Source: Drouetiella hepatica Uher 2000/2452
Lineage (GTDB): Bacteria; Cyanobacteriota; Cyanobacteriia; Elainellales; Elainellaceae
Direction of reading: 5' to 3'
Assembly: GCA_019359505.1 (NCBI GenBank)
Contig: JAHHHD010000035.1
Span: 1-53,641 of the forward strand
Length of the DNA stretch: 53,641 bases
Positions 1 to 53,641 of the stretch are shown in pieces; positions within the stretch are counted from its first letter, which is position 1; every line of letters starts with the position of its first letter. A program made the translations under genes and the position numbers. The notes under the pieces are model-generated. The model was not told the DNA's origin. It was given only the letters and a program-made list of their open reading frames with translations, and did no database searches.

Positions 1-58
1 CTGTGCGACGAGTATCACAAAGGTCTGCAAAGGCTTCGACAATGGCAAGTTGGGACAT
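1..58 (-). CDS. Possible 5' end of a gene cut by the window edge (transposase-like?)
   Basis: An ATG at 58 on the minus strand opens a frame with no stop up to base 1 (19 codons, beginning MSQLAIVEAFADLCDTRR). The start resembles N-termini of ISAs1-type transposases, which begin with a short helix and a D-x-R element, but 19 residues are too few to be sure. No strong ribosome binding site is visible. Treat it as a partial open frame with a tentative mobile-element guess. Confidence 0.3.
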   Translation of the reverse strand, partial: MSQLAIVEAFADLCDTRRT

Positions 59-117
59 CTGGTATCACAGTTGGAGAGATGACATAACTACCCTATCAAG
101 CACTTAACTAGAATGAA

Positions 118-264
118 ATAGCCCTGGGGGTTGAGGAGGGCGATCGGGTGTCCAGAAAAATCGAATTGAGTGATTTGGGCTTCCGCTAGCTATCCAACGG
201 GGAGATTTTTGATAACAAGGGAGTCAAGCAGGAAGCAGAACGCGAACTCAAGAATTTGACTTAA
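118..264 (+). pseudogene. Possible decayed coding remnant with an in-frame stop
   Basis: In one plus-strand frame the sequence reads as plausible, charged coding matter (VEEGDRVSRKIELSDLGFR, TAG at 187-189, then LSNGEIFDNKGVKQ and onward to TAA at 262-264), with no start codon. It could be the 3' remnant of a lost gene carrying a nonsense mutation, or chance. I do not recognise a family. The rest of 1-317 shows nothing I can name. Confidence 0.2.
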
Positions 265-317
265 TAATTTCGATATGGATAGCCCAACGAAGCTACTTTC
301 TCTAGAGTGCTGCGAGG

Positions 318-1004
318 TTAACTTAACGAAGCGCTCTGCCTGATTCCTAATGCCTGAAAGCCCAAATTCAAAACAGAGACATAGACAATGATTTTCTGAG
401 CTGCAACCTGAAATTCAAGTCCTTCTCGCGTTGTCAGATCCGGACCGTAGAACAAAATACCAATATAAATCGACAGAATTACCAGATAAAGCAAATTGAG
501 TACAAGATACTGTTTTCGCCAAAGGTTTCTCATCTGTAGCGCACTCAGACATACGATAAACCCCAGCAGCAGGCTAAATGCCGCCTTCACAAAGCTGTTG
601 TGGGCAGACAGTATCAAGTCCCAAGGCGTTGCCGCAATGCCGATAAAGCAAAGACCGCTCAACACAGCAAAGACCTGAGCCGCATACCCAAAAATGCGAT
701 CGCCCTCTCGATTCGCGATCGACTTCCATGTGGTTGAAAACACCAACAGCGCCAGTCCAACCGAGGAAAGAGCAACGATAAACATCACCATTGAGGTGGT
801 GTTGCTCAAACCAGAATAGGTCTTTGTTGCGCCTAGGTCACTGAAAAAGTTTTGAAAAAATAAGTAGCGATCGCTCTGTGGCTCAAATTTGGCGCTGCCA
901 GGATAGGTGAACATAGCGGCGATCGTCAAAACTATAAACTGCGCTGAGGCATAGAGCAGCAGATTAGCTTTACGAACTACAGTTTTTGCGCTTTTGTCTT
1001 TCAC
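318..1004 (-). CDS. DUF998-like integral membrane protein
   Basis: This 228-residue protein has about six hydrophobic segments (roughly residues 15-35, 70-92, 104-125, 138-155, 165-185 and 200-220). After the first helix comes a motif containing FFSDLGATKTYSG, typical of the DUF998 family of polytopic proteins of unknown function, where a conserved FxSDLG-type loop follows helix 1. No enzyme residues can be assigned. The gene stands alone: upstream lies a 500-base spacer and then the oppositely directed GGDEF/EAL gene. Confident as a real membrane protein, moderately confident on the family, no function proposed. Confidence 0.7.
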   Translation of the reverse strand: MKDKSAKTVVRKANLLLYASAQFIVLTIAAMFTYPGSAKFEPQSDRYLFFQNFFSDLGATKTYSGLSNTTSMVMFIVALSSVGLALLVFSTTWKSIANREGDRIFGYAAQVFAVLSGLCFIGIAATPWDLILSAHNSFVKAAFSLLLGFIVCLSALQMRNLWRKQYLVLNLLYLVILSIYIGILFYGPDLTTREGLEFQVAAQKIIVYVSVLNLGFQALGIRQSASLS

Positions 1005-1516
1005 AGCTTGCCTATTTTTCTTGTCAGTATAGCAATCGCCAAGGCGGTTAGAACGGGGACAGCTATATCTAAATTTATTGAGTTAGTTGTTCGCCTTTAT
1101 AGTCTATTAGTTTTGAATGAGAAGCTTGGCTGAACATATCTACGCATAGTGGCTCTAGACGAGGTCATTTACTATCAGCTTCTTTCAGCAGATAGCGTGC
1201 GTTTTATAGCCAGATTTGAATTTTGTGAACTCAATTTATTTGGCGCGATCGCTCTGTAATCGCTCTGTCATTGACTCACAGGCAAGTTTATAAGAGACAT
1301 CAGGCGATCGAACCGCTACAAAATTGAAAAGAAATAATTCATTCGTATCTTACCCATTAAGTCAGTAATTCTGCGATGAGAGATTCGGATGATAAAGCTG
1401 ATTATGGGAAATGGATGTATTCATCCGGCAATCTTTTGAGGATCTAGCTGGACGGTCAAAAGGTTGGCGGCTCGACATCTTGACTACCCATTTTTTGACG
1501 CTATGGCTTTCAATCC
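1005..1516. other. Divergent spacer between the DUF998-like and GGDEF/EAL genes
   Basis: This 512-base spacer must hold promoters for both flanking genes. It is AT-rich with a GCGATCGC site near 1247. I see no convincing ORF, tRNA, riboswitch fold or terminator, and no ribosome binding site stronger than average before the ATG at 1517. Confidence 0.5.
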
Positions 1517-3316
1517 ATGAATCTTCACCCCAAGCTTGATCTATATGCCTCACTAGCTCGTTTCAGGTTTCTCAAAGGCAGCTATATTGCCAAGATCATG
1601 GTAGTAGCCTTTTTGGGAACTCACATACCGTTACTTGCCCTAGTCTTCAGTTTCATCCTCTCCAATACTTATTCTTGGGAAATAACGGCGCGAGTTCTGA
1701 GTATCGCGCTGTTGGCAACTTTGATAGGTACAGCTGCGACTCTTTATGCGCTGCGCTGCCTCCTTGCTCCCGTGATTCTGACTTCCACAGCGCTACAAGA
1801 CTATCTAAATACCCAAGCCTTGCCGAAACTGCCAACCGAATTTACTGATGAAGTGGGCGCATTGATGGCAAACACATCTCAAACGCTTCATCAATTAGAT
1901 GAGTTGATTCACTACATTAGTAGCTATGATGCGCTCACAGGATTGCCCAATCGGAATCTATTTTGCGATCGCCTCTATCAAACTCTATCTCAGCCTCAGA
2001 ATAGTCAGCGACTCGTTGCCGTTCTTTCATTGAGAATTGACGAGTTCACTTCTATATGTCATGCGTTAGATCGCAACAAGTCAAATTTGCTGCTAAGAGG
2101 AGTTGCCCAACGGTTGACAGCCTGTGTTTCTGAAACTGATTTTTTAGCACATTTGAATGGAGATGAGTTTGCGATCGCCCGCGTTGAACTCACCTCCTTT
2201 GAGAGCATAATTAATCTAGCTCAAATCCTTCTCAGCACCCTGTCAAAACCCTTTCTGATAGAAGGCGATTTGATTCATATTACGATCAGTATTGGTATTG
2301 TGATCAATGATCTAGAGGATCAGCAAGGGGTAGATCAGCTTTTACAGCAGGCTCACCTAGCGCTACATCAGGCTAAGCAGCGAGGGCGGAGTCAATATCA
2401 ATTTTATCTGCCTGAGATGAATGTTCGATTGCAGGAACACTTGACGCTAGAAAACGCACTGCATGGGGCGCTAGAGCGCAATGAAATGATGGTTTTTTAC
2501 CAGCCTCTCATTGATTTAGATAGTGGGCGGGTGACGGCAATGGAGGCTTTGGTTCGTTGGCAGCACCCGGCTCTAGGGCTAGTTTCCCCAGCCGCTTTTA
2601 TTCCTATTGCCGAAGCCAATGGCTTGATTGTGCCCATCGGCGAATGGGTTTTGCGAACGGCTTGCGCCCAAAATCGGGCTTGGCAGCTTGCCGGGTTTTC
2701 CCCTATTCGCATCTCGGTGAATCTATCGGCGCGACAGTTTGAGCAGCCTAATCTGGTTAAAATTGTCAGCCAGATTCTGGAGGAAACTGAGCTAGATGTC
2801 TCTTATCTGGAGTTGGAAGTGACTGAAAGCTTCTTGATGGTTGATATGCAGCGATCGGTTAAAACCTTAGAGCAACTCCGAGCATTAGGAATCTCTCTGG
2901 CTCTAGATGACTTTGGCACAGGCTATTCTTCGCTAAATTACCTGAAACGCTTTCCGGTCAACATGCTGAAGATCGATCGCTCCTTCGTGCAGGATGTCAC
3001 CTCTAATCCTGATAGTGCCGCCGTGACCAATGCCATCATTGCTCTAGCGAAAAGTCTGCGGCTCAGCATCACTGCTGAAGGGATAGAAACTCAAGAGCAG
3101 CTAGACTACTTGCATCAGCGAGGCTGTGATGAAGGTCAGGGTTTTTACTTTAGTCGCCCTGTGCCTGCGGATGCGATCGTTCAGATGTTGCAAGATAAGA
3201 CTGTGCAGGATAAGACCGTGCAAAGCAGTATGGCAAACGACAATGCGCTAGAGAATAACCTTGATCCCAGAAACACAATGCTTCAAGATCAGCTACAGGT
3301 TCTCAGCCCAAATTAG
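1517..3316 (+). CDS. Membrane-bound GGDEF/EAL c-di-GMP protein, probably a phosphodiesterase
   Basis: Predicted cyclic-di-GMP enzyme of 599 residues. Two membrane helices (about 27-50 and 61-80) are followed by a HAMP-like linker (80-130), a GGDEF domain (137-297) and an EAL domain (310-555). The cyclase signature is NGDEF (214-218) rather than GGDEF and no RxxD inhibitory site precedes it, so cyclase activity is doubtful. The EAL side looks complete: EAL at 343-345, the ELEVTES element, the DDFGTGYSSL loop and AEGIE. By family knowledge this predicts hydrolysis of c-di-GMP, perhaps tuned by the degenerate GGDEF domain. The tail holds a twofold QDKTV repeat. Its TAG stop overlaps the stop of the convergent caspase-fold gene. 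Target processes here could be the BcsA-like synthase, by inference only. Confidence 0.93.
   Translation: MNLHPKLDLYASLARFRFLKGSYIAKIMVVAFLGTHIPLLALVFSFILSNTYSWEITARVLSIALLATLIGTAATLYALRCLLAPVILTSTALQDYLNTQALPKLPTEFTDEVGALMANTSQTLHQLDELIHYISSYDALTGLPNRNLFCDRLYQTLSQPQNSQRLVAVLSLRIDEFTSICHALDRNKSNLLLRGVAQRLTACVSETDFLAHLNGDEFAIARVELTSFESIINLAQILLSTLSKPFLIEGDLIHITISIGIVINDLEDQQGVDQLLQQAHLALHQAKQRGRSQYQFYLPEMNVRLQEHLTLENALHGALERNEMMVFYQPLIDLDSGRVTAMEALVRWQHPALGLVSPAAFIPIAEANGLIVPIGEWVLRTACAQNRAWQLAGFSPIRISVNLSARQFEQPNLVKIVSQILEETELDVSYLELEVTESFLMVDMQRSVKTLEQLRALGISLALDDFGTGYSSLNYLKRFPVNMLKIDRSFVQDVTSNPDSAAVTNAIIALAKSLRLSITAEGIETQEQLDYLHQRGCDEGQGFYFSRPVPADAIVQMLQDKTVQDKTVQSSMANDNALENNLDPRNTMLQDQLQVLSPN
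3191..3220 (+). repeat. 15-bp tandem repeat inside the GGDEF/EAL gene
   Basis: Two adjacent 15-base units, caagataagactgtg and caggataagaccgtg, encode QDKTV twice in the tail after the EAL domain. The units differ at two third-codon positions, so the protein repeat is exact. Confidence 0.85.
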
Positions 3317-5586
3317 ACAACCTGATGCACAAAGCTGAGGGTCGCCCAAGTGTTCACGTCAAGTGCGTAGGTGTCTGCCGGAACTTCGACCTTGGGCAGA
3401 GCCAACACCAATGGCGCACTCGCTTGATGTAAATCTTGTAGTAGAGCCTGCACAACCTCTAAGGGATTGGTCAACAGGACGACGCGCTGGGTATCCGTCT
3501 TGGGACGAGTCGTGGCTAAGGTTTGGTAGGTTTGTGTCAGGGGAGCGCTGCAAAACACAACATGAATTTCTGCCAACCCAGCCGTCTGCATTTTCCAGCC
3601 CGGTTCTGAAGGAGGAACCGTCACGCTTTCGCCTGGAGCCAGGATCGTTTGTTCCAGCATATCTGCCTCACCCGGATAAAAAGCGATCGCATTTCCTGCC
3701 GCATTTAACCCCAACAGCACAAAGTAAACAGGGCGATCGCCGTAGTTAGCCAAGCGGTATTGGATCTGGCTACCAACGGATAGCGTTAATTTTGCATCGC
3801 CCAATGCCGGATCGCTTTCGGGAGCCGTCCAGATTGATCGGACTGTTTCTCGGTGCATCAAAGCTTGCGGCTTGAGGGGCTGGGGCTTGATTTGTGATGA
3901 GGATATTGGCTCTAGACCGACTCGTTCTAGCGTTACCCGTACACCCAGCCTGGATGAACCTTGGTTTTCGGTCAGGCGCAACCATTTCGTCGCCAGCAGG
4001 GTTTTCAGCTCTGGTGTGACGCGATTGACCGCTGTTTTTACGGCTTCATCATCTTGAATTAGCGTACTCAAAATAGCATCCCGACTTGGATAGAACAAAC
4101 CATAGCCATTTTGAGCTGATGGAGTAGATGGATCAAGAGATGCCGTCAGTGGGTAAGCAGACTGATTTTTGCCAAACAAAAAATCGGCTGGCTGTTCTCC
4201 AGCAATCACCGAAGATACTCTAGGAATGGCGGAAAAAGCGCTGGTAGCATCGACCCGTTCGATCCGCTCTAGGCTGGCATCGATCGCCACCGTCAGCCCC
4301 ACGCTACGCGGTAAGATCCGTACCTGCTCCTGCACCCATTGCCCTACTAGGGGGCGATCGGCTTCTGAAATGAGACGGGTTTTGAACATTAGCCCTTCTC
4401 GCGATCGAATCTGGTGCAGGGTAGGGTGGGTAAAGTCTTGAAGAGATTGGGTAGAGCTTTGAGGAGATACGCCACTAGAACTGATTGCGAGCACCGATGC
4501 CCCGTAGTTCTCTAAAACTGCTGCGGGCAAACCAGCCAGCCAGACTTGCGCTTTACCCTCTTCATCTACGGCGTGAATTACGCCATCGGCGTTAGGTGAG
4601 GACGCAAAGCCCTTGGCAATCCCGGATGACAGCAACTGGGAGGCTTGATCCAGCCTCACCCTGGTGAAGCCAATTGAGTTAGGGACAAAATAGAGCGTTG
4701 TTGCGGGTGTTGCCCACCAAAGCTGTTGGGTAAGGGCGTAGGTGAGTAGCCCCGCGCTAAAGCCACTCCACTGAGCTTCGGCGGCAATTTGATTAGCGTG
4801 AGCAGCAGACAGCAGCAGTCCTGGAACCTGCCCCGATCGCCACTGGGCATGAATTTTTGCTTTAGAAATACCTGTTTCACGGCTGAGCTGATCCTGAAGC
4901 ACTTCTTCCAATTCATCCAGCCGACCGCTAGGGGTGCTGGGGCGCGATCGAATACGCAGGTTTCCCTGTAGTGTTCTGCCCAAGGATGTGTGGCTGGTAT
5001 CGAGAATAGTGATGATTTGATCTGTAGAGATCGATCGCAGTAACCACCCCAGCGTTTCTTCTGGTATGTCATGGATCACAGGGTTCTCAGGAGTAGGTAG
5101 CCAGCCGTCTACAGGCACAAAGCTGTTGTACTCAAGATTAGAGCCATTTGGCTCAGCTTGCTCGAAAGCACCTTCTAATCTAATGCGGCTTCCCAATCCG
5201 CTAAAGTGAAACACCACAGCATCCCCTGGACGAGCTTGCTGAACCAGATGAGCTTGAAACGCGTCCAGAATAGATTGGCGAGTTGCCTGTTGGTCAGTCA
5301 GCGTTAGGATATCGCTAGGCTGAAAGCCAAACCGATGGATCAGCAGCTCCTGCTGAAGGGCAACATCGGTGACAGAGCCGTTGAGAACGCTGCCTTTAGG
5401 AACGGCATAATCACAAACTTGCTCAGCGTACTGGTTAATGCCAATGAGCAACGCCAACTTGCGCCGGGTTGGCTGGGCGATCGCTTGCTGGTAGCGATCT
5501 GCCCATAGAACCAGGCTTTCGCTCACCCCTAGAGTGGTCAGCGCCCATCCCATTTGCTGAATAAAAGTTCGTCGCGTCAGTCCCAT
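3313..5586 (-). CDS. Caspase-fold (C14/orthocaspase-like) protein lacking the His/Cys dyad, with DUF4384
   Basis: A 757-residue exported protein. The N-terminus carries a twin-arginine-like signal (RRTFIQ at 5-10, hydrophobic stretch, AIAQ near 38). The caspase p20-like fold starts at KLALLIGINQY (43-53). In active orthocaspases the catalytic His lies in SGHG and the Cys in D-C-C/S-H; here the matching sites read FHFSGLG (126-132) and LDTSHTS (195-201), so both catalytic residues are missing. The C-terminal part (about 615-690) matches DUF4384, a domain often found on cyanobacterial caspase-like proteins (YRLANYGDRPVYFVLLGL). I infer a pseudo-enzyme with a binding or scaffold role, perhaps in the periplasm. 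Its stop codon overlaps the convergent GGDEF/EAL stop. Confidence 0.88.
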   Translation of the reverse strand: MGLTRRTFIQQMGWALTTLGVSESLVLWADRYQQAIAQPTRRKLALLIGINQYAEQVCDYAVPKGSVLNGSVTDVALQQELLIHRFGFQPSDILTLTDQQATRQSILDAFQAHLVQQARPGDAVVFHFSGLGSRIRLEGAFEQAEPNGSNLEYNSFVPVDGWLPTPENPVIHDIPEETLGWLLRSISTDQIITILDTSHTSLGRTLQGNLRIRSRPSTPSGRLDELEEVLQDQLSRETGISKAKIHAQWRSGQVPGLLLSAAHANQIAAEAQWSGFSAGLLTYALTQQLWWATPATTLYFVPNSIGFTRVRLDQASQLLSSGIAKGFASSPNADGVIHAVDEEGKAQVWLAGLPAAVLENYGASVLAISSSGVSPQSSTQSLQDFTHPTLHQIRSREGLMFKTRLISEADRPLVGQWVQEQVRILPRSVGLTVAIDASLERIERVDATSAFSAIPRVSSVIAGEQPADFLFGKNQSAYPLTASLDPSTPSAQNGYGLFYPSRDAILSTLIQDDEAVKTAVNRVTPELKTLLATKWLRLTENQGSSRLGVRVTLERVGLEPISSSQIKPQPLKPQALMHRETVRSIWTAPESDPALGDAKLTLSVGSQIQYRLANYGDRPVYFVLLGLNAAGNAIAFYPGEADMLEQTILAPGESVTVPPSEPGWKMQTAGLAEIHVVFCSAPLTQTYQTLATTRPKTDTQRVVLLTNPLEVVQALLQDLHQASAPLVLALPKVEVPADTYALDVNTWATLSFVHQVV

Positions 5587-5711
5587 GATTCTATTTCGGC
5601 ATCAATTTTTATTTAACTAATTTTTGTTTAATTGTGTAAAAAGCTTGCCTTTCGGGGATTTAAGTTAAGCTGAGCAATAATAAAATTCATATATAGCTTG
5701 TCTGGACACCC
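5587..5711. promoter_or_regulatory. Divergent promoter region between the caspase-fold gene and the MarR gene
   Basis: This short AT-rich spacer separates two divergent starts, so it must carry both promoters. A stretch near 5609-5640 is rich in TTAAC/GTTTAA words that could form a loose operator for the adjacent MarR protein, since MarR regulators often bind their own divergent promoter. No exact palindrome or clear -35/-10 pair was identified. Confidence 0.4.
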
Positions 5712-6236
5712 GTGATCACTCTTCGCCCCTCTGCCGATCGTCAAACGCTTTTAAACCTCGCCGATCGTTTTCCTGAAATGGATGTTATGGCTATCGAGAC
5801 CTGTATTGCATTTTTGAATGCGACAGCAGACGTCTATGAAGCGCTTAGCGTTCACTTTGCACGATACGGACTGTCAATGGGCAAATTTACGCTGCTGATG
5901 CAATTATTTCACAGGGATCAAGTTTCTGACGAACAGTCTGGACTGACTCCCTCAGAATGTGCCGATCGCGCAGGCGTGACAAGAGCTACCGTCACGGGTC
6001 TATTGGATGGATTAGAGCGAGATGGCTGGCTGAAGCGCAAACCCATTCCGGGCGATCGGCGAATGCTGCGGGTAGAGCTGACTAAAGTGGGACGAGAGCG
6101 CCTTACCGAAATGCTGCCCGACCACTTTGGACGCACCAAAGGGCTAATGGAAAACTTAACCTGCGCTGAAAAGCAGACGCTAATTTGTCTGCTGAAGAAA
6201 GTGCAGACCGGCACCCCTGCTTTACTAGAGCCTTAA
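5712..6236 (+). CDS. MarR-family transcriptional regulator
   Basis: A 174-residue winged-helix regulator. The recognition region reads LTPSECADRAGVTRATVTGLLDGLERDGW (split here: LTPSECADRAGVTR then ATVTGLLDGLERDGW), followed by the beta-wing KRKPIPGDRRMLRVELT, a typical MarR signature with the conserved D-x-R in the wing. Helices before and after form the usual dimer interface. Start is GTG at 5712; an in-frame ATG further in would remove N-terminal helix sequence that family members keep. Transcribed away from the caspase-fold gene, so it may control that gene and itself. The ligand is unknown. A hairpin follows the stop. Confidence 0.9.
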   Translation: MITLRPSADRQTLLNLADRFPEMDVMAIETCIAFLNATADVYEALSVHFARYGLSMGKFTLLMQLFHRDQVSDEQSGLTPSECADRAGVTRATVTGLLDGLERDGWLKRKPIPGDRRMLRVELTKVGRERLTEMLPDHFGRTKGLMENLTCAEKQTLICLLKKVQTGTPALLEP

Positions 6237-6252
6237 CTTTGGATAGGGCACT

Positions 6253-6293
6253 GATTTTTGAGAAGTGCGCACTCTGCACACCTCTCAAAAATC
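6253..6293. terminator. Hairpin between convergent MarR and EcsC genes, likely bidirectional terminator
   Basis: Perfect 11-base arms gatttttgaga (6253-6263) and tctcaaaaatc (6283-6293) enclose an inner gtgc/gcac stem. T- and A-runs inside the arms serve both strands. The right arm overlaps the stop codon of the EcsC-family gene. Confidence 0.65.
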
Positions 6294-7026
6294 AATGATC
6301 CGAGGATGATCCAGACCTTTGCTTCGTCTCGTAAAACCTCAAGGCGACATTTCCCAAGCCATACAGTAACGCCGCATCGCTCGTGATGCCAACCGCCATG
6401 CCGATTCCAGGCAAAAGCTCTACAAAGCTTAGCCCCGCCTTCAGAACACCCGAACCTCCTGCCGAAACTCCCCAAAGCGTCAGCATTTCTCCACGACGAG
6501 TCGGATCATGAAGCGAGAACCCATAAATCGCCGCAATCCGGTAGACCATTTCTGCCTGGAGAGCCGCAACTGCCCCCACATCCACCGCACTCAGCAAAAA
6601 TGCCAACGGAGGCACAAAATTAGTCACTAGCCCCACTCCAGCCGCCTTCCAAGCCGCTTCAGCAATTACTCTCTGAGCAAGCTGTTCAGACGTTTCCAGC
6701 GGATACTTCTGCCGAAGCTCATCTACCTGGAGCTGAACCTTCGCCACATTCACCTGACCCAACGCCGCCATCAGCCAGCTCAACCCCGGCAGCCGAGTCG
6801 CCTGCTGAATCAGCGGATTTTCTGCGAACGGAGTCACAACCGCCCCCAAAGTTTCCGTACCCTGCTCAACAGCACGATGCAGCATATCTGTCACCGCCTG
6901 AGCCGCCTTCATCGCAGAGGCGATCGCCTCACCCATCGAAGCCTCATTCATCGAATCACGTCTTGAACCATCCGGATCTTGCATCGGCATTACTTTATAA
7001 GGATCTCCAAAAAGCACCATATTCAT
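6292..7026 (-). CDS. EcsC-family protein
   Basis: A 244-residue protein of the EcsC family, named after a protein of the Bacillus Ecs ABC transporter locus but with no settled biochemical role. Seen here: an amphipathic, alanine-rich body, a glycine/hydrophobic segment around 135-165 (AAGVGLVTNFVPPLAFLLS) and the family hallmark EMVYRIAAIYGFSLHDPTRRGE-type segment (about 172-193), then a second glycine-rich hydrophobic segment near the C-terminus. These parts suggest peripheral membrane association. Two ATG codons lie close together at the start (7026 and 7020). It has no co-directional partner: MarR converges on it, and a repeat-filled spacer lies upstream. Confidence 0.82.
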   Translation of the reverse strand: MNMVLFGDPYKVMPMQDPDGSRRDSMNEASMGEAIASAMKAAQAVTDMLHRAVEQGTETLGAVVTPFAENPLIQQATRLPGLSWLMAALGQVNVAKVQLQVDELRQKYPLETSEQLAQRVIAEAAWKAAGVGLVTNFVPPLAFLLSAVDVGAVAALQAEMVYRIAAIYGFSLHDPTRRGEMLTLWGVSAGGSGVLKAGLSFVELLPGIGMAVGITSDAALLYGLGNVALRFYETKQRSGSSSDH

Positions 7027-7249
7027 CTACAAACACTCTACAAAAATGCAGCCCTAAAGTTGTCTATCCACAGGTAGCAACAACCGATCGGATGCTGACC
7101 AGATTCCACGCCTCTAATACTTTAGGTAGATTTTGGATTGAACAGTCTAATCAGCGTTTGCGCCGAGATAAAATTCGGGCTTCATTCACTAGCCTCCTTT
7201 CCTCCCATCCGATGCGAAGCGACCCCTACCGCTCATCCACCCTTTCGTC

Positions 7250-7316
7250 TGGAGGGGGTGTGGGGGACGCAGCCGTCCCCTGCCGGGGGTTTGGGGGAGA
7301 CCCCCAAGGCTGTTGG
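7250..7316 (+). repeat. GC-rich double-hairpin repeat, copy A
   Basis: This 67-base block is nearly identical to 48223-48290. It begins tggagggggtgtgggggacg and ends caaggctgttgg. Two stems are visible: ggggac/gtcccc and a larger one pairing the gggggt and accccc runs. Both copies lie upstream of rightward genes (GH8 and the kinase-WD40 gene) in the same orientation. Confidence 0.85.
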
Positions 7317-7418
7317 TTCTCCAAATCCATTAACCGCCGCAAAACAACAGCCCCAAAATTAACCACTAGAATCGAGAAACGGGCATCTATCGAAACAAAA
7401 ATCTAGCGCAGCCAACAC

Positions 7419-7450
7419 AACTCAGAACTGCTCCAGCAAAGCTGGCAAGC
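7419..7450 (+). repeat. 32-base duplicate of an internal GH8 gene segment
   Basis: Bases 7419-7450 match 7639-7670, inside the GH8 coding region (residues about 50-60), at 31 of 32 positions (one A/G difference). The copy lies 41 bases before the GH8 start codon. It looks like a remnant of a short local duplication. Confidence 0.8.
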
Positions 7451-7490
7451 ACCAAACCCTGCAACCGCATCAGAAAGCGATAGAACTGCC

Positions 7491-8711
7491 ATGAATTACC
7501 CCTCTGCCTCCGCAACCCTCAAAGGCTTCCGCCAATGCGGCTTGCTCCTGACGATCGCCCTGCTCCTCTCCAACTGCAATGCGCTCACACAAACTCCCTT
7601 CCTGCCTACTGAAACCGCCGCCCCCAACTCCCTCCCCAACTCAGAACTGCTCCAGCAGAGCTGGCAAGCCTACCGACAGCGATTTATTCAGAGCGACGGA
7701 CGGGTCATTGACCGCGAAGCAGGCGATCGCTCCACCTCCGAAGGACAAGCCTACGCCATGCTGCGAGCCGTACTCATGGACGATCGGGACACCTTCGAGC
7801 GCGTCCTAGCCTGGGGTGAAAACAACCTGCAACGCAAGAAAGCAGACGGCAGCCGTAGCGATCGCCTCTGGCTTTGGAAATGGGGCAAAAATGACCAAGG
7901 CAACTGGAGCGCGATCGACACCAACTTTGCCAGCGACGGCGACCTGGACGCCACAACAGCCCTGATCCTGGCATCGCGCCGCTGGAACCGACCCGACTAT
8001 CTGGAATTAGCCCGTGGCAAACTGCAAGACCTGTGGACTCTAGCAACCCTTGAGAGCCGATCGCAACGCTACTTCCTGCCAGGAGCCAAAGACCTCTTCC
8101 AGCCTCAGCCCGATCGCGTTTACCTCAATCCTTCCTACCTAGCCCCCTACGCCTTTCGGCTCTTTGCCCAAGCCGACCCCAGCCACGACTGGATGGCTTT
8201 AGTAGATAGCAGCTACCGCGTGCTGAACCAGTCGGCAAAGCTTTCTGATATCGGCTTGCCCAGCGACTGGATTGTGCTAGACACCTCCACAGGCGACCTG
8301 CGATCGAGCCAGGAAGAAAAGCTCAAAAGCATCTACGGCTACGATGCCTATCGCGTCTGGTGGCGAGTGTCACTAGATGCTGCCTGGTTTAACGAGCCGC
8401 GCGCCCAGGAATACCTGCGGCAGTCTCTCCAGCCCTTGCAGGCAAAATGGCGATCGCAAAAGGCAATCCCCGCTCAGCTTGACCTGAAGGGAGGGGCGAT
8501 CGTCAGCTACGAATCGACAGCCCAGTACGCCATGCTCTACGCTGCTTTTAGTCAGATCGATCGAACCACGGCCGAACAAATTAGGCAGCAAAAGCTACTG
8601 CCCACCTACCAAGCGGGTTTTTGGGATGGAGACTCTGCCTACTACAGCCAAAATCTTGCCTGGTTTGGGTTGTTTTCACCTGAAGCCGTCACTACATGGT
8701 TCCAATTTTAG
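7491..8711 (+). CDS. Glycoside hydrolase family 8 endoglucanase, lipoprotein (BcsZ-like)
   Basis: A 406-residue GH8 enzyme; the family, including BcsZ of cellulose synthesis operons, cleaves beta-1,4-glucans by inversion. The N-terminus is a lipoprotein signal with lipobox LLSNC (Cys29), so the enzyme is probably anchored in the envelope. Conserved GH8 parts are visible: the catalytic-acid region STSEGQAYAM (Glu84), WLWKWG, the base region ASDGDLDATTALILA, and the late QSLQP and YESTAQYAMLY segments. Length fits the family. There is no bcs operon around it, but a BcsA-like synthase lies 20 kb away, so a role in trimming a cellulose-like polymer is an inference. A 32-base piece of the gene is copied just upstream. 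Confidence 0.9.
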   Translation: MNYPSASATLKGFRQCGLLLTIALLLSNCNALTQTPFLPTETAAPNSLPNSELLQQSWQAYRQRFIQSDGRVIDREAGDRSTSEGQAYAMLRAVLMDDRDTFERVLAWGENNLQRKKADGSRSDRLWLWKWGKNDQGNWSAIDTNFASDGDLDATTALILASRRWNRPDYLELARGKLQDLWTLATLESRSQRYFLPGAKDLFQPQPDRVYLNPSYLAPYAFRLFAQADPSHDWMALVDSSYRVLNQSAKLSDIGLPSDWIVLDTSTGDLRSSQEEKLKSIYGYDAYRVWWRVSLDAAWFNEPRAQEYLRQSLQPLQAKWRSQKAIPAQLDLKGGAIVSYESTAQYAMLYAAFSQIDRTTAEQIRQQKLLPTYQAGFWDGDSAYYSQNLAWFGLFSPEAVTTWFQF

Positions 8712-8717
8712 TAGTCT

Positions 8718-8787
8718 GGGTGGACGGGTGGATGGGTGGATGGGTGGATGGGAACTCTCATCTACTCATCTACTCATCCACCCATCA
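8718..8787. repeat. GGGTGGAT-type palindromic element, copy 1
   Basis: About four tandem gggtggat octamers (8718-8752) face a complementary catctactcatccacccatc-like arm (8760-8787), giving a long hairpin between the convergent GH8 and TPR genes. A related element lies at 19684-19746. It may act as a bidirectional terminator. Confidence 0.7.
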
Positions 8788-8809
8788 TTACTTGACTCAC
8801 CACTAGCGC

Positions 8810-10963
8810 TCACAGCTTCGGCAAAATCTCCGGCAGCAATTGTCCCGGCACCATGGACAGAGCGCGATTTTGTCCTGTCAGCCCCAGCTGATTATAAAAA
8901 GCGCGAAGCGTCTCGACTATACGACTCATGGCAGTCTGCCGCAGCTCCGGCTTCTGTGCCCAAGACTGTAGGGCAATTACATGATGAGTGAGGGCTGCAC
9001 TCAAATGCATAGACTGCTGCTCGGCGTTAAGTCGCGCTTGGGTGTCGGTAGCAATTTGGTAATGCGCCAGCCCCAAGTTGTTCTGAGTCGCAACATGATC
9101 GAAATTGAGCGTCATCGCACCCGCGTGACGCTCAACCCAATCTACAGCTTTGAGGGCAGCCTCGTATGCCCCGATCGCCTCCTGCAAGTAGCCCAGCCGC
9201 GTCTCGACTTCATCAATCTGGTTTGCCATGTGCCAAAAAGCAGTGCCTAAATTGTTTTGAGTGGCGGCAAAGGCAGCGGGTGCAGCCTCGATCGTGCGGT
9301 ACTTCAGAGCCATGCGATAGGCAGCCAACGACAGCGATAGCCAGTCTCTGGGGCGCTCATACTGCGCCAGATTCCAGTACGCTGTGCCCAAATTATTCTG
9401 AATCATGGCGTAATTAAACGGCTCCTGGGCAGGGTCATAGAACCGCAGTGCTTCAGAGTAGGCAACGATCGCCTGTTTCAAATTCTCGTCTGGCTGTTGG
9501 TGCTGCGCCAGATTCCAGTAGGTCGTCCCCAGGTTGTTTTGCGTCGAGGCATAGCGGATTGGGTCGGTTGTAGGGGTACGGTAGCGCAAAGCCTGTAGAT
9601 AAGCCTCAACCGATCGCCTCAAACTATCCGCAGGATCTTGATACCGCGCCAGGTCAGCATAGGCAGCTCCCAGGTTATTTTGCACCATAGGATAGGTCTG
9701 AAGCTGATTTGGACTAATTTTGGTCAGGGCAAACTGGTAGGCTTGCAATCCGCGTTGCAGATAGGGTAGCGCTTCCTCACTAGAAGCCATGGTGCGCGAC
9801 AGCATCCAGTACAGGTTGCCCACATCGTTGAGGATATCGACCCAGAGCGGCTCTTGCTCCGGCAAATACTGCAACCCTTCCTCGTAGATTTGAATGGCGA
9901 TCGCCATATCTTCAGGTGTGCCGTTGCCCTGCTCAACCCGATCGCGGTAAAGATTGCCTAACGCACAGTACGCCTCTGCTAGCTGCGCTGCTGGAGCCTG
10001 TTGCTCATGCAGGTATTCAATTTGTTGAATCAACGGCAGATTTTGTGGGTCTTCCGATTGCAGCCCGGCAGGAAGCGTTACTGCAAGATTAGCGGATTCT
10101 ACATCGGCGCTTGTGAGCTGATCTAGCGGCAAATCCTCGCTTTTCAGAGTATCTATCACAGCAGATGCGGCGGGTTCTGCGAGAGGCTCAAATAAAGGCT
10201 CTAAGTCCAGATCATCAGCCAGACGTTCCCAGGGATTTTCAACGATCGCCGCTTCTGGAGCTTCATCTGTAGCTTCCTCTGCTGCCCGTTCTGCTGGGGA
10301 GGGATCTGCGGGCGGGGCTTTTGTTGCAGGGGCAGTGCTGCCAGCAGGAGCGCTTGCCACTAAAGACGGCAGTACGCCTATCCGCTCAGGCAGCGTCGCC
10401 ATTACCGGAGTCGGATCGCCAATAAACTCAAACACGCCCGTGCGGCAGCGCCAAAACTCTGGAGCAGACTGCGGCAACGCCCGAAACCAAGGCTGGGTCA
10501 GCCACAGAATCATACTCGACTCTAGCAGCGGCAAATTATATTCAATGCTCTGAAGGTGCGTAAAAAACAGCCGCTGCATGGCGGCGGGTTGCCGAGTCAG
10601 CTTTTCTGTCCCTAAAATCTGGAAGGCTGGCATGGTTCCTGGCTGCCATCCGTTCCGGGGCGCAGGGGATTGAGCCATCCACTGAGCAATTTGAACGATC
10701 GGATTTGGATCATCCAGACTCAGGTGCAGACTCACCAGCCGAGGGAAATTTTGCAGTTCTACGGCACTGGGCTGATCAAATTGTGGCAGAGGGGCTTTTG
10801 CTAGCTCCGTCTGAAGTTGGGCAGAGAGGCGATCGCGGAGCAGCAAATCATCGCAAACGGCAACAAAAACTTGACGGCGTAAATTCAGGCTCAAGGCAAT
10901 TTTGAGCCGTTGATATGACTGCTGATTCAGTCCTAAAATTTTCCGGAAAGAAATGTCTGTCAC
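8810..10963 (-). CDS. Large tetratricopeptide repeat protein
   Basis: A 717-residue cytoplasmic protein with no signal peptide or membrane segment. The first 200 residues form a globular region of a type seen in cyanobacterial TPR proteins (MTDISFRKILGLNQQSYQRL start). A low-complexity Pro/Ala/Glu linker follows (about 205-300). From about 315 to 640 there is an array of TPR units with the spacing LGNLYRD, LNDVGNLYWML, NNLGAAYADLA, NNLGTTYWNLA, NNLGTAYWNLA, NNLGTAFWHMA, NNLGLAHYQIA. Such arrays bind protein partners. The unusually regular NNLG units suggest recent internal duplication. Partner unknown; the nearby CHAT-TPR gene is a candidate only by proximity. Confidence 0.88.
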   Translation of the reverse strand: MTDISFRKILGLNQQSYQRLKIALSLNLRRQVFVAVCDDLLLRDRLSAQLQTELAKAPLPQFDQPSAVELQNFPRLVSLHLSLDDPNPIVQIAQWMAQSPAPRNGWQPGTMPAFQILGTEKLTRQPAAMQRLFFTHLQSIEYNLPLLESSMILWLTQPWFRALPQSAPEFWRCRTGVFEFIGDPTPVMATLPERIGVLPSLVASAPAGSTAPATKAPPADPSPAERAAEEATDEAPEAAIVENPWERLADDLDLEPLFEPLAEPAASAVIDTLKSEDLPLDQLTSADVESANLAVTLPAGLQSEDPQNLPLIQQIEYLHEQQAPAAQLAEAYCALGNLYRDRVEQGNGTPEDMAIAIQIYEEGLQYLPEQEPLWVDILNDVGNLYWMLSRTMASSEEALPYLQRGLQAYQFALTKISPNQLQTYPMVQNNLGAAYADLARYQDPADSLRRSVEAYLQALRYRTPTTDPIRYASTQNNLGTTYWNLAQHQQPDENLKQAIVAYSEALRFYDPAQEPFNYAMIQNNLGTAYWNLAQYERPRDWLSLSLAAYRMALKYRTIEAAPAAFAATQNNLGTAFWHMANQIDEVETRLGYLQEAIGAYEAALKAVDWVERHAGAMTLNFDHVATQNNLGLAHYQIATDTQARLNAEQQSMHLSAALTHHVIALQSWAQKPELRQTAMSRIVETLRAFYNQLGLTGQNRALSMVPGQLLPEILPKL

Positions 10964-11313
10964 AGGAATATTACCAAGGTGAATGGAAGATGAAGCCCCT
11001 CTTTAGCCCTTTTCTATCCGTCTCTGTTAAAGTCAGGACAAGATCGCAAACTCACCTTTTTTCCCAATCATAAAATCCAATCGAGCCTAGAGGCAGAAAA
11101 ACCAGGGGCATTACCCACCTGGCTTCTGTAGACCTCTTGCAAATTAGGTTTGGTTAGGGCACAGCCCCGACCAAACCTAATCCCAAAACTTTAATTTGCG
11201 AGAGATCTTGTAATTATTTTTCTTAAATTGATCTGAGGCTTTTGTTAGATTTGCTCAAGTTGCGATCGAACTGAGGCAAGACGAGCGACCTCACGACCTA
11301 TCCATCTCGCTGT
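10964..11313. other. Spacer between the TPR gene and psb34
   Basis: This 350-base spacer holds the MITE-like palindrome at 11130-11208 and otherwise no gene that I can support. The TPR gene promoter must be in its left half. Confidence 0.5.
11130..11208. mobile_element. MITE-like palindromic element (AATTAGG family), copy 1
   Basis: A 79-base element with imperfect terminal inverted repeats: agacctcttgcaaatta (11130-11146) against the reverse complement of 11192-11208, agatctctcgcaaatta, 15 of 17 matching. An internal hairpin pairs attaggtttggt with accaaacctaat. The triplet tgt flanks both ends and could be a target duplication, though three bases prove little. Close relatives lie at 25687-25765 and within composites at 14774-14870 and 37368-37460. 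Confidence 0.7.
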
Positions 11314-11484
11314 CTACGAAATGGCAACAGCAACAGCAATCATGCCACCCACTAGGAGGAGGGCACCCAGACCCAAAACAATATACTGAATCTTTTGTTT
11401 TGAGGTGGGAGGTTCTGCCGCATATGGCTTGGTCTCTACAGCAAAGTTGTTAAGACGACCGCCTTCCTCAGTGGTGTATGGCAT
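11314..11484 (-). CDS. psb34: Psb34 / ssl1498-family small photosystem II assembly protein
   Basis: Read by hand: 56 residues starting MPYTTEEGGRLNNFAVE and ending VGGMIAVAVAIS, stop at 11314-11316. The N-terminal MPYTTEEGGRLNNFA block and a single C-terminal membrane helix (about 33-54) are the signature of the Ssl1498 family, related to high-light-inducible proteins and named Psb34 in studies of photosystem II assembly, where it binds CP47-containing intermediates in the thylakoid. A ribosome binding site (AAGGA) lies about ten bases before the ATG. The gene is monocistronic, with a MITE-like hairpin downstream. Short size means it is easily missed in annotation. Confidence 0.93.
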   Translation of the reverse strand: MPYTTEEGGRLNNFAVETKPYAAEPPTSKQKIQYIVLGLGALLLVGGMIAVAVAIS

Positions 11485-12047
11485 ACTTTAATTCCTTACT
11501 TAAAAACGATTTGTAAGAATTGTATCAGCCAATTCAATGTTTTTTTTAGATAAAATAACCAAATCTTAATAAAAAATCCCTGAACCCACCGAAATGAGCT
11601 GAAGGGATTTAAGTCAGGGTGCATCTACCTCCACACTTTTCTCTAGCTAAAAACAGAGATCCGGAAAATTTGCTCAGGCTTCAAATAAGTTGCCTACTTG
11701 TAGACTTCCACTTTTTTGACCGACTTTTTGAAAGGCAGGTCGCGTAAACCTCTCAAAAAGTAGGCTCAAAGAATATAAGCAGCAGCAGAACTTTTTAGAG
11801 GGAATACAGTCTATGAAACCAGCTTCCCCAGCGCAATGGCTCTATTGAGCGCTGACTTAGACCGAGTGATTGACTTGGGCAAGATTCAGCGTTTCTCTAA
11901 AATTTGGGGGAAGGGAAGCTAGAAAATCCTGGAGACACTCTAAACAAGAGAACTCTTCAACAGAAGAGCTTTTAACGTTAAGGTTTGCCTCTAGGACTGA
12001 ACTTTAAACATGACCTTCGAGAACTAGCTTAGGGGAGCGCTGTTCCA
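11485..12047. other. Divergent spacer between psb34 and the CHAT gene
   Basis: A 563-base spacer carrying promoters in both directions. Two inverted repeats are visible: aaatccc/gggattt near 11573-11610 and a stronger one at 11726-11764. The latter half has short open stretches but no convincing gene. Confidence 0.5.
11726..11764. repeat. Imperfect hairpin in the CHAT gene leader region
   Basis: The arms actttttgaaagg and cctctcaaaaagt pair with one mismatch around a ctggtcgcg-like loop. It resembles the T-rich hairpin at 6253-6293 in style. It could be a terminator for an untranslated transcript or another dispersed palindrome. Confidence 0.45.
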
Positions 12048-14699
12048 GTGACTCAGGAGTTTCACATTTCTGTAACCCCAGTGGGGAATGACGAATATTT
12101 AATACGTACAGAGCAACGAGAGCCAGGTGTGCCGCTTGCTGAAGAGCAGGTTACTTGGCAAGTGGAGGAATGGCTGGCTCAAGCGCGCCAGTTGATGAGC
12201 GATCCTCTACTGGGACTGTTGCAGACCGCCGATCCGGCAACCCGCGATCCGCAGGCTTCCTTGAGCCTGGTCAATCTGGGTCAGCACCTCTATGGCGCTC
12301 TCTTTCAAGGTACTTTGCGTGATAGCTGGGTGACCGCGCAGGGCATTGCCCAAAACCGCCGCGAAGCTCTGCGTCTGCGCCTGGGGCTAAAGGGAACTCG
12401 CCTTCCTCGCCTCCCTTGGGAGGTCATGTATGGTAACGATCTGCCTGCTGAGAAATTTCAGCAGGGTTTGAGCATGGCGGCGCGTCCTTTGGCGGCGGGA
12501 ACGCACGTTATTTTCTCGCGGTATCAACCTAGCCAACGGCTATCAGACGATCGCCTGCCCTTTGAGCTGGCTACCGATCAGCCTTTGCGAATTCTCATGG
12601 TGATTGCGGCTCCTGATGATCAAGAGCGACTTCAGCTACATCAAGAGGCTAGACAGCTTCAGCAGGAGCTAGTGCAAGGCGATCGCGCCGATGGTGAAAC
12701 TACCCCTGATATTCAGCTTACGGTGCTGGATCAGCCCGGACGTGAGCAGTTGACTCAGGCGCTAGAGCAGGGTCATTATCAAGTGCTGCACTATGCGGGT
12801 CATAGCGACCTGAGCAGTGCGGGGGGCAGTCTCTACTTAGTCAATAGCCGCACGGGGCTGACGGAAATCCTCAGCGGTGACGATTTGGCAGGTCTGCTGG
12901 TAAATAACGGCATTCGTCTAGCGGTGTTCAACTCCTGCCGAGGCTCCTACACCGCCACCTCCGATCCCGTCAACGAGCGAGAACGCAATTTGGCGGAAGC
13001 TCTGGTCAGCCGGGGCATCCCTGCAGTGTTGGCAATGGCAGAACAAATTCCTGACAATGTGGCGTTGACGCTGACCTGGCTGTTCTATCGCAACTTGCGG
13101 CAGGGCTACCCGATCGATCTCAGCCTCAGTCGAGCGCGTCAGGGGCTAATCTCAGCCTATGGATCGCATCAGCTCTACTGGGCGTTGCCGATTTTGTATC
13201 TGCATCCCGGATTTGATGGCTACTTAACTCCGGGCGATCGCTCGTTTGACAATCCCGCCGATCGGTTAGTTTTGGTGCCTCAAGGGTTTGGCAGTTTCCC
13301 GGTGTTAACCATCGACGAAAACGTTCCTCTGCCCGCCAGCTTTCTAATCGATGACTCTCAGCCGCCTTCGGATGAAGAAATGGTGGCTAATGCCGTTTTG
13401 GCAGATGATGACTTGAGCGACTGGATGGAAGACCTCACTGCTTTTGATGACAACAGCGGCGACGAAGCGGCAACGCTGGACTGGATTCGTCAGCTGACCT
13501 CAGAGGCTTCAGAGCTGCAAGTCTTTGAGACTATCACGAGCGCAGAAGGCGAAAATTTTGGCGAAGAGGCCGTTCGTCCTTCCAATGCTCAGCTCATAGA
13601 GCAGCCCGTAGAGCAGCCGCTTTCATCTCTGATCAATCTTGTGCCTCTGCAACCCTTGCAATCTAACCCAACCGCTCGCGCTGAAGAATCAGCGATCGTG
13701 CGACAGGGCGAAGTGACCGTGACTAAACCTATCCGTACAGAGCGCTCTGCTGAATTAGTACAGACTTTCTCTATTAATAAGTCTATTGACCGACAAACTG
13801 GAGCCGAGCAGATTAGCCCTGTTTCCGGCGGTGTAGGTCAAGTTTCAATTCAGAGATCCGCTGGCTTTCCGTTGCGGCGAGGATTGTTACCAGTCTTGGG
13901 TGTGGTCGGGGCGGCGGCGATCGCAGCTTTGGGCTACTCAGCCTTTCATTCTCTGCCGTTCAATCTTGCTCCTCCAGCCCAGACACCCGATAGCACCGGA
14001 GATAGTGCGGGAGGCAGTCAGAGCTTGAGACAAAAGCTGGAAGACAGCTCTACAGAGCAGGTGAAGGCGATCGCTCTAAATAGCTTGGGTAAGAAGCAGC
14101 TCGCCCAAGGTCAGCAAGCGATCGAAGTGCTGCTCAATCGCAATGCTTTGACGGAGGCTACGGCAGCACTGGCGGCAGTGCCCTCAGAGCATCAGGCAAA
14201 GCCAGACATCCAGTTTTTGCAGGGTCGGTTAGCTTGGCAATCCGTCAAGCAAAACAACCCCAAATATAAGCTGGCGGACGCGCGTACCGCCTGGGAAAAT
14301 GCTGCCAAAGATCAGCCGAGTTCGGCACCCTATCACCAGGCGCTCGGCTTTGTCTACTATGCCGAAGGCGATCCCTTTAAGGCAAAACAGGCTTGGGAGG
14401 AGGCGATCGCTCTGCTGCAAAGCTCTGGCTCGTCTACCGGACAGTCCAGTGCCGCGCAGTCTGAGGTCGATTCGCAGATGCAGATTGCCTATGCTGGGGT
14501 TGCCCTAGCAATGCGGAAAATCTCTGCCCAAGAGTCGGCCGATCGTCAGGTGAGGATTTCTGCTAAAGCGGCGAAAGTCTATCGATCGGTGCTTTCCAGC
14601 GATCCATCTCTCTTTACGACGCAAGCCCTGCGGCAAAATTGGCTATGGAACAATGCTGCCATTCAGGATTGGGAAAAGCTGTCGCAAATTGATTCCTAG
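12048..14699 (+). CDS. CHAT-domain protein with membrane segment and C-terminal TPR region
   Basis: An 883-residue protein with a caspase-like CHAT peptidase domain (about 90-400). The dyad is present: His252 in HYAGHSD and Cys297 in VFNSCRGS. A long acidic linker follows (400-610), then one membrane helix (about 617-637, LPVLGVVGAAAIAALGYSAF) and a TPR-like helical tail (about 660-870, ALGFVYYAEGDPFKAKQAWEEA). CHAT proteases such as those of gRAMP/Craspase and gasdermin-linked systems cut protein partners; the target here is unknown. The start is GTG with an AGGGGAG ribosome site about ten bases upstream. It contrasts with the inactive caspase-fold protein at 3313-5586. No gasdermin-like or CRISPR partner is adjacent. 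Confidence 0.88.
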   Translation: MTQEFHISVTPVGNDEYLIRTEQREPGVPLAEEQVTWQVEEWLAQARQLMSDPLLGLLQTADPATRDPQASLSLVNLGQHLYGALFQGTLRDSWVTAQGIAQNRREALRLRLGLKGTRLPRLPWEVMYGNDLPAEKFQQGLSMAARPLAAGTHVIFSRYQPSQRLSDDRLPFELATDQPLRILMVIAAPDDQERLQLHQEARQLQQELVQGDRADGETTPDIQLTVLDQPGREQLTQALEQGHYQVLHYAGHSDLSSAGGSLYLVNSRTGLTEILSGDDLAGLLVNNGIRLAVFNSCRGSYTATSDPVNERERNLAEALVSRGIPAVLAMAEQIPDNVALTLTWLFYRNLRQGYPIDLSLSRARQGLISAYGSHQLYWALPILYLHPGFDGYLTPGDRSFDNPADRLVLVPQGFGSFPVLTIDENVPLPASFLIDDSQPPSDEEMVANAVLADDDLSDWMEDLTAFDDNSGDEAATLDWIRQLTSEASELQVFETITSAEGENFGEEAVRPSNAQLIEQPVEQPLSSLINLVPLQPLQSNPTARAEESAIVRQGEVTVTKPIRTERSAELVQTFSINKSIDRQTGAEQISPVSGGVGQVSIQRSAGFPLRRGLLPVLGVVGAAAIAALGYSAFHSLPFNLAPPAQTPDSTGDSAGGSQSLRQKLEDSSTEQVKAIALNSLGKKQLAQGQQAIEVLLNRNALTEATAALAAVPSEHQAKPDIQFLQGRLAWQSVKQNNPKYKLADARTAWENAAKDQPSSAPYHQALGFVYYAEGDPFKAKQAWEEAIALLQSSGSSTGQSSAAQSEVDSQMQIAYAGVALAMRKISAQESADRQVRISAKAAKVYRSVLSSDPSLFTTQALRQNWLWNNAAIQDWEKLSQIDS

Positions 14700-14773
14700 G
14701 AAGGCTTTGGTAGTCCTTACCTAAATACCGCTACCAAGGCTCAGTAGATCGAAAAGTCCTCCTAATTTTTCCT

Positions 14774-14870
14774 AAAAGCTGGATTTCAAAGGCGCACTGC
14801 GCCTTTGAAATCCAGCTTTTAGAGTTTTGTGGTGCACGGAGCACAAAACCCTAATCTGCGATCGATTCTA
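14774..14870. repeat. Composite palindromic element, copy 1 (inverted relative to copy 2)
   Basis: A perfect 47-base palindrome (14774-14820; 23-base arms aaaagctggatttcaaagg... around a single C, with gcgcactgcgc at its centre) is followed by gttttgtg/cacaaaac and a cctaatctgcgatcgattct end. The same two parts occur at 37368-37460 in opposite orientation. It sits between the convergent CHAT and M28 genes and could serve both as terminator. Confidence 0.85.
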
Positions 14871-14878
14871 TTAAGGCT

Positions 14879-15832
14879 TCATTTTTGAAGTAAATCGGTG
14901 ACGGCATTGATCACAATTTGCGCTGAGCCAACGAAAAAGTCTCGATCGATCGTCTCTAATCTATCGCTAGGCTGGTGGTAGTGGGGGTTGCGAAAGTTGG
15001 CGGTATCGGTCAGCAAGACCGCGCCAATGCCTTTTTTCCAGAAGGGCGTGTGGTCACTGCGAACCAGATCGGGCGCGAGTCCGCTCAGGGTGGGAATAGA
15101 GAGGGTTAAAACTTGAGGCAGATTTCCCCTCCCGGCTTGGCTCAAGCTTTGGGTTAGGTCGGGATGCCCCTGATCGCCAATCGCCGCTAAAAATTCCCCT
15201 TTGTCTACAGGTGGCTTGATGGGCAAAGGCGGATAGGTCTGGCATCCTGCTGTACGGCAGGTGTAGCCAATCATGTCCATAATCATGGCTCCTTGAATCA
15301 GGTCGGGCTGGAGCGTTTCGACAAAGGCTTGGCTGCCGAGCAGCCCCTCTTCCTCTAAGTCGAAAAAGGCAAGCTGGAGCGATCGAGGTGTCGGGTTTTG
15401 CCCTAACAACCTTGCTGCTGCCAGCACCGCCGCTACTCCTGTGGCGTTGTCGTCAGCTCCAGGAGAAAGCGCAATCGTATCGTAGTGTGCCCCCAGCAAA
15501 ATTGCGCCCAACTGCGGATTAGTGCCCGATCGCTCTGCCAGAATATTAATGCCGCTCAAGCCCTGAGCTTGAAACTCCTGGAGCTTCGGTGTCCATCCGG
15601 CGCTCTGCAATTCTTGCATGATGTAATCGCGAGCTTTCTGCCGATCGCTTTCCTCAAATCGCTTGAAGGACAGAGCTTCGACATCTGCCCACAGCTTTTG
15701 GCTATCGACAGCAGGTGGAGCAACTTGCGGATATTCAGCTGCGGCAGGCGATCGCGGATTGACCTGATGCCACCCTACAAGAATGCTGAGGATTGCAGCT
15801 AGGAGAATTAAGAGGAGCGATCGGGGTTTCAT
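14879..15832 (-). CDS. Secreted M28-family zinc aminopeptidase
   Basis: A 317-residue peptidase with an N-terminal hydrophobic signal or anchor (about 5-22). M28 metal ligands are recognisable: His in LLGAHYDTIA, the bridging Asp in PGADDNATGVAA, the catalytic Glu/ligand pair in FDLEEEGLLGS, Asp in AMIMDMIGY, and the last His in RSDHTPFWKKG. These fit a dinuclear zinc exopeptidase acting on peptides outside the cytoplasmic membrane. Length is near the family norm. It is the last gene of a leftward series, 60 bases after the ParB-like gene, but its function does not suggest a link to that pair. Confidence 0.9.
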   Translation of the reverse strand: MKPRSLLLILLAAILSILVGWHQVNPRSPAAAEYPQVAPPAVDSQKLWADVEALSFKRFEESDRQKARDYIMQELQSAGWTPKLQEFQAQGLSGINILAERSGTNPQLGAILLGAHYDTIALSPGADDNATGVAAVLAAARLLGQNPTPRSLQLAFFDLEEEGLLGSQAFVETLQPDLIQGAMIMDMIGYTCRTAGCQTYPPLPIKPPVDKGEFLAAIGDQGHPDLTQSLSQAGRGNLPQVLTLSIPTLSGLAPDLVRSDHTPFWKKGIGAVLLTDTANFRNPHYHQPSDRLETIDRDFFVGSAQIVINAVTDLLQK

Positions 15833-15892
15833 CGCTGGCTTTTCTGAGTCAGGTGTGTTTTCACAGGCTTAACTTTCTAGAGGATCGTGTAC

Positions 15893-16798
15893 TCAAATTT
15901 CTCCAATTTGTTTGAGGCGATCGAGTGTTCCTTGAGCAAATCCTGGAATTTTATGTGCAGTACCTGATTTTGTCGATCGCTCCAAATTTTCCCAAGTTAG
16001 CGTTTTTCCTGGCTGATTCCAGTAAGCGATCGCTTTGAGAGCAGCTTCAATCTGTTTCGGTTGAGTAACTACCTGACTCAAAAGATTCGTAATTTCTTGT
16101 TCGCTAGCAGTCAAAAGATTAGTTTTAATTCCATTGAAGGAAGTCAAAGCTTTTGCTCGTGAACCTGTTGATTTCAAACCAACAGACTCTATCTGTTCTC
16201 GTAATTGATTGATTTGGGTTGAGAGTTCCGGTATTTCAGAAAAACTGTCAGTTAGACGATCTAAGCCATAGTGAAGGGTCTTGAGCTTATCATCAAAGGC
16301 TTCTTTGAATTTATCTAGAGATGCGGCTAGAACTTGCTTAATTGAATTGGCAGTTGACTGTAGCTTGCGATCGATCATCTGTTCAAGATCAGCAGAGTCA
16401 ACGGGATGCTGTTCACCACTATCTGGCACAGAGATTGACGAACTGAACAATTGAGACAATTCCGCCTTGGCGGCTAAAGCTTGCTCATCTGTCATATCAA
16501 AAACCCAAGCCCACAGCATCTCAATATCGAGCTTTTGTGCAACTTGCAACCACTCAGCGCCATAAACTAGCTCATACTCAATATCATCGCCATAGCTTTC
16601 GGTACGGCGCAAGATCAGCGAGGCTAAATTGCTCTGATGTTGTAAAAGGCTACTCTCAATAGCTTGCGATCGCTCCAGAGAAATTTCTTGCTTTCCAGGA
16701 TCGGGAAGAGCAATTTGAAAAGTATAAACTTTCCCATGATTGATGGGAATGATTCCCAGATTTTTGCTAATTAGTTCGCGCCGAATTTCCTGACTCAT
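15893..16798 (-). CDS. ParB-like partner of the nuclease-ParA protein
   Basis: About 301 residues from the ATG at 16798, which has AGGAG eight bases upstream; an in-frame ATG at 16825 lies inside the previous gene and lacks such a site. The first 120 residues resemble ParB N-terminal domains of cyanobacterial plasmid and chromosome partition proteins (LILRRTESYGDDIEYELVYG, then LWAWVFDMTDEQALAAKAEL). A coiled or helical middle (about 130-215) follows, then a C-terminal region (about 220-300) with repeated short helices (FNGIKTNLLTAS, IPGFAQGTLDRLKQIGEI) that may bind nucleic acid. No classic ParB helix-turn-helix was seen. It sits 13 bases after the nuclease-ParA stop, so the two are almost surely co-translated. 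Confidence 0.75.
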   Translation of the reverse strand: MSQEIRRELISKNLGIIPINHGKVYTFQIALPDPGKQEISLERSQAIESSLLQHQSNLASLILRRTESYGDDIEYELVYGAEWLQVAQKLDIEMLWAWVFDMTDEQALAAKAELSQLFSSSISVPDSGEQHPVDSADLEQMIDRKLQSTANSIKQVLAASLDKFKEAFDDKLKTLHYGLDRLTDSFSEIPELSTQINQLREQIESVGLKSTGSRAKALTSFNGIKTNLLTASEQEITNLLSQVVTQPKQIEAALKAIAYWNQPGKTLTWENLERSTKSGTAHKIPGFAQGTLDRLKQIGEI

Positions 16799-16811
16799 AT
16801 AATAGCTCCTG

Positions 16812-18278
16812 CTAAATACTACCAACTAAATGGGAGGCAAGATTGTCATATCTCTCCAGAGCTTTTTGAGCAGCTTCACGCTCTTGAGAACTTAGATGAT
16901 CATCGAACTCAGCCTCTTGGATGGGATAGCCTTTCTCTGGACATTGCGAGACAATATTGAGCCTAGGAATCCAAGTTTGTTCAGGAAAAATATTAACCTG
17001 ACTGCCACCAGCAGTTTTCTCCAAAATGTCTTTTAATTTCTCTAACATGGAGAGATTAAAACTATTCGATCGCTGATCATACATACTAATAGCAACTCCC
17101 AAAATAGGCAGTGGATCATCTTTATAGGCTCCGATCTCCTGAGCCTGAGCAAGAACATACTCTAGAGCGCGAATAGGATAGGATGAGAGCTGAGTGGGAA
17201 CCAAAATGCCGTTAGATGCCATCAGAGAAATCCGATTGACTTTACCGAAAGAAGGGGGTGGATCGATGAAAACGAAGTCATAGTCATGATTCCTTAGCTT
17301 TTTTGCTAGGACGCGATCGCTATCTACCATTTGGGTCAAATCATTTTCCATTCGACTCAGACGAATGTGAGAAGGAATCACATCAAGCTGAAGATCATTG
17401 CGACTCCAACGCTTTGCGTAGATTACGTCTTCTAACTTAACCCTAGGATCAATCAATAGATGCGTAATGTCTTTTTTTCTAGCAAGTTCTACGTCGTTTA
17501 ATGGATCAATGCCTAAGCCAGTCGATAAGTTCGCTTGGGCATCAATATCAATTAGCAAAACACGCTTGCCGAGCTGTGCCAATGATGCTGCAAGGTTAAT
17601 CGTTAAAGTTGTCTTGCCAACCCCACCTTTATTATTGAAGACTGTGATAATCATTGATTTACTTCTCCTTTGAACCAGATTAAATTGCTTCTGTAAAGGC
17701 TGAGGACTTAGCTCTAGCTGTTCTTCAAATAAAGCAGGTATGCTTTGACTGCCAAAGGCTTCGGCAACCCGCATTAAAAACTTCTGATTGATACGCTGCT
17801 GATTATTTAAGATTACATTGCATACCTTTAGACAGGTTGTTTTGCAAAGCAAATGGTGAAATAGCTTAACGTTTTCAACTAATTCACGGACTGAATAGTT
17901 TGCAATAACAACAATCCGATCTTGATGTCTACAGAGTAGCTGAAAGCTGGAGCCATTGGTAAGCAGCCCCAGCATCGCGCCTACTTTACGCATATACCGA
18001 TTGATTTGCCAGCCGTTTTGATTGATTGGCTTACCCGGTGCCTTAACCTCAATTACCAAAAACGGAGGGCAGTGGAGCTTAAATTCTTCAGGATAGATGA
18101 GAAAATCAAGCTTTGAACTGCCTATACTGACCTGCGATCGCCAGTCTTCACTGTCATATCCTAGCCACTGTAATAGAGGCACAATAATTTTATGCTCTAC
18201 TTCCGCCTCGCTGCTCTCTGGGGTGATCGACTTTAGGAATTTTAGGTTCGAGGAGTCATCTGAGGGGGAGATGGGCAT
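16812..18278 (-). CDS. Fusion of an HsdR-type nuclease domain to a ParA ATPase
   Basis: A 488-residue two-part protein. Residues about 20-165 match the type I restriction HsdR N-terminal (PD-(D/E)xK) fold: EVEHKIIVPLLQWLGYD, the catalytic-type Asp in SSKLDFLIY, ExK in FLVIEVKAPG, and a Q...Y...LLTNG element. Residues 209-488 are a ParA/MinD-type ATPase: deviant Walker A KGGVGKTT, the DIDAQANLS element, and FIDPPPSFG. Nuclease metal-site residues look intact. An internal ATG at 17654 (Met209), exactly at the ParA start, has AGGAG ten bases upstream, so a free ParA may also be made. A ParB-like gene follows at once. Possible roles: plasmid-derived partition with a guard nuclease, or defence; neither is shown by the sequence. 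Confidence 0.85.
   Translation of the reverse strand: MPISPSDDSSNLKFLKSITPESSEAEVEHKIIVPLLQWLGYDSEDWRSQVSIGSSKLDFLIYPEEFKLHCPPFLVIEVKAPGKPINQNGWQINRYMRKVGAMLGLLTNGSSFQLLCRHQDRIVVIANYSVRELVENVKLFHHLLCKTTCLKVCNVILNNQQRINQKFLMRVAEAFGSQSIPALFEEQLELSPQPLQKQFNLVQRRSKSMIITVFNNKGGVGKTTLTINLAASLAQLGKRVLLIDIDAQANLSTGLGIDPLNDVELARKKDITHLLIDPRVKLEDVIYAKRWSRNDLQLDVIPSHIRLSRMENDLTQMVDSDRVLAKKLRNHDYDFVFIDPPPSFGKVNRISLMASNGILVPTQLSSYPIRALEYVLAQAQEIGAYKDDPLPILGVAISMYDQRSNSFNLSMLEKLKDILEKTAGGSQVNIFPEQTWIPRLNIVSQCPEKGYPIQEAEFDDHLSSQEREAAQKALERYDNLASHLVGSI
17654..17669 (-). promoter_or_regulatory. Internal ribosome binding site and start for a free ParA product
   Basis: On the minus strand AAAGGAGAAG precedes an in-frame ATG (17652-17654) coding MIITVFNNKGGVGKTT, the natural first residues of a ParA protein. 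The spacing from AGGAG to ATG is ten bases. This suggests that a nuclease-less ParA can be translated from the same message. Confidence 0.55.
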
Positions 18279-18333
18279 TAGCAGAATTAACTCGTTCCGG
18301 CATTTGAGTCGCGTTTCTACTTTAGCGAATTAA

Positions 18334-18786
18334 CTAACTTTTCACCCATCCATCGGATCGCTTCAAGACCGCCATATCTTCTGCATCTAGCTCGACGGGT
18401 ACGCCGCTGCGGATCAGCTCGGCAAAGTCTTCGTTAGGAACCATGATGCACAGAGCATAAAGGCGACCGTCGCCCGTGTTTTCAATGCCGTGGGTGCCTG
18501 TGGGCGGGACAAGAATGCTGTCACCTGCCTGGATAGGCACAATTTTTCCGTCGCAGTTGGCGATGCCCTCGCCCTTAAGGACAAAGAACATTTCTACGGC
18601 AAGCTGATGGCGGTTGGGGGGCGTTTTGCCGCCTTTATCAAAAATCTCGACGCAGTAAGTCAGCGACATATTAGCTACCACTGGATCAAAGACGATTGCC
18701 AGTCGATTAGTGTCTTTTGGGCTGATGCGGTATGCCTGGTAGTCTTTGGGAGTCTTGATTACTGGAATGACGCAGGTCGTGTCCAT
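18334..18786 (-). CDS. Cupin-domain protein
   Basis: A 150-residue single-domain cupin. Motif 1 is modified (GGKTPPNRHQLAVEMFFVLKG: one His and the Glu are clear, the first His of HxH is replaced), and motif 2 is normal (GDSILVPPTGTHGIENTG with its His). A metal site with fewer than four protein ligands is likely. The fold is used by dioxygenases, isomerases and sensors, so no reaction can be assigned. It starts 19 bases after the isochorismatase-fold gene stop, so they are surely co-transcribed and may act on the same small molecule. Confidence 0.83.
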   Translation of the reverse strand: MDTTCVIPVIKTPKDYQAYRISPKDTNRLAIVFDPVVANMSLTYCVEIFDKGGKTPPNRHQLAVEMFFVLKGEGIANCDGKIVPIQAGDSILVPPTGTHGIENTGDGRLYALCIMVPNEDFAELIRSGVPVELDAEDMAVLKRSDGWVKS

Positions 18787-18805
18787 CGGAATCTCCGTTA
18801 AAGGT

Positions 18806-19582
18806 CTAGCGATCGCCTATTGCCTTCGCATCTATTGCCCCTACAATAGCGTGAGAATCTGTAACAAAACCAAAGCACTGATTGACGTTGTAGAGTGTGG
18901 CTTTGAGGCAATAGTCTGGCGAAGTGGTTGCCGTGCAATCGCCTACCAAAATGCAGTCGTAGCCCAAAAAATTTGCGTCTTGTAGCGTTGCCATGACGCA
19001 CTGATCGGCATTGACTCCGGCAAAAAATAGGGTGGTGCGTCCCAGATTGCGCAGAATGCTATCTAGCGGCGTATCCCAGAAGCCGCTCATGCGGTATTTA
19101 TCGACGTAAACGTCATGGGGTTCTTGAATCAACTCATCCACTACAGCCGCTGCCCAGCTCTCTTTCATCAGCACGGGTGCGCCGTTGGGCAATCGATCTC
19201 CCAGCCCCACGCCTTCACCTGTGGAGTTGTAGACATGACGCAAGCCAGCGCTGATGTTGAGCAAATCGGGTCGGTTGCCCCAGTTCAGCCAGACGATCGG
19301 CACTTGTGCTTGACGCAGCTCTGGTAAGAGGAACTTGAGCGGGGCGATCGCCTCTCTCGCCGGAGTCACATCTACCCCAATGTGCGCCAGCCAGCCGTCC
19401 GGATGGCAAAAGTCGTTTTGCATATCGATCACCAGCACTGCCGCTTTTGCCAAGTCTAGCCGCAGGGTTTTGGTGTCTGTGGGCAAGACGATCGGGCGAG
19501 GCGGCAAGGGCGGACGGGTGATGTCTGCCGTTTGGGCATCGACTGTCCAAGCGTTGGGTGGGACTCCGAGCGATCGAGTCAT
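18806..19582 (-). CDS. Isochorismatase-family cysteine hydrolase (RutB-like amidase)
   Basis: A 258-residue hydrolase. The catalytic set of the family is visible: Asp in LVIDMQNDFCH, Lys in VDKYRMSGFWDT, and nucleophile Cys in FFAGVNADQCVMATLQDA. The segment RMSGFWDTPLDSILRNLG closely follows the pattern of ureidoacrylate (RutB) and biuret hydrolases, which cleave carbamoyl amides. Adjacent RidA-family and cupin genes fit a small-molecule degradation unit, since Rut pathways also pair RutB with a RidA relative (RutC). There is no RutA or RutD here, so the substrate is open. Start ATG at 19582 is the first in frame. Confidence 0.85.
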   Translation of the reverse strand: MTRSLGVPPNAWTVDAQTADITRPPLPPRPIVLPTDTKTLRLDLAKAAVLVIDMQNDFCHPDGWLAHIGVDVTPAREAIAPLKFLLPELRQAQVPIVWLNWGNRPDLLNISAGLRHVYNSTGEGVGLGDRLPNGAPVLMKESWAAAVVDELIQEPHDVYVDKYRMSGFWDTPLDSILRNLGRTTLFFAGVNADQCVMATLQDANFLGYDCILVGDCTATTSPDYCLKATLYNVNQCFGFVTDSHAIVGAIDAKAIGDR

Positions 19583-19683
19583 AGAAAATTAGGAGACGGG
19601 AGACAGAACAGTCGTAATCTGAAACGAGTTTGCGTTCAGTATTACAAGGCACTTATTGTTTTAGTTGTTTATAGCTATTGACT

Positions 19684-19746
19684 GATGGGTTGGGGCGGAT
19701 GGGTGGATGGGGGATAGGAAAGCCTCATCCACCCATCCACCCCATC
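19684..19746. repeat. GGGTGGAT-type palindromic element, copy 2
   Basis: gatgggtggatg-like sequence on the left pairs with catccacccatccacccc on the right across a short loop. It is related to the element at 8718-8787 but is shorter and differently arranged. It sits in the only large gap of the leftward RidA-hydrolase-cupin run and may attenuate transcription. Confidence 0.65.
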
Positions 19747-19770
19747 TGCTAACGCTTACTCGCCCCATTC

Positions 19771-20160
19771 CTAAGAGCCGCAGTAGGCAATTAGATCTAT
19801 TTCAATATCGCCCATGCCTGCCAAACCCGTTACGCCGATGGTTGTGCGTCCCGGCAACTCATCGGGCTTAAAGTAGGAGGCGTAAATCTCATTTACGGTT
19901 TCGATATCACGAATATCCGTGAGGAAGATCCGCGCCATGGTGACGCGATCGAATCCTGAGCCAGCATGATCAAGCACCATCTGCAAATTTTTCATGACGC
20001 GATGGGTTTGCTCCTCGATCGATCCCAAGACAATCTTTCCGGTGCCCGGATCTTGTGCAAGCTGCCCGGTAACAAACAAAAAATCTCCAGCTTGTACGGC
20101 ATGACAGTAGGGCGACACAGGAGAAAGGATGTCGTTGGGTAGGTTAAAGCGTTTGAACAC
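19771..20160 (-). CDS. RidA/YjgF-family protein
   Basis: A 129-residue RidA-family protein; relatives deaminate reactive enamine/imine intermediates or aminoacrylate. Features visible: SPYCHAVQAGDFLFVTGQLAQD at the start, LQMVLDHAGSGFDRV in the middle, the substrate-binding Arg in LPGRTTIGVTGL, and the acidic IEIDLIAY at the end. Family members form trimers with active sites between subunits. It precedes the RutB-like hydrolase in the same direction, separated by a 188-base gap with a palindrome. That pairing recalls RutB/RutC, but the substrate is not known. Confidence 0.88.
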   Translation of the reverse strand: MFKRFNLPNDILSPVSPYCHAVQAGDFLFVTGQLAQDPGTGKIVLGSIEEQTHRVMKNLQMVLDHAGSGFDRVTMARIFLTDIRDIETVNEIYASYFKPDELPGRTTIGVTGLAGMGDIEIDLIAYCGS

Positions 20161-20234
20161 AATCGGCTCCGGGGGTGAGGTGAAAATTTTAGGTTTTGGA
20201 TTTTAGAGAGACTCTGGGATCTCTCTGATTAGCA

Positions 20235-21008
20235 CTAGGCTCTCACCCGATCGCCTACTCGCAAAACTTTTCCTGCTTCTGAGGGGGAAACTGTGGTGTT
20301 CAGGGTCAGCTTGTAGAAATGGTTGAACTGGGAACGCGGTACGCCATCGGGTAAAGCAGCTTCTCGATGGGCATTGAACTTGGCTTGAAAATCGGCAGTG
20401 CGATCGCCCGTCCAGGGGTTGCGGGTAGGCACAATGCAGCGCTGGCAGGGATGGCTGCTTTTCAGCTCTAGATCGCCAATTTGAAAGGGAATGCCTTCGC
20501 CCGCCGCATCATAGATTTGGTCTTCCCAGAAGGCGGATGTATCGGCAATTTCTAAATTGGCGCGAAATCGCTGGCGAGACTCCTCTAAGCTGATGCCAAA
20601 CCAGGTGGCGATCGCCTCCAAACTCGCTACGCTGACGATCGTTGGGCCAGAGGATTCTGTGTCGTCTGGAAAGCCCATGTGAAGGTTTTGTACCAGCGTG
20701 ATGGGAAACCCAAAGTAATCCGAAAACCAGCTTTCTAGAGCAGGACGATCGCCATCGAGATGAAAGGACTGCATTGCAGAACTGCCTTCTAGCCAGAGCG
20801 TAATCATTCGAGCCTCAAGGTCAAAGGCAGTGCGAATTTTGTGAATCTCAGCGTTACGCTTGGCGTTGACAATCCTGCCTTTTTCATCCAGCAGGGCAAA
20901 CTCGCGATCGTGCGCTAATGCTCCGCCTTCCCGAAGGCTGATTTGGGGAACCTCTACGCCGTCCAGCGACTTGATAGGATAGACAAGAATCTTAGCGAGA
21001 TGCGGCAT
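20235..21008 (-). CDS. MOSC-domain molybdenum-cofactor protein (YcbX/mARC-like)
   Basis: A 257-residue protein with the MOSC beta-barrel N-terminal domain (about 1-120, LAKILVYPIKSLDGVEV and REFALLDEKGRIVNAKRN) and the MOSC domain (about 125-255). The likely cofactor cysteine lies in SHPCQRCIVPTRNPWTG, as in YcbX and mARC enzymes that reduce N-hydroxylated compounds using molybdenum cofactor. There is no ferredoxin domain at the end, unlike E. coli YcbX, so an external electron donor is needed. It is the first gene of the leftward MOSC-RidA-hydrolase-cupin series, 74 bases before RidA. Directly upstream begins the decayed mobile-element zone. Confidence 0.88.
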   Translation of the reverse strand: MPHLAKILVYPIKSLDGVEVPQISLREGGALAHDREFALLDEKGRIVNAKRNAEIHKIRTAFDLEARMITLWLEGSSAMQSFHLDGDRPALESWFSDYFGFPITLVQNLHMGFPDDTESSGPTIVSVASLEAIATWFGISLEESRQRFRANLEIADTSAFWEDQIYDAAGEGIPFQIGDLELKSSHPCQRCIVPTRNPWTGDRTADFQAKFNAHREAALPDGVPRSQFNHFYKLTLNTTVSPSEAGKVLRVGDRVRA

Positions 21009-21188
21009 GATCCTGTGAGGCCGCTATGGCGGCTAATCTACCTAGTTAATCTACCTTAAAATTTGACTCCTCAGGTCATGAGGATTGAATGAATGTTGAA
21101 TGAGGACTCATTCTCATCGGTCAATTCTGAGTCGGGGCTGGTTGAGATTTTGGAAGAATAGAGGCGATCGATACCCCACTGCTTGTGA

Positions 21189-21425
21189 ATTCGCGCCCTC
21201 GGCAGCACCGATGCTCGACCTATTCCGATTACTTCCGGCTTGTGGAAATTGCGGGTGCGCGGAGTTGTCGTCACCCAAGGCACGGTGGATATCTGGTCGG
21301 CAAGCGATGCGCCCAAAGGCAACATTCAGTTTGTCGCGCCAATAGCCTATTTGAGCGATCGCAAAAAAATTGGTGCGCCCGGTGCCGCGGCTCAGGTGAT
21401 CACGGTGGCTTCTTTTATCAGTCGT
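21189..21425 (+). pseudogene. Fragment of an S8 subtilase (C-terminal part of the catalytic region)
   Basis: The open frame reads ...GLWKLRVRGVVVTQGTVDIW... then PIAYLSDRKKIGAPGAAAQV and ITVASFISR. This pattern (glycine-x-W strand, G-x-xDxW, a short variable stretch, then the P-G-A-A-x-x-V-I-T-V-A-S segment close to the catalytic Ser) is that of Csp-like S8 peptidases. The N-terminal half and catalytic Asp/His are absent, a stop (TGA at 21186) blocks the frame upstream, and at about 21426 the frame passes into IS256 transposase sequence. I infer a subtilase remnant fused to the insertion sequence by rearrangement. Confidence 0.55.
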
Positions 21426-21944
21426 GCCTGTGTGGATGGACTGACAGGATTTCCAGAAGCCATTGAAGCGGTCTTTCCTCAGACGACTGTGCAACTCTGT
21501 ATCGTCCATATGGTGCGAAACTCCCTCAGTTACGTTTCCTACAAAGACCGTAAAGCCGTCGCTTCTGACCTCAAAGCCATTTATACGGCTGCCACTGAAA
21601 CCGAGGCAGAGCAAGCCCTTGTTGATTTTGCCGAGCGCTGGGACAAGCAGTATCCCACCATTAGCAAATCCTGGTTCAATCACTGGAATCGGATCATTCC
21701 CTTCTTTGCCTTCCCACCTGACATCCGTAAAGCTATCTACACCACTAATGCTATTGAGTCCATGAACATGACTCTGCGTAAGGTCTTAAGAAATCACCGT
21801 TCTTTCCCCTCCGATGAATCGGCCATGAAGGTCATCTACTGGGCGATCGACCATATCTCTAAAAAATGGACGATGCCGATTCGTGATTGGAAATCTGCTT
21901 TGAATCGCTTTGCGATCGAATTTGAAGGGAGGTTCCCAATGTAA
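21426..21944 (+). pseudogene. IS256-family (mutator) transposase, C-terminal half only
   Basis: About 173 residues align with the C-terminal half of IS256-type transposases: CVDGLTGFPEAIEAVFPQT (second catalytic Asp region), the C/H element QLCIVHMVRNSL, RWDKQYP, and TTNAIESMN with the catalytic Glu. The N-terminal half, including the first catalytic Asp, is missing. The open frame continues into it from the subtilase fragment, so an ATG at 21240 could start a chimeric protein, but no active transposase can result. Confidence 0.9.
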
Positions 21945-21950
21945 TATTCC

Positions 21951-21985
21951 TCTCTTGACACAAACTACTTTACAAACCCTGTCAA
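21951..21985. repeat. Likely right end of the IS256-family element
   Basis: The sequence tctcttgacacaaactactt with the following tacaaaccctgtc lies just after the transposase stop and looks like the right terminal region of an IS256-type element. No matching left end exists, consistent with a deletion that removed the first half. Confidence 0.45.
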
Positions 21986-22184
21986 AGTAGATTTGAAATA
22001 TGTTCATCTTACCGATGCGCAGTTTTATCAGCTCTGCATCAACAATTCTGAGCTGAAGATCAAACGCGCTGCTAGAGAAGTCTTGGAGTTTATGCCCGCT
22101 TCACTGTTGCCTGGAGAGGCAAGGCATAATGTCTTTGCGGTTTTCTGGATCATTCATCAGCTGCCAGCAGCCTCTCAATCCTAG
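21960..22184 (+). pseudogene. N-terminal fragment of a Uma2-family endonuclease gene
   Basis: The frame reads TNPVKVDLKYVHLTDAQFYQ, LCINNSELKIKRAAR, which is the typical start of cyanobacterial Uma2 (DUF820) putative restriction-like nucleases (LTDxQFYQLCxxNxxLKxER). After AAR the expected GELIIMPPTG motif is lost and the frame runs on to a stop at 22182-22184 with unrelated sequence. All catalytic residues are missing. Its place directly behind the IS256 end suggests the element had inserted at the 5' end of this gene. Confidence 0.6.
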
Positions 22185-22241
22185 CCGATCGCACTCCATA
22201 GTCTGGTGCAATAAAGGGTTGGGATGCGGCAACTTACCAAA

Positions 22242-22631
22242 CTATAATTGGTCGTACCCTGAAATGCCCTTTCTTTTATAAAACTGTACTGGATGCAGTA
22301 GGTATTCATATAGCTCTGGGTCTTCTTTAATGTCCGAGAAACATCTATTAATCCTGACAGTTGGAAGTGCAGTTACTACAGCCTCAAAGACAGCATTAGC
22401 CTCACGGTTAAAGGCATCACATACCTGTTGCTGCCAGAGACAAGGAAGCATTTGATAGATAGGGTTGAGCCGGGAATCGTGCCAAACTGCAAGGTCATGA
22501 ATTCTCTGTACAAGCTCCTCAGATAAACCGAGATCTCTTATCTCCTTACGTTCTAAAGCATTTCGTTCTTCATCACGCAAAGGATATAAGCCCCACTCAA
22601 AGTAGAAATCCAAAGTTTTGTGTTCTTTCAT
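22242..22631 (-). CDS. Hypothetical protein, unrecognised
   Basis: A 129-residue soluble protein rich in aromatic and charged residues (MKEHKTLDFYFEWGLYPLRD at the start, FYKRKGISGYDQL at the end). There is no signal peptide, membrane segment or motif I know. It lies alone between the decay zone and a dispersed palindrome, leftward like the NB-ARC gene upstream of it. Small orphan proteins in such places are often immunity-type or accessory genes, but nothing in the sequence proves that. Confidence 0.55.
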   Translation of the reverse strand: MKEHKTLDFYFEWGLYPLRDEERNALERKEIRDLGLSEELVQRIHDLAVWHDSRLNPIYQMLPCLWQQQVCDAFNREANAVFEAVVTALPTVRINRCFSDIKEDPELYEYLLHPVQFYKRKGISGYDQL

Positions 22632-22681
22632 TTAGCTTTCATTACTGAGGGAAAAGATACCAAATTTAACCTTGTGATGAG

Positions 22682-22785
22682 CTATAGCGCTACGCGCTCA
22701 GATCAAACGAGTTATTTTTTGAGAGTCGTGCTCCACGCGACTCTCAAAAAATAACCCGTCCTAACTCAATTACGTAATGCTATAT
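22682..22785. mobile_element. Nested palindrome element (GTTATTTTTTGAGAG family), copy 1
   Basis: A roughly 104-base element with an 18-base perfect hairpin (gttattttttgagagtcg at 22711-22728, cgactctcaaaaaataac at 22738-22755), an agcgctacgcgct block on the left and cctaactcaattacgtaatg on the right. The outer ends tatagc and gctata are inverted. The same element occurs at 44873-44977. Non-coding, probably a MITE-like repeat. Confidence 0.85.
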
Positions 22786-22853
22786 CGAAATATTATTACG
22801 ATTGAACATCGCGTCAGTTAGAAACCCCTATCGTTAATTTGAGTCGCATTAGA

Positions 22854-24260
22854 TTAGGCAACTTCCCGCTTTGCTTTAAACTCGATCGCCTTAGGAGTTT
22901 GACTTTCAGAAACGTAATCAGCTTGATACTCCAGCAACCCGTTCACATAGGCAGCCACAACAGGTTGAAGCTTAAAGCAGGCACCCTGGTGATCGAGGAG
23001 CGATCGGTGTATCAACGAATCTAGTAGCTCTAACAAATAGGGCTGACCGATAGACGAGGGGGCAGTCTGACGGAGTTGCTGAACTGAAATCCAGTCTGGC
23101 TGCAAGGCTAAATGACTGATGAGCGATCGCTCCAATGCCGAAAGCCGACTCAATTGTGAACTCAATAGATCGCGCAAGCCGCCAAAAACCAGGTTATGGG
23201 TGCCTAGATCCTTGAGATAGTCTGAGATATTGCCGTCAAAATAAGTTTGGATGCGAGTCGCGACTTGTCTCAACATCAGCGGATTGCCGCCATAGTAATC
23301 GATCAGCGATCGCCATGCTTCCAGCGAACCCGCAAAATCTCCCTGCTCCTGAAAAATCTGCTGAATCTCCGTCGTCGATAATCCTGTAAGCTGAAGCACC
23401 TGTGCCTGGGTTTCTGTGAGTACCCCTAAGACTTTGGGATGCTCTCGGCTGGTCAACAGCAAACAGCTACGGTGCGGCACGGCTGCCATAATCTGTAAAA
23501 ACTCTTCGTAGGCTTCGTTGCTTTCTTGCTGATCTTGATTCCCCTCTGGTGGCAGGCGACTGGTCAAAACAGCATTTGCATGGTCTAACACGAGTAAGCA
23601 GCGGTACTGTTGCAGTGTTTCGATCAGTAATCCCGTTAGCTCCCTGACGGTAATTGGCAATTTATTCACATTCCCTAATAGATCTTGAAGCATATCCCTA
23701 AGAATTGCCGAAAGCGTGGGCGCGTGACGCAAAGATCTCCAGACTACAAACTCAAATTCAGCCCGCGTTTTTCTAACGAATTGGTCTGCGATCGCGGTTT
23801 TTCCCATACCTCCCATGCCGAGCAGCAGCCGTACCTGACGATCGCTCTGAGTCAGCGCCGCCAGCTCTTCAGTCCGTCCGTAAAAACAAGTTTTTTCAAC
23901 AGAATCTTCGCACTCCGGGCAGTTTTGCCGCTTTGTCTCCAAACGGCCTGAAACTTTCTCAGAGTTAGAGCGGCATAGCTCAGCATGGGCGTAGTCTAGT
24001 TCCTCCAACGGAATCTGCATGACCCGAAAGATTCGATCGATCGATCGTTTATCCACCCCTTCTCGACCGCTCAAGATTTTCCTCACCGTAATCGGATGAA
24101 TTCCGTCTGGATCAGCCAACTGAACGCGCTCAGCGATCGATCGAGGGCTTTGCCGCACCTTGATTTGAGTTTCCAAGTGCTGAATTTGCTGCTGTAGCTT
24201 TTGCAGACCTACAGCAGTTAAGACAAAGCCGCGATAGCGTCGGGTTTTGGGTAAAGCCAT
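22854..24260 (-). CDS. HTH-NB-ARC STAND ATPase without a recognisable sensor domain
   Basis: About 468 residues from the ATG at 24260 (MALPKTRRYRGFVLTAVG); an earlier in-frame ATG at 24335 would add 25 less conserved residues. The N-terminal part (to about 110) is the helical DNA-binding-like domain common before cyanobacterial NB-ARC proteins (LQKLQQQIQHLETQIKVR, then a helix-turn-helix-like ITVRKILSGREGVDKRSIDR). The NB-ARC ATPase follows: P-loop LLGMGGMGKTAIADQF (about 146-161), Walker B LLVLDHAN, LLTSRE and GNPLMLRQVA. Relatives usually end in WD40 or TPR sensors; this one stops after the winged-helix region. STAND proteins often act in defence or signalling. A DUF2721 membrane gene precedes it by about 150 bases. 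Confidence 0.87.
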   Translation of the reverse strand: MALPKTRRYRGFVLTAVGLQKLQQQIQHLETQIKVRQSPRSIAERVQLADPDGIHPITVRKILSGREGVDKRSIDRIFRVMQIPLEELDYAHAELCRSNSEKVSGRLETKRQNCPECEDSVEKTCFYGRTEELAALTQSDRQVRLLLGMGGMGKTAIADQFVRKTRAEFEFVVWRSLRHAPTLSAILRDMLQDLLGNVNKLPITVRELTGLLIETLQQYRCLLVLDHANAVLTSRLPPEGNQDQQESNEAYEEFLQIMAAVPHRSCLLLTSREHPKVLGVLTETQAQVLQLTGLSTTEIQQIFQEQGDFAGSLEAWRSLIDYYGGNPLMLRQVATRIQTYFDGNISDYLKDLGTHNLVFGGLRDLLSSQLSRLSALERSLISHLALQPDWISVQQLRQTAPSSIGQPYLLELLDSLIHRSLLDHQGACFKLQPVVAAYVNGLLEYQADYVSESQTPKAIEFKAKREVA

Positions 24261-24409
24261 AGATGGCAGACCTTTCAATTCGTTACCGATATCATGATGG
24301 GACATCCTTAGAAAATCATGAGTGTCACGGGTCAATTACTTTCCGATTTTGGAAAATGCGCTGCCAATAGTGGCGTTAGATTTTAGGGTATGGGCTATTG
24401 TTTTGTGGG

Positions 24410-24892
24410 CTATTGCTTTAGGGATGAAATTCGCCCCACCTCATAACAAATTGCCCGATGAGAGATGCGAATCTCTAGAGAAATTAAGATAACTCCAGTC
24501 AGCAGAACTCCTGTTCCCGTCAGAAATAGCGCTAGCGTCAAGGTGGCTGCTCCAGAAGAACTGAGGGAAACCGCTAGGGCGATCGCAAACATATTGCTTA
24601 AAAAAATTGCCATGGCGCTATAAATGGTCAATGCCGCGTTTTGCAGTAGCCGATGGCGATGGGTCAGCAGCGGGATCTGTCGATCGATGTCCTGTAAGCG
24701 CTCTTGACGAAAGCTGTCCATTTCGCCGGAACGTAGCAGCCCCAAGCGTTCAAGAGCCAGCGATCGCATATATTGCCCGACTGAAGCATATCGACTGAGC
24801 ACAGCATTTTGAATTAGCGCACAGGCTGTAATTAAGACAACTGGAGCGATAATTAATTGAATTGTTTTAGCAACATCCGCAGCGTTCATCAT
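24410..24892 (-). CDS. DUF2721 membrane protein
   Basis: About 161 residues with three hydrophobic helices (near residues 10-30, 85-108 and 115-140 of the shortened form) and a charged loop between the first and second (LALERLGLLRSGEMDSFRQERLQDIDRQIPLLTHRH). The pattern IQLIIAPVVLITACALIQNAVLSRY is the hallmark of DUF2721. The start is set at the ATG pair 24892/24889, since family members begin just before this motif; an upstream ATG at 24937 is less likely. Function unknown. It is co-directional with the STAND ATPase, and membrane proteins next to STAND genes can be effectors, which here is inference. Confidence 0.82.
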   Translation of the reverse strand: MMNAADVAKTIQLIIAPVVLITACALIQNAVLSRYASVGQYMRSLALERLGLLRSGEMDSFRQERLQDIDRQIPLLTHRHRLLQNAALTIYSAMAIFLSNMFAIALAVSLSSSGAATLTLALFLTGTGVLLTGVILISLEIRISHRAICYEVGRISSLKQ

Positions 24893-25073
24893 AATTTTGT
24901 GGCATGGATGGCGATTTTCTCCGGAGATACCCATCAATTTCTCATTTGGCTATCGATTGGCTTTCATCTGAAACTCAGGAATCAGATGCATTCTTAACTC
25001 AGATGAACAGTCTGTTACAGTTCCTACCCACTGACAAGTGCAATGATCATTATGGAGGTAGCTTACACAAAGG

Positions 25074-25664
25074 ATGAATAGCTTTAGACCAGACCAACTC
25101 TCAGCAGATTTACAGGCATTAGTTGAATACCGAAAATTAGAGAGCGGACAGGCGCTCTTTTACAAAGGAGACTTGGCGCAAGCCACGTTTTGGCTAGAGA
25201 CAGGACAACTTAAGCTATTGCACTATACCTCAGATGGACAGGCTGTCAATCACTACCGTATCCGAGCCGGGGAAAGTTTTGCAGAGGTAGCGTTATTCAT
25301 TAATTTCTATGACTGTACGGCGATCGCCGAAGCCCCCTCACGAGTCGCCTTACTGCCCAAGCAACCCATCCTAGCGGCTTTACGGGAGCGACCTGATTTG
25401 GCAGAAGAGGTGATGAAACAGCTGGCATGGCGGCTACATCAAGCCAAAATCTTGTTAGAGTTACGCAGCATTCGTTCTGCGCGCAATCGCGTGTTGCACT
25501 ACCTAAAGCTTTCATCTGACCAGCGATCGGTGCAGCTTGAGCAGCCTATGAGAATCATTGCTGAAGATTTAGCCCTTACGCCTGAGGCTTTATCTCGCGC
25601 CCTGACCCAGCTAGAAGAAGAAGGGGTGATTGCTCGACAAAGGCGCATGGTGCAGTTCTTGTAG
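25074..25664 (+). CDS. Crp/Fnr-family transcriptional regulator
   Basis: A 196-residue regulator with an N-terminal cyclic-nucleotide-type beta-roll (about 12-110, LESGQALFYKGDLAQATFWLETGQ and GESFAEVALFINFYDCTAIA) and a C-terminal Crp-type helix-turn-helix (about 140-196, ALTPEALSRALTQLEEEGVI). No FNR-style cysteine cluster is present at the N-terminus, so an iron-sulfur sensor is unlikely. The effector pocket signature of true cAMP binders is weak. It stands before the secreted protein, DUF4079, reductase and BcsA genes on the same strand, separated from them by a palindrome, and may regulate them, which is inference. Confidence 0.9.
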   Translation: MNSFRPDQLSADLQALVEYRKLESGQALFYKGDLAQATFWLETGQLKLLHYTSDGQAVNHYRIRAGESFAEVALFINFYDCTAIAEAPSRVALLPKQPILAALRERPDLAEEVMKQLAWRLHQAKILLELRSIRSARNRVLHYLKLSSDQRSVQLEQPMRIIAEDLALTPEALSRALTQLEEEGVIARQRRMVQFL

Positions 25665-25686
25665 GTCTGGTTTGTAGAGCCTCAAT

Positions 25687-25765
25687 AGACCTTTTGCAAA
25701 TTAGGTTTGGTGGTGGCACAGCCACCACCAAACCTAATCCCAAAACTCTAATCTGTAAGCGATCC
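25687..25765. mobile_element. MITE-like palindromic element (AATTAGG family), copy 2
   Basis: agaccttttgcaaattaggt on the left and a ctaatctgtaagcgatcc-like end on the right surround a hairpin with 18-base arms (attaggtttggtggtggc and gccaccaccaaacctaat) over the loop aca. Compared with copy 1 (11130-11208) several stem changes occur on both arms. It separates the Crp gene from the secreted protein gene. Confidence 0.75.
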
Positions 25766-25912
25766 AATAAAGAAAGGTTGCAAATTGATTTCAATCATAG
25801 AAATTATGTGCCTGAGCCTATAATCTGCTTCCCAGCGAGTTCGTACTTAACGGTTCAAACGCTCTCACCATTAGTCAAAAATCAGTCAAAAATCAATCAA
25901 AAGGTTTCCATC

Positions 25913-26272
25913 ATGAAGTTGGCTTCTGTACTCTTAGGTATTTCACTGGCAGGTCTTGTGACGGTTTGGGATGCTCCTCTCAAGGTGGTCAACCCTGCCT
26001 TGGTTCAGGCATCAGCTCAAGAAATGACTGTTCAACAAAAGATTGATTTGATCACGAAGAGTAAAGGTCAAGTGGGTAGTGGTGATCAGCTTCGGCGTTT
26101 CTTTTATGGTGAGCTTGACCCGATCGGGATTCAGCCCGGAGGCGCTGGTACGGTTGTCAATCTGTACAGCAAAACTAATGATGTTACTTTTTCCTACTGT
26201 TCCCATTTTGATGTAGTGGTCGCTGTCGCTAAAGGTAAAGTGGCTCAATTCCCAGCCAATGAAGTGAGATAG
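25913..26272 (+). CDS. Small secreted protein of unknown function
   Basis: About 119 residues from the ATG at 25913 with AAGG eight bases before it. A signal peptide is clear (MKLASVLLGISLAGLVTVWD, cleavage plausible after VQASAQ near 36). The mature part of about 83 residues has two features: a soluble EMTVQQKIDLITKSKGQVGS start and a compact end with a lone pair of aromatic and Cys residues (VTFSYCSHFDVVVAVAKGKV). No family is recognised. A nested inverted repeat follows. The reading frame is open for 73 codons further upstream, but that part runs through the MITE-like palindrome and is not believed to be coding. Confidence 0.7.
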   Translation: MKLASVLLGISLAGLVTVWDAPLKVVNPALVQASAQEMTVQQKIDLITKSKGQVGSGDQLRRFFYGELDPIGIQPGGAGTVVNLYSKTNDVTFSYCSHFDVVVAVAKGKVAQFPANEVR

Positions 26273-26281
26273 TTTTGACAA

Positions 26282-26346
26282 ATTGCCTGAGATTTTGTGC
26301 TGACTTCCATCGAGTACAAAATCTTAGGTAATACACCTCAGGCAAT
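26282..26346. terminator. Nested inverted repeat after the secreted protein gene
   Basis: Outer arms attgcctgag (26282-26291) and ctcaggcaat (26337-26346) enclose an inner stem gattttgt (26291-26298) and acaaaatc (26316-26323). It lies just after the stop at 26272 and may end or attenuate transcription before the DUF4079 gene. There is no T-run, so rho-independent activity is uncertain. Confidence 0.5.
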
Positions 26347-26456
26347 CAGCCCTATTCACTTGGCTTAAGATACTTGTTGTTGTTCCTCCAGATTTTTGAT
26401 TTTCAGTCAACACAATTGTCTATTTATTACGTGTTCACTCATCACGGAGGAACAAA

Positions 26457-27152
26457 ATGGATACCAAAGATATTTTATTGCTGTTACATCCAGCGATCGC
26501 AATTGTTGTCGTCTATCCCCTCATTGGCAACGTTGTAAGCCGAGCCTTGGGAGTTCGCAAACGTCGTCAGGAGCTGTCATCTGGCAATAAAAGTAAGGTT
26601 TCACCCGCAGTTGGGCCAGAGCATGTGAAGCTAGGGCGATGGCTCAGCGGATCAGTGGTGGCGCTTGCTTTACTGGGATTAGGGCATGAAATTTTTCTCA
26701 AAATCATAGAAGAGCAGGTTTGGGTAAAAGAACCTTTCCGAGTTGGGTTCGTGGGGCTAATTTTTGCGGCGACGATCGCCTCTCTTATTCTTCTGTATCG
26801 TGCTGAGCCGAAAATTTGGCGAGGAATATTTGCTACTCTCACAGGTATGGGACTGGTTCTCCTGGGATGTCAACCAGAGATTTTTCGTCGAACCAATGAG
26901 TGGTATATTTCGCATTACTATTATGGGATAGCGGCTGCGCTGCTGATGATTTTCTCCCTGGCAGTTATTCGAGATATTTATCAAGACAAAAGCAATCGCT
27001 GGCGTACGGCTCATATTATTCTCAACTCATTTGCCTTACTCCTTTTCATTGGGCAAGGATTGACCGGAACACGAGATCTACTGGAGATTCCCCTAAGCTG
27101 GCAAGAGCCATTCGTCTATAAGTGCGACTTTGTGGGCAAAAAATGTCCTTGA
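26457..27152 (+). CDS. DUF4079 membrane protein (cytochrome b561-like?)
   Basis: A 231-residue protein with about five to six membrane helices (8-28, 62-82, 92-113, 119-137, 150-168, 182-200). The GPEHVKLGRWLSGSVVALALLG stretch identifies DUF4079, a family common in cyanobacteria. Histidines lie at or near helix ends (LLHPA, PEHVK, GLGHEIF, SHYYYG, TAHIIL), as in b-type cytochrome domains; heme binding is therefore plausible. A GGAGG ribosome site precedes the ATG. It is followed in the same direction by a membrane-anchored FAD/2Fe-2S reductase, which would be a natural electron donor. Confidence 0.8.
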   Translation: MDTKDILLLLHPAIAIVVVYPLIGNVVSRALGVRKRRQELSSGNKSKVSPAVGPEHVKLGRWLSGSVVALALLGLGHEIFLKIIEEQVWVKEPFRVGFVGLIFAATIASLILLYRAEPKIWRGIFATLTGMGLVLLGCQPEIFRRTNEWYISHYYYGIAAALLMIFSLAVIRDIYQDKSNRWRTAHIILNSFALLLFIGQGLTGTRDLLEIPLSWQEPFVYKCDFVGKKCP

Positions 27153-27244
27153 GCCACGATTAGCCGTTATTAAGCAATGCCCTCCTGATTTTGACTTAAC
27201 CCTACTGCTCTGATCTATTCATCATCCCGGCTTAAAGAGATTCT

Positions 27245-28606
27245 ATGGTTGAAGTCGGAACTATCAGAAATACCGTCAAAAATCCAGTTGTTCGGGCGGT
27301 GACAGGCGCTGCTGCTCTGTTTTCGATCGCCACCATTCTGTCGGGAATAGGGGTGGGCTTTATTAAGCCTAAGGACGAAGCTGCTCAAAAATTTGCTTTC
27401 ACAACCTCGTTGATTAGCCTGGGCTGTGGTGCGGTGCTAGGAGCCGTGGCTCGTCCTAACGCGGCTGAGAAACCTACGGCTAGCGTCGAGACAGGCGGCA
27501 ATTCCTGGGCAGACTGGAGAAACACAGACTGGAGAAACTTTGTCGTGGTTCGCAAGGTTAGAGAGAGCCAAGATATTACCTCGTTCTATCTTCAGCCAGA
27601 AGATCAGGCTGCAATTCCTGACTTTCAACCGGGGCAATTTCTGACCATCAGGCTCGATATTCCGGGGCAGAAAAAACCCACGATTCGTACCTATTCACTC
27701 TCAGATTATGCCAAGGACAAAACTAATTCCTGCCAATACTATCGCCTCTCTATCAAGCGAGAGGCGATGTCTAGTGTGGATGTGCCGCCGGGTCTAGCCT
27801 CAAATTTCATGCATGATCAGGTGCAGGAAGGTTCTGTAATTCAGGCGAAGCCCCCCAGCGGTAAGTTTTTTCTAGATCTAGCGCAGTCCTCTCCGGCTGT
27901 TTTGATCAGTAACGGTGTAGGGATCACGCCCATGATGAGCATGATCAAAGCCTGTGGTCTTCTGAAGAGCGATCGCCCCCTCTGGTTTATCCACGGTGCA
28001 AGAGATGGTGCTTTTCATGCTTTTCACGATGAGGTGCTGGAATCTGCTCGCCAGAATCCTAATCTCAATGTGCATTTTAGATATAGCCGTCCCCGCTCTG
28101 AGGATTTGGGACGTTACCATAGCACAGGCTACGTCGATGCGGCTCTCATTGATGACGTGGTTTCTAGGGAGGTGGATGCTCCCAATTCAGTCGAGTACTA
28201 TATCTGCGGCTCTGCTCCCTTCTTACAGTCACTCCGAGAGGGGTTCAACGCGCTAGGCATTCCTGAGCATCGGATATTTTACGAAGTGTTTGGGGGAGGG
28301 AAAAAAGCGGGTTCTATGCTCATGCCCCCTCAATTGCAGGATGATGGGCAAAGTGCCGAGATCGTTTTTGCCCAGTCTGGCACAACGCTGACTTGGCAAC
28401 CTGAAGATGGCACAATTCTAGAGTGTGCTGAAGCGAATGGTCTGGAACCCGCCTATAGCTGCCGTCAGGGCATTTGCCTGACCTGTATGTGTCGCCTTGA
28501 ATCTGGAGAAGTCACTTATGTGCAACCGCCTGTTGGCACTCCAGATGAAGGCTCCGTTTTAATTTGTATTGCCCAGCCTAAGACTGCCATTGTGCTTGAT
28601 TTATGA
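27245..28606 (+). CDS. Membrane-anchored FAD/NAD(P)H reductase with C-terminal 2Fe-2S ferredoxin domain
   Basis: A 453-residue oxidoreductase. Two N-terminal hydrophobic segments (about 17-40 and 53-72) anchor it; the FAD-binding barrel (about 98-210) carries IRTYSLSDYA, the flavin-binding RxYS motif; the NAD(P)H domain (about 215-340) has LISNGVGITPMMSM and YYICGSAPFLQ; the ferredoxin domain (about 365-453) has the CX4CX2C...C cluster ligand pattern (SCRQGICLTC and a later Cys in VLICIAQ). It belongs to the ferredoxin-reductase class that supplies electrons to oxygenases or cytochromes. It is preceded by DUF4079, and its TGA overlaps the ATG of the BcsA-like gene by four bases, which suggests translational coupling. 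Confidence 0.9.
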   Translation: MVEVGTIRNTVKNPVVRAVTGAAALFSIATILSGIGVGFIKPKDEAAQKFAFTTSLISLGCGAVLGAVARPNAAEKPTASVETGGNSWADWRNTDWRNFVVVRKVRESQDITSFYLQPEDQAAIPDFQPGQFLTIRLDIPGQKKPTIRTYSLSDYAKDKTNSCQYYRLSIKREAMSSVDVPPGLASNFMHDQVQEGSVIQAKPPSGKFFLDLAQSSPAVLISNGVGITPMMSMIKACGLLKSDRPLWFIHGARDGAFHAFHDEVLESARQNPNLNVHFRYSRPRSEDLGRYHSTGYVDAALIDDVVSREVDAPNSVEYYICGSAPFLQSLREGFNALGIPEHRIFYEVFGGGKKAGSMLMPPQLQDDGQSAEIVFAQSGTTLTWQPEDGTILECAEANGLEPAYSCRQGICLTCMCRLESGEVTYVQPPVGTPDEGSVLICIAQPKTAIVLDL

Positions 28607-30837
28607 GCGAAACCCTGTCCCGCTTCCGAATTGCAACGCTGGTTATGTTCGTCACCGTGCTGCTGTCAGGGGCGATCGCTGCCGCCTGGTTCATGGGGCA
28701 GGGCACGATTAGCATGATTTTTCAGCAGCTCAATACCTTGCAGGAACAGCCGCCCATGTGGCTTGAAGTGCCCATGATACTGGTGCATTACCTGCTGTTT
28801 TGGGCTGTGGCGCTAATGCTGGGCGTATTCCTGATCACGAAGATTTCACCTCGCCCTCAGCCCTGGTCGCGATCGCTAGTTGTCGGCATTTTGCTGGTGT
28901 TGACGGTGCGGTATCTAATCTGGCGATCGCTCTCGACGCTTAATCTTTCAACACCGCTAAATGGGGTCTTTAGCCTGGGGCTATTTCTGCTGGAGCTATT
29001 GCTGTTAATCAGCAGTATGATTCAGCTTGTTTTATTGTTTCGGGTGCGCGATCGAAGACTTGAAGCCGATCAGTCCTCTATCAATGTCCTGAGTGGTTCT
29101 TTCATACCCACAGTCGATGTTTTCATCCCCACCTACAATGAGCCAGAATTTATTTTGCGGCGAACGGTGATCGGCTGTCAGGCACTCTACTATCCCCGCA
29201 AAACGATTTATCTGCTAGACGACACTCGCCGCCCTGAAATTAAGGCGCTAGCAGCAGAGTTAGGGTGTGAGTACATAACGCGATCGGATAATCGTCACGC
29301 CAAAGCGGGGAACCTCAATCACGCGATTTCCCAGACTCAGGGTGAATTGCTGGTTATCTTCGACGCAGATTTTATCCCTACCCAAAATTTCTTGAGCCGC
29401 ACTGTCGGCTTTTTTCAAGACTCTCAAGTGGCGCTCGTCCAGACGCCACAGACTTTCTATAATGCCGATCCGGTTGCCCGAAATCTGGGATTGGAAGATG
29501 TCCTCACGCCCGAAGAAGAAGTCTTTTATCGGCAAATTCAACCCTTTCGAGATGCCGCAGGTGGGGTGATTTGTTCGGGTACCTCTTTTGTGGTGAGGCG
29601 ATCGGCGCTTGCAGAAATCGGCGGCTTTTTCACAGAATCCCTCAGCGAAGATTACTTCACTGGAATTCGCCTGTCTGCCCAGGGCTATCGCTTGGTGTAT
29701 TTGAACGAAAAGCTGAGTGCTGGTCTAGCGGCTGAAAATGTTGCGGCTTTGGCTCTGCAACGTCTCCGCTGGGCGCAGGGAACGCTGCAAGCCTTTTTTA
29801 TTACGGCTAATCCCCTCACCATTCGTGGCTTGCGTCCCCTTCAGCGTCTGGCACATCTGGAAGGATTACTTCATTGGTTCACCAGTATTTCCCGTTTGGG
29901 GTTCTTGCTGATTCCGCTAGCTTATGCGTTTTTAGGGGTCATTCCCATCCGCGCAACGCCTGCCGATGCTCTCTATTATTTCCTGCCGTACTATCTCGTG
30001 CAAATCACGGCAACATCCTGGCTAAACGATCGCTCTCGTTCGGCATTGCTGGCAGATATTTACTCCTTGATATTGTGTTTTCCGTTAGCAATCACGGTCG
30101 TTCAGGTGATGTTGAATCCGTTCAGCAAGGGGTTTAATGTCACTCCTAAAGGCGGGACGAGCGATCGCTTCACCTTCAACTGGCGGCTGGCTCTACCCCT
30201 CATTGCAATGTTTGTCGCTTCAGCCCTTAGCCTGTGGCTCAACTTGGGTACCTATACGATGAATGGCATGGGTCAGCCCAACATTCCCCAAGAGATTGCG
30301 GAGCGGCTAAAGGGGCTAGATTTAGGGCTGGTTTGGAGCTTCTACAACCTGCTGATGCTGAGCGTCTCGCTGCTAATTTTGATTGATGTCCCTCGCTTGT
30401 CCGCCCACGAATGGTTTAAGCTGCGACGCACTGTGAAGCTACGGGTCGGCGACCAAGACTTTTGGGGCGTAACGACTCTACTTTCCGAAGTCGGGGCGCA
30501 AATTGTCCTGACGCAGCCTCACCTTTCAGAGATCTCGATGATCGCTCCATCTGTTCAAGTCAACCTAATGGAGGACAACCTGATCCTTCCAGGGAAAATA
30601 ACGGACTGTAGCTGGCAGGGCGAATTCCGAGCTGTGCAAATTACGTTTGACGCGCTCGACTTAAGCCAGCATCGGCAACTGGTGGAACTGCTATTTTGCC
30701 GTCCAGGGCAATGGAAAAGCCGCTGTGCGCCTGGAGAATTTCGATCGCTTTGGCTGCTATTCAGAATTTTGCTGCAACCCCGGATTGTATTTGGTCGCAA
30801 GCCGGAGTTGAGTGCGATCGCAGTCACTCAGAGTTAG
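28603..30837 (+). CDS. BcsA-like processive glycosyltransferase (cellulose synthase family) with a degenerate PilZ domain
   Basis: A 744-residue membrane GT2 enzyme. N-terminal helices (about 10-30, 55-80, 90-110, 122-146) precede the catalytic domain: DD at 206-207 in LLDDTRR, DxD at 254-256 (DAD), SED at 348-350 in place of TED, and QRLRW at 386-390, the chain-polymerising signature. Further helices follow (about 420-600). The C-terminal part (about 605-710) is PilZ-like, but the c-di-GMP signatures are weak: RRTVKLR lacks RxxxR, and LLSEVGA replaces DxSxxG. It probably makes a beta-1,4-glucan or related polymer and exports it. Allosteric c-di-GMP control may be lost. It is joined by overlap to the reductase gene; no bcsB or bcsZ is adjacent. 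Confidence 0.92.
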   Translation: MSETLSRFRIATLVMFVTVLLSGAIAAAWFMGQGTISMIFQQLNTLQEQPPMWLEVPMILVHYLLFWAVALMLGVFLITKISPRPQPWSRSLVVGILLVLTVRYLIWRSLSTLNLSTPLNGVFSLGLFLLELLLLISSMIQLVLLFRVRDRRLEADQSSINVLSGSFIPTVDVFIPTYNEPEFILRRTVIGCQALYYPRKTIYLLDDTRRPEIKALAAELGCEYITRSDNRHAKAGNLNHAISQTQGELLVIFDADFIPTQNFLSRTVGFFQDSQVALVQTPQTFYNADPVARNLGLEDVLTPEEEVFYRQIQPFRDAAGGVICSGTSFVVRRSALAEIGGFFTESLSEDYFTGIRLSAQGYRLVYLNEKLSAGLAAENVAALALQRLRWAQGTLQAFFITANPLTIRGLRPLQRLAHLEGLLHWFTSISRLGFLLIPLAYAFLGVIPIRATPADALYYFLPYYLVQITATSWLNDRSRSALLADIYSLILCFPLAITVVQVMLNPFSKGFNVTPKGGTSDRFTFNWRLALPLIAMFVASALSLWLNLGTYTMNGMGQPNIPQEIAERLKGLDLGLVWSFYNLLMLSVSLLILIDVPRLSAHEWFKLRRTVKLRVGDQDFWGVTTLLSEVGAQIVLTQPHLSEISMIAPSVQVNLMEDNLILPGKITDCSWQGEFRAVQITFDALDLSQHRQLVELLFCRPGQWKSRCAPGEFRSLWLLFRILLQPRIVFGRKPELSAIAVTQS

Positions 30838-30843
30838 CTTTTC

Positions 30844-31221
30844 TCAAGACCCCAAGACTTGCTTTGCCTTTTCAAGCACCTCTTTGGGACGAAAAGGCTT
30901 AGTCAGGTAAAGATCAGCGCCGACATCAATTCCCTTTTGCTTGTCAAATTCTTGTCCCTTAGCCGTCAACATCACGATGTAAACATCTGTCAGCTTTAAA
31001 TCATGTTTAACGGTGTGGCAGACTTCTAGACCGCTCATCTTAGGCATCATCACGTCCAGAAAAACAAGGTTTGGGTTTTCAGCTTGAATTGTTGCGAGGG
31101 CTTCTTCGCCATTTCTGGCGGTCAGTAGCTCAACTCCTTCGTCTTCCAAGGCTTCTAAAGCTTGCTCCATCAGGATCAAAATATTGGGTTCGTCATCAAC
31201 AATCAAAATTTTCTGTGACAT
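30844..31221 (-). CDS. Single-domain response regulator (CheY-like receiver)
   Basis: 126 residues from the ATG at 31221 (MSQKILIVDDEPNILILM), with GGAA eight bases upstream; earlier frame sequence is not conserved-looking. Receiver residues are complete: DD in VDDE, phosphoacceptor Asp in FLDVMMP, Thr in MLTAKG and Lys in LTKPF. No output domain, so it passes phosphate or binds a partner. It is the last gene of the leftward two-component operon, after the multi-PAS hybrid kinase, and ends six bases from the convergent BcsA stop. Confidence 0.92.
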   Translation of the reverse strand: MSQKILIVDDEPNILILMEQALEALEDEGVELLTARNGEEALATIQAENPNLVFLDVMMPKMSGLEVCHTVKHDLKLTDVYIVMLTAKGQEFDKQKGIDVGADLYLTKPFRPKEVLEKAKQVLGS

Positions 31222-31303
31222 AACGGTTCCAAATTTAGTGCTACAGATTTGAGAATGAAATAAGCCGCCCTTAAGCCAAACTTGAGGACAAGAAAACCAA
31301 AGA

Positions 31304-34300
31304 TTAGCGATCGGACAGCATGACAAAGAAGACATTTTCTAGTCCCTTCTCAAACCGCAGCGTCTTCATTAAATCCGCTTCCTGCGAGAGAATAGAATCA
31401 ATAATGATCATGTCAGGTTTGGCAGTCAGGGCTTTGTTAATGCACTCTTGAGGATCAGAAGCTTCTAAGACGTTGTACCCTTGGGTTTGCAATACATCGG
31501 ACAAAACTTTCAAGGTGGAGGCATTCTGATCCACCACTAACACCTTTTTGCTGGAAGTCCCTTGAGATAGCAGTGAGCCAATTTCGTTGAGCAGCTTCTC
31601 TGTGTCGATCGGTTTGGTGAGATAGCGATCGATACCAATGTGATAACCGCGTTCCTTGTTCTCTACGATCGATAAGATGATGATGGGGATATCTGCGGTT
31701 TCAGGATCATGCTTGAGTACAGCCGCCACGTCGAAGCCGTTAATTTGAGGCATCATGACATCCAGAAGAATCAGATCGGGGCGGGCAGATTTGATCTGCT
31801 GAATCGCATCCATGCCGTCTTTTGCCTCGCGGACGTTGTAGCCTTCGTTCTCTAGCTGTTGACGCAGCAGTTCCCGAATGTTGGTATCGTCATCAACAAC
31901 CAAAATCGTTTTTCGGCTTTCATCTAGTGTTGTCGTTGTGGTCGTGACATGTTCTTTAAGCTGCTTAACCAGCGCATCCAAATTGAGTTTATCAGTTGTT
32001 TTATGATCGGCAGCACAAGTTGGAATGACAAACGAGAACTTACTGCCTTTGCCCGTCTCACTTTCAACCCAGATTTTGCCGCCATGGTGGTCAACAATTT
32101 GTTTGCAGATCGGTAACCCCAATCCGGTGCCTTTGGGTTTGTCGGTCAGCGTATCACCCACCTGCCGGAATTTCTCAAACACCTTGGGCTGGTCTTCTGG
32201 GGCAATGCCAACGCCTGTATCGCTGATGCTGATACAAACGCCGCTGCTCTCTTGTCTAACCTGACAGGTGACTGTCCCCGCTTCTGTAAATTTCACCGCG
32301 TTAGAAATGAGGTTGATTAAGACTTGCAGCAAACGGTTGCGATCGCCCATAATTTGCGGCAGTTCGGCATCGATCTCGTTAACCATCTGCAACCTACTCG
32401 TTTCAAACAAAGATGCTGTAGAGTTGGTTGCCCACTCGACTAACTCCACAGGATCAAGCGGCTGCATTTGCCACTCCACTTTACCCGCTTCCATTTTGGC
32501 AATATCCAGCACATCGTTGATCAAAGAGGTCAGTCGTTCTGCTTCCGACACGATGATATTGAGGTTATCATTGACTCGTTTAATCGTTTTTTGAAGCTTG
32601 CGGTCTTCCGTAGTTAGAATGGGAAAAATATCGTTTTCTAGCTTTTCTTTGATAATGGAGGCAAACCCCAGCACTGACGTGAGCGGGGTTCGCAGCTCAT
32701 GAGAAACGGTAGAAATAAAGTCGGTTTTCATCTTGTCGATTTCTTTTTCTGCCGTCACATCGCGGATCAACAGAGCAGAACCGAAGCAGGTGGATGATGG
32801 CTCAGCAGACGCTTTTTTGAAAATGGTCGTGGCTACTGCTTGACCAATGCGGTTTTTCGCCAAATCCACTTCAGCCGTAAATACTTCTTGAGGATGGGAT
32901 TGAGTCTTTTCTACAAGCTCTGCTAATCCAGATACGGGTAGCTCTCGGCATTGTCCTTTTAAGTTGGAGGCAATCAGCCCATACATGGCTAAGAAGGCAG
33001 GATTGGAGTGAGTAATCTGCCCTTCAGTATCTGTCACTAACAATCCATCTGCTAGATTATCCAGAATGGCATTTAATCCCTGTGCCTCCGCCAGGGTATT
33101 TTGTAGCGCTGCTGTTCGATCGATGACTCTGGCTTCTAGCTCTTGATTGAGCTGCCGTAGGGCAATCTCGGTTTGTTTTCGAGCCGTAATGTCGGTATTG
33201 ATTTCCAGCAGAGCACAAGGCTGACCGGAAGAATCGCGTTGCAACGTCCAGCGGCTCTGAACTGTGAGCGATCGTTCGTTGCGGGAGGTATGCTGCAATT
33301 CACCCTCCCAAGTGCCCTGTTGGAGCAACTGTGCCTGAATTTGTTCGACAGGTTGCGGGAAGATGGTATGGAGAAAGGAGTGAATAGGTTGATCTTTTAC
33401 TTCCTCTCGCACCCAGCCGTAGAGACGTTCTGCACCCTGATTCCAGTACAAAATTTTGTCGGTCATATCCCGCACAATAATCGCATCGCTGGAATGATTC
33501 AACATATTTAATAGCCGCTGATTTTCGGCTTCTGCTACCTTGCGATCGTGAATGTCGGTATGGGCACCAATCCACTCGCGAGTGCTGCCATCTGATTCGA
33601 TCACAGGCACTGCCCGTACGCTCATGTGGCGGTATTGACCATCGTGGCGGCGGAGACGGTGTTCTACTGCATAGAGCGATCGCGTAGTAAAAGCGGCTAA
33701 CCAAACTTCTGCGGTATGGGCGCGATCGTCAGGATGGATGGCATCTAACCATCCCCAGCCTTTCAACTGCTCAAAATTCTGTCCGGTGAATTGGCTCCAA
33801 CCCGGTTGCTCTGTAACAAATTCACCTTCTGCCTTTGTATCCCAGACGATTTGAGCCATTGCGGAAATCAGGAACCGATACCGTTCTTCGCTTTGTTGGA
33901 GGATCTGTTCTGCCAGCTTGCGATCGGTGATATCAGTACAGGTACCCACCCATTCTCGAATGCTGCCATCCTGTTCTAAAACGGGAGCACCGCAGACAAA
34001 AAAGTCACGATAGGTTCCATCCTTAGCTCGAATCCGGTATTCAACTTCATAGAGGGCGAGGCTTGTCGTAGCCGCCGTCCAAACTTCGCTAGCATGAAGG
34101 CGATCGTCAGGATGAAGGGCATCTAGCCAACCCAATCCCTTAGCCTCTGCTTCACTTTGTCCGGAGTAAGCGATCCAGTCTGCTACGTCAAAGCAGTGTC
34201 CTTCGGGTGTACTCACCCAGACAATTTGCGAAGTCGTTTTGACCAGAGAGCGATACCGCTCTTCACTCTGTTGCAAGGTTTGTTCAGTTTGCTGGCGTTC

Positions 34301-35155
34301 CTGTTGAGCCAGCTTGAGATCGCTGATATCTTCAACACTAGACCAGATCAAACATTCTCCACCCTGTTCGATCAGCAGCCCAGACAGCCGGACTGCAACC
34401 CGATGTCCGTCTTTATGGATATATTCCTTTTCGTAGGATTTGTAGCGCCCGGTTTGTTCCAGTTCCTCAAGTACGGCTTGTTCGGCGGCGACATACTGTT
34501 CGGGGGTAATCTCCCAACAAGTCAATTGCAACATCTCTGGGACAGTGCGTCCCATGATCGCAGCTAGGGCAGGATTGGCATCAATTATTGTCCCGTCCAT
34601 CCGAGAGAGTACGAGACCAACCGGGCTTGCTTCAAAGAGCTGACGGTTGTATTGCTCGCTCTGGCACAGGGCTGCTTGCGATCGCTTGTAGTCTGTAATG
34701 TCGCGGGCAACGGCATAAATCAGCTGACGCTCATCCAAAAATACGGAAGTCCAGGTCAGCCATTTATAAGATCCATCCTTACAGCGGTAGCGATTCTCAA
34801 AGTTAACTAATGTGGGCTGTTCTTTTAATTGCTCGACGACCGCGATCGTCGCTTCGCAGTCTTCCAGATGGACAAATTCGATAAAGGGATGGGCATAGAG
34901 TTCTTCTAAGGTAAATCCCAGAGTTTCTTCCCAGGATGGATTGAGCAGCTTGAAATAGCCGTCGATCGTCACAATGCACAGCATATCCAAGGATAGCTTG
35001 AAGAAGTTTTCCACTTCTAGAAAGGCAGCGGATGATTCAGCAGAAGGCTCAGCAGAGGCAGCTTCCAACTCCATCACTCGCTGACGCAGGAGCGCAAGTT
35101 CTTGCGTTGTTGCTTGATAGATTGCGGCATCTAAAGTAATAGTTTGATGAGTCAT
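31304..35155 (-). CDS. Multi-PAS hybrid histidine kinase with two receivers, the second truncated
   Basis: A 1283-residue cytoplasmic kinase. Six PAS/PAC units run from about 45 to 790, each ending in a D-I-T/S-D-x-K-like linker (ARDITDYK, VEDISDLK, CTDITDRK, HTDIHDRK, NTDITARK, IRDVTAEK). The HisKA domain holds the phospho-His in FISTVSHELRTPL (His about 819); HATPase motifs are NLISNAVKF, DTGVGIAP and GTGLGLPICK. Receiver 1 (about 1085-1205) is complete (VDDD, LLDVMMP, LTKP). Receiver 2 (about 1210-1283) has VDQN and IIIDS but ends at VMLSDR, before the conserved Lys strand. Signals unknown. It lies 19 bases after the GAF kinase gene and ahead of a receiver gene, so all three are one operon. 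Confidence 0.93.
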   Translation of the reverse strand: MTHQTITLDAAIYQATTQELALLRQRVMELEAASAEPSAESSAAFLEVENFFKLSLDMLCIVTIDGYFKLLNPSWEETLGFTLEELYAHPFIEFVHLEDCEATIAVVEQLKEQPTLVNFENRYRCKDGSYKWLTWTSVFLDERQLIYAVARDITDYKRSQAALCQSEQYNRQLFEASPVGLVLSRMDGTIIDANPALAAIMGRTVPEMLQLTCWEITPEQYVAAEQAVLEELEQTGRYKSYEKEYIHKDGHRVAVRLSGLLIEQGGECLIWSSVEDISDLKLAQQERQQTEQTLQQSEERYRSLVKTTSQIVWVSTPEGHCFDVADWIAYSGQSEAEAKGLGWLDALHPDDRLHASEVWTAATTSLALYEVEYRIRAKDGTYRDFFVCGAPVLEQDGSIREWVGTCTDITDRKLAEQILQQSEERYRFLISAMAQIVWDTKAEGEFVTEQPGWSQFTGQNFEQLKGWGWLDAIHPDDRAHTAEVWLAAFTTRSLYAVEHRLRRHDGQYRHMSVRAVPVIESDGSTREWIGAHTDIHDRKVAEAENQRLLNMLNHSSDAIIVRDMTDKILYWNQGAERLYGWVREEVKDQPIHSFLHTIFPQPVEQIQAQLLQQGTWEGELQHTSRNERSLTVQSRWTLQRDSSGQPCALLEINTDITARKQTEIALRQLNQELEARVIDRTAALQNTLAEAQGLNAILDNLADGLLVTDTEGQITHSNPAFLAMYGLIASNLKGQCRELPVSGLAELVEKTQSHPQEVFTAEVDLAKNRIGQAVATTIFKKASAEPSSTCFGSALLIRDVTAEKEIDKMKTDFISTVSHELRTPLTSVLGFASIIKEKLENDIFPILTTEDRKLQKTIKRVNDNLNIIVSEAERLTSLINDVLDIAKMEAGKVEWQMQPLDPVELVEWATNSTASLFETSRLQMVNEIDAELPQIMGDRNRLLQVLINLISNAVKFTEAGTVTCQVRQESSGVCISISDTGVGIAPEDQPKVFEKFRQVGDTLTDKPKGTGLGLPICKQIVDHHGGKIWVESETGKGSKFSFVIPTCAADHKTTDKLNLDALVKQLKEHVTTTTTTLDESRKTILVVDDDTNIRELLRQQLENEGYNVREAKDGMDAIQQIKSARPDLILLDVMMPQINGFDVAAVLKHDPETADIPIIILSIVENKERGYHIGIDRYLTKPIDTEKLLNEIGSLLSQGTSSKKVLVVDQNASTLKVLSDVLQTQGYNVLEASDPQECINKALTAKPDMIIIDSILSQEADLMKTLRFEKGLENVFFVMLSDR

Positions 35156-35174
35156 TGTTCTAGTTAAGAGTTTG

Positions 35175-37238
35175 TTAGTTAAGTGGATGAATAGGATTGG
35201 GACAGTAAAACTGGAGCAATAAGGTGGTATAGAGCTTCAACGAAATTGGATTGTGTTGAAACATCTGGTAAATCTGCGCAGGAGATGCATCCTCAACCCC
35301 TGGATGGTGTTGCGAGAGTCGCTGAATCAGCTGAATATGGCGAAACAGCAGGTCAGAGGATTGAAGCGGCGGAGCCGTAGATGAAATAAAGTCCCTGAGA
35401 TCATGGGCAGCGGGTGACTCAAAGTGCTGTGGTGCTTCTTCATTTGGAATGGCGATCGGATCGCTTTGCCCTTCAGCCGTGTTTCCTTCAGCCGTGTTTC
35501 CTTCAGCCGTGTTTCCTTCAGCCAGATTTGCAGTTGCGCCCTTCACCGGACATTTCACCGGGATCTGAATCCAGAACTCAGTTCCCTCGCCCGGTTGCGA
35601 ACGACACTTGAGCATTCCTCGATGCTTTTCCACAACCAGCTGATAGCTGATTGCCATGCCCAACCCGGTGCCCTTGCCAATCTCTTTTGTCGTAAAAAAG
35701 GGGTCATAAATACGCCGAATTACCGCTTCTGGCATTCCTGAACCATTGTCGGTAATATGAACGACAACCCACTCATCATTGAGAGATTCGGTACGAATTT
35801 GAATGGTGGGTATGGGATGTGGAGAAATAGCGGTAGATGTTTGGTTCTCGCGTCTCTTGATGTTCTCTTCCAGTGCATCAATAGCGTTTACCAAGATGTT
35901 CATAAACACCTGATTCAACTGACCGGGATAGCATTCAACTAGAGGTAGTTCCCCATATTCTTTAACAATTTCGATCGCAGGACAATAGGCAGTTCCTTTG
36001 AGCTGGTGACGCAGAATCATCAGCGTCACATCAATGCCTTCGTGAATATTAACGGCTTTCATTTCCGCTTCATCAAGGCGGGAAAAGTTCTTGAGCGATT
36101 GCACAATTTCAACAATGCGATCGGTGCCCAGCTTCATGGAATTCAGCAGTTTTGGTAGATCCTGCATGAGAAATTCCAGGTCAATATTGTCTATTTGAGA
36201 TTGCAGATCGGCAGGAGCAACCGGAAAGTTTTTTTGATAATCCTGAAGCAACTGCATTAACTCTGTCGCGTACTGGGCAACGTACTTGACATTGCCACAA
36301 ATGAAGTTGACAGGGTTATTAATTTCATGGGCGACTCCAGCAATCAGCTGCCCCAAACTAGACATCTTCTCGCTCTGAATCAGCTGAGTCTGCGCGAGCT
36401 GTAAATCTTTAACCGCCTGTTGCAGCCGATCGGCTTGAGCTTTTGCCTGGACTGCCGCCTGACAGCTTTGCTCGTACAGCAAAGCCTTTTCGATGGCGAC
36501 TGCCGTTTGAGAAGCAAAAATGCTGACTAGCCTGAGGTGTTCAGCCGCATAGGCATCAGGATTCTGCGAACCAATGGCGATCGCTCCCAGGATGCGTTCC
36601 TTGGCTCGCAGCGGCGCACAAATTAATGCTCTGATGTTTTCTTGCCCTCGCGATCGCGGATCAATTTGAATATCATTGACCAACTCTGCTCGACCCGATT
36701 GAACAACATCGCCGATAATTCCCTGACCCAATTCAAGCGGGCGATCGAAAAATTGTCCAAATTCAGCAATGATTTCAAAGGATGCTTCGTCTGGATTGAG
36801 AGCATTGGGTTTTAGCAGCAGGATGATGCCCGCAGAGGACTCGATTAGCTGATGAATTTCTTGCAGTACAAGTTGGGCAATTTGCTGAGTATCTAAACTG
36901 GTTGTGAGCTGAGTTGAGATATCCTCAAATAAATCAATTTCCTGATACCGCTCCAACAGCTCTCTAGCGAGTTCTTTCTTCTCAAATTCCTGCTTTGCCA
37001 GGAAAGATAGCAATGTGGCAACGAGAGCTGCTTTCTCCTCCCCCAATACCCAGCCAATAACTTGCTCCGATACTTCGATCGGGTATCGGTGATTTACAGT
37101 TTGCTTCCCAACACTAACTAACGTCTTCCCATTGATTTCCTCAATAGCGATCGCAATATCGAGAACCCCTATCAATCCTTGAAGCAGCGATCGCACTTCT
37201 GGCTTGCTATAGAATTTTTTAAGGTTAATCGGAGACAT
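35175..37238 (-). CDS. GAF-domain sensor histidine kinase
   Basis: A 687-residue soluble kinase. An N-terminal region (1-100) resembles a sensor pocket found in cyanobacterial kinases; a GAF domain follows (about 115-255), then a coiled coil and HisKA with His about 304 in IAGVAHEINNPVNF; HATPase motifs are NILVNAIDALE, ITDNGSGMP, FFTTKEIGKGTGLGMAIS. This is the HWE/HPK4-like AHEINNP class. The tail carries NTAEG units from a 15-bp tandem repeat and a helical C-terminus (about 640-687) of unknown role. First gene of the leftward operon with the multi-PAS kinase and the receiver. Confidence 0.93.
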   Translation of the reverse strand: MSPINLKKFYSKPEVRSLLQGLIGVLDIAIAIEEINGKTLVSVGKQTVNHRYPIEVSEQVIGWVLGEEKAALVATLLSFLAKQEFEKKELARELLERYQEIDLFEDISTQLTTSLDTQQIAQLVLQEIHQLIESSAGIILLLKPNALNPDEASFEIIAEFGQFFDRPLELGQGIIGDVVQSGRAELVNDIQIDPRSRGQENIRALICAPLRAKERILGAIAIGSQNPDAYAAEHLRLVSIFASQTAVAIEKALLYEQSCQAAVQAKAQADRLQQAVKDLQLAQTQLIQSEKMSSLGQLIAGVAHEINNPVNFICGNVKYVAQYATELMQLLQDYQKNFPVAPADLQSQIDNIDLEFLMQDLPKLLNSMKLGTDRIVEIVQSLKNFSRLDEAEMKAVNIHEGIDVTLMILRHQLKGTAYCPAIEIVKEYGELPLVECYPGQLNQVFMNILVNAIDALEENIKRRENQTSTAISPHPIPTIQIRTESLNDEWVVVHITDNGSGMPEAVIRRIYDPFFTTKEIGKGTGLGMAISYQLVVEKHRGMLKCRSQPGEGTEFWIQIPVKCPVKGATANLAEGNTAEGNTAEGNTAEGQSDPIAIPNEEAPQHFESPAAHDLRDFISSTAPPLQSSDLLFRHIQLIQRLSQHHPGVEDASPAQIYQMFQHNPISLKLYTTLLLQFYCPNPIHPLN
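35472..35523 (-). repeat. 15-bp tandem repeat within the GAF kinase gene
   Basis: Three identical ttcagccgtgtttcc units (35472-35516) and a partial fourth. On the coding strand they specify repeated EGNTA in the linker after the kinase domain. Exact identity points to recent expansion. Confidence 0.9.
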
Positions 37239-37367
37239 GGAAAATAGGTGTCACTGACACGACAGCTAGGAAGGTCGGGCATCACCAGGACATTGACACC
37301 ACGATTTCCTAACTGGGATTAGAATGCCCTAATTTATTCCTTTGATCTCAACAGACAGTTTTAGTAG

Positions 37368-37460
37368 ATTGCAAATTAGGGTTTTGGAGTGCGCTCCGCA
37401 TACCCCAAAACCCTAGAGAGCTGGATTTCAAAGGCGCACTGCGCCTTTGAAATCCAGCTC
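37368..37460. repeat. Composite palindromic element, copy 2
   Basis: It contains gcaaattagggttttgg...ccaaaaccct, then the perfect 43-base palindrome 37418-37460 (gagctggatttcaaaggcgc arm) with the same gcgcactgcgc centre as the element at 14774-14820. The two composites share both parts but in opposite orientation. It lies between the GAF kinase start and the ndhE end. Confidence 0.85.
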
Positions 37461-37521
37461 TAAATAAATGAGATGACCTTGCGATTTACTGAGTCTAGGA
37501 GCTGTCAAACGTGTCTCGGAT

Positions 37522-37569
37522 AAAAGCTTGTTTCCAGCTCAAACTATTTTGAGCTGGAAACAAGCTTTT
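37522..37569 (-). terminator. Intrinsic terminator of the ndhAIGE operon
   Basis: Perfect 22-base arms (left aaaagcttgtttccagctcaaa cannot be quoted in full; it starts aaaagcttgtttcc) around the loop ctat, with a T-run on the minus strand after the stem. It lies 49 bases after the ndhE stop. Confidence 0.85.
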
Positions 37570-37617
37570 TTCAGGTTCTTCAGGCAGCTTCGTTACATCA
37601 ACTCATCAGAGATACAA

Positions 37618-37923
37618 CTACCACTTCAGCAGATTAAACTGCTCCATGTCTACCGTGTCGCGGTTCCGGTAAATGGTGAGAACGATCGCCAAACCCACCG
37701 CCGCTTCAGCCGCCGCGATCGAAATTACAAACACCGCAAACACCTGACCCTTAATGTCTTCTGGATCGAGGTAATTGGAGAACGCCATCAGGTTCAAATT
37801 GACGGAGTTTAGCAATAGCTCGATCGACATCAGCACCCGAATTGCGTTACGGCTCGTGACCAGACCAAAAATGCCAATGCAAAATAGCGCTGCGGCAAGA
37901 ATGAGAAAGTATTGGAGTTGCAT
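37618..37923 (-). CDS. ndhE: NDH-1 subunit 4L (NdhE/NuoK)
   Basis: 101 residues with three membrane helices (about 4-22, 30-48, 60-85), matching NuoK/NdhE in length and motifs: [26 protein letters not shown] with the conserved Glu of helix 2, and [18 protein letters not shown] with the conserved Glu of helix 3, both used in proton translocation. Part of the thylakoid NDH-1 complex that reduces plastoquinone. Last gene of ndhA-ndhI-ndhG-ndhE, 20 bases after ndhG, and followed by a strong terminator. Confidence 0.97.
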
Positions 37924-37943
37924 AGAATCTACTTTTGCCTAGC

Positions 37944-38531
37944 CTACTTTTGACTACCAGAAACCAGTTCTCTAGGACGCTCAGGTAAGGTGAGCTGCTC
38001 AGCCTCAGTCTGCTCAGGGAAGAAGTCGCGTCGCGCTAGGACGATCGCCCCTACCAACGCCATTAGCAGCAGCACAGAAACAAGCTCGAACGGCAACAAG
38101 AAATCGGTGAAGAAATGCTTGCCGATCACCACAACAGCGCCATCGCCAACGGGCACTGCGCTAGAAATTGCCCAAGGCGTAGCCAATATCATGGTGCTGA
38201 GTAGCGCAAACAGTCCTGTACAGACACTAGCGGTCGCTACCGTACCGATCCAGGCATTGGGAACAGGCACATAATCCTCTCGCTTGTTCACCAGCATGAT
38301 GCCAAACAGGATAAGGACACTGACGGCTCCGACATAGATCAAGATCTGAGCCGCCGCCACAAATCCAGCATTCAGAAGGATATAAAGCCCCGACATGCTG
38401 ATGAACACCAGCCCTAATAGAAAGGCTGAGTACACAATATTAGCTAGCAGCACAACCCCCAGAGCTGCGCCAATCATCATCAGCGCCAAGATACCAAACG
38501 AAACCAGTTGAACCCCATCCGCTAGATTCAC
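37944..38531 (-). CDS. ndhG: NDH-1 subunit 6 (NdhG/NuoJ)
   Basis: 195 residues with five membrane helices. The conserved helix-3 element of NuoJ-type subunits is present (FVAAAQILIYVGAVSVLILFGIMLV), followed by a hydrophilic KREDYVP loop and the long C-terminal tail usual in cyanobacteria. It forms part of the NDH-1 membrane arm. Spacing to ndhI is 61 bases, to ndhE 20, all one operon. Confidence 0.97.
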   Translation of the reverse strand: MNLADGVQLVSFGILALMMIGAALGVVLLANIVYSAFLLGLVFISMSGLYILLNAGFVAAAQILIYVGAVSVLILFGIMLVNKREDYVPVPNAWIGTVATASVCTGLFALLSTMILATPWAISSAVPVGDGAVVVIGKHFFTDFLLPFELVSVLLLMALVGAIVLARRDFFPEQTEAEQLTLPERPRELVSGSQK

Positions 38532-38592
38532 AGCTCACTCTCCATCAACTCTTGACAAAACATTACTTTGATCGGCTTGGTCGGCTACTCGA

Positions 38593-39180
38593 CTACTTTG
38601 ACGTTTCTTCCAAAATCTCAGAGGGCAGTTTGCCAGGTCGCCGCGATCCTTCTGGCAGATCGTGAGGGTCAAGCACGCCCTTGGGCAAGTAGACCAGCTC
38701 TTTCAGCGGAGTTACCATGGGGTCAGAGTGAATAACGCTGACGGGCAGACGACCCAGAGCCACGTTATCATAATTCAGCTCATGGCGATCGTAGGTTGCC
38801 AGCTCATACTCTTCCGTCATCGACAGGCAGTTTGTCGGGCAGTATTCTACGCAGTTGCCACAGAAAATGCAGACCCCAAAATCAATGCTGTAGTGGTTCA
38901 GCTTCTTCTTCTTGGTTTCCTTGTTGTATTCCCAATCCACCACAGGGAGGTTAATCGGGCAAACGCGAACGCAGACTTCGCAAGAAATGCACTTATCAAA
39001 CTCAAAGTGAATGCGCCCTCGAAAGCGCTCAGAAGGAATCAGCTTCTCATAGGGATACTGAACGGTAATGGGACGGCGCTGCATATGGTCAAAGGTGACA
39101 GACAACCCCTGACCGATATACTTAGCCGCTTGCACAGCTTCTTTGGTGTAGTCACCAACTTGCTTTAGGAACTTCAGCAT
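38593..39180 (-). CDS. ndhI: NDH-1 iron-sulfur subunit I (NdhI/NuoI)
   Basis: 195 residues with two 4Fe-4S clusters: [12 protein letters not shown] (about 64-75) and [12 protein letters not shown] (about 103-114). The N-terminus is [22 protein letters not shown], typical of NdhI, and the short C-terminal extension after the second cluster is usual in cyanobacteria. It carries electrons from ferredoxin toward plastoquinone at the junction of the NDH-1 arms. It lies 41 bases after ndhA. Confidence 0.97.
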
Positions 39181-39221
39181 GGGGTTTCTCGCAGGTTAGA
39201 AGGTTGTATGAAATCCAGGAG

Positions 39222-40340
39222 TCATCCGCCAAAAGCAACGGGAAACGAGAGCTTTAGAGCAGCGGTCAGCAGTAGGTTCACGAGCGACACGGGCAGCAGA
39301 AACTTCCAGCCCAAATCTAGAAGCTGGTCGATCCGCACGCGAGGCACTGTCCAGCGCAGCAAGACCGCCAGAAAGATCATCAGGTATGCCTTAAACAGCG
39401 TCATCACAATCCCCAAACTGGCAGCTATGACCTGTAGCCAAGGCGTTGATTCACTCACGCCGATGAGACTCGCTAACCAGCTCACCGGAATCGGGGATTC
39501 CCAGCCGCCCAGATAAAGCACTGCCACTAGCAAAGCCGACAGCACCAGGTTGGCGTAAGATCCCGCATAAAACAGCATGAACTTGACCGCGCCGTACTCG
39601 GTTTGGTAGCCAGCAACCAGCTCTTCCTCAGCTTCCGGTAGATCGAAGGGCATCCGTTCGCACTCCGCCAGAGCCGCAATCCAGAAAATCAGGAAGCCGA
39701 TCGGCTGTCTCCAGATGTTCCAGCTCAAGATGCCGTAACCTGTCTGCTGATTGACAATATCGATCGTGCTGAGGGAATTAGACATCATGACGATCGCCAG
39801 CACCGACAGCGACAGCGGAATCTCATAGCTGATAGACTGAGCCGCAGCCCGCAGTCCGCCCAGCAAAGAATACTTGTTGTTGGAGGCATAGCCTGCCATC
39901 AGCAAACCCACAGGCGCAATGCTAGAGAGCGCAATCCACAGAAAAATGCCGATATTCAGGTCAGTAATCACCATGTTCTGACCGAAGGGCACGATCAGGT
40001 AGGACAGAAACACGGGAATGAACACCATGAGGGGAGCGATCGCAAATAGCCAAGGGTCAGTCTTGGCAGGCAGCATGTTTTCCTTAAACAGCAGCTTAAT
40101 CACATCTGCCACAGGAGCCAGCAGACCAAAAGGTCCCATGTACTCTGGCCCAATCCGCTGCTGAGCTGCCGCCGAGACTTTTCGCTCTAGCCAAGTTGAG
40201 ACCAGCGCCAGCACTGTGACCGCAGCCACAATAATCAGCATCGGCAAAGGTATCCAGACCGTTTTGGCTACCCCGATGGGCAGCCCGGAGTCCGTCAAGA
40301 GCTGGATAAAGCTTCCTTGTAAATCAATTCCTGAACTCAT
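39222..40340 (-). CDS. ndhA: NDH-1 subunit 1 (NdhA/NuoH)
   Basis: 372 residues with about eight membrane helices. Conserved NuoH elements lie at the quinone site: [56 protein letters not shown] (quoted here as [19 protein letters not shown]). These residues line the plastoquinone chamber. First gene of ndhA-ndhI-ndhG-ndhE. The 203-base spacer upstream, before the convergently placed GH104 gene on the same strand, must hold the promoter; no boxes were recognised. Confidence 0.97.
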
Positions 40341-40543
40341 GTTCTTCGTTGCACTCAGGTTTTTGCGGATTAATTGGGTCTTAGCAATTTGGTCTTAACA
40401 AATTGCGTTTAACGGGTCAGGCTTAACTGTACTGCTATTAGAAGGTTACTCGACCTCCAGCCTTAGTATACCGTTGACTGGTTTTTTGAGTGGTGTTGCC
40501 CGTGAACGAAAACTCAAGGCTCACCATAGAAAAGCCTCTTGTT

Positions 40544-41437
40544 CTACCGCCCGATTTGAAAAGTCGGCTGGGGGCGGGCGATCGCATCTGACATAAAATC
40601 CACGAGCTGCTGCTGATCCGCTAGCGCCACCTGAAAGTTTTGCCACATTTCTTCGATTGCCTTAGCTTTCTGATAACCAACCTGAGCCTGATCGTAGGCT
40701 CCTACGCCGTTAGCACAAGGAAACGAAGCCCAGATCGTGCAGCTCGTTTGTACAGAAGTCGTAAATTGCTCCACATCCACAGCGACTTTTCCCTCAGCAT
40801 TCACGGAAGTGCCTGCCATCAGAGCCTTGTAACCTCCCATCTCTGTCCACAGGATGAGGCAGCCAATGTCCTGGTTTTGCGGATGGAATGCCGGGAGATC
40901 CGATCGCCAAACATGGGGATAGTCTTGGTGAAGCTTGTCCCAAATTTCGGAAGTAAACTGACAAGAACCTGCCGCATCCGATGTTACCTCATAAGGGGTT
41001 CCCCAGTTCAATGTCACCATTTTGCGGGGATGATCGTCAAAGGAATCAAAGGTTTCTTGCCCCAGAATCACCCTGTACGGACTAGCACCCAAAGGATTGG
41101 GATAGGTTCCCTCTGCGTAGTGGATCGCCCCCCTCAAGAAGGCGCGGACTGCCATCAGTCGCGCAGTATCAGGATACTGACTGAGGAAAGATGGTTGGAG
41201 TATGGGAAGCCGTTGCAGCAGCGGTAAAGGACTTAATTCCACTTGCGGAATAGTTGGTTGAGAAAGATTCTGAGAGACGTCTTGAAGCGGAAAGGGTTGG
41301 GAGACGGGCAAATTTTTCACTGGCGGCGCTTGGGCGCTTACCGGAAGCAGCGTAATCAGAACGATCGCCAAACCCATGCTCAACGAAAATACTACGGGTA
41401 GCGAGAAACCTCTGAATCGATCGCGTTTTACCCCCAT
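40544..41437 (-). CDS. Secreted GH104 (lambda-endolysin-like) muramidase
   Basis: About 298 residues from the ATG at 41437, which has GGAG six bases upstream; another ATG lies at 41449. A signal peptide ends near VSAQA. A proline-rich stretch (35-90) precedes the lysozyme-like domain (about 100-230). The domain follows the lambda R pattern: AVRAFLRGAIHYAEGT with the catalytic Glu, YRVILGQETFDSFDDHPRKMV, and AAGSCQFTSEIWDKL. Lambda-type enzymes are lytic transglycosylases that cut peptidoglycan. The C-terminal 60 residues are helical and unassigned. A cell-wall turnover role outside the cytoplasm is likely; the tie to phage is by fold only, with no other phage gene nearby. Confidence 0.82.
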   Translation of the reverse strand: MGVKRDRFRGFSLPVVFSLSMGLAIVLITLLPVSAQAPPVKNLPVSQPFPLQDVSQNLSQPTIPQVELSPLPLLQRLPILQPSFLSQYPDTARLMAVRAFLRGAIHYAEGTYPNPLGASPYRVILGQETFDSFDDHPRKMVTLNWGTPYEVTSDAAGSCQFTSEIWDKLHQDYPHVWRSDLPAFHPQNQDIGCLILWTEMGGYKALMAGTSVNAEGKVAVDVEQFTTSVQTSCTIWASFPCANGVGAYDQAQVGYQKAKAIEEMWQNFQVALADQQQLVDFMSDAIARPQPTFQIGR

Positions 41438-41606
41438 AGGTATCTCCATTATTCTCTCAGCACCACACTAAAATCTTAATTGAAAAGACGTGAAAAATCT
41501 GGCGCTTGTGAGTATCATGAGTGGCTTGCAGATCTCCTGACGGCGACCCGTGCTTGCGTGCCTCACATCCTGTGCCCCCTATCTTGTGATTGAGTGACTG
41601 AGAACC

Positions 41607-42299
41607 GTGCAAATTCCTAGCTTCCCCGAATGTAGTCATCCGCTCATCAATGCTTTGAATCACTACAGCGATCAAGAAATGCTGACGTTGTTTCAGCGAA
41701 ATCCTGACGCAGGTAAATACTTCACCGCAATTTTTTGTCGCTACAGCCCGATTGTCTATTCGCTGATTCGCCATTCGGTGCGATCGCCCGTTCAGGCTGA
41801 CTACTTGTTTGCCGTGACCTGGCGGCACATTTATTACGAGCTAGGCGGACTCGATCTGCACGAACCTGCTGCGATCGAAGGCAAGCCCTTTACGCTACAA
41901 AGCTGGCTGATTAATATCACCGCAGTCTGTATCAATCGGATGGAGTTGCCTCCGGTAGAGTCGATTCACTATACGCTTTCAGAGGCATCGCCGCCGCTCT
42001 GGTGCTACCTTGAACAAGCCCTCGATCGCCTGATTCCGATTCATCGACTTATGGTGCTGATGGCACAAACCTTCCACTGGAGCGAAACTCGCATCGCGGC
42101 ATATCTACAAGCCGAGGGCGAAATCGTCACTTCTGCGGAGGTGAAGCGGCGCTTGGATGAGGCATATCACGAGCTGGAAATAGCATTACCTGAAGACATT
42201 AGTGAAATTTATCTGGGGCAAATTCGTCAGGCAAGCTCTGAAGAAGACAGCTACAGCGATCTTTTCAGCCTTGATCCTCTGCTAACCGTGCATGAATAA
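41607..42299 (+). CDS. Sigma-70-like (ECF-type) regulatory protein
   Basis: A 230-residue protein starting with GTG at 41607. The N-terminal half has a region-2-like helix bundle (ALNHYSDQEMLTLFQRNPDAGKYF, AIFCRYSPIVYSLIRHSV), and the C-terminal part a region-4-like helix-turn-helix (IAAYLQAEGEIVTSAEVKRRLDEAYHEL). It ends in an acidic tail. Such divergent sigma-like proteins occur widely in cyanobacteria, with unclear promoters. The gene is alone: divergent from the GH104 gene, and followed by an inverted repeat near 42312-42359. The sigma role is moderately likely, not proven by the sequence. Confidence 0.7.
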   Translation: MQIPSFPECSHPLINALNHYSDQEMLTLFQRNPDAGKYFTAIFCRYSPIVYSLIRHSVRSPVQADYLFAVTWRHIYYELGGLDLHEPAAIEGKPFTLQSWLINITAVCINRMELPPVESIHYTLSEASPPLWCYLEQALDRLIPIHRLMVLMAQTFHWSETRIAAYLQAEGEIVTSAEVKRRLDEAYHELEIALPEDISEIYLGQIRQASSEEDSYSDLFSLDPLLTVHE

Positions 42300-42310
42300 T
42301 AAAGATTAAA

Positions 42311-42360
42311 GTTTTCGATCGCTTCAATATCAGAACTCCTCGGTCTAGCGATCGAGAAAA
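42311..42360. terminator. Inverted repeat after the sigma-like gene
   Basis: gttttcgatcgc (about 42311-42322) pairs with gcgatcgagaaaac (about 42347-42360) with a two-base bulge across a 24-base loop. It may help end the sigma-like transcript, though no T-run is present. Confidence 0.4.
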
Positions 42361-42637
42361 CATCAAATTAGATAATTTTTCCTAGACGTTTCATATTTTT
42401 TGCTTAAGCTTCTATTCTAATCTACGTATATTTAATCACCTAAAAATATAGGTCTATGTATAAACGTTGAGAAATTCTTAAAGAAATAGATCCTGAAAAT
42501 CTTGCGCTTCTTCATTGAAACGCTTATGAGCAGATGACTTCAGCGGAAATGGGTTACTCCGTAAATCAAGCGAAGACATTTCTCAATAATTCCGTTACAA
42601 GTAGTAAAGATTACTACTCTCGTTGCTTAACCCGCCA
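42361..42637. other. AT-rich leader region of the PEP-CTERM gene
   Basis: Very AT-rich sequence with TATA-like stretches around 42420-42480 that likely contains the promoter of the PEP-CTERM gene. No coding sequence is supported. Confidence 0.5.
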
Positions 42638-43420
42638 ATGAATACAAAACTTCTGACTGGTCTATTTGCAGCTGCCGCTCTCACCGGAGTGCTGTTCGAG
42701 GCAGCTCCCGCATCAGCCTTTTCCTGGAATAACTCATGGAGCCAATCGCCCATTCTCAGCGAAGCTCAAACCGGATTCAACAATGCTCCGTTTCAAGCTT
42801 TTGTTCAAACAGAGCGGATGGAAAAAGTGAATGTGGGTCAGTTCCTGCTCGATCCCACCAAGCTGAAGTTAAAGTCCGATTATGAGGTCAAGGTTCATTT
42901 CATTAACGAAGGAGCGGGTTACAGGAACCAGATTGCCTATGAGTCCACGGGCGCAACTCAGGGCACAGGTCTAGTCTTCAACGACGCTTCAGATGATGTG
43001 TTGAAGTACGGCGATGGCGTTAGCTTGGGAACCGTCAAGGGAGGCTCCCAGCTTGATTTTTGGCTGAGAGCAGATGGCAAAAACCGGGGGGATAGCGCCA
43101 ACATCTTTGGCACAAGCACTGCTTCTAATGCTGACAAACTCCAGCATGTCTTTGCATCAGCCTACAAGAACTATCTCGTCTTGGGCTTTGAAGATCTCTA
43201 TGGTTCGCTAGGCGCTTGGGGACAAGATGCTGCCACAGGCAAGTGGAATGAAAGCTCCGATCGCGATTTCAATGACACCGTTTTGGTTATTGACATTGGT
43301 GAGGAGAACATCAACGCCCTGACCTCCGTACCTGAACCCTCCATTACGGTAGGATTGCTGGGCATAGCGGCAGCAGGTCTGACTCGCCTACGTCGTCGCC
43401 AAAAGGAAGCTGTTGGCTAG
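42638..43420 (+). CDS. DUF4114 protein with PEP-CTERM sorting signal
   Basis: About 260 residues from the ATG at 42638 (MNTKLLTGLFAAAALTG); an upstream TTG at 42623 is less likely. A signal peptide ends near APASA. The body matches DUF4114 (LKSDYEVKVHFINEGAGYRN, LDFWLRADG, LVLGFEDL, SSDRDFNDTVLVID), a beta-rich calcium-binding-like domain of exported proteins. The end is a classic PEP-CTERM signal: VPEPSITVGLLGIAAAG then LTRLRRRQ. Exosortase is expected to cut this tail and attach or release the protein at the surface. The cyanoexosortase at 50143-51096 is the likely partner. A strong terminator follows. Confidence 0.92.
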   Translation: MNTKLLTGLFAAAALTGVLFEAAPASAFSWNNSWSQSPILSEAQTGFNNAPFQAFVQTERMEKVNVGQFLLDPTKLKLKSDYEVKVHFINEGAGYRNQIAYESTGATQGTGLVFNDASDDVLKYGDGVSLGTVKGGSQLDFWLRADGKNRGDSANIFGTSTASNADKLQHVFASAYKNYLVLGFEDLYGSLGAWGQDAATGKWNESSDRDFNDTVLVIDIGEENINALTSVPEPSITVGLLGIAAAGLTRLRRRQKEAVG

Positions 43421-43457
43421 AAGAAGGCTGGATAGACGATCGCTGTCCCTATGACAT

Positions 43458-43500
43458 AAACCAGAGAGAGCGGATAATATCCGCTCTCTCTGGTTTTTTA
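43458..43500 (+). terminator. Intrinsic terminator after the PEP-CTERM gene
   Basis: Perfect 19-base arms (aaaccagagagagcggata and its complement, 43458-43476 and 43478-43496) followed by a T-run. It lies 38 bases after the stop codon. Confidence 0.9.
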
Positions 43501-43514
43501 AAGCACCTCTTTTT

Positions 43515-44795
43515 TTAAAGCACCTCTCGACCCAGATAAGGCTGCAAAACTTCAGGAACTTGTATAGTGCCGTTGGGCTGTTGATAGTTTTCCAGAATTG
43601 CCGCCATGGTGCGACCGATCGCCAGCCCGGAGCCATTTAGGGTGTGAACAAACTGAGTACCTTTTTTGCCAGTCTCTTTGAAGCGGATATTGCTACGACG
43701 CGCCTGGAAGTCCATGCAGTTAGAGCAGCTTGAAATTTCTCGGTATTTACCTGCCGAGGGCAGCCAAACTTCGATATCGTAGGTTTTGACTGCGGCAAAT
43801 CCCAGATCGCCTGTACAAAGCGAAATCACGCGATAGGGAAGCTTCAGGGCTTGCAGAATGCTCTCGGCTTGCTTTAGCAGACTTTCATGTTCTTGCTCAG
43901 AGGTGTCGGGATGAACAAACTTAAACATTTCCACTTTGTTGAACTGGTGCAGCCGGATGAGTCCACGCGTGTCTCTGCCATAGCTGCCTGCCTCACGCCG
44001 GAAGCAGGGCGTGTAGGCGCAGTAGTGCAGAGGCAGCTCTTCAGCCGTGAGAATTTCATCTCGATAGAGGCTGTTGATCGCCACTTCTGAAGTGGGAATG
44101 AGCCAGAGGTCATCGCGATCGCACTTAAAAGCCTCTTCGGCAAACTTGGGCAACTGCCCTGATGCCGTCATTGACTGACTATTCGCCAGAAAAGGGGGAA
44201 TCACTTCAGTAAAACCCGCCTGCGTGTGCTGCGCCAGCATGAACTGAATCAAGGCTCTCTCTAAAGCTGCGCCAGCCCCCATCAGAGCCACAAAGCGACT
44301 CTGAGCAATTTTTGTTGCCCGCTCAAAGTTCAAGATTCCCAGCTTCTCGCCAATCTCCCAGTGAGGCAAAATATCTGGATTTGTAGGAATATACTCATCG
44401 CCCCAGCGATGTAGCTCCACATTCTCGTCTTCGTCTTTGCCGATGGGTGTCGTTTCACCCGGCAGATTGGGCAGGGTCAGCAAGATTGCCTGAATCTGCT
44501 CTTTCAAGTCTTTCTCACGCGGCTCTAGTTCTGCCAGCTCTGCCTTGATCTGATTGCCTTGGTCGCGGAGCGTTTTCACCTCGGCATCGTCCGGCTTGGC
44601 TCCAGACTGCATCTTTTGACCCACCAGCTTGCCAATTTCATTACTGCGTGCCTGAAGCTGCGATCGCTCTCCCTCTAACTCTCGCTGTTGGCGATCGAGA
44701 TCCAGAACGGGTTGAATGTCGTAACTGCCCGATCGCAAACTGAGACGGGCTTGAAATTGCTCTGGGTTTTCCCGTAGCTGCTTGAGATCAATCAC
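43515..44795 (-). CDS. serS: Seryl-tRNA synthetase
   Basis: 426 residues, the usual bacterial length. The N-terminal antiparallel coiled-coil arm (about 25-105) binds the long variable arm of tRNA-Ser. Class II motifs follow: motif 2 [23 protein letters not shown] with the ATP-binding Arg, and motif 3 [33 protein letters not shown] provides the serine-site Thr-x-Glu. It charges tRNA-Ser with serine in the cytoplasm. The gene is single, with a MITE-like palindrome upstream and a terminator for the convergent PEP-CTERM gene downstream. Confidence 0.98.
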
Positions 44796-44872
44796 GGTGG
44801 TTCCTTCGGCTCATTACCAAGTAGATCAGCTAGATCAGCATAACTTTTATAGGGGCGATCGGCGATGGATAA

Positions 44873-44977
44873 TCTAGCGCTACGCGCTTAGATCTAATGA
44901 GTTATTTTTTGAGAGCCGCGCAGAGCGCGGCTCTCAAAAAATAACTCGTCCTAACTCAATTATGTAATGTCATATAG
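44873..44977. mobile_element. Nested palindrome element (GTTATTTTTTGAGAG family), copy 2
   Basis: About 105 bases closely matching 22682-22785 in the same order: agcgctacgcgct, gttattttttgagagccgcg hairpin (arms 44901-44920 and 44926-44945), cctaactcaattatgtaatg. The stem reads gagagccg/cggctctc here against gagagtcg/cgactctc in copy 1, a paired change that keeps the stem intact. Confidence 0.85.
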
Positions 44978-44984
44978 AGGTTTT

Positions 44985-45119
44985 ATGGGTCTGAAAGAGC
45001 GGCTGAGAGGCGATCGCCCAGGCAAAAGCCATTTGACCACTCAAACGGTTCGGGTGATTTTGTCGAGTGTTGGTCTGCTCGGTTCTGATGTAGGCTGTAA
45101 GAAGAATCAAAGCTCTTGA
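44985..45119 (+). CDS. Possible small protein (44 aa), weak candidate
   Basis: ATG at 44985 opens a 44-codon frame (MGLKERLRGDRPGKSHLTTQ...) ending at 45119, 33 bases before ycf37. The start is preceded by AGAGG, a plausible ribosome site. No family is recognised and the composition is unremarkable, so it may be chance sequence in the ycf37 leader. Confidence 0.25.
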   Translation: MGLKERLRGDRPGKSHLTTQTVRVILSSVGLLGSDVGCKKNQSS

Positions 45120-45152
45120 TTTGACATAATACTGGCTCTGCGTATAAAGGCT

Positions 45153-45686
45153 ATGGACGATCGCTTACTACCCGCTATCTATCTCAGTATCCTAGTGATT
45201 TTGCTGGGAGGCGCAAGCTGGTTTCTATTTCGACAGGTTCTCAAAACCCGTCGGACTGAAACGAAGCTAGCTAAGCTTCAGAACAAGCTGAGTCAGGGCA
45301 AAGGTACGGCTCAGGAATACTATGAGCTGGGCGGAATTTTGCTAGACAAGCGCTTGTATAGTCAGGCGATCGCTCAATTTCAAAAAGCGCTCAAGGCAAA
45401 AGACTTAGAAGCTGGTGAAAATGCTGCCTTCATCTACAACGCTCTGGGATTTGCCTACGCAGCGCAAGAGCAGTATGACCTGGCTATTAAGCAATATAAA
45501 GAGGCTTTAGAGCGCATTCCTGACTATCCGACTGCGCTGAATAACATTGGTTTTGCCTACGAGAAAAAGCAGCTCACGGCTCAGGCGTTAGAATCCTACG
45601 AAGCCTCACTTCGGCTTGAACCCGGAAATGCAACCGCTCGACGACGGGTTGAGTCGCTGCGTAAGCGGCTAGTTTTGTCTCCATAA
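45153..45686 (+). CDS. ycf37: Ycf37-like TPR protein (photosystem I assembly)
   Basis: 177 residues, matching the size of Ycf37. One N-terminal membrane helix (about 8-28) and SWFLFRQVLKTRRTETKLAKLQNKL, then GKGTAQEYYELGGILLDKRLY, and three TPR units (about 50-160; FIYNALGFAYAAQEQYDLAI, ALNNIGFAYEKKQLTAQALE). This order is characteristic of Ycf37, a thylakoid protein that helps assemble or stabilise photosystem I in Synechocystis. Single gene, co-directional with the SPFH gene 190 bases later. The assignment rests on motif order, so paralogous TPR proteins are a small possibility. Confidence 0.85.
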   Translation: MDDRLLPAIYLSILVILLGGASWFLFRQVLKTRRTETKLAKLQNKLSQGKGTAQEYYELGGILLDKRLYSQAIAQFQKALKAKDLEAGENAAFIYNALGFAYAAQEQYDLAIKQYKEALERIPDYPTALNNIGFAYEKKQLTAQALESYEASLRLEPGNATARRRVESLRKRLVLSP

Positions 45687-45996
45687 TTTTGTCTCTCTAC
45701 AGCAATCTCAAATGGATTGTGAGAGGTAATGCTTTTTCCATAAAAATTGCCTTTGAGTAGAGCTTGGGTACAACAGTTACGGCGAGATTAAGAATTTCGA
45801 TCGCCTCCTAGGGAAATGTTAGGTTATATCCACAACGCTACAGGCAAAGCGAGTTTGAATTCGGTGAGTTTTCTATTTGTACTTGCGTAAGCTAATACCT
45901 GCGCAAGCTACGAGCGCCTCTACAAGAGAACTCACTGCTAAGCTCAAATCGCCGCGTACCAGCGTCAGGATTAACGTACCAATTCTGGCGAAACCC

Positions 45997-48090
45997 ATGA
46001 AAGTTCCTCAAGTCCGCGATCGCGCTTCTGCTCAAATTCCCGATCGATTTGCCCGGTTTGCCTTATCGGTAGCAACTTCGTTTGCTGTGGTGGCGATCGG
46101 CTCCACAGTGACGGTTCCTGTTCTGGCTCAGGAGACTCCCAGATCTTCTAGCCTGATTGCTCAAGCGGCATCTGCTCCATCTGCTCCGATTCTTTCTCAA
46201 GTGCCGAGTCTTCAAGTCCGGACTACTGAGAGCGGGATGAGTCTCTCTTGGCTGCTAATTCCAGTAGGCGTGTTGGGGGGAGCGGCGATCGCTGCATCCT
46301 GTGCTGGGCTAGTCGTAATTAGTGAACGAGAAGTAGGGATCATAGTCAAAAAAGTCTCGTTTGCCGGGAAGCAACTGCCGCCAGGAAGGCTAGTAGCGCT
46401 TAACGGTGAGGCGGGCTATCAGGCGGATACGCTTGCTCCAGGCTGGCACTGGGGCTATTGGCCCTGGCAGTACAGCGTCCGAAAGGAAGCCGTCGTAGCC
46501 GTGCCTCAAGGCGAAATTGCTTTAATTGTTGCCAATGACGGCGACTCCATCCCCCTAGAACGAATTTTAGGAAAAGTCGTAGAGTGTGACAACTTTCAGA
46601 ACGCCCGCGAATTCTTGACCAATAGCGGCGAAAAGGGACGGCAGATTGGGTTTTTAACAGCAGGCACCTATCGGATCAATACGGCTCTGTTTAAGGTGAT
46701 CACAGCAGCCAACGCCAGCAGCCACGATATGCAACCAGAAGATCTGGCGGTCTACTCACTTCAGTCCGATAAGGTAGGCGTAGTCACGACTCTAGCGGGT
46801 GCGCCGATCGACTCAGGTGAAATTGCCGGACATTTAATTGCCAATCACGACAATTTCCAGAGCGGGCAGAAATTCATTGAACAGGGCGGACAGCGTGGCT
46901 TACAGCAGCAAATTCTGCTCTCTGGCTCTTGGAACCTCAACCCTTGGTTTGTCCGCGTTGAGCAGGTGCCCATGACCGAGATCCCAATCGGCTATGTGGG
47001 AGTTGTCGTCTCCTTTGTGGGCGATTCTGAAGATGATGTCAGCGGAGCCGCCTTTACCCACGGCAACTTGGTGAAAGTGGGCAACAAGGGCGTGTGGGTA
47101 GAGCCGCTCTATCCCGGCAAACACCCGATCAACACCCGCGTCATGAAAGTCGAGCTGGTGCCGACAATCAACATTGTGCTGAACTGGTCGAGCCGCACCG
47201 AGCGCCACAAGTACGATGCCAACCTGGAGGCGTTGAGAGTGCGATCGAATGACGGCTTTGCCTTTGATCTAGAAGTCTCGCAAATTATCCATGTTGGCGC
47301 ACTCGATGCCCCCAAGGTCATTTCTCGCGTCGGCTCCATGCAAAACCTCGTGGATAACGTCCTAGAACCCAGCGTGGGCAACTATTTCCGCAACTCAGCC
47401 CAAGACTACACCGTGCTAGATTTCCTCAACGCCCGCAGCGAACGCCAGACCGAAGCGGCAGACTATATCAAAACCGCCCTGCGCAGCTACGACGTACAGG
47501 CGATCGACACCCTGATAGGCGACATTCAGCCCCCCGCCGAGCTGATGCAAACCCAGATCGATCGCAAGATGGCAGAAGAGCAGCGCAAAACCTTTGAAGT
47601 GCAGCAGATGGCGCAAGCCCAGCGGCAGATGCTCGTCCGCGAAACCTCCCTTGCCGACATTCAGCAAGAGCTAGTCAAATCCGAGCAAAGCGTCACCATC
47701 GCCGAGCTAAAGTCCAATGCCCAAATCAAGCACGCTACAGGCGAAGCCGAATCCATCCGCCTCAAGGCGCTCGGCGAAGCCTCGGCAATCCGCGAAACCG
47801 GAAACGCCAAAGCCGAAACCTACCGCGCCGGGGTCGAGGCTTTGGGTGAACACAACTACACCGCCATGCAGGTGATGCAGATTATCGGCGATCGCCAAGT
47901 ACGCCTCATCCCTGACGTCATGGTGGGCGGAGCTAACGGCAGCGGCGGCGGACTCGTAGACGGCTTACTGTCGCTCATCCTCTGGAACCAGACTGGACAC
48001 CAGCCCTTCGATCCTAAACAACCGCGGGTGCCTCTAGTGGATGCCCAGCCTCAACCCGTTAATGGTGCAGGAGATCCCGATCGCCACTAG
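45997..48090 (+). CDS. SPFH/flotillin-like protein
   Basis: About 697 residues from the ATG at 45997; an in-frame TTG at 45877 has a GGTGAG site and would add 40 residues, so the start is uncertain. A signal-like hydrophobic segment (about 22-45) and a second helix (about 88-112, IPVGVLGGAAIAASCAGLVVI) are followed by a long SPFH region (about 120-520; EVGIIVKKVSFAGKQLPPGR, IPIGYVGVVVSFVGD, YPGKHPIN), and a charged coiled coil (about 520-620, EEQRKTFEVQQMAQAQRQML). The C-terminus ends in a Gly-rich stretch and a short hydrophobic piece. Flotillin-like proteins form membrane oligomers that organise lipid or protein assemblies. Partners are unknown. A hairpin follows the stop. Confidence 0.85.
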   Translation: MKVPQVRDRASAQIPDRFARFALSVATSFAVVAIGSTVTVPVLAQETPRSSSLIAQAASAPSAPILSQVPSLQVRTTESGMSLSWLLIPVGVLGGAAIAASCAGLVVISEREVGIIVKKVSFAGKQLPPGRLVALNGEAGYQADTLAPGWHWGYWPWQYSVRKEAVVAVPQGEIALIVANDGDSIPLERILGKVVECDNFQNAREFLTNSGEKGRQIGFLTAGTYRINTALFKVITAANASSHDMQPEDLAVYSLQSDKVGVVTTLAGAPIDSGEIAGHLIANHDNFQSGQKFIEQGGQRGLQQQILLSGSWNLNPWFVRVEQVPMTEIPIGYVGVVVSFVGDSEDDVSGAAFTHGNLVKVGNKGVWVEPLYPGKHPINTRVMKVELVPTINIVLNWSSRTERHKYDANLEALRVRSNDGFAFDLEVSQIIHVGALDAPKVISRVGSMQNLVDNVLEPSVGNYFRNSAQDYTVLDFLNARSERQTEAADYIKTALRSYDVQAIDTLIGDIQPPAELMQTQIDRKMAEEQRKTFEVQQMAQAQRQMLVRETSLADIQQELVKSEQSVTIAELKSNAQIKHATGEAESIRLKALGEASAIRETGNAKAETYRAGVEALGEHNYTAMQVMQIIGDRQVRLIPDVMVGGANGSGGGLVDGLLSLILWNQTGHQPFDPKQPRVPLVDAQPQPVNGAGDPDRH

Positions 48091-48097
48091 ATTTTCT

Positions 48098-48126
48098 TTG
48101 AAAGATTAACTGTGTCAACCTTTCAA
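48098..48126. repeat. Wobble-paired hairpin after the SPFH gene
   Basis: ttgaaagattaac and its downstream partner caacctttcaa pair through G-U wobbles around a short loop, eight bases after the SPFH stop. A-run follows on the plus strand, so it is not a classic terminator for that gene. Confidence 0.4.
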
Positions 48127-48222
48127 AAAAACTATTCAAGAACGCCCCTGACACTCACCCATGCGTTCGCGTAGCGTTCCTGAAAGGAATAGCGCCCTCT
48201 GCATCTCATCCCCCATCTCGTG

Positions 48223-48290
48223 TGGAGGGGGTGTGGGGGACGCACCCGTCCCCTGCCGGGGGTTTGGGGAAGACCCCCAAGGCTGTTTGG
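48223..48290 (+). repeat. GC-rich double-hairpin repeat, copy B
   Basis: Near-identical to 7250-7316, with tggagggggtgtgggggacg at the start and aaggctgtttgg at the end. It stops nine bases before the start codon at 48300, so it lies within the leader of the kinase-WD40 gene and may fold in the message. Confidence 0.85.
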
Positions 48291-48299
48291 CTTTTCTCC

Positions 48300-50060
48300 A
48301 TGACCTACTGCACAAACCCTAACTGCCCAGCACCCCAGAACGCAGCAACAAATCCAACCTGTTACACCTGCGGTTCTTCCTTACGGTTAAACGATCGCTA
48401 CTCCGCCCTGCAACTCCTAGGACAAAGCGCATCAGTACGAACCTATTCAGCGATCGACACTCAGCATCGCAACACAAAATGCGTCATCAAACAATTCTTG
48501 CTCCAGGCTGTCCTCACTCAAGAAGCGATCGCACTTTTCCACCAAGAAGTACAGTCGCTAAAAGCCCTAGGCGAACATCCACAAATTCCCAGCTTCATCG
48601 ATGCATTTGAACAAGCCAACCAGCTTTATCTGATTCAAGAGTGGATCGAAGGTCATAATCTGGCGGCTGTTTTGCAACAACAAGGCTCATTTAGCGAATC
48701 CCAAATCTGGCAGCTTTTGACTGAGCTATTGCCCTTGCTTCAGTTCATTCATCAGCGTCAGGTGCACCAAGACATCAAGCCCGAAAATATTATTCAAACG
48801 CCAGAACATCTTTCCCTAGTGGATTTTGGACTAGCCATTGGAGTCGCTCAAGCAGAAACCCTAATCGGCAGTCCCGAATATGCCGCCCCTGAGCAGACCC
48901 AAGGCAAAGCTGTGTACGCCAGCGACTTATATAGCCTAGGCGTGACCTGCATCCATCTACTCACGGAGGTTTCGCCCTTTGACCTCTATGACAGCTTTAA
49001 CGATCGCTGGATCTGGCGATCATACCTAGCCCGACCCGTGAGCGAGCGCTTAGCGAGAGTGCTGGATAAACTGATACAGAATACCTTGAATCTGAGGTTT
49101 CAGACCGCAGACCAAGCGATTCAAGAGTCGGGAATCAGAAAGACTGCTCGTAAGCTCAAGCAAGCTTCAAAGTCTCAAGCCCCGCTCTCTGCCCTACTGG
49201 CTCCGGGTGCCGTCAATGCGATCGCCCTTCATCACGCTGAACCCATTCTCGCCAGTGCCGACGATAAGACCCTTTGTCTTTGGGATATAGCGACCCGCCA
49301 GCGTCTAGTCACTCTGGTAAACAAAGGAACGCGATCGCTGATCTTCACCCTTGATGGCGCAAGACTTATCAGCGCTGGAGACGATAAAAAGATTCGGCTA
49401 TGGGACTGGCGATCGGGCGAAGTAATCACCACATTCACAGGGCATACAGGCTCAGTGCGATCGCTTGCCCTCAGCCCCAATGGACAGATGCTCGCCAGCG
49501 CTAGCTGGGATAAAACGATTCGCCTGTGGGATTGGCGATCGGGTGAACTGACGCAGGTTTTGAAACACGGACTTCAGGTGACGGCAGCAGCTTTCAGCCC
49601 AGACGGACAATGGCTTGCGAGTGCAAGCTGCGATCGCACAGTGCGGCTATGGTCATTGGCTAAGCTTAAGCCTGACCAGCCCACCCTTCTTTCCGGTCAT
49701 GCCTGGGCAGTGCTGACCGTCGCCTTTAGCCCAGATAGCCAAATTGTGGCGACAGGCAGCGAAGACAACACCGTGAAGCTGTGGGAAGTCCAGACCGGAC
49801 GCTTACTTCAAACCCTAACAGGACATTCTTGGGCGATCGCCACGCTCAGCTTTAGCCCTGATGGAAGAACGCTGCTCAGCGGCAGTTGGGATAAAACAAT
49901 TAAACTTTGGGATACTGCAAGCGGCACGTTGCAGACAACGTTAGAGGGACACACCGATTCCGTCCGTGCGATCGCGATTTCCCCATTCACATCGACAATA
50001 GGCTATGAGCTTTTCAGCGGCGGAAGAGATAAATTGATTTATCGATGGCATCAGCCGTAG
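48300..50060 (+). CDS. Serine/threonine kinase-like protein with WD40 repeats
   Basis: 586 residues from the ATG at 48300; an upstream in-frame start at 48222 would translate the GC-rich repeat and is rejected. An N-terminal zinc-ribbon-like CTNPNCP...TCYTC is followed by a kinase domain (about 35-295): Lys in CVIKQF, catalytic loop VHQDIKPENI (HQD in place of HRD), VDFGLA, and APEQ. The glycine loop is poor (LLGQSASVRTYSA). The C-terminal part (about 300-586) has seven WD40 units, such as LASASWDKTIRLWDWRSGE and LSGSWDKTIKLWDTASGT, forming a beta-propeller. Kinase-propeller proteins are common in cyanobacterial signalling. Substrate unknown. Confidence 0.92.
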   Translation: MTYCTNPNCPAPQNAATNPTCYTCGSSLRLNDRYSALQLLGQSASVRTYSAIDTQHRNTKCVIKQFLLQAVLTQEAIALFHQEVQSLKALGEHPQIPSFIDAFEQANQLYLIQEWIEGHNLAAVLQQQGSFSESQIWQLLTELLPLLQFIHQRQVHQDIKPENIIQTPEHLSLVDFGLAIGVAQAETLIGSPEYAAPEQTQGKAVYASDLYSLGVTCIHLLTEVSPFDLYDSFNDRWIWRSYLARPVSERLARVLDKLIQNTLNLRFQTADQAIQESGIRKTARKLKQASKSQAPLSALLAPGAVNAIALHHAEPILASADDKTLCLWDIATRQRLVTLVNKGTRSLIFTLDGARLISAGDDKKIRLWDWRSGEVITTFTGHTGSVRSLALSPNGQMLASASWDKTIRLWDWRSGELTQVLKHGLQVTAAAFSPDGQWLASASCDRTVRLWSLAKLKPDQPTLLSGHAWAVLTVAFSPDSQIVATGSEDNTVKLWEVQTGRLLQTLTGHSWAIATLSFSPDGRTLLSGSWDKTIKLWDTASGTLQTTLEGHTDSVRAIAISPFTSTIGYELFSGGRDKLIYRWHQP

Positions 50061-50142
50061 GTAATCCACAAAAAATCATTACCTGTACACCACCCAACCG
50101 CGTAACCGTTCACGCTAGAAGCCTGCTTTTTGAGGCAAGACT

Positions 50143-51096
50143 CTACCCTTCAGTTTTTTGAGGTTCAGTTTTTTGAGGTTCGCTTTTTTGAGGTGCAGGC
50201 GAAGTAATCCAGCCTTGAACACTGTAGTAGTAGACCGTAAACAGAATTCCTGAAAAAATTTGCCCACCCCAAGGTCCATGCCAGAAATTAAACCAGTCCT
50301 TGCCCCAATAAACCACCGCGATCGCCAGCAGAACGATCCGCACAACATTGAACAGCAGCGCCAGCACAACGCCGATCGCCATCAGCCGAATCGTAGTCCA
50401 GTAGCTAAGCTGCAAAAGTAATCCCCCGATCAGCCCAGCGGCGGCAACCTTCAACGCCATGCTCAATCCATTGCATCCAGAATCGATCAAGACAGATTTA
50501 GCAGGATCTAAAGGAACCGATAACGATAGGAGCGCATCTTGAGCGGTGGCAGGTTGCCCAAAAACCTGAAACACTAAACTGCTGATCCAAGCCATGGAGC
50601 TGCCTAATAGATTCAGCGTTAAAACATGGTCTTTAATGATTGCATAGTCTGGATATTGGCTAATCATCACAAACACCGTTGGCAACCAGAACCGATGGAA
50701 AAACGCAAATCCCCAAGTGCTCCAAACCATGCTGAGGAGAATAAGCATCCAGGTTAGAGTCTGCATCTCAAAAGATGATTGGCAAACCGCAAACGCCCCT
50801 GCCCCTCCCAAAATCAGCAGCTCTCCTGTAAATTGTTCTTCCTCATAGCTTTTTAGCGAATTGAGAGCATGGCGATCGCGCCAGAGCAAGGTTAGCCCTA
50901 CGCAGAGAAACCCAATATTAAAAGTTGGCGTGGAAGAGCCTTCTAAGGACGTTGCTAGCAAAGAACCTGCCCAACGGGAAAGATAGACCAGCCCGATCGC
51001 CAGCCCGCAGGTGATAATGCGATTGTGATTTGTTCGGAAACTGAGTTGCAAAAGGCTGAGGCAGTGCTGATATCCCTGCCCTATAGATTTGCTCAT
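50143..51096 (-). CDS. Cyanoexosortase
   Basis: 317 residues with about eight membrane helices. The exosortase catalytic triad is present: Cys208 in IDSGCNGLSMAL, Arg253 in LLFNVVRIVLLA and His273 in FNFWHGPWGGQIF. These transpeptidases cut PEP/PTPA-CTERM tails of exported proteins. The C-terminus carries an EPQKT repeat. The HpsJ-like gene lies 45 bases upstream and two PTPA-CTERM genes beyond it on the same strand. The A/B/C subtype was not assigned. Confidence 0.92.
   Translation of the reverse strand: MSKSIGQGYQHCLSLLQLSFRTNHNRIITCGLAIGLVYLSRWAGSLLATSLEGSSTPTFNIGFLCVGLTLLWRDRHALNSLKSYEEEQFTGELLILGGAGAFAVCQSSFEMQTLTWMLILLSMVWSTWGFAFFHRFWLPTVFVMISQYPDYAIIKDHVLTLNLLGSSMAWISSLVFQVFGQPATAQDALLSLSVPLDPAKSVLIDSGCNGLSMALKVAAAGLIGGLLLQLSYWTTIRLMAIGVVLALLFNVVRIVLLAIAVVYWGKDWFNFWHGPWGGQIFSGILFTVYYYSVQGWITSPAPQKSEPQKTEPQKTEG
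50151..50195 (-). repeat. 15-bp tandem repeat at the 3' end of the exosortase gene
   Basis: Units cagttttttgaggtt (50151-50165 and 50166-50180) and a variant cgcttttttgaggtg (50181-50195) encode EPQKT/EPQKS repeats just before the stop, in a tail beyond the last helix. Confidence 0.9.
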
Positions 51097-51141
51097 GCCG
51101 TTATTATCTGTACGTGATGTTTGAGCGCGATCGTCGCATCC

Positions 51142-51741
51142 TTAAGATCTGGATGGACGAATCCCATATTGTCCTAAACCAATCAATGCCAGACCTACTA
51201 CCAAGAGATTGCCGGAACCAGAAAAGCTGGTTTTCAAGGTTCCTGTTTGGGCATTTTGTTTGGCTGATTCAGCTTGACTTTCGATATTTTGAGTGGCTTG
51301 CTGTAGCTTCTCTGGCGTAATTTGAGCCGCTAGCTGAGGATTCACTTTGGCTTGATTAATTTGGGTTTGGATCTGCTGTTGCTGAGCGCTGATTGCCGCT
51401 ACTGTTTGCTTCTGCAATGCCAAACTATCCCAAATCACCCAAATGCCTGACAAGATGAATGCCGCGCCCAACACCAGACAGGAGAAAGCCAGACGCTTGC
51501 GCCAAGCGGTCAGGTCAATGATGCCGTATATCAACAGCGCGATACCAAAAAGCAGAATAATGCTGCGATCGCCCAATTGCTGAAGGAATCCTACTCGCCA
51601 AGCCAGGTTACCCAACTGAAGCGGAAAAGTCATGACTAAGATATCTAAAACAAATCCTGTTAAACAGGCTAGCCCCACGATTTGACAAAGCGGTTTGGGG
51701 TTGGGAGAACTGATGCGCTGATTGGTCTGAAGGGTAGTCAT
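51142..51741 (-). CDS. HpsJ-like, cyanoexosortase-associated protein
   Basis: 199 residues with an N-terminal and two central membrane helices (about 22-42, 56-75, 83-105), a coiled, glutamine-rich region (about 115-165, ISAQQQQIQTQINQAK) and a C-terminal helix (GNLLVVGLALIGLGQYGI). This layout and its place next to the exosortase fit the HpsJ-like family, named after the hormogonium polysaccharide secretion genes of Nostoc. It is probably a membrane partner for surface protein or polysaccharide export; a mechanism is not known. Confidence 0.8.
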   Translation of the reverse strand: MTTLQTNQRISSPNPKPLCQIVGLACLTGFVLDILVMTFPLQLGNLAWRVGFLQQLGDRSIILLFGIALLIYGIIDLTAWRKRLAFSCLVLGAAFILSGIWVIWDSLALQKQTVAAISAQQQQIQTQINQAKVNPQLAAQITPEKLQQATQNIESQAESAKQNAQTGTLKTSFSGSGNLLVVGLALIGLGQYGIRPSRS

Positions 51742-51851
51742 AGGAAATTTTCTAGGTTAAATGGGTGAAACACCCTGATCGATGTGCTTATTCTTAAGAG
51801 CAGAGACAAATGCTCTCCTCTTAGATCTCTAGAGTTAATTGCTCAAGAGAG

Positions 51852-52502
51852 TTAATTGCTCAGGAACTCGGTTCTCTGTTTACGCCGCTTGTGCCATGCA
51901 GCAATACCCATACCAAGGAGTCCAGGAAGCAAGGCAGGAGTAGGAATAGGGGTAGGAGGCGCGATAGGGTTAAAGCTGAGTTGGGAAATGTTTGCACCGG
52001 TAGTTGGAGAAGGCGCTCCATCTGAGGTAAAGCGGAATGCAGAAAGAGTCGAGTTGCTAAATAGCCCAGAAACATCGAGACCTGAAGGCTGAATCGCGGG
52101 AAAAAAACCAGAGAGTGATAGAGAAACCACTCCTAATGAATTCCCTCCAGGCGCAAAGCCCTCAAAATTAAAACTCGCGTTACTGGTACCTCCACTTACA
52201 AAAATAAAAGAGGAAAAAAGTGACACGTTAGATGCACCATCCGGCGAAAACTGAAAAAGAGCAGATTCTCCTAGATCAATAGCTTGATTGGTATTACCTA
52301 CAACCCCTAAGCCACTAAAGAAACCACCACTCGTAATGTTGAGGGTGTTTGATCCGGTTACAGTAAGGCCATTTTGGCTGAACTGTGGCGTTGTCAAGTT
52401 ACCCTGATTTCTGAAGTCAACCGTAGCGGCTGTGGCAGGGAAAGCAGCCGTCAGCGTTGCCGTGGTCAATAGTCCTAAAAGGGCATGATTTTTCAGTGAC
52501 AT
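51852..52502 (-). CDS. PTPA-CTERM surface protein 1
   Basis: 216 residues with a signal peptide (LLGLLTTATLTAAFPATA) and a Ser/Gly/Asn-rich beta body. The tail is PTPIPTPALLPGLLGMGIAA then WHKRRKQ, the PTPA variant of the PEP-CTERM sorting signal: motif, hydrophobic helix, basic end. It is probably exported, processed by the adjacent exosortase and held at the cell surface or sheath. No enzymatic domain is seen. It is likely co-transcribed with the HpsJ-like gene, about 110 bases further on. Confidence 0.87.
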   Translation of the reverse strand: MSLKNHALLGLLTTATLTAAFPATAATVDFRNQGNLTTPQFSQNGLTVTGSNTLNITSGGFFSGLGVVGNTNQAIDLGESALFQFSPDGASNVSLFSSFIFVSGGTSNASFNFEGFAPGGNSLGVVSLSLSGFFPAIQPSGLDVSGLFSNSTLSAFRFTSDGAPSPTTGANISQLSFNPIAPPTPIPTPALLPGLLGMGIAAWHKRRKQRTEFLSN

Positions 52503-52782
52503 GAAATTCTAATCTCTATCTCTAAAGGTGAATCGTCGTAAACAGAGATAAATGCATGTTTAGCAGTGGTTTGAGAATATCAACTTCACACAGAGCCGCA
52601 AATCCTTTTCGCAGGAACATTTTGGCAAATGACGAAGTGGAGATACCCCTTCAGAGAAAGAAGGATTAAGTCAGCAGCTCGAAAGCAGCAATTGTTAACT
52701 CAAAAACAATAATTGCTTACTTGTAAAGCTGTGATCCCTCACTCAAAAGTAGTAATCGTTAACTCAAAAAATCATCGATTTC
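52503..52782. other. Spacer between the two PTPA-CTERM genes with a 13-base direct repeat
   Basis: The word gttaactcaaaaa occurs twice (52694-52706 and 52758-52770), with a related cactcaaaagtag copy near 52740. These could be operators or promoter elements of PTPA-CTERM gene 1. No gene is supported. Confidence 0.45.
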
Positions 52783-53493
52783 TTAGCTTGCGCTATTTTC
52801 AGCTTGCGCCGCTTTACGCTTGCGCCATGTAGCAATGCCCATGCCAATTAGACCGGGCAATACTGCTGGAGTCGGAATGGCAGTGCTGGTGTACTGAGCA
52901 TTGCTTAGCGATACGGTTGAACTGCCGTTAAAGTCGCCTACATCTACGATTCCCAGGGCTAGATTGTAGGTGCCCGGAGTGGCGAAGACATATTGAAAAG
53001 GACTGTTTATTCCTGGAGCCGTATTGAGAGTGGTTATGGCTCCATTGGCTGAGAAAAAGGCGTAGTCAGAAAATACAGTGTCATTGGTGTTGAAGATCGA
53101 GTTGAAGCTGAAGCTATCGCCTGCTGCTGCATCCACTGTGTACCTGATGGCAGAGCCTTCGTATGCCAAGGGGAAAACGGGGTCTGGATCGAGGGAGCCG
53201 ATCGGTACACCAATGAAGTCTTCTAATCCGCCCACAGTTCCTACAGGACCTGCAGGAGTGCCTGAAACGTTGAAGCTGCCAGAGGGCAGAGGAAAATCAT
53301 CATCTTGAAGCCCATCAGTGCTGAGGTCAGCGGTAGTAGGAGTGGGCAGCACATCTCCAAAAGTGTTCCAGTCGCTAAAGTTTGTGATGCTGGCAGCTTG
53401 AGCAGGTGCAGTGAGAGTCAGGCTGCCGATGCCGATCGCTCCTAGCAAACTAGTTGTGAGCGCAAACCGTTGAACTAAGGTGGAGGTTGTCAT
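52783..53493 (-). CDS. PTPA-CTERM surface protein 2
   Basis: About 236 residues from the ATG at 53493, where a clean signal peptide begins (MTTSTLVQRFALTTSLLGAI, ending near PAQAA); an earlier in-frame ATG at 53553 would put 20 unlikely residues ahead of it. The body is rich in Asp/Gly/Ser/Thr strands and contains FVFATPGTYNLALGIVDVGD-like pre-peptidase-type sequence (YVFATPGTYNLALGIVDVGD). The tail IPTPAVLPGLIGMGIATW then RKRKAAQ is a PTPA-CTERM signal. It is probably a second substrate of the adjacent exosortase. Function unknown. Confidence 0.87.
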   Translation of the reverse strand: MTTSTLVQRFALTTSLLGAIGIGSLTLTAPAQAASITNFSDWNTFGDVLPTPTTADLSTDGLQDDDFPLPSGSFNVSGTPAGPVGTVGGLEDFIGVPIGSLDPDPVFPLAYEGSAIRYTVDAAAGDSFSFNSIFNTNDTVFSDYAFFSANGAITTLNTAPGINSPFQYVFATPGTYNLALGIVDVGDFNGSSTVSLSNAQYTSTAIPTPAVLPGLIGMGIATWRKRKAAQAENSAS

Positions 53494-53641
53494 GAGTTTG
53501 GTTATTTTGATTGATGTATAGAACCCATTTGAGATCTTAAGAAGATGCTGCAAGCCTCTTCACCATTAGCCTAACGAAGCAGAGGTGAATCTTGGTCGTG
53601 GCATTCGGCAATGTCCGCTCAAAGTTTTTCACGAGAATTTT

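Follow-up and report, generated by a model that had tools for sequence, protein, structure and literature searches.

A widespread and apparently undescribed variant of ParA/ParB-type systems was found in cyanobacteria, in which a ParA ATPase carries a predicted HsdR_N-type PD-(D/E)xK nuclease domain in the same polypeptide. One copy lies in the window, the stretch of 53,641 nucleotides that was analyzed here. Its sequence reveals a predicted fusion with intact nuclease and ATPase motifs, a linked partner gene for a putative ParB-fold protein, recurrence of the unit in cyanobacteria and an internal start codon; the nuclease activity and the biological role of the module are what we infer. The reading that we favor, with our confidence evenly balanced between acceptance and doubt, is a ParAB-type module, chromosomal in the relatives, in which a DNA-bound ParA would carry an ATP-gated, HsdR-like nuclease and in which free ParA is probably made as well.

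Identification of a Nuclease-Like Domain Fused to ParA

The original prediction described one gene joining a PD-(D/E)xK module to a complete ParA, followed after 13 bases by a ParB-like gene. This arrangement was confirmed: both Pfam matches lie in one ORF on the minus strand, which the original prediction had not named, and the partner ORF starts behind a gap of that length (Table 1). The plus-strand translation of 16812-18278, by comparison, is riddled with stops. In the Pfam search HSDR_N_2 (PF13588) was matched at residues 26-116 (E 4e-7, 30.5 bits, cut-off 25) and AAA_31/ParA at residues 210-384 (E 1e-43), and no helicase family was found on the fusion at E up to 1. Failure of the N-terminal region to match HsdR_N/PD-(D/E)xK profiles had been named as a possible refutation; with HSDR_N_2 the region does match one.

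The AlphaFold2 model of the fusion has a mean pLDDT of 84.3, with the linker 185-205 below 50. Its residues 206-488 resemble the ParA/Soj entry 9a6n, itself an integrative model, with a Z score of 33.2, and the ParA part resembles the ParA/Soj structure 8ray with Z 31.9 (rmsd 2.1, 250 aligned). The McdA structure 6non, at Z 28.8, ranks below these ParA/Soj entries. The matches to ParA/Soj structures and to AAA_31 bear out the completeness of the ParA. As a predicted gene product, the HsdR_N-ParA fusion is real and recurrent and its anatomy is firm. A chance fusion or a sequencing artefact was ruled out, since many genomes have the same fusion with its motifs intact.

Table 1. Features of the fused gene and the adjoining partner gene in the window.
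Feature	Coordinates	Strand	Basis or details
Fusion gene, 488 aa	16812-18278	minus	single ORF read from 18278 down to 16812
Domain order: HsdR_N-type PD-(D/E)xK domain, linker, ParA ATPase		minus	
N-terminal nuclease-like domain, residues 1-184	17727-18278	minus	HSDR_N_2 E 4e-7; 2e-7 within own genome
Predicted active-site residues	18042-18209	minus	E24 18209-18207, D58 18107-18105, E77 18050-18048, K79 18044-18042
QxxxY motif (Q91, Y95)	17994-18008	minus	joint alignment
ParA ATPase domain, residues 209-488	16815-17654	minus	AAA_31 E 1e-43 and structure matches
Deviant Walker A KGGVGKTT, residues 217-224	17607-17630	minus	G221, K222 in 77/77 rows
In-frame ATG, Met209, predicted second start for free ParA	17652-17654	minus	
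Shine-Dalgarno-like AAAGGAG	17665-17671	minus	10-base spacing before internal ATG
Partner gene, 301 aa: ParB-fold domain, coiled coil, small helical C-terminal domain	15893-16798	minus	
13-base intergenic gap	16799-16811	minus	holds the partner's Shine-Dalgarno-like AGGAG, 16810-16806
Partner ParB N-terminal fold, residues 20-122	16433-16741	minus	structure match 7bnr
Partner predicted coiled coil, residues 135-205	16184-16396	minus	AlphaFold2 helices 135-186, 188-205
Partner C-terminal domain, residues 225-301	15896-16126	minus	no Pfam name

Conservation of the Predicted Active Site

A joint alignment of 77 rows was established from 73 fused and four unfused proteins. The incomplete copies L036 and L037 and the split copies L051, L056 and L058 are left out of it, a few of its rows are near-copies or derive from one genome reached twice, and the row of L029 has a cut ParA. 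The predicted active-site residues E24, D58, E77 and K79 are kept in all 73 fused rows, of which 44 belong to clade A, 28 to clade B and one to a phage contig. Not one of the 73 fused rows aligned holds a fused-but-dead nuclease copy, and the four unfused relatives (L032, L085-L087) are without the whole nuclease domain. This all-or-none state of the active site, either intact or absent together with its domain, argues that cutting would matter, and the loss of the domain in the free forms argues that it may be optional on a working ParA-partner core.

A further motif is QxxxY, a name used for HsdR/RecB-type nucleases. Q91 was found in 44/44 fused rows of clade A, and R or K stands there in all 28 fused rows of clade B. 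Y95 is present in the 72 fused rows of both clades, and a T is aligned with it in the phage row. Compared with the sequences of solved structures, the nuclease domain gave weak matches to BpuSI (E 0.072) and to the type I R subunit 3h1t (E 0.89); a structure search with the full fusion model returned a list filled by ParA matches. By its profile and by the catalytic D and ExK, the N-terminal domain is a putative PD-(D/E)xK nuclease of HsdR_N type, for which cutting is predicted. In the ParA part, G221, K222, D244, D246 and D339 are invariant across the 77 rows aligned.

Some copies are damaged. In Scytolyngbya (L036/L057) a decayed copy has lost most of ParA, and the nuclease domain and the partner are still there. 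The clade B copies L051 and L056 are each interrupted close to the beginning of the ParA part and occupy two frames, owing to a natural split, decay or sequencing error.

Distribution and Phylogeny

Patterns built from the window fusion, which reach close relatives only, were scanned against the GTDB species genomes and detected 36 loci, whose titles are all cyanobacterial. Full-length fusions make up 32 of them, and the remaining loci are the free ParA L032 and the incomplete copies L029, L036 and L037. Scytonema NIES-4073 and Calothrix NIES-4101 are among the strains detected. In a survey of 386 cyanobacterial genomes, full-length fusions were detected in 51, none of which stands in both clade lists. 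Clade A accounts for 14 genomes with a full-length fusion by profile A2 and additionally for G295, whose locus L098 shows both domains, and clade B for 36 by profile A3; the two clades are ~33% identical. Seven more genomes (G147, G149, G283, G285, G301, G359, G404) gave a match to the ParA part only, in frames of ~458 aa. A different N-domain in one genus, considered from a profile match to 187-473 only, proved wrong for L083 and L084, which come from two of these seven genomes and both have the N-domain.

In a quick tree with midpoint root and flagged long outgroup branches, clade A lies on one side of a branch with SH-aLRT 99, and clade B together with free forms on another (99). The free ParAs nest within the fused clades, L032 inside A and both L086 and L085/L087 inside B, and the starred branches require at least two changes in clade B. 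Judged from this nesting, the bare ParAs are best read as putative losses of the nuclease domain, every one still with its partner. The phage copy L102 sits on a long, unsure branch.

The original prediction had named as a refutation that the fusion is well known on plasmids. This is not so: a search of 72,556 plasmid records returned no place with 80% cover of the clade A fusion (E limit 1e-20) and no match to the clade A partner (E limit 1e-3) or to one clade B fusion (E limit 1e-30). A known plasmid-borne fusion was not found among these records. Among 50,697 phage records, too, no match reached 80% cover for the fusion of either clade. One IMG/VR contig of 58 kb encodes a third, divergent version, a 447-aa HsdR_N-ParA and then a 227-aa protein with ParB_N and Rho_N, and the contig also matches integrase, portal, tail and endolysin. 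This phage-contig pair (L102, G433:C1:13657-15680) is distant from the two chromosomal clades. In several relatives of clades A and B the unit lies on a megabase contig and is thus chromosomal there; the window's own contig has 53.6 kb.

A second ParA/MinD-type gene, ~294-333 aa in length where measured and mostly divergent upstream, lies near the fusion at L006, L015-L018, L023, L068, L069, L073, L081, L089, L091 and L094.

A Predicted Second Start for Free ParA

An in-frame ATG behind a strong ribosome site had been taken in the original prediction as the natural N-terminus of ParA and hence as a possible second start. AAAGGAG and ATG are indeed located as described, and the free clade B-type ParAs L085-L087 begin exactly at the matching Met. 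Residue 209 is Met in 43 of the 44 fused clade A rows and also in the free L032; the sole exception within clade A is L060 with the codon ATT. At the matching site of clade B, one residue earlier in the alignment, 22 of 25 rows have ATG and three have GTG, where L050/L063 represent one genome, as do L049/L064, and L082-L084 are not included. The phage version L102 has no start codon at this site. In the fused rows compared, a standard start codon is absent from this position in L060 and L102.

A Shine-Dalgarno match of at least 5 bases precedes the site in 18 of 40 clade A genes, compared to 5.2 expected from synonymous codons, and this count was reached in none of 1000 simulations. Among 304 other internal Met codons such a match occurs in 5.3%. 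The table of 40 genes is without L010 and L032 and also without L096-L098; these last three were missed by the motif filter and were added for the offset and cluster analyses. In the offset scan, 19 of 43 genes matched at the internal site compared to 1 or 2 of 43 at upstream offsets of 4 to 14 codons, the control being restricted to -4 to -14 codons. Counts are high elsewhere too, with 14/43 at -2, +4 and +6 codons and 26/43 at +12. The -2 offset overlaps the same site, and the downstream peaks are read as anti-SD-like letters of the conserved ParA start.

With sequences grouped at 90% identity, the excess at 5 or more bases stays (15.0 of 38 clusters, 5.3 expected). It is gone in single-linkage clusters at 65% (1.1 of 13, 1.0 expected), in which a 4-base excess remains (6.8 of 13, 3.0 expected). 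In clade B, 3 of 25 rows matched at 5 bases against 2.0 expected, which is not significant, and 13 of 25 at 4 bases against 6.7. Because the 5-base excess vanishes at 65% clustering, the strong predicted Shine-Dalgarno site is a trait of the window's lineage, a cluster of 25 sequences of which not every member has it. As a universal feature it was ruled out. Of the second start as originally proposed, the predicted start codon holds in the relatives, whereas the strong Shine-Dalgarno site is limited to this lineage.

Matches of at least 5 bases were found at 15 of 31 partner starts compared to 0 of 33 fused-gene starts, the starts being chosen by rule. The corresponding scores in the window are 0 for the fused start (no match of at least 4 bases), 6 for the internal start and 5 for the partner. 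The codons that make up the site vary within the lineage, with Q-R-R in the window and K-E-E in Scytonema and Nostoc, and this variation favors selection at the RNA level. Taken alone, an invariant Met is weaker evidence, because it adjoins an invariant protein block. A search for an internal promoter for free ParA gave 3 promoter-like sites, compared to 5.3 in shuffles (sd 2.8). In the window's lineage, free ParA is probably also made from the predicted internal start.

The ParB-Fold Partner

The AlphaFold2 model of the partner has a mean pLDDT of 81.7 and a pTM of 0.38. Its N-terminal part resembles ParB of M. xanthus (7bnr) with Z 13.7, rmsd 2.0 and 95 aligned residues. This fold came from structure comparison; the profile search against PDB sequences gave mainly coiled coils. 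The window partner itself has no Pfam domain above cut-off, ParB_N included, and ParB_N was matched in 25 of 33 members of the partner family (E up to 0.05). In hhalign comparisons with four ParBs of the same genome, the GERR site aligns to GAEW in clade A or GHLE in clade B, and the GERRxR (Box II) motif is absent in the partners of both clades. Passages of two papers describe the GERR motif as needed for CTP binding in ParB (PMC7333895, PMC12207404). A ParB-like CTP-clamp cycle is therefore unlikely for a partner without GERRxR. The designation as ParB-like holds for the N-terminal fold and for the ParB_N profile in relatives; a canonical ParB the partner is not, its GERR being replaced.

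No HTH was detected among the 25 commonest Pfam families of the 33 partners (43 rarer families apart), and the parS search near the genes (15700-18800) found short, imperfect repeats only. The C-termini of the 33 partners matched Rho_N (11), SAP (4), HHH_3 (3) and HeH (2), where matches may overlap. Six of the seven clade B partners aligned were scanned; L052 matches HHH_3 with E 1e-12, and the rest showed weak or no HhH. The C-terminal domain of the window partner is a further type without a Pfam name, modelled in 10-residue blocks at pLDDT 92-97.

Co-occurrence of the fusion and the ParB-like gene across genomes, a check proposed together with the original prediction, was evident in both clades. 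The partner adjoins 48 of 50 clade A loci, some of which share a genome and two of which have a free or decayed ParA, and it is present at all 25 clade B survey loci L063-L087 (22 fused, 3 free ParA). The two clade A exceptions are the full-length fusion L059 and L029, which is incomplete and close to the end of its contig. Any other neighbor family occurs in at most 11 of the 50 clade A loci. At L010:8304-9392 a second partner paralogue lies directly downstream of the first, and at the clade B locus L070:4021-4503 a fragment of a clade A-type partner (51% identity over ~108 aa) was found at the end of the fetched stretch.

Genomic Neighborhood

For the flanking regions, taken without a matched control set, 104 of 122 listed ORFs were scanned. 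Among these 104 proteins, matches at E 1e-15 were found to 46 PADLOC families, no family being matched by more than one flank, so that no recurrent defence family was seen in the scanned flanks. Metabolic functions dominate the Pfam families of the flanks (25 of 100 shown), among which two Uma2 putative endonucleases and five ParA-type (AAA_31) proteins also occur. On the fusion PADLOC had no system-specific model, the best match being PDC-M28B over 43 ParA residues (E 7e-9), and for the partner none either, LmuB being matched with E 0.013 across the coiled coil. A known defence system was ruled out, as neither protein has a specific PADLOC match. For a defence-island setting no pattern was seen in the 104 flanks, with single PADLOC matches only.

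Proposed Mechanism and Alternative Explanations

In its ATP form, ParA is a dimer that binds DNA non-specifically, and ParB proteins induce it to hydrolyse the nucleotide; pairwise action is common among PD-(D/E)xK nucleases. In the mechanism that we propose, the ParA part in its ATP state would dimerise on non-specific DNA, and the dimer would bring two nuclease domains together there. The small C-terminal domain of the partner would hold DNA and its N-terminal part would touch ParA, driving ATP hydrolysis and release and resetting the fusion. Nuclease activity would thus be coupled to the ATP cycle of ParA and to the position of the partner. In the window's lineage, the fusion would be mixed with free ParA from the internal start, by which the nuclease could be diluted or gated. 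The most likely role is the handling or policing of intracellular DNA, be it entangled, damaged or foreign, and not a simple partition of sister copies. The guarded partition or defence system offered with the original prediction is likewise a proposal only. The loss of the nuclease domain in L032 and L085-L087, with ParA and partner staying, counts against the reading that we favor. So do the vanishing of the 5-base Shine-Dalgarno excess at 65% clustering and its lack of significance in clade B, the full-length fusion L059 with no partner next to it, the partner's missing GERRxR, and the lack of a specific PADLOC match for either protein or of a defence family recurring in the scanned flanks.

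Survival of ParA and partner without the N-domain in several lineages would be expected of an ordinary chromosomal partition or positioning module, in which HsdR_N is an extra DNA-binding or regulatory N-domain, as in other long ParAs. The IncC protein of RK2, whose N-terminal domain modulates DNA binding and dimerisation in the account given in part of PMC2666795, points the same way. However, the four catalytic positions are kept in 73/73 fused rows, which mere DNA binding need not preserve, and the partner is without GERRxR and without an HTH among its commonest Pfam matches; we regard this explanation as rather unlikely. A stand-alone anti-phage or anti-plasmid defence, whose partner senses or loads on invader DNA, whose ParA-nuclease cuts and whose free ParA is the brake, is an unlikely alternative to which the patchy spread over 51 of 386 genomes, the varied sites with few shared neighbors and the combination of nuclease, NTPase and DNA-binding type partner would be suited. 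It is opposed by the scatter of the 46 PADLOC families over 104 flanks, one flank each and with no control flanks, by the mostly metabolic Pfam families shown for the flanks (25 of 100, two Uma2), by the phage contig having its own version and by PADLOC matches of the fusion that are weak and confined to the ParA region.

This 58-kb IMG/VR contig, with its phage gene matches and its divergent HsdR_N-ParA and ParB_N-Rho_N, would rather suggest a domesticated partition and exclusion unit of a phage or mobile element, which still stabilises or excludes related elements. The position of several clade A and B copies on megabase contigs, the lack of a plasmid record matching either clade over its length and the long, unsure branch of the phage copy make such an origin decidedly unlikely. 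Highly improbable is a cargo-positioning pair like McdAB of carboxysomes, which has no DNA target. Cyanobacteria use such pairs and the ParA part does resemble McdA (6non, Z 28.8), but ParA/Soj matches better (8ray, Z 31.9), the partner has a ParB fold and its relatives carry modules of DNA-binding type, and a nuclease domain would be without obvious use on a protein cargo.

ParA/ParB machines move DNA, and nucleases destroy it. Beyond the ATP-gated nuclease on a DNA-bound ParA that we favor, it is possible, and put forward here tentatively, that the module represents a new class of DNA-handling machine, in which ParA dimerisation on DNA would switch on a paired PD-(D/E)xK nuclease, a ParB-fold partner with exchangeable tails for DNA binding would steer it, and two ParA forms translated from the same gene, one armed with the nuclease and one bare, would tune it. 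If true, chromosome-segregation machinery would be directly linked to DNA cutting in cyanobacteria. The all-or-none pattern of the active site makes the nuclease role testable by simple point changes.

Comparison with Known Systems

In searches of open-licence papers for the fusion and for cyanobacterial ParABS, no description of the HsdR_N-ParA fusion or of its partner was found in the passages covered, and the portions retrieved of PMC12839542, PMC7159879, PMC10853773, PMC5512222, PMC1913061 and PMC10241942 do not describe them. A survey of ParB-CTPase-fold fusions (PMC12704722, PNAS 2025) names, in its section 7, the DUF3850 fusion alone as consistently beside parA. The fusions described there are similar to the present partner in that a ParB fold is joined to lineage-specific domains, whereas an HhH/Rho_N partner beside a nuclease-ParA is not mentioned in section 7 of that survey.

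With ParABS (Soj-Spo0J) the module shares the ParA fold, the deviant Walker A, the ParB N-terminal fold in the partner and the gene order parA-parB. It differs in that ParA carries a putative nuclease domain, that the partner is without GERRxR or a common HTH match, that no clear parS was seen near the genes and that the relatives of the partner have C-termini of Rho_N/SAP/HhH type or of a type without a name. The HsdR subunit of type I restriction is comparable in its HSDR_N_2 domain with D and ExK and, in clade A, in QxxxY; the motor in the fusion polypeptide, however, is ParA and not a helicase.

RK2 IncC is similar as a ParA with an N-terminal extension, and according to part of PMC2666795 it occurs in two forms, IncC1 and IncC2, by alternative starts 'for as yet unknown reasons', a precedent for the predicted pair of fusion and free ParA. 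In the same portion of that source the IncC N-terminal domain is described as a modulator of oligomerisation and DNA binding and not as a nuclease, in contrast to the HsdR_N PD-(D/E)xK domain predicted here. The kept internal start makes the question of the two ParA forms raised by RK2 IncC testable in a second, unrelated system.
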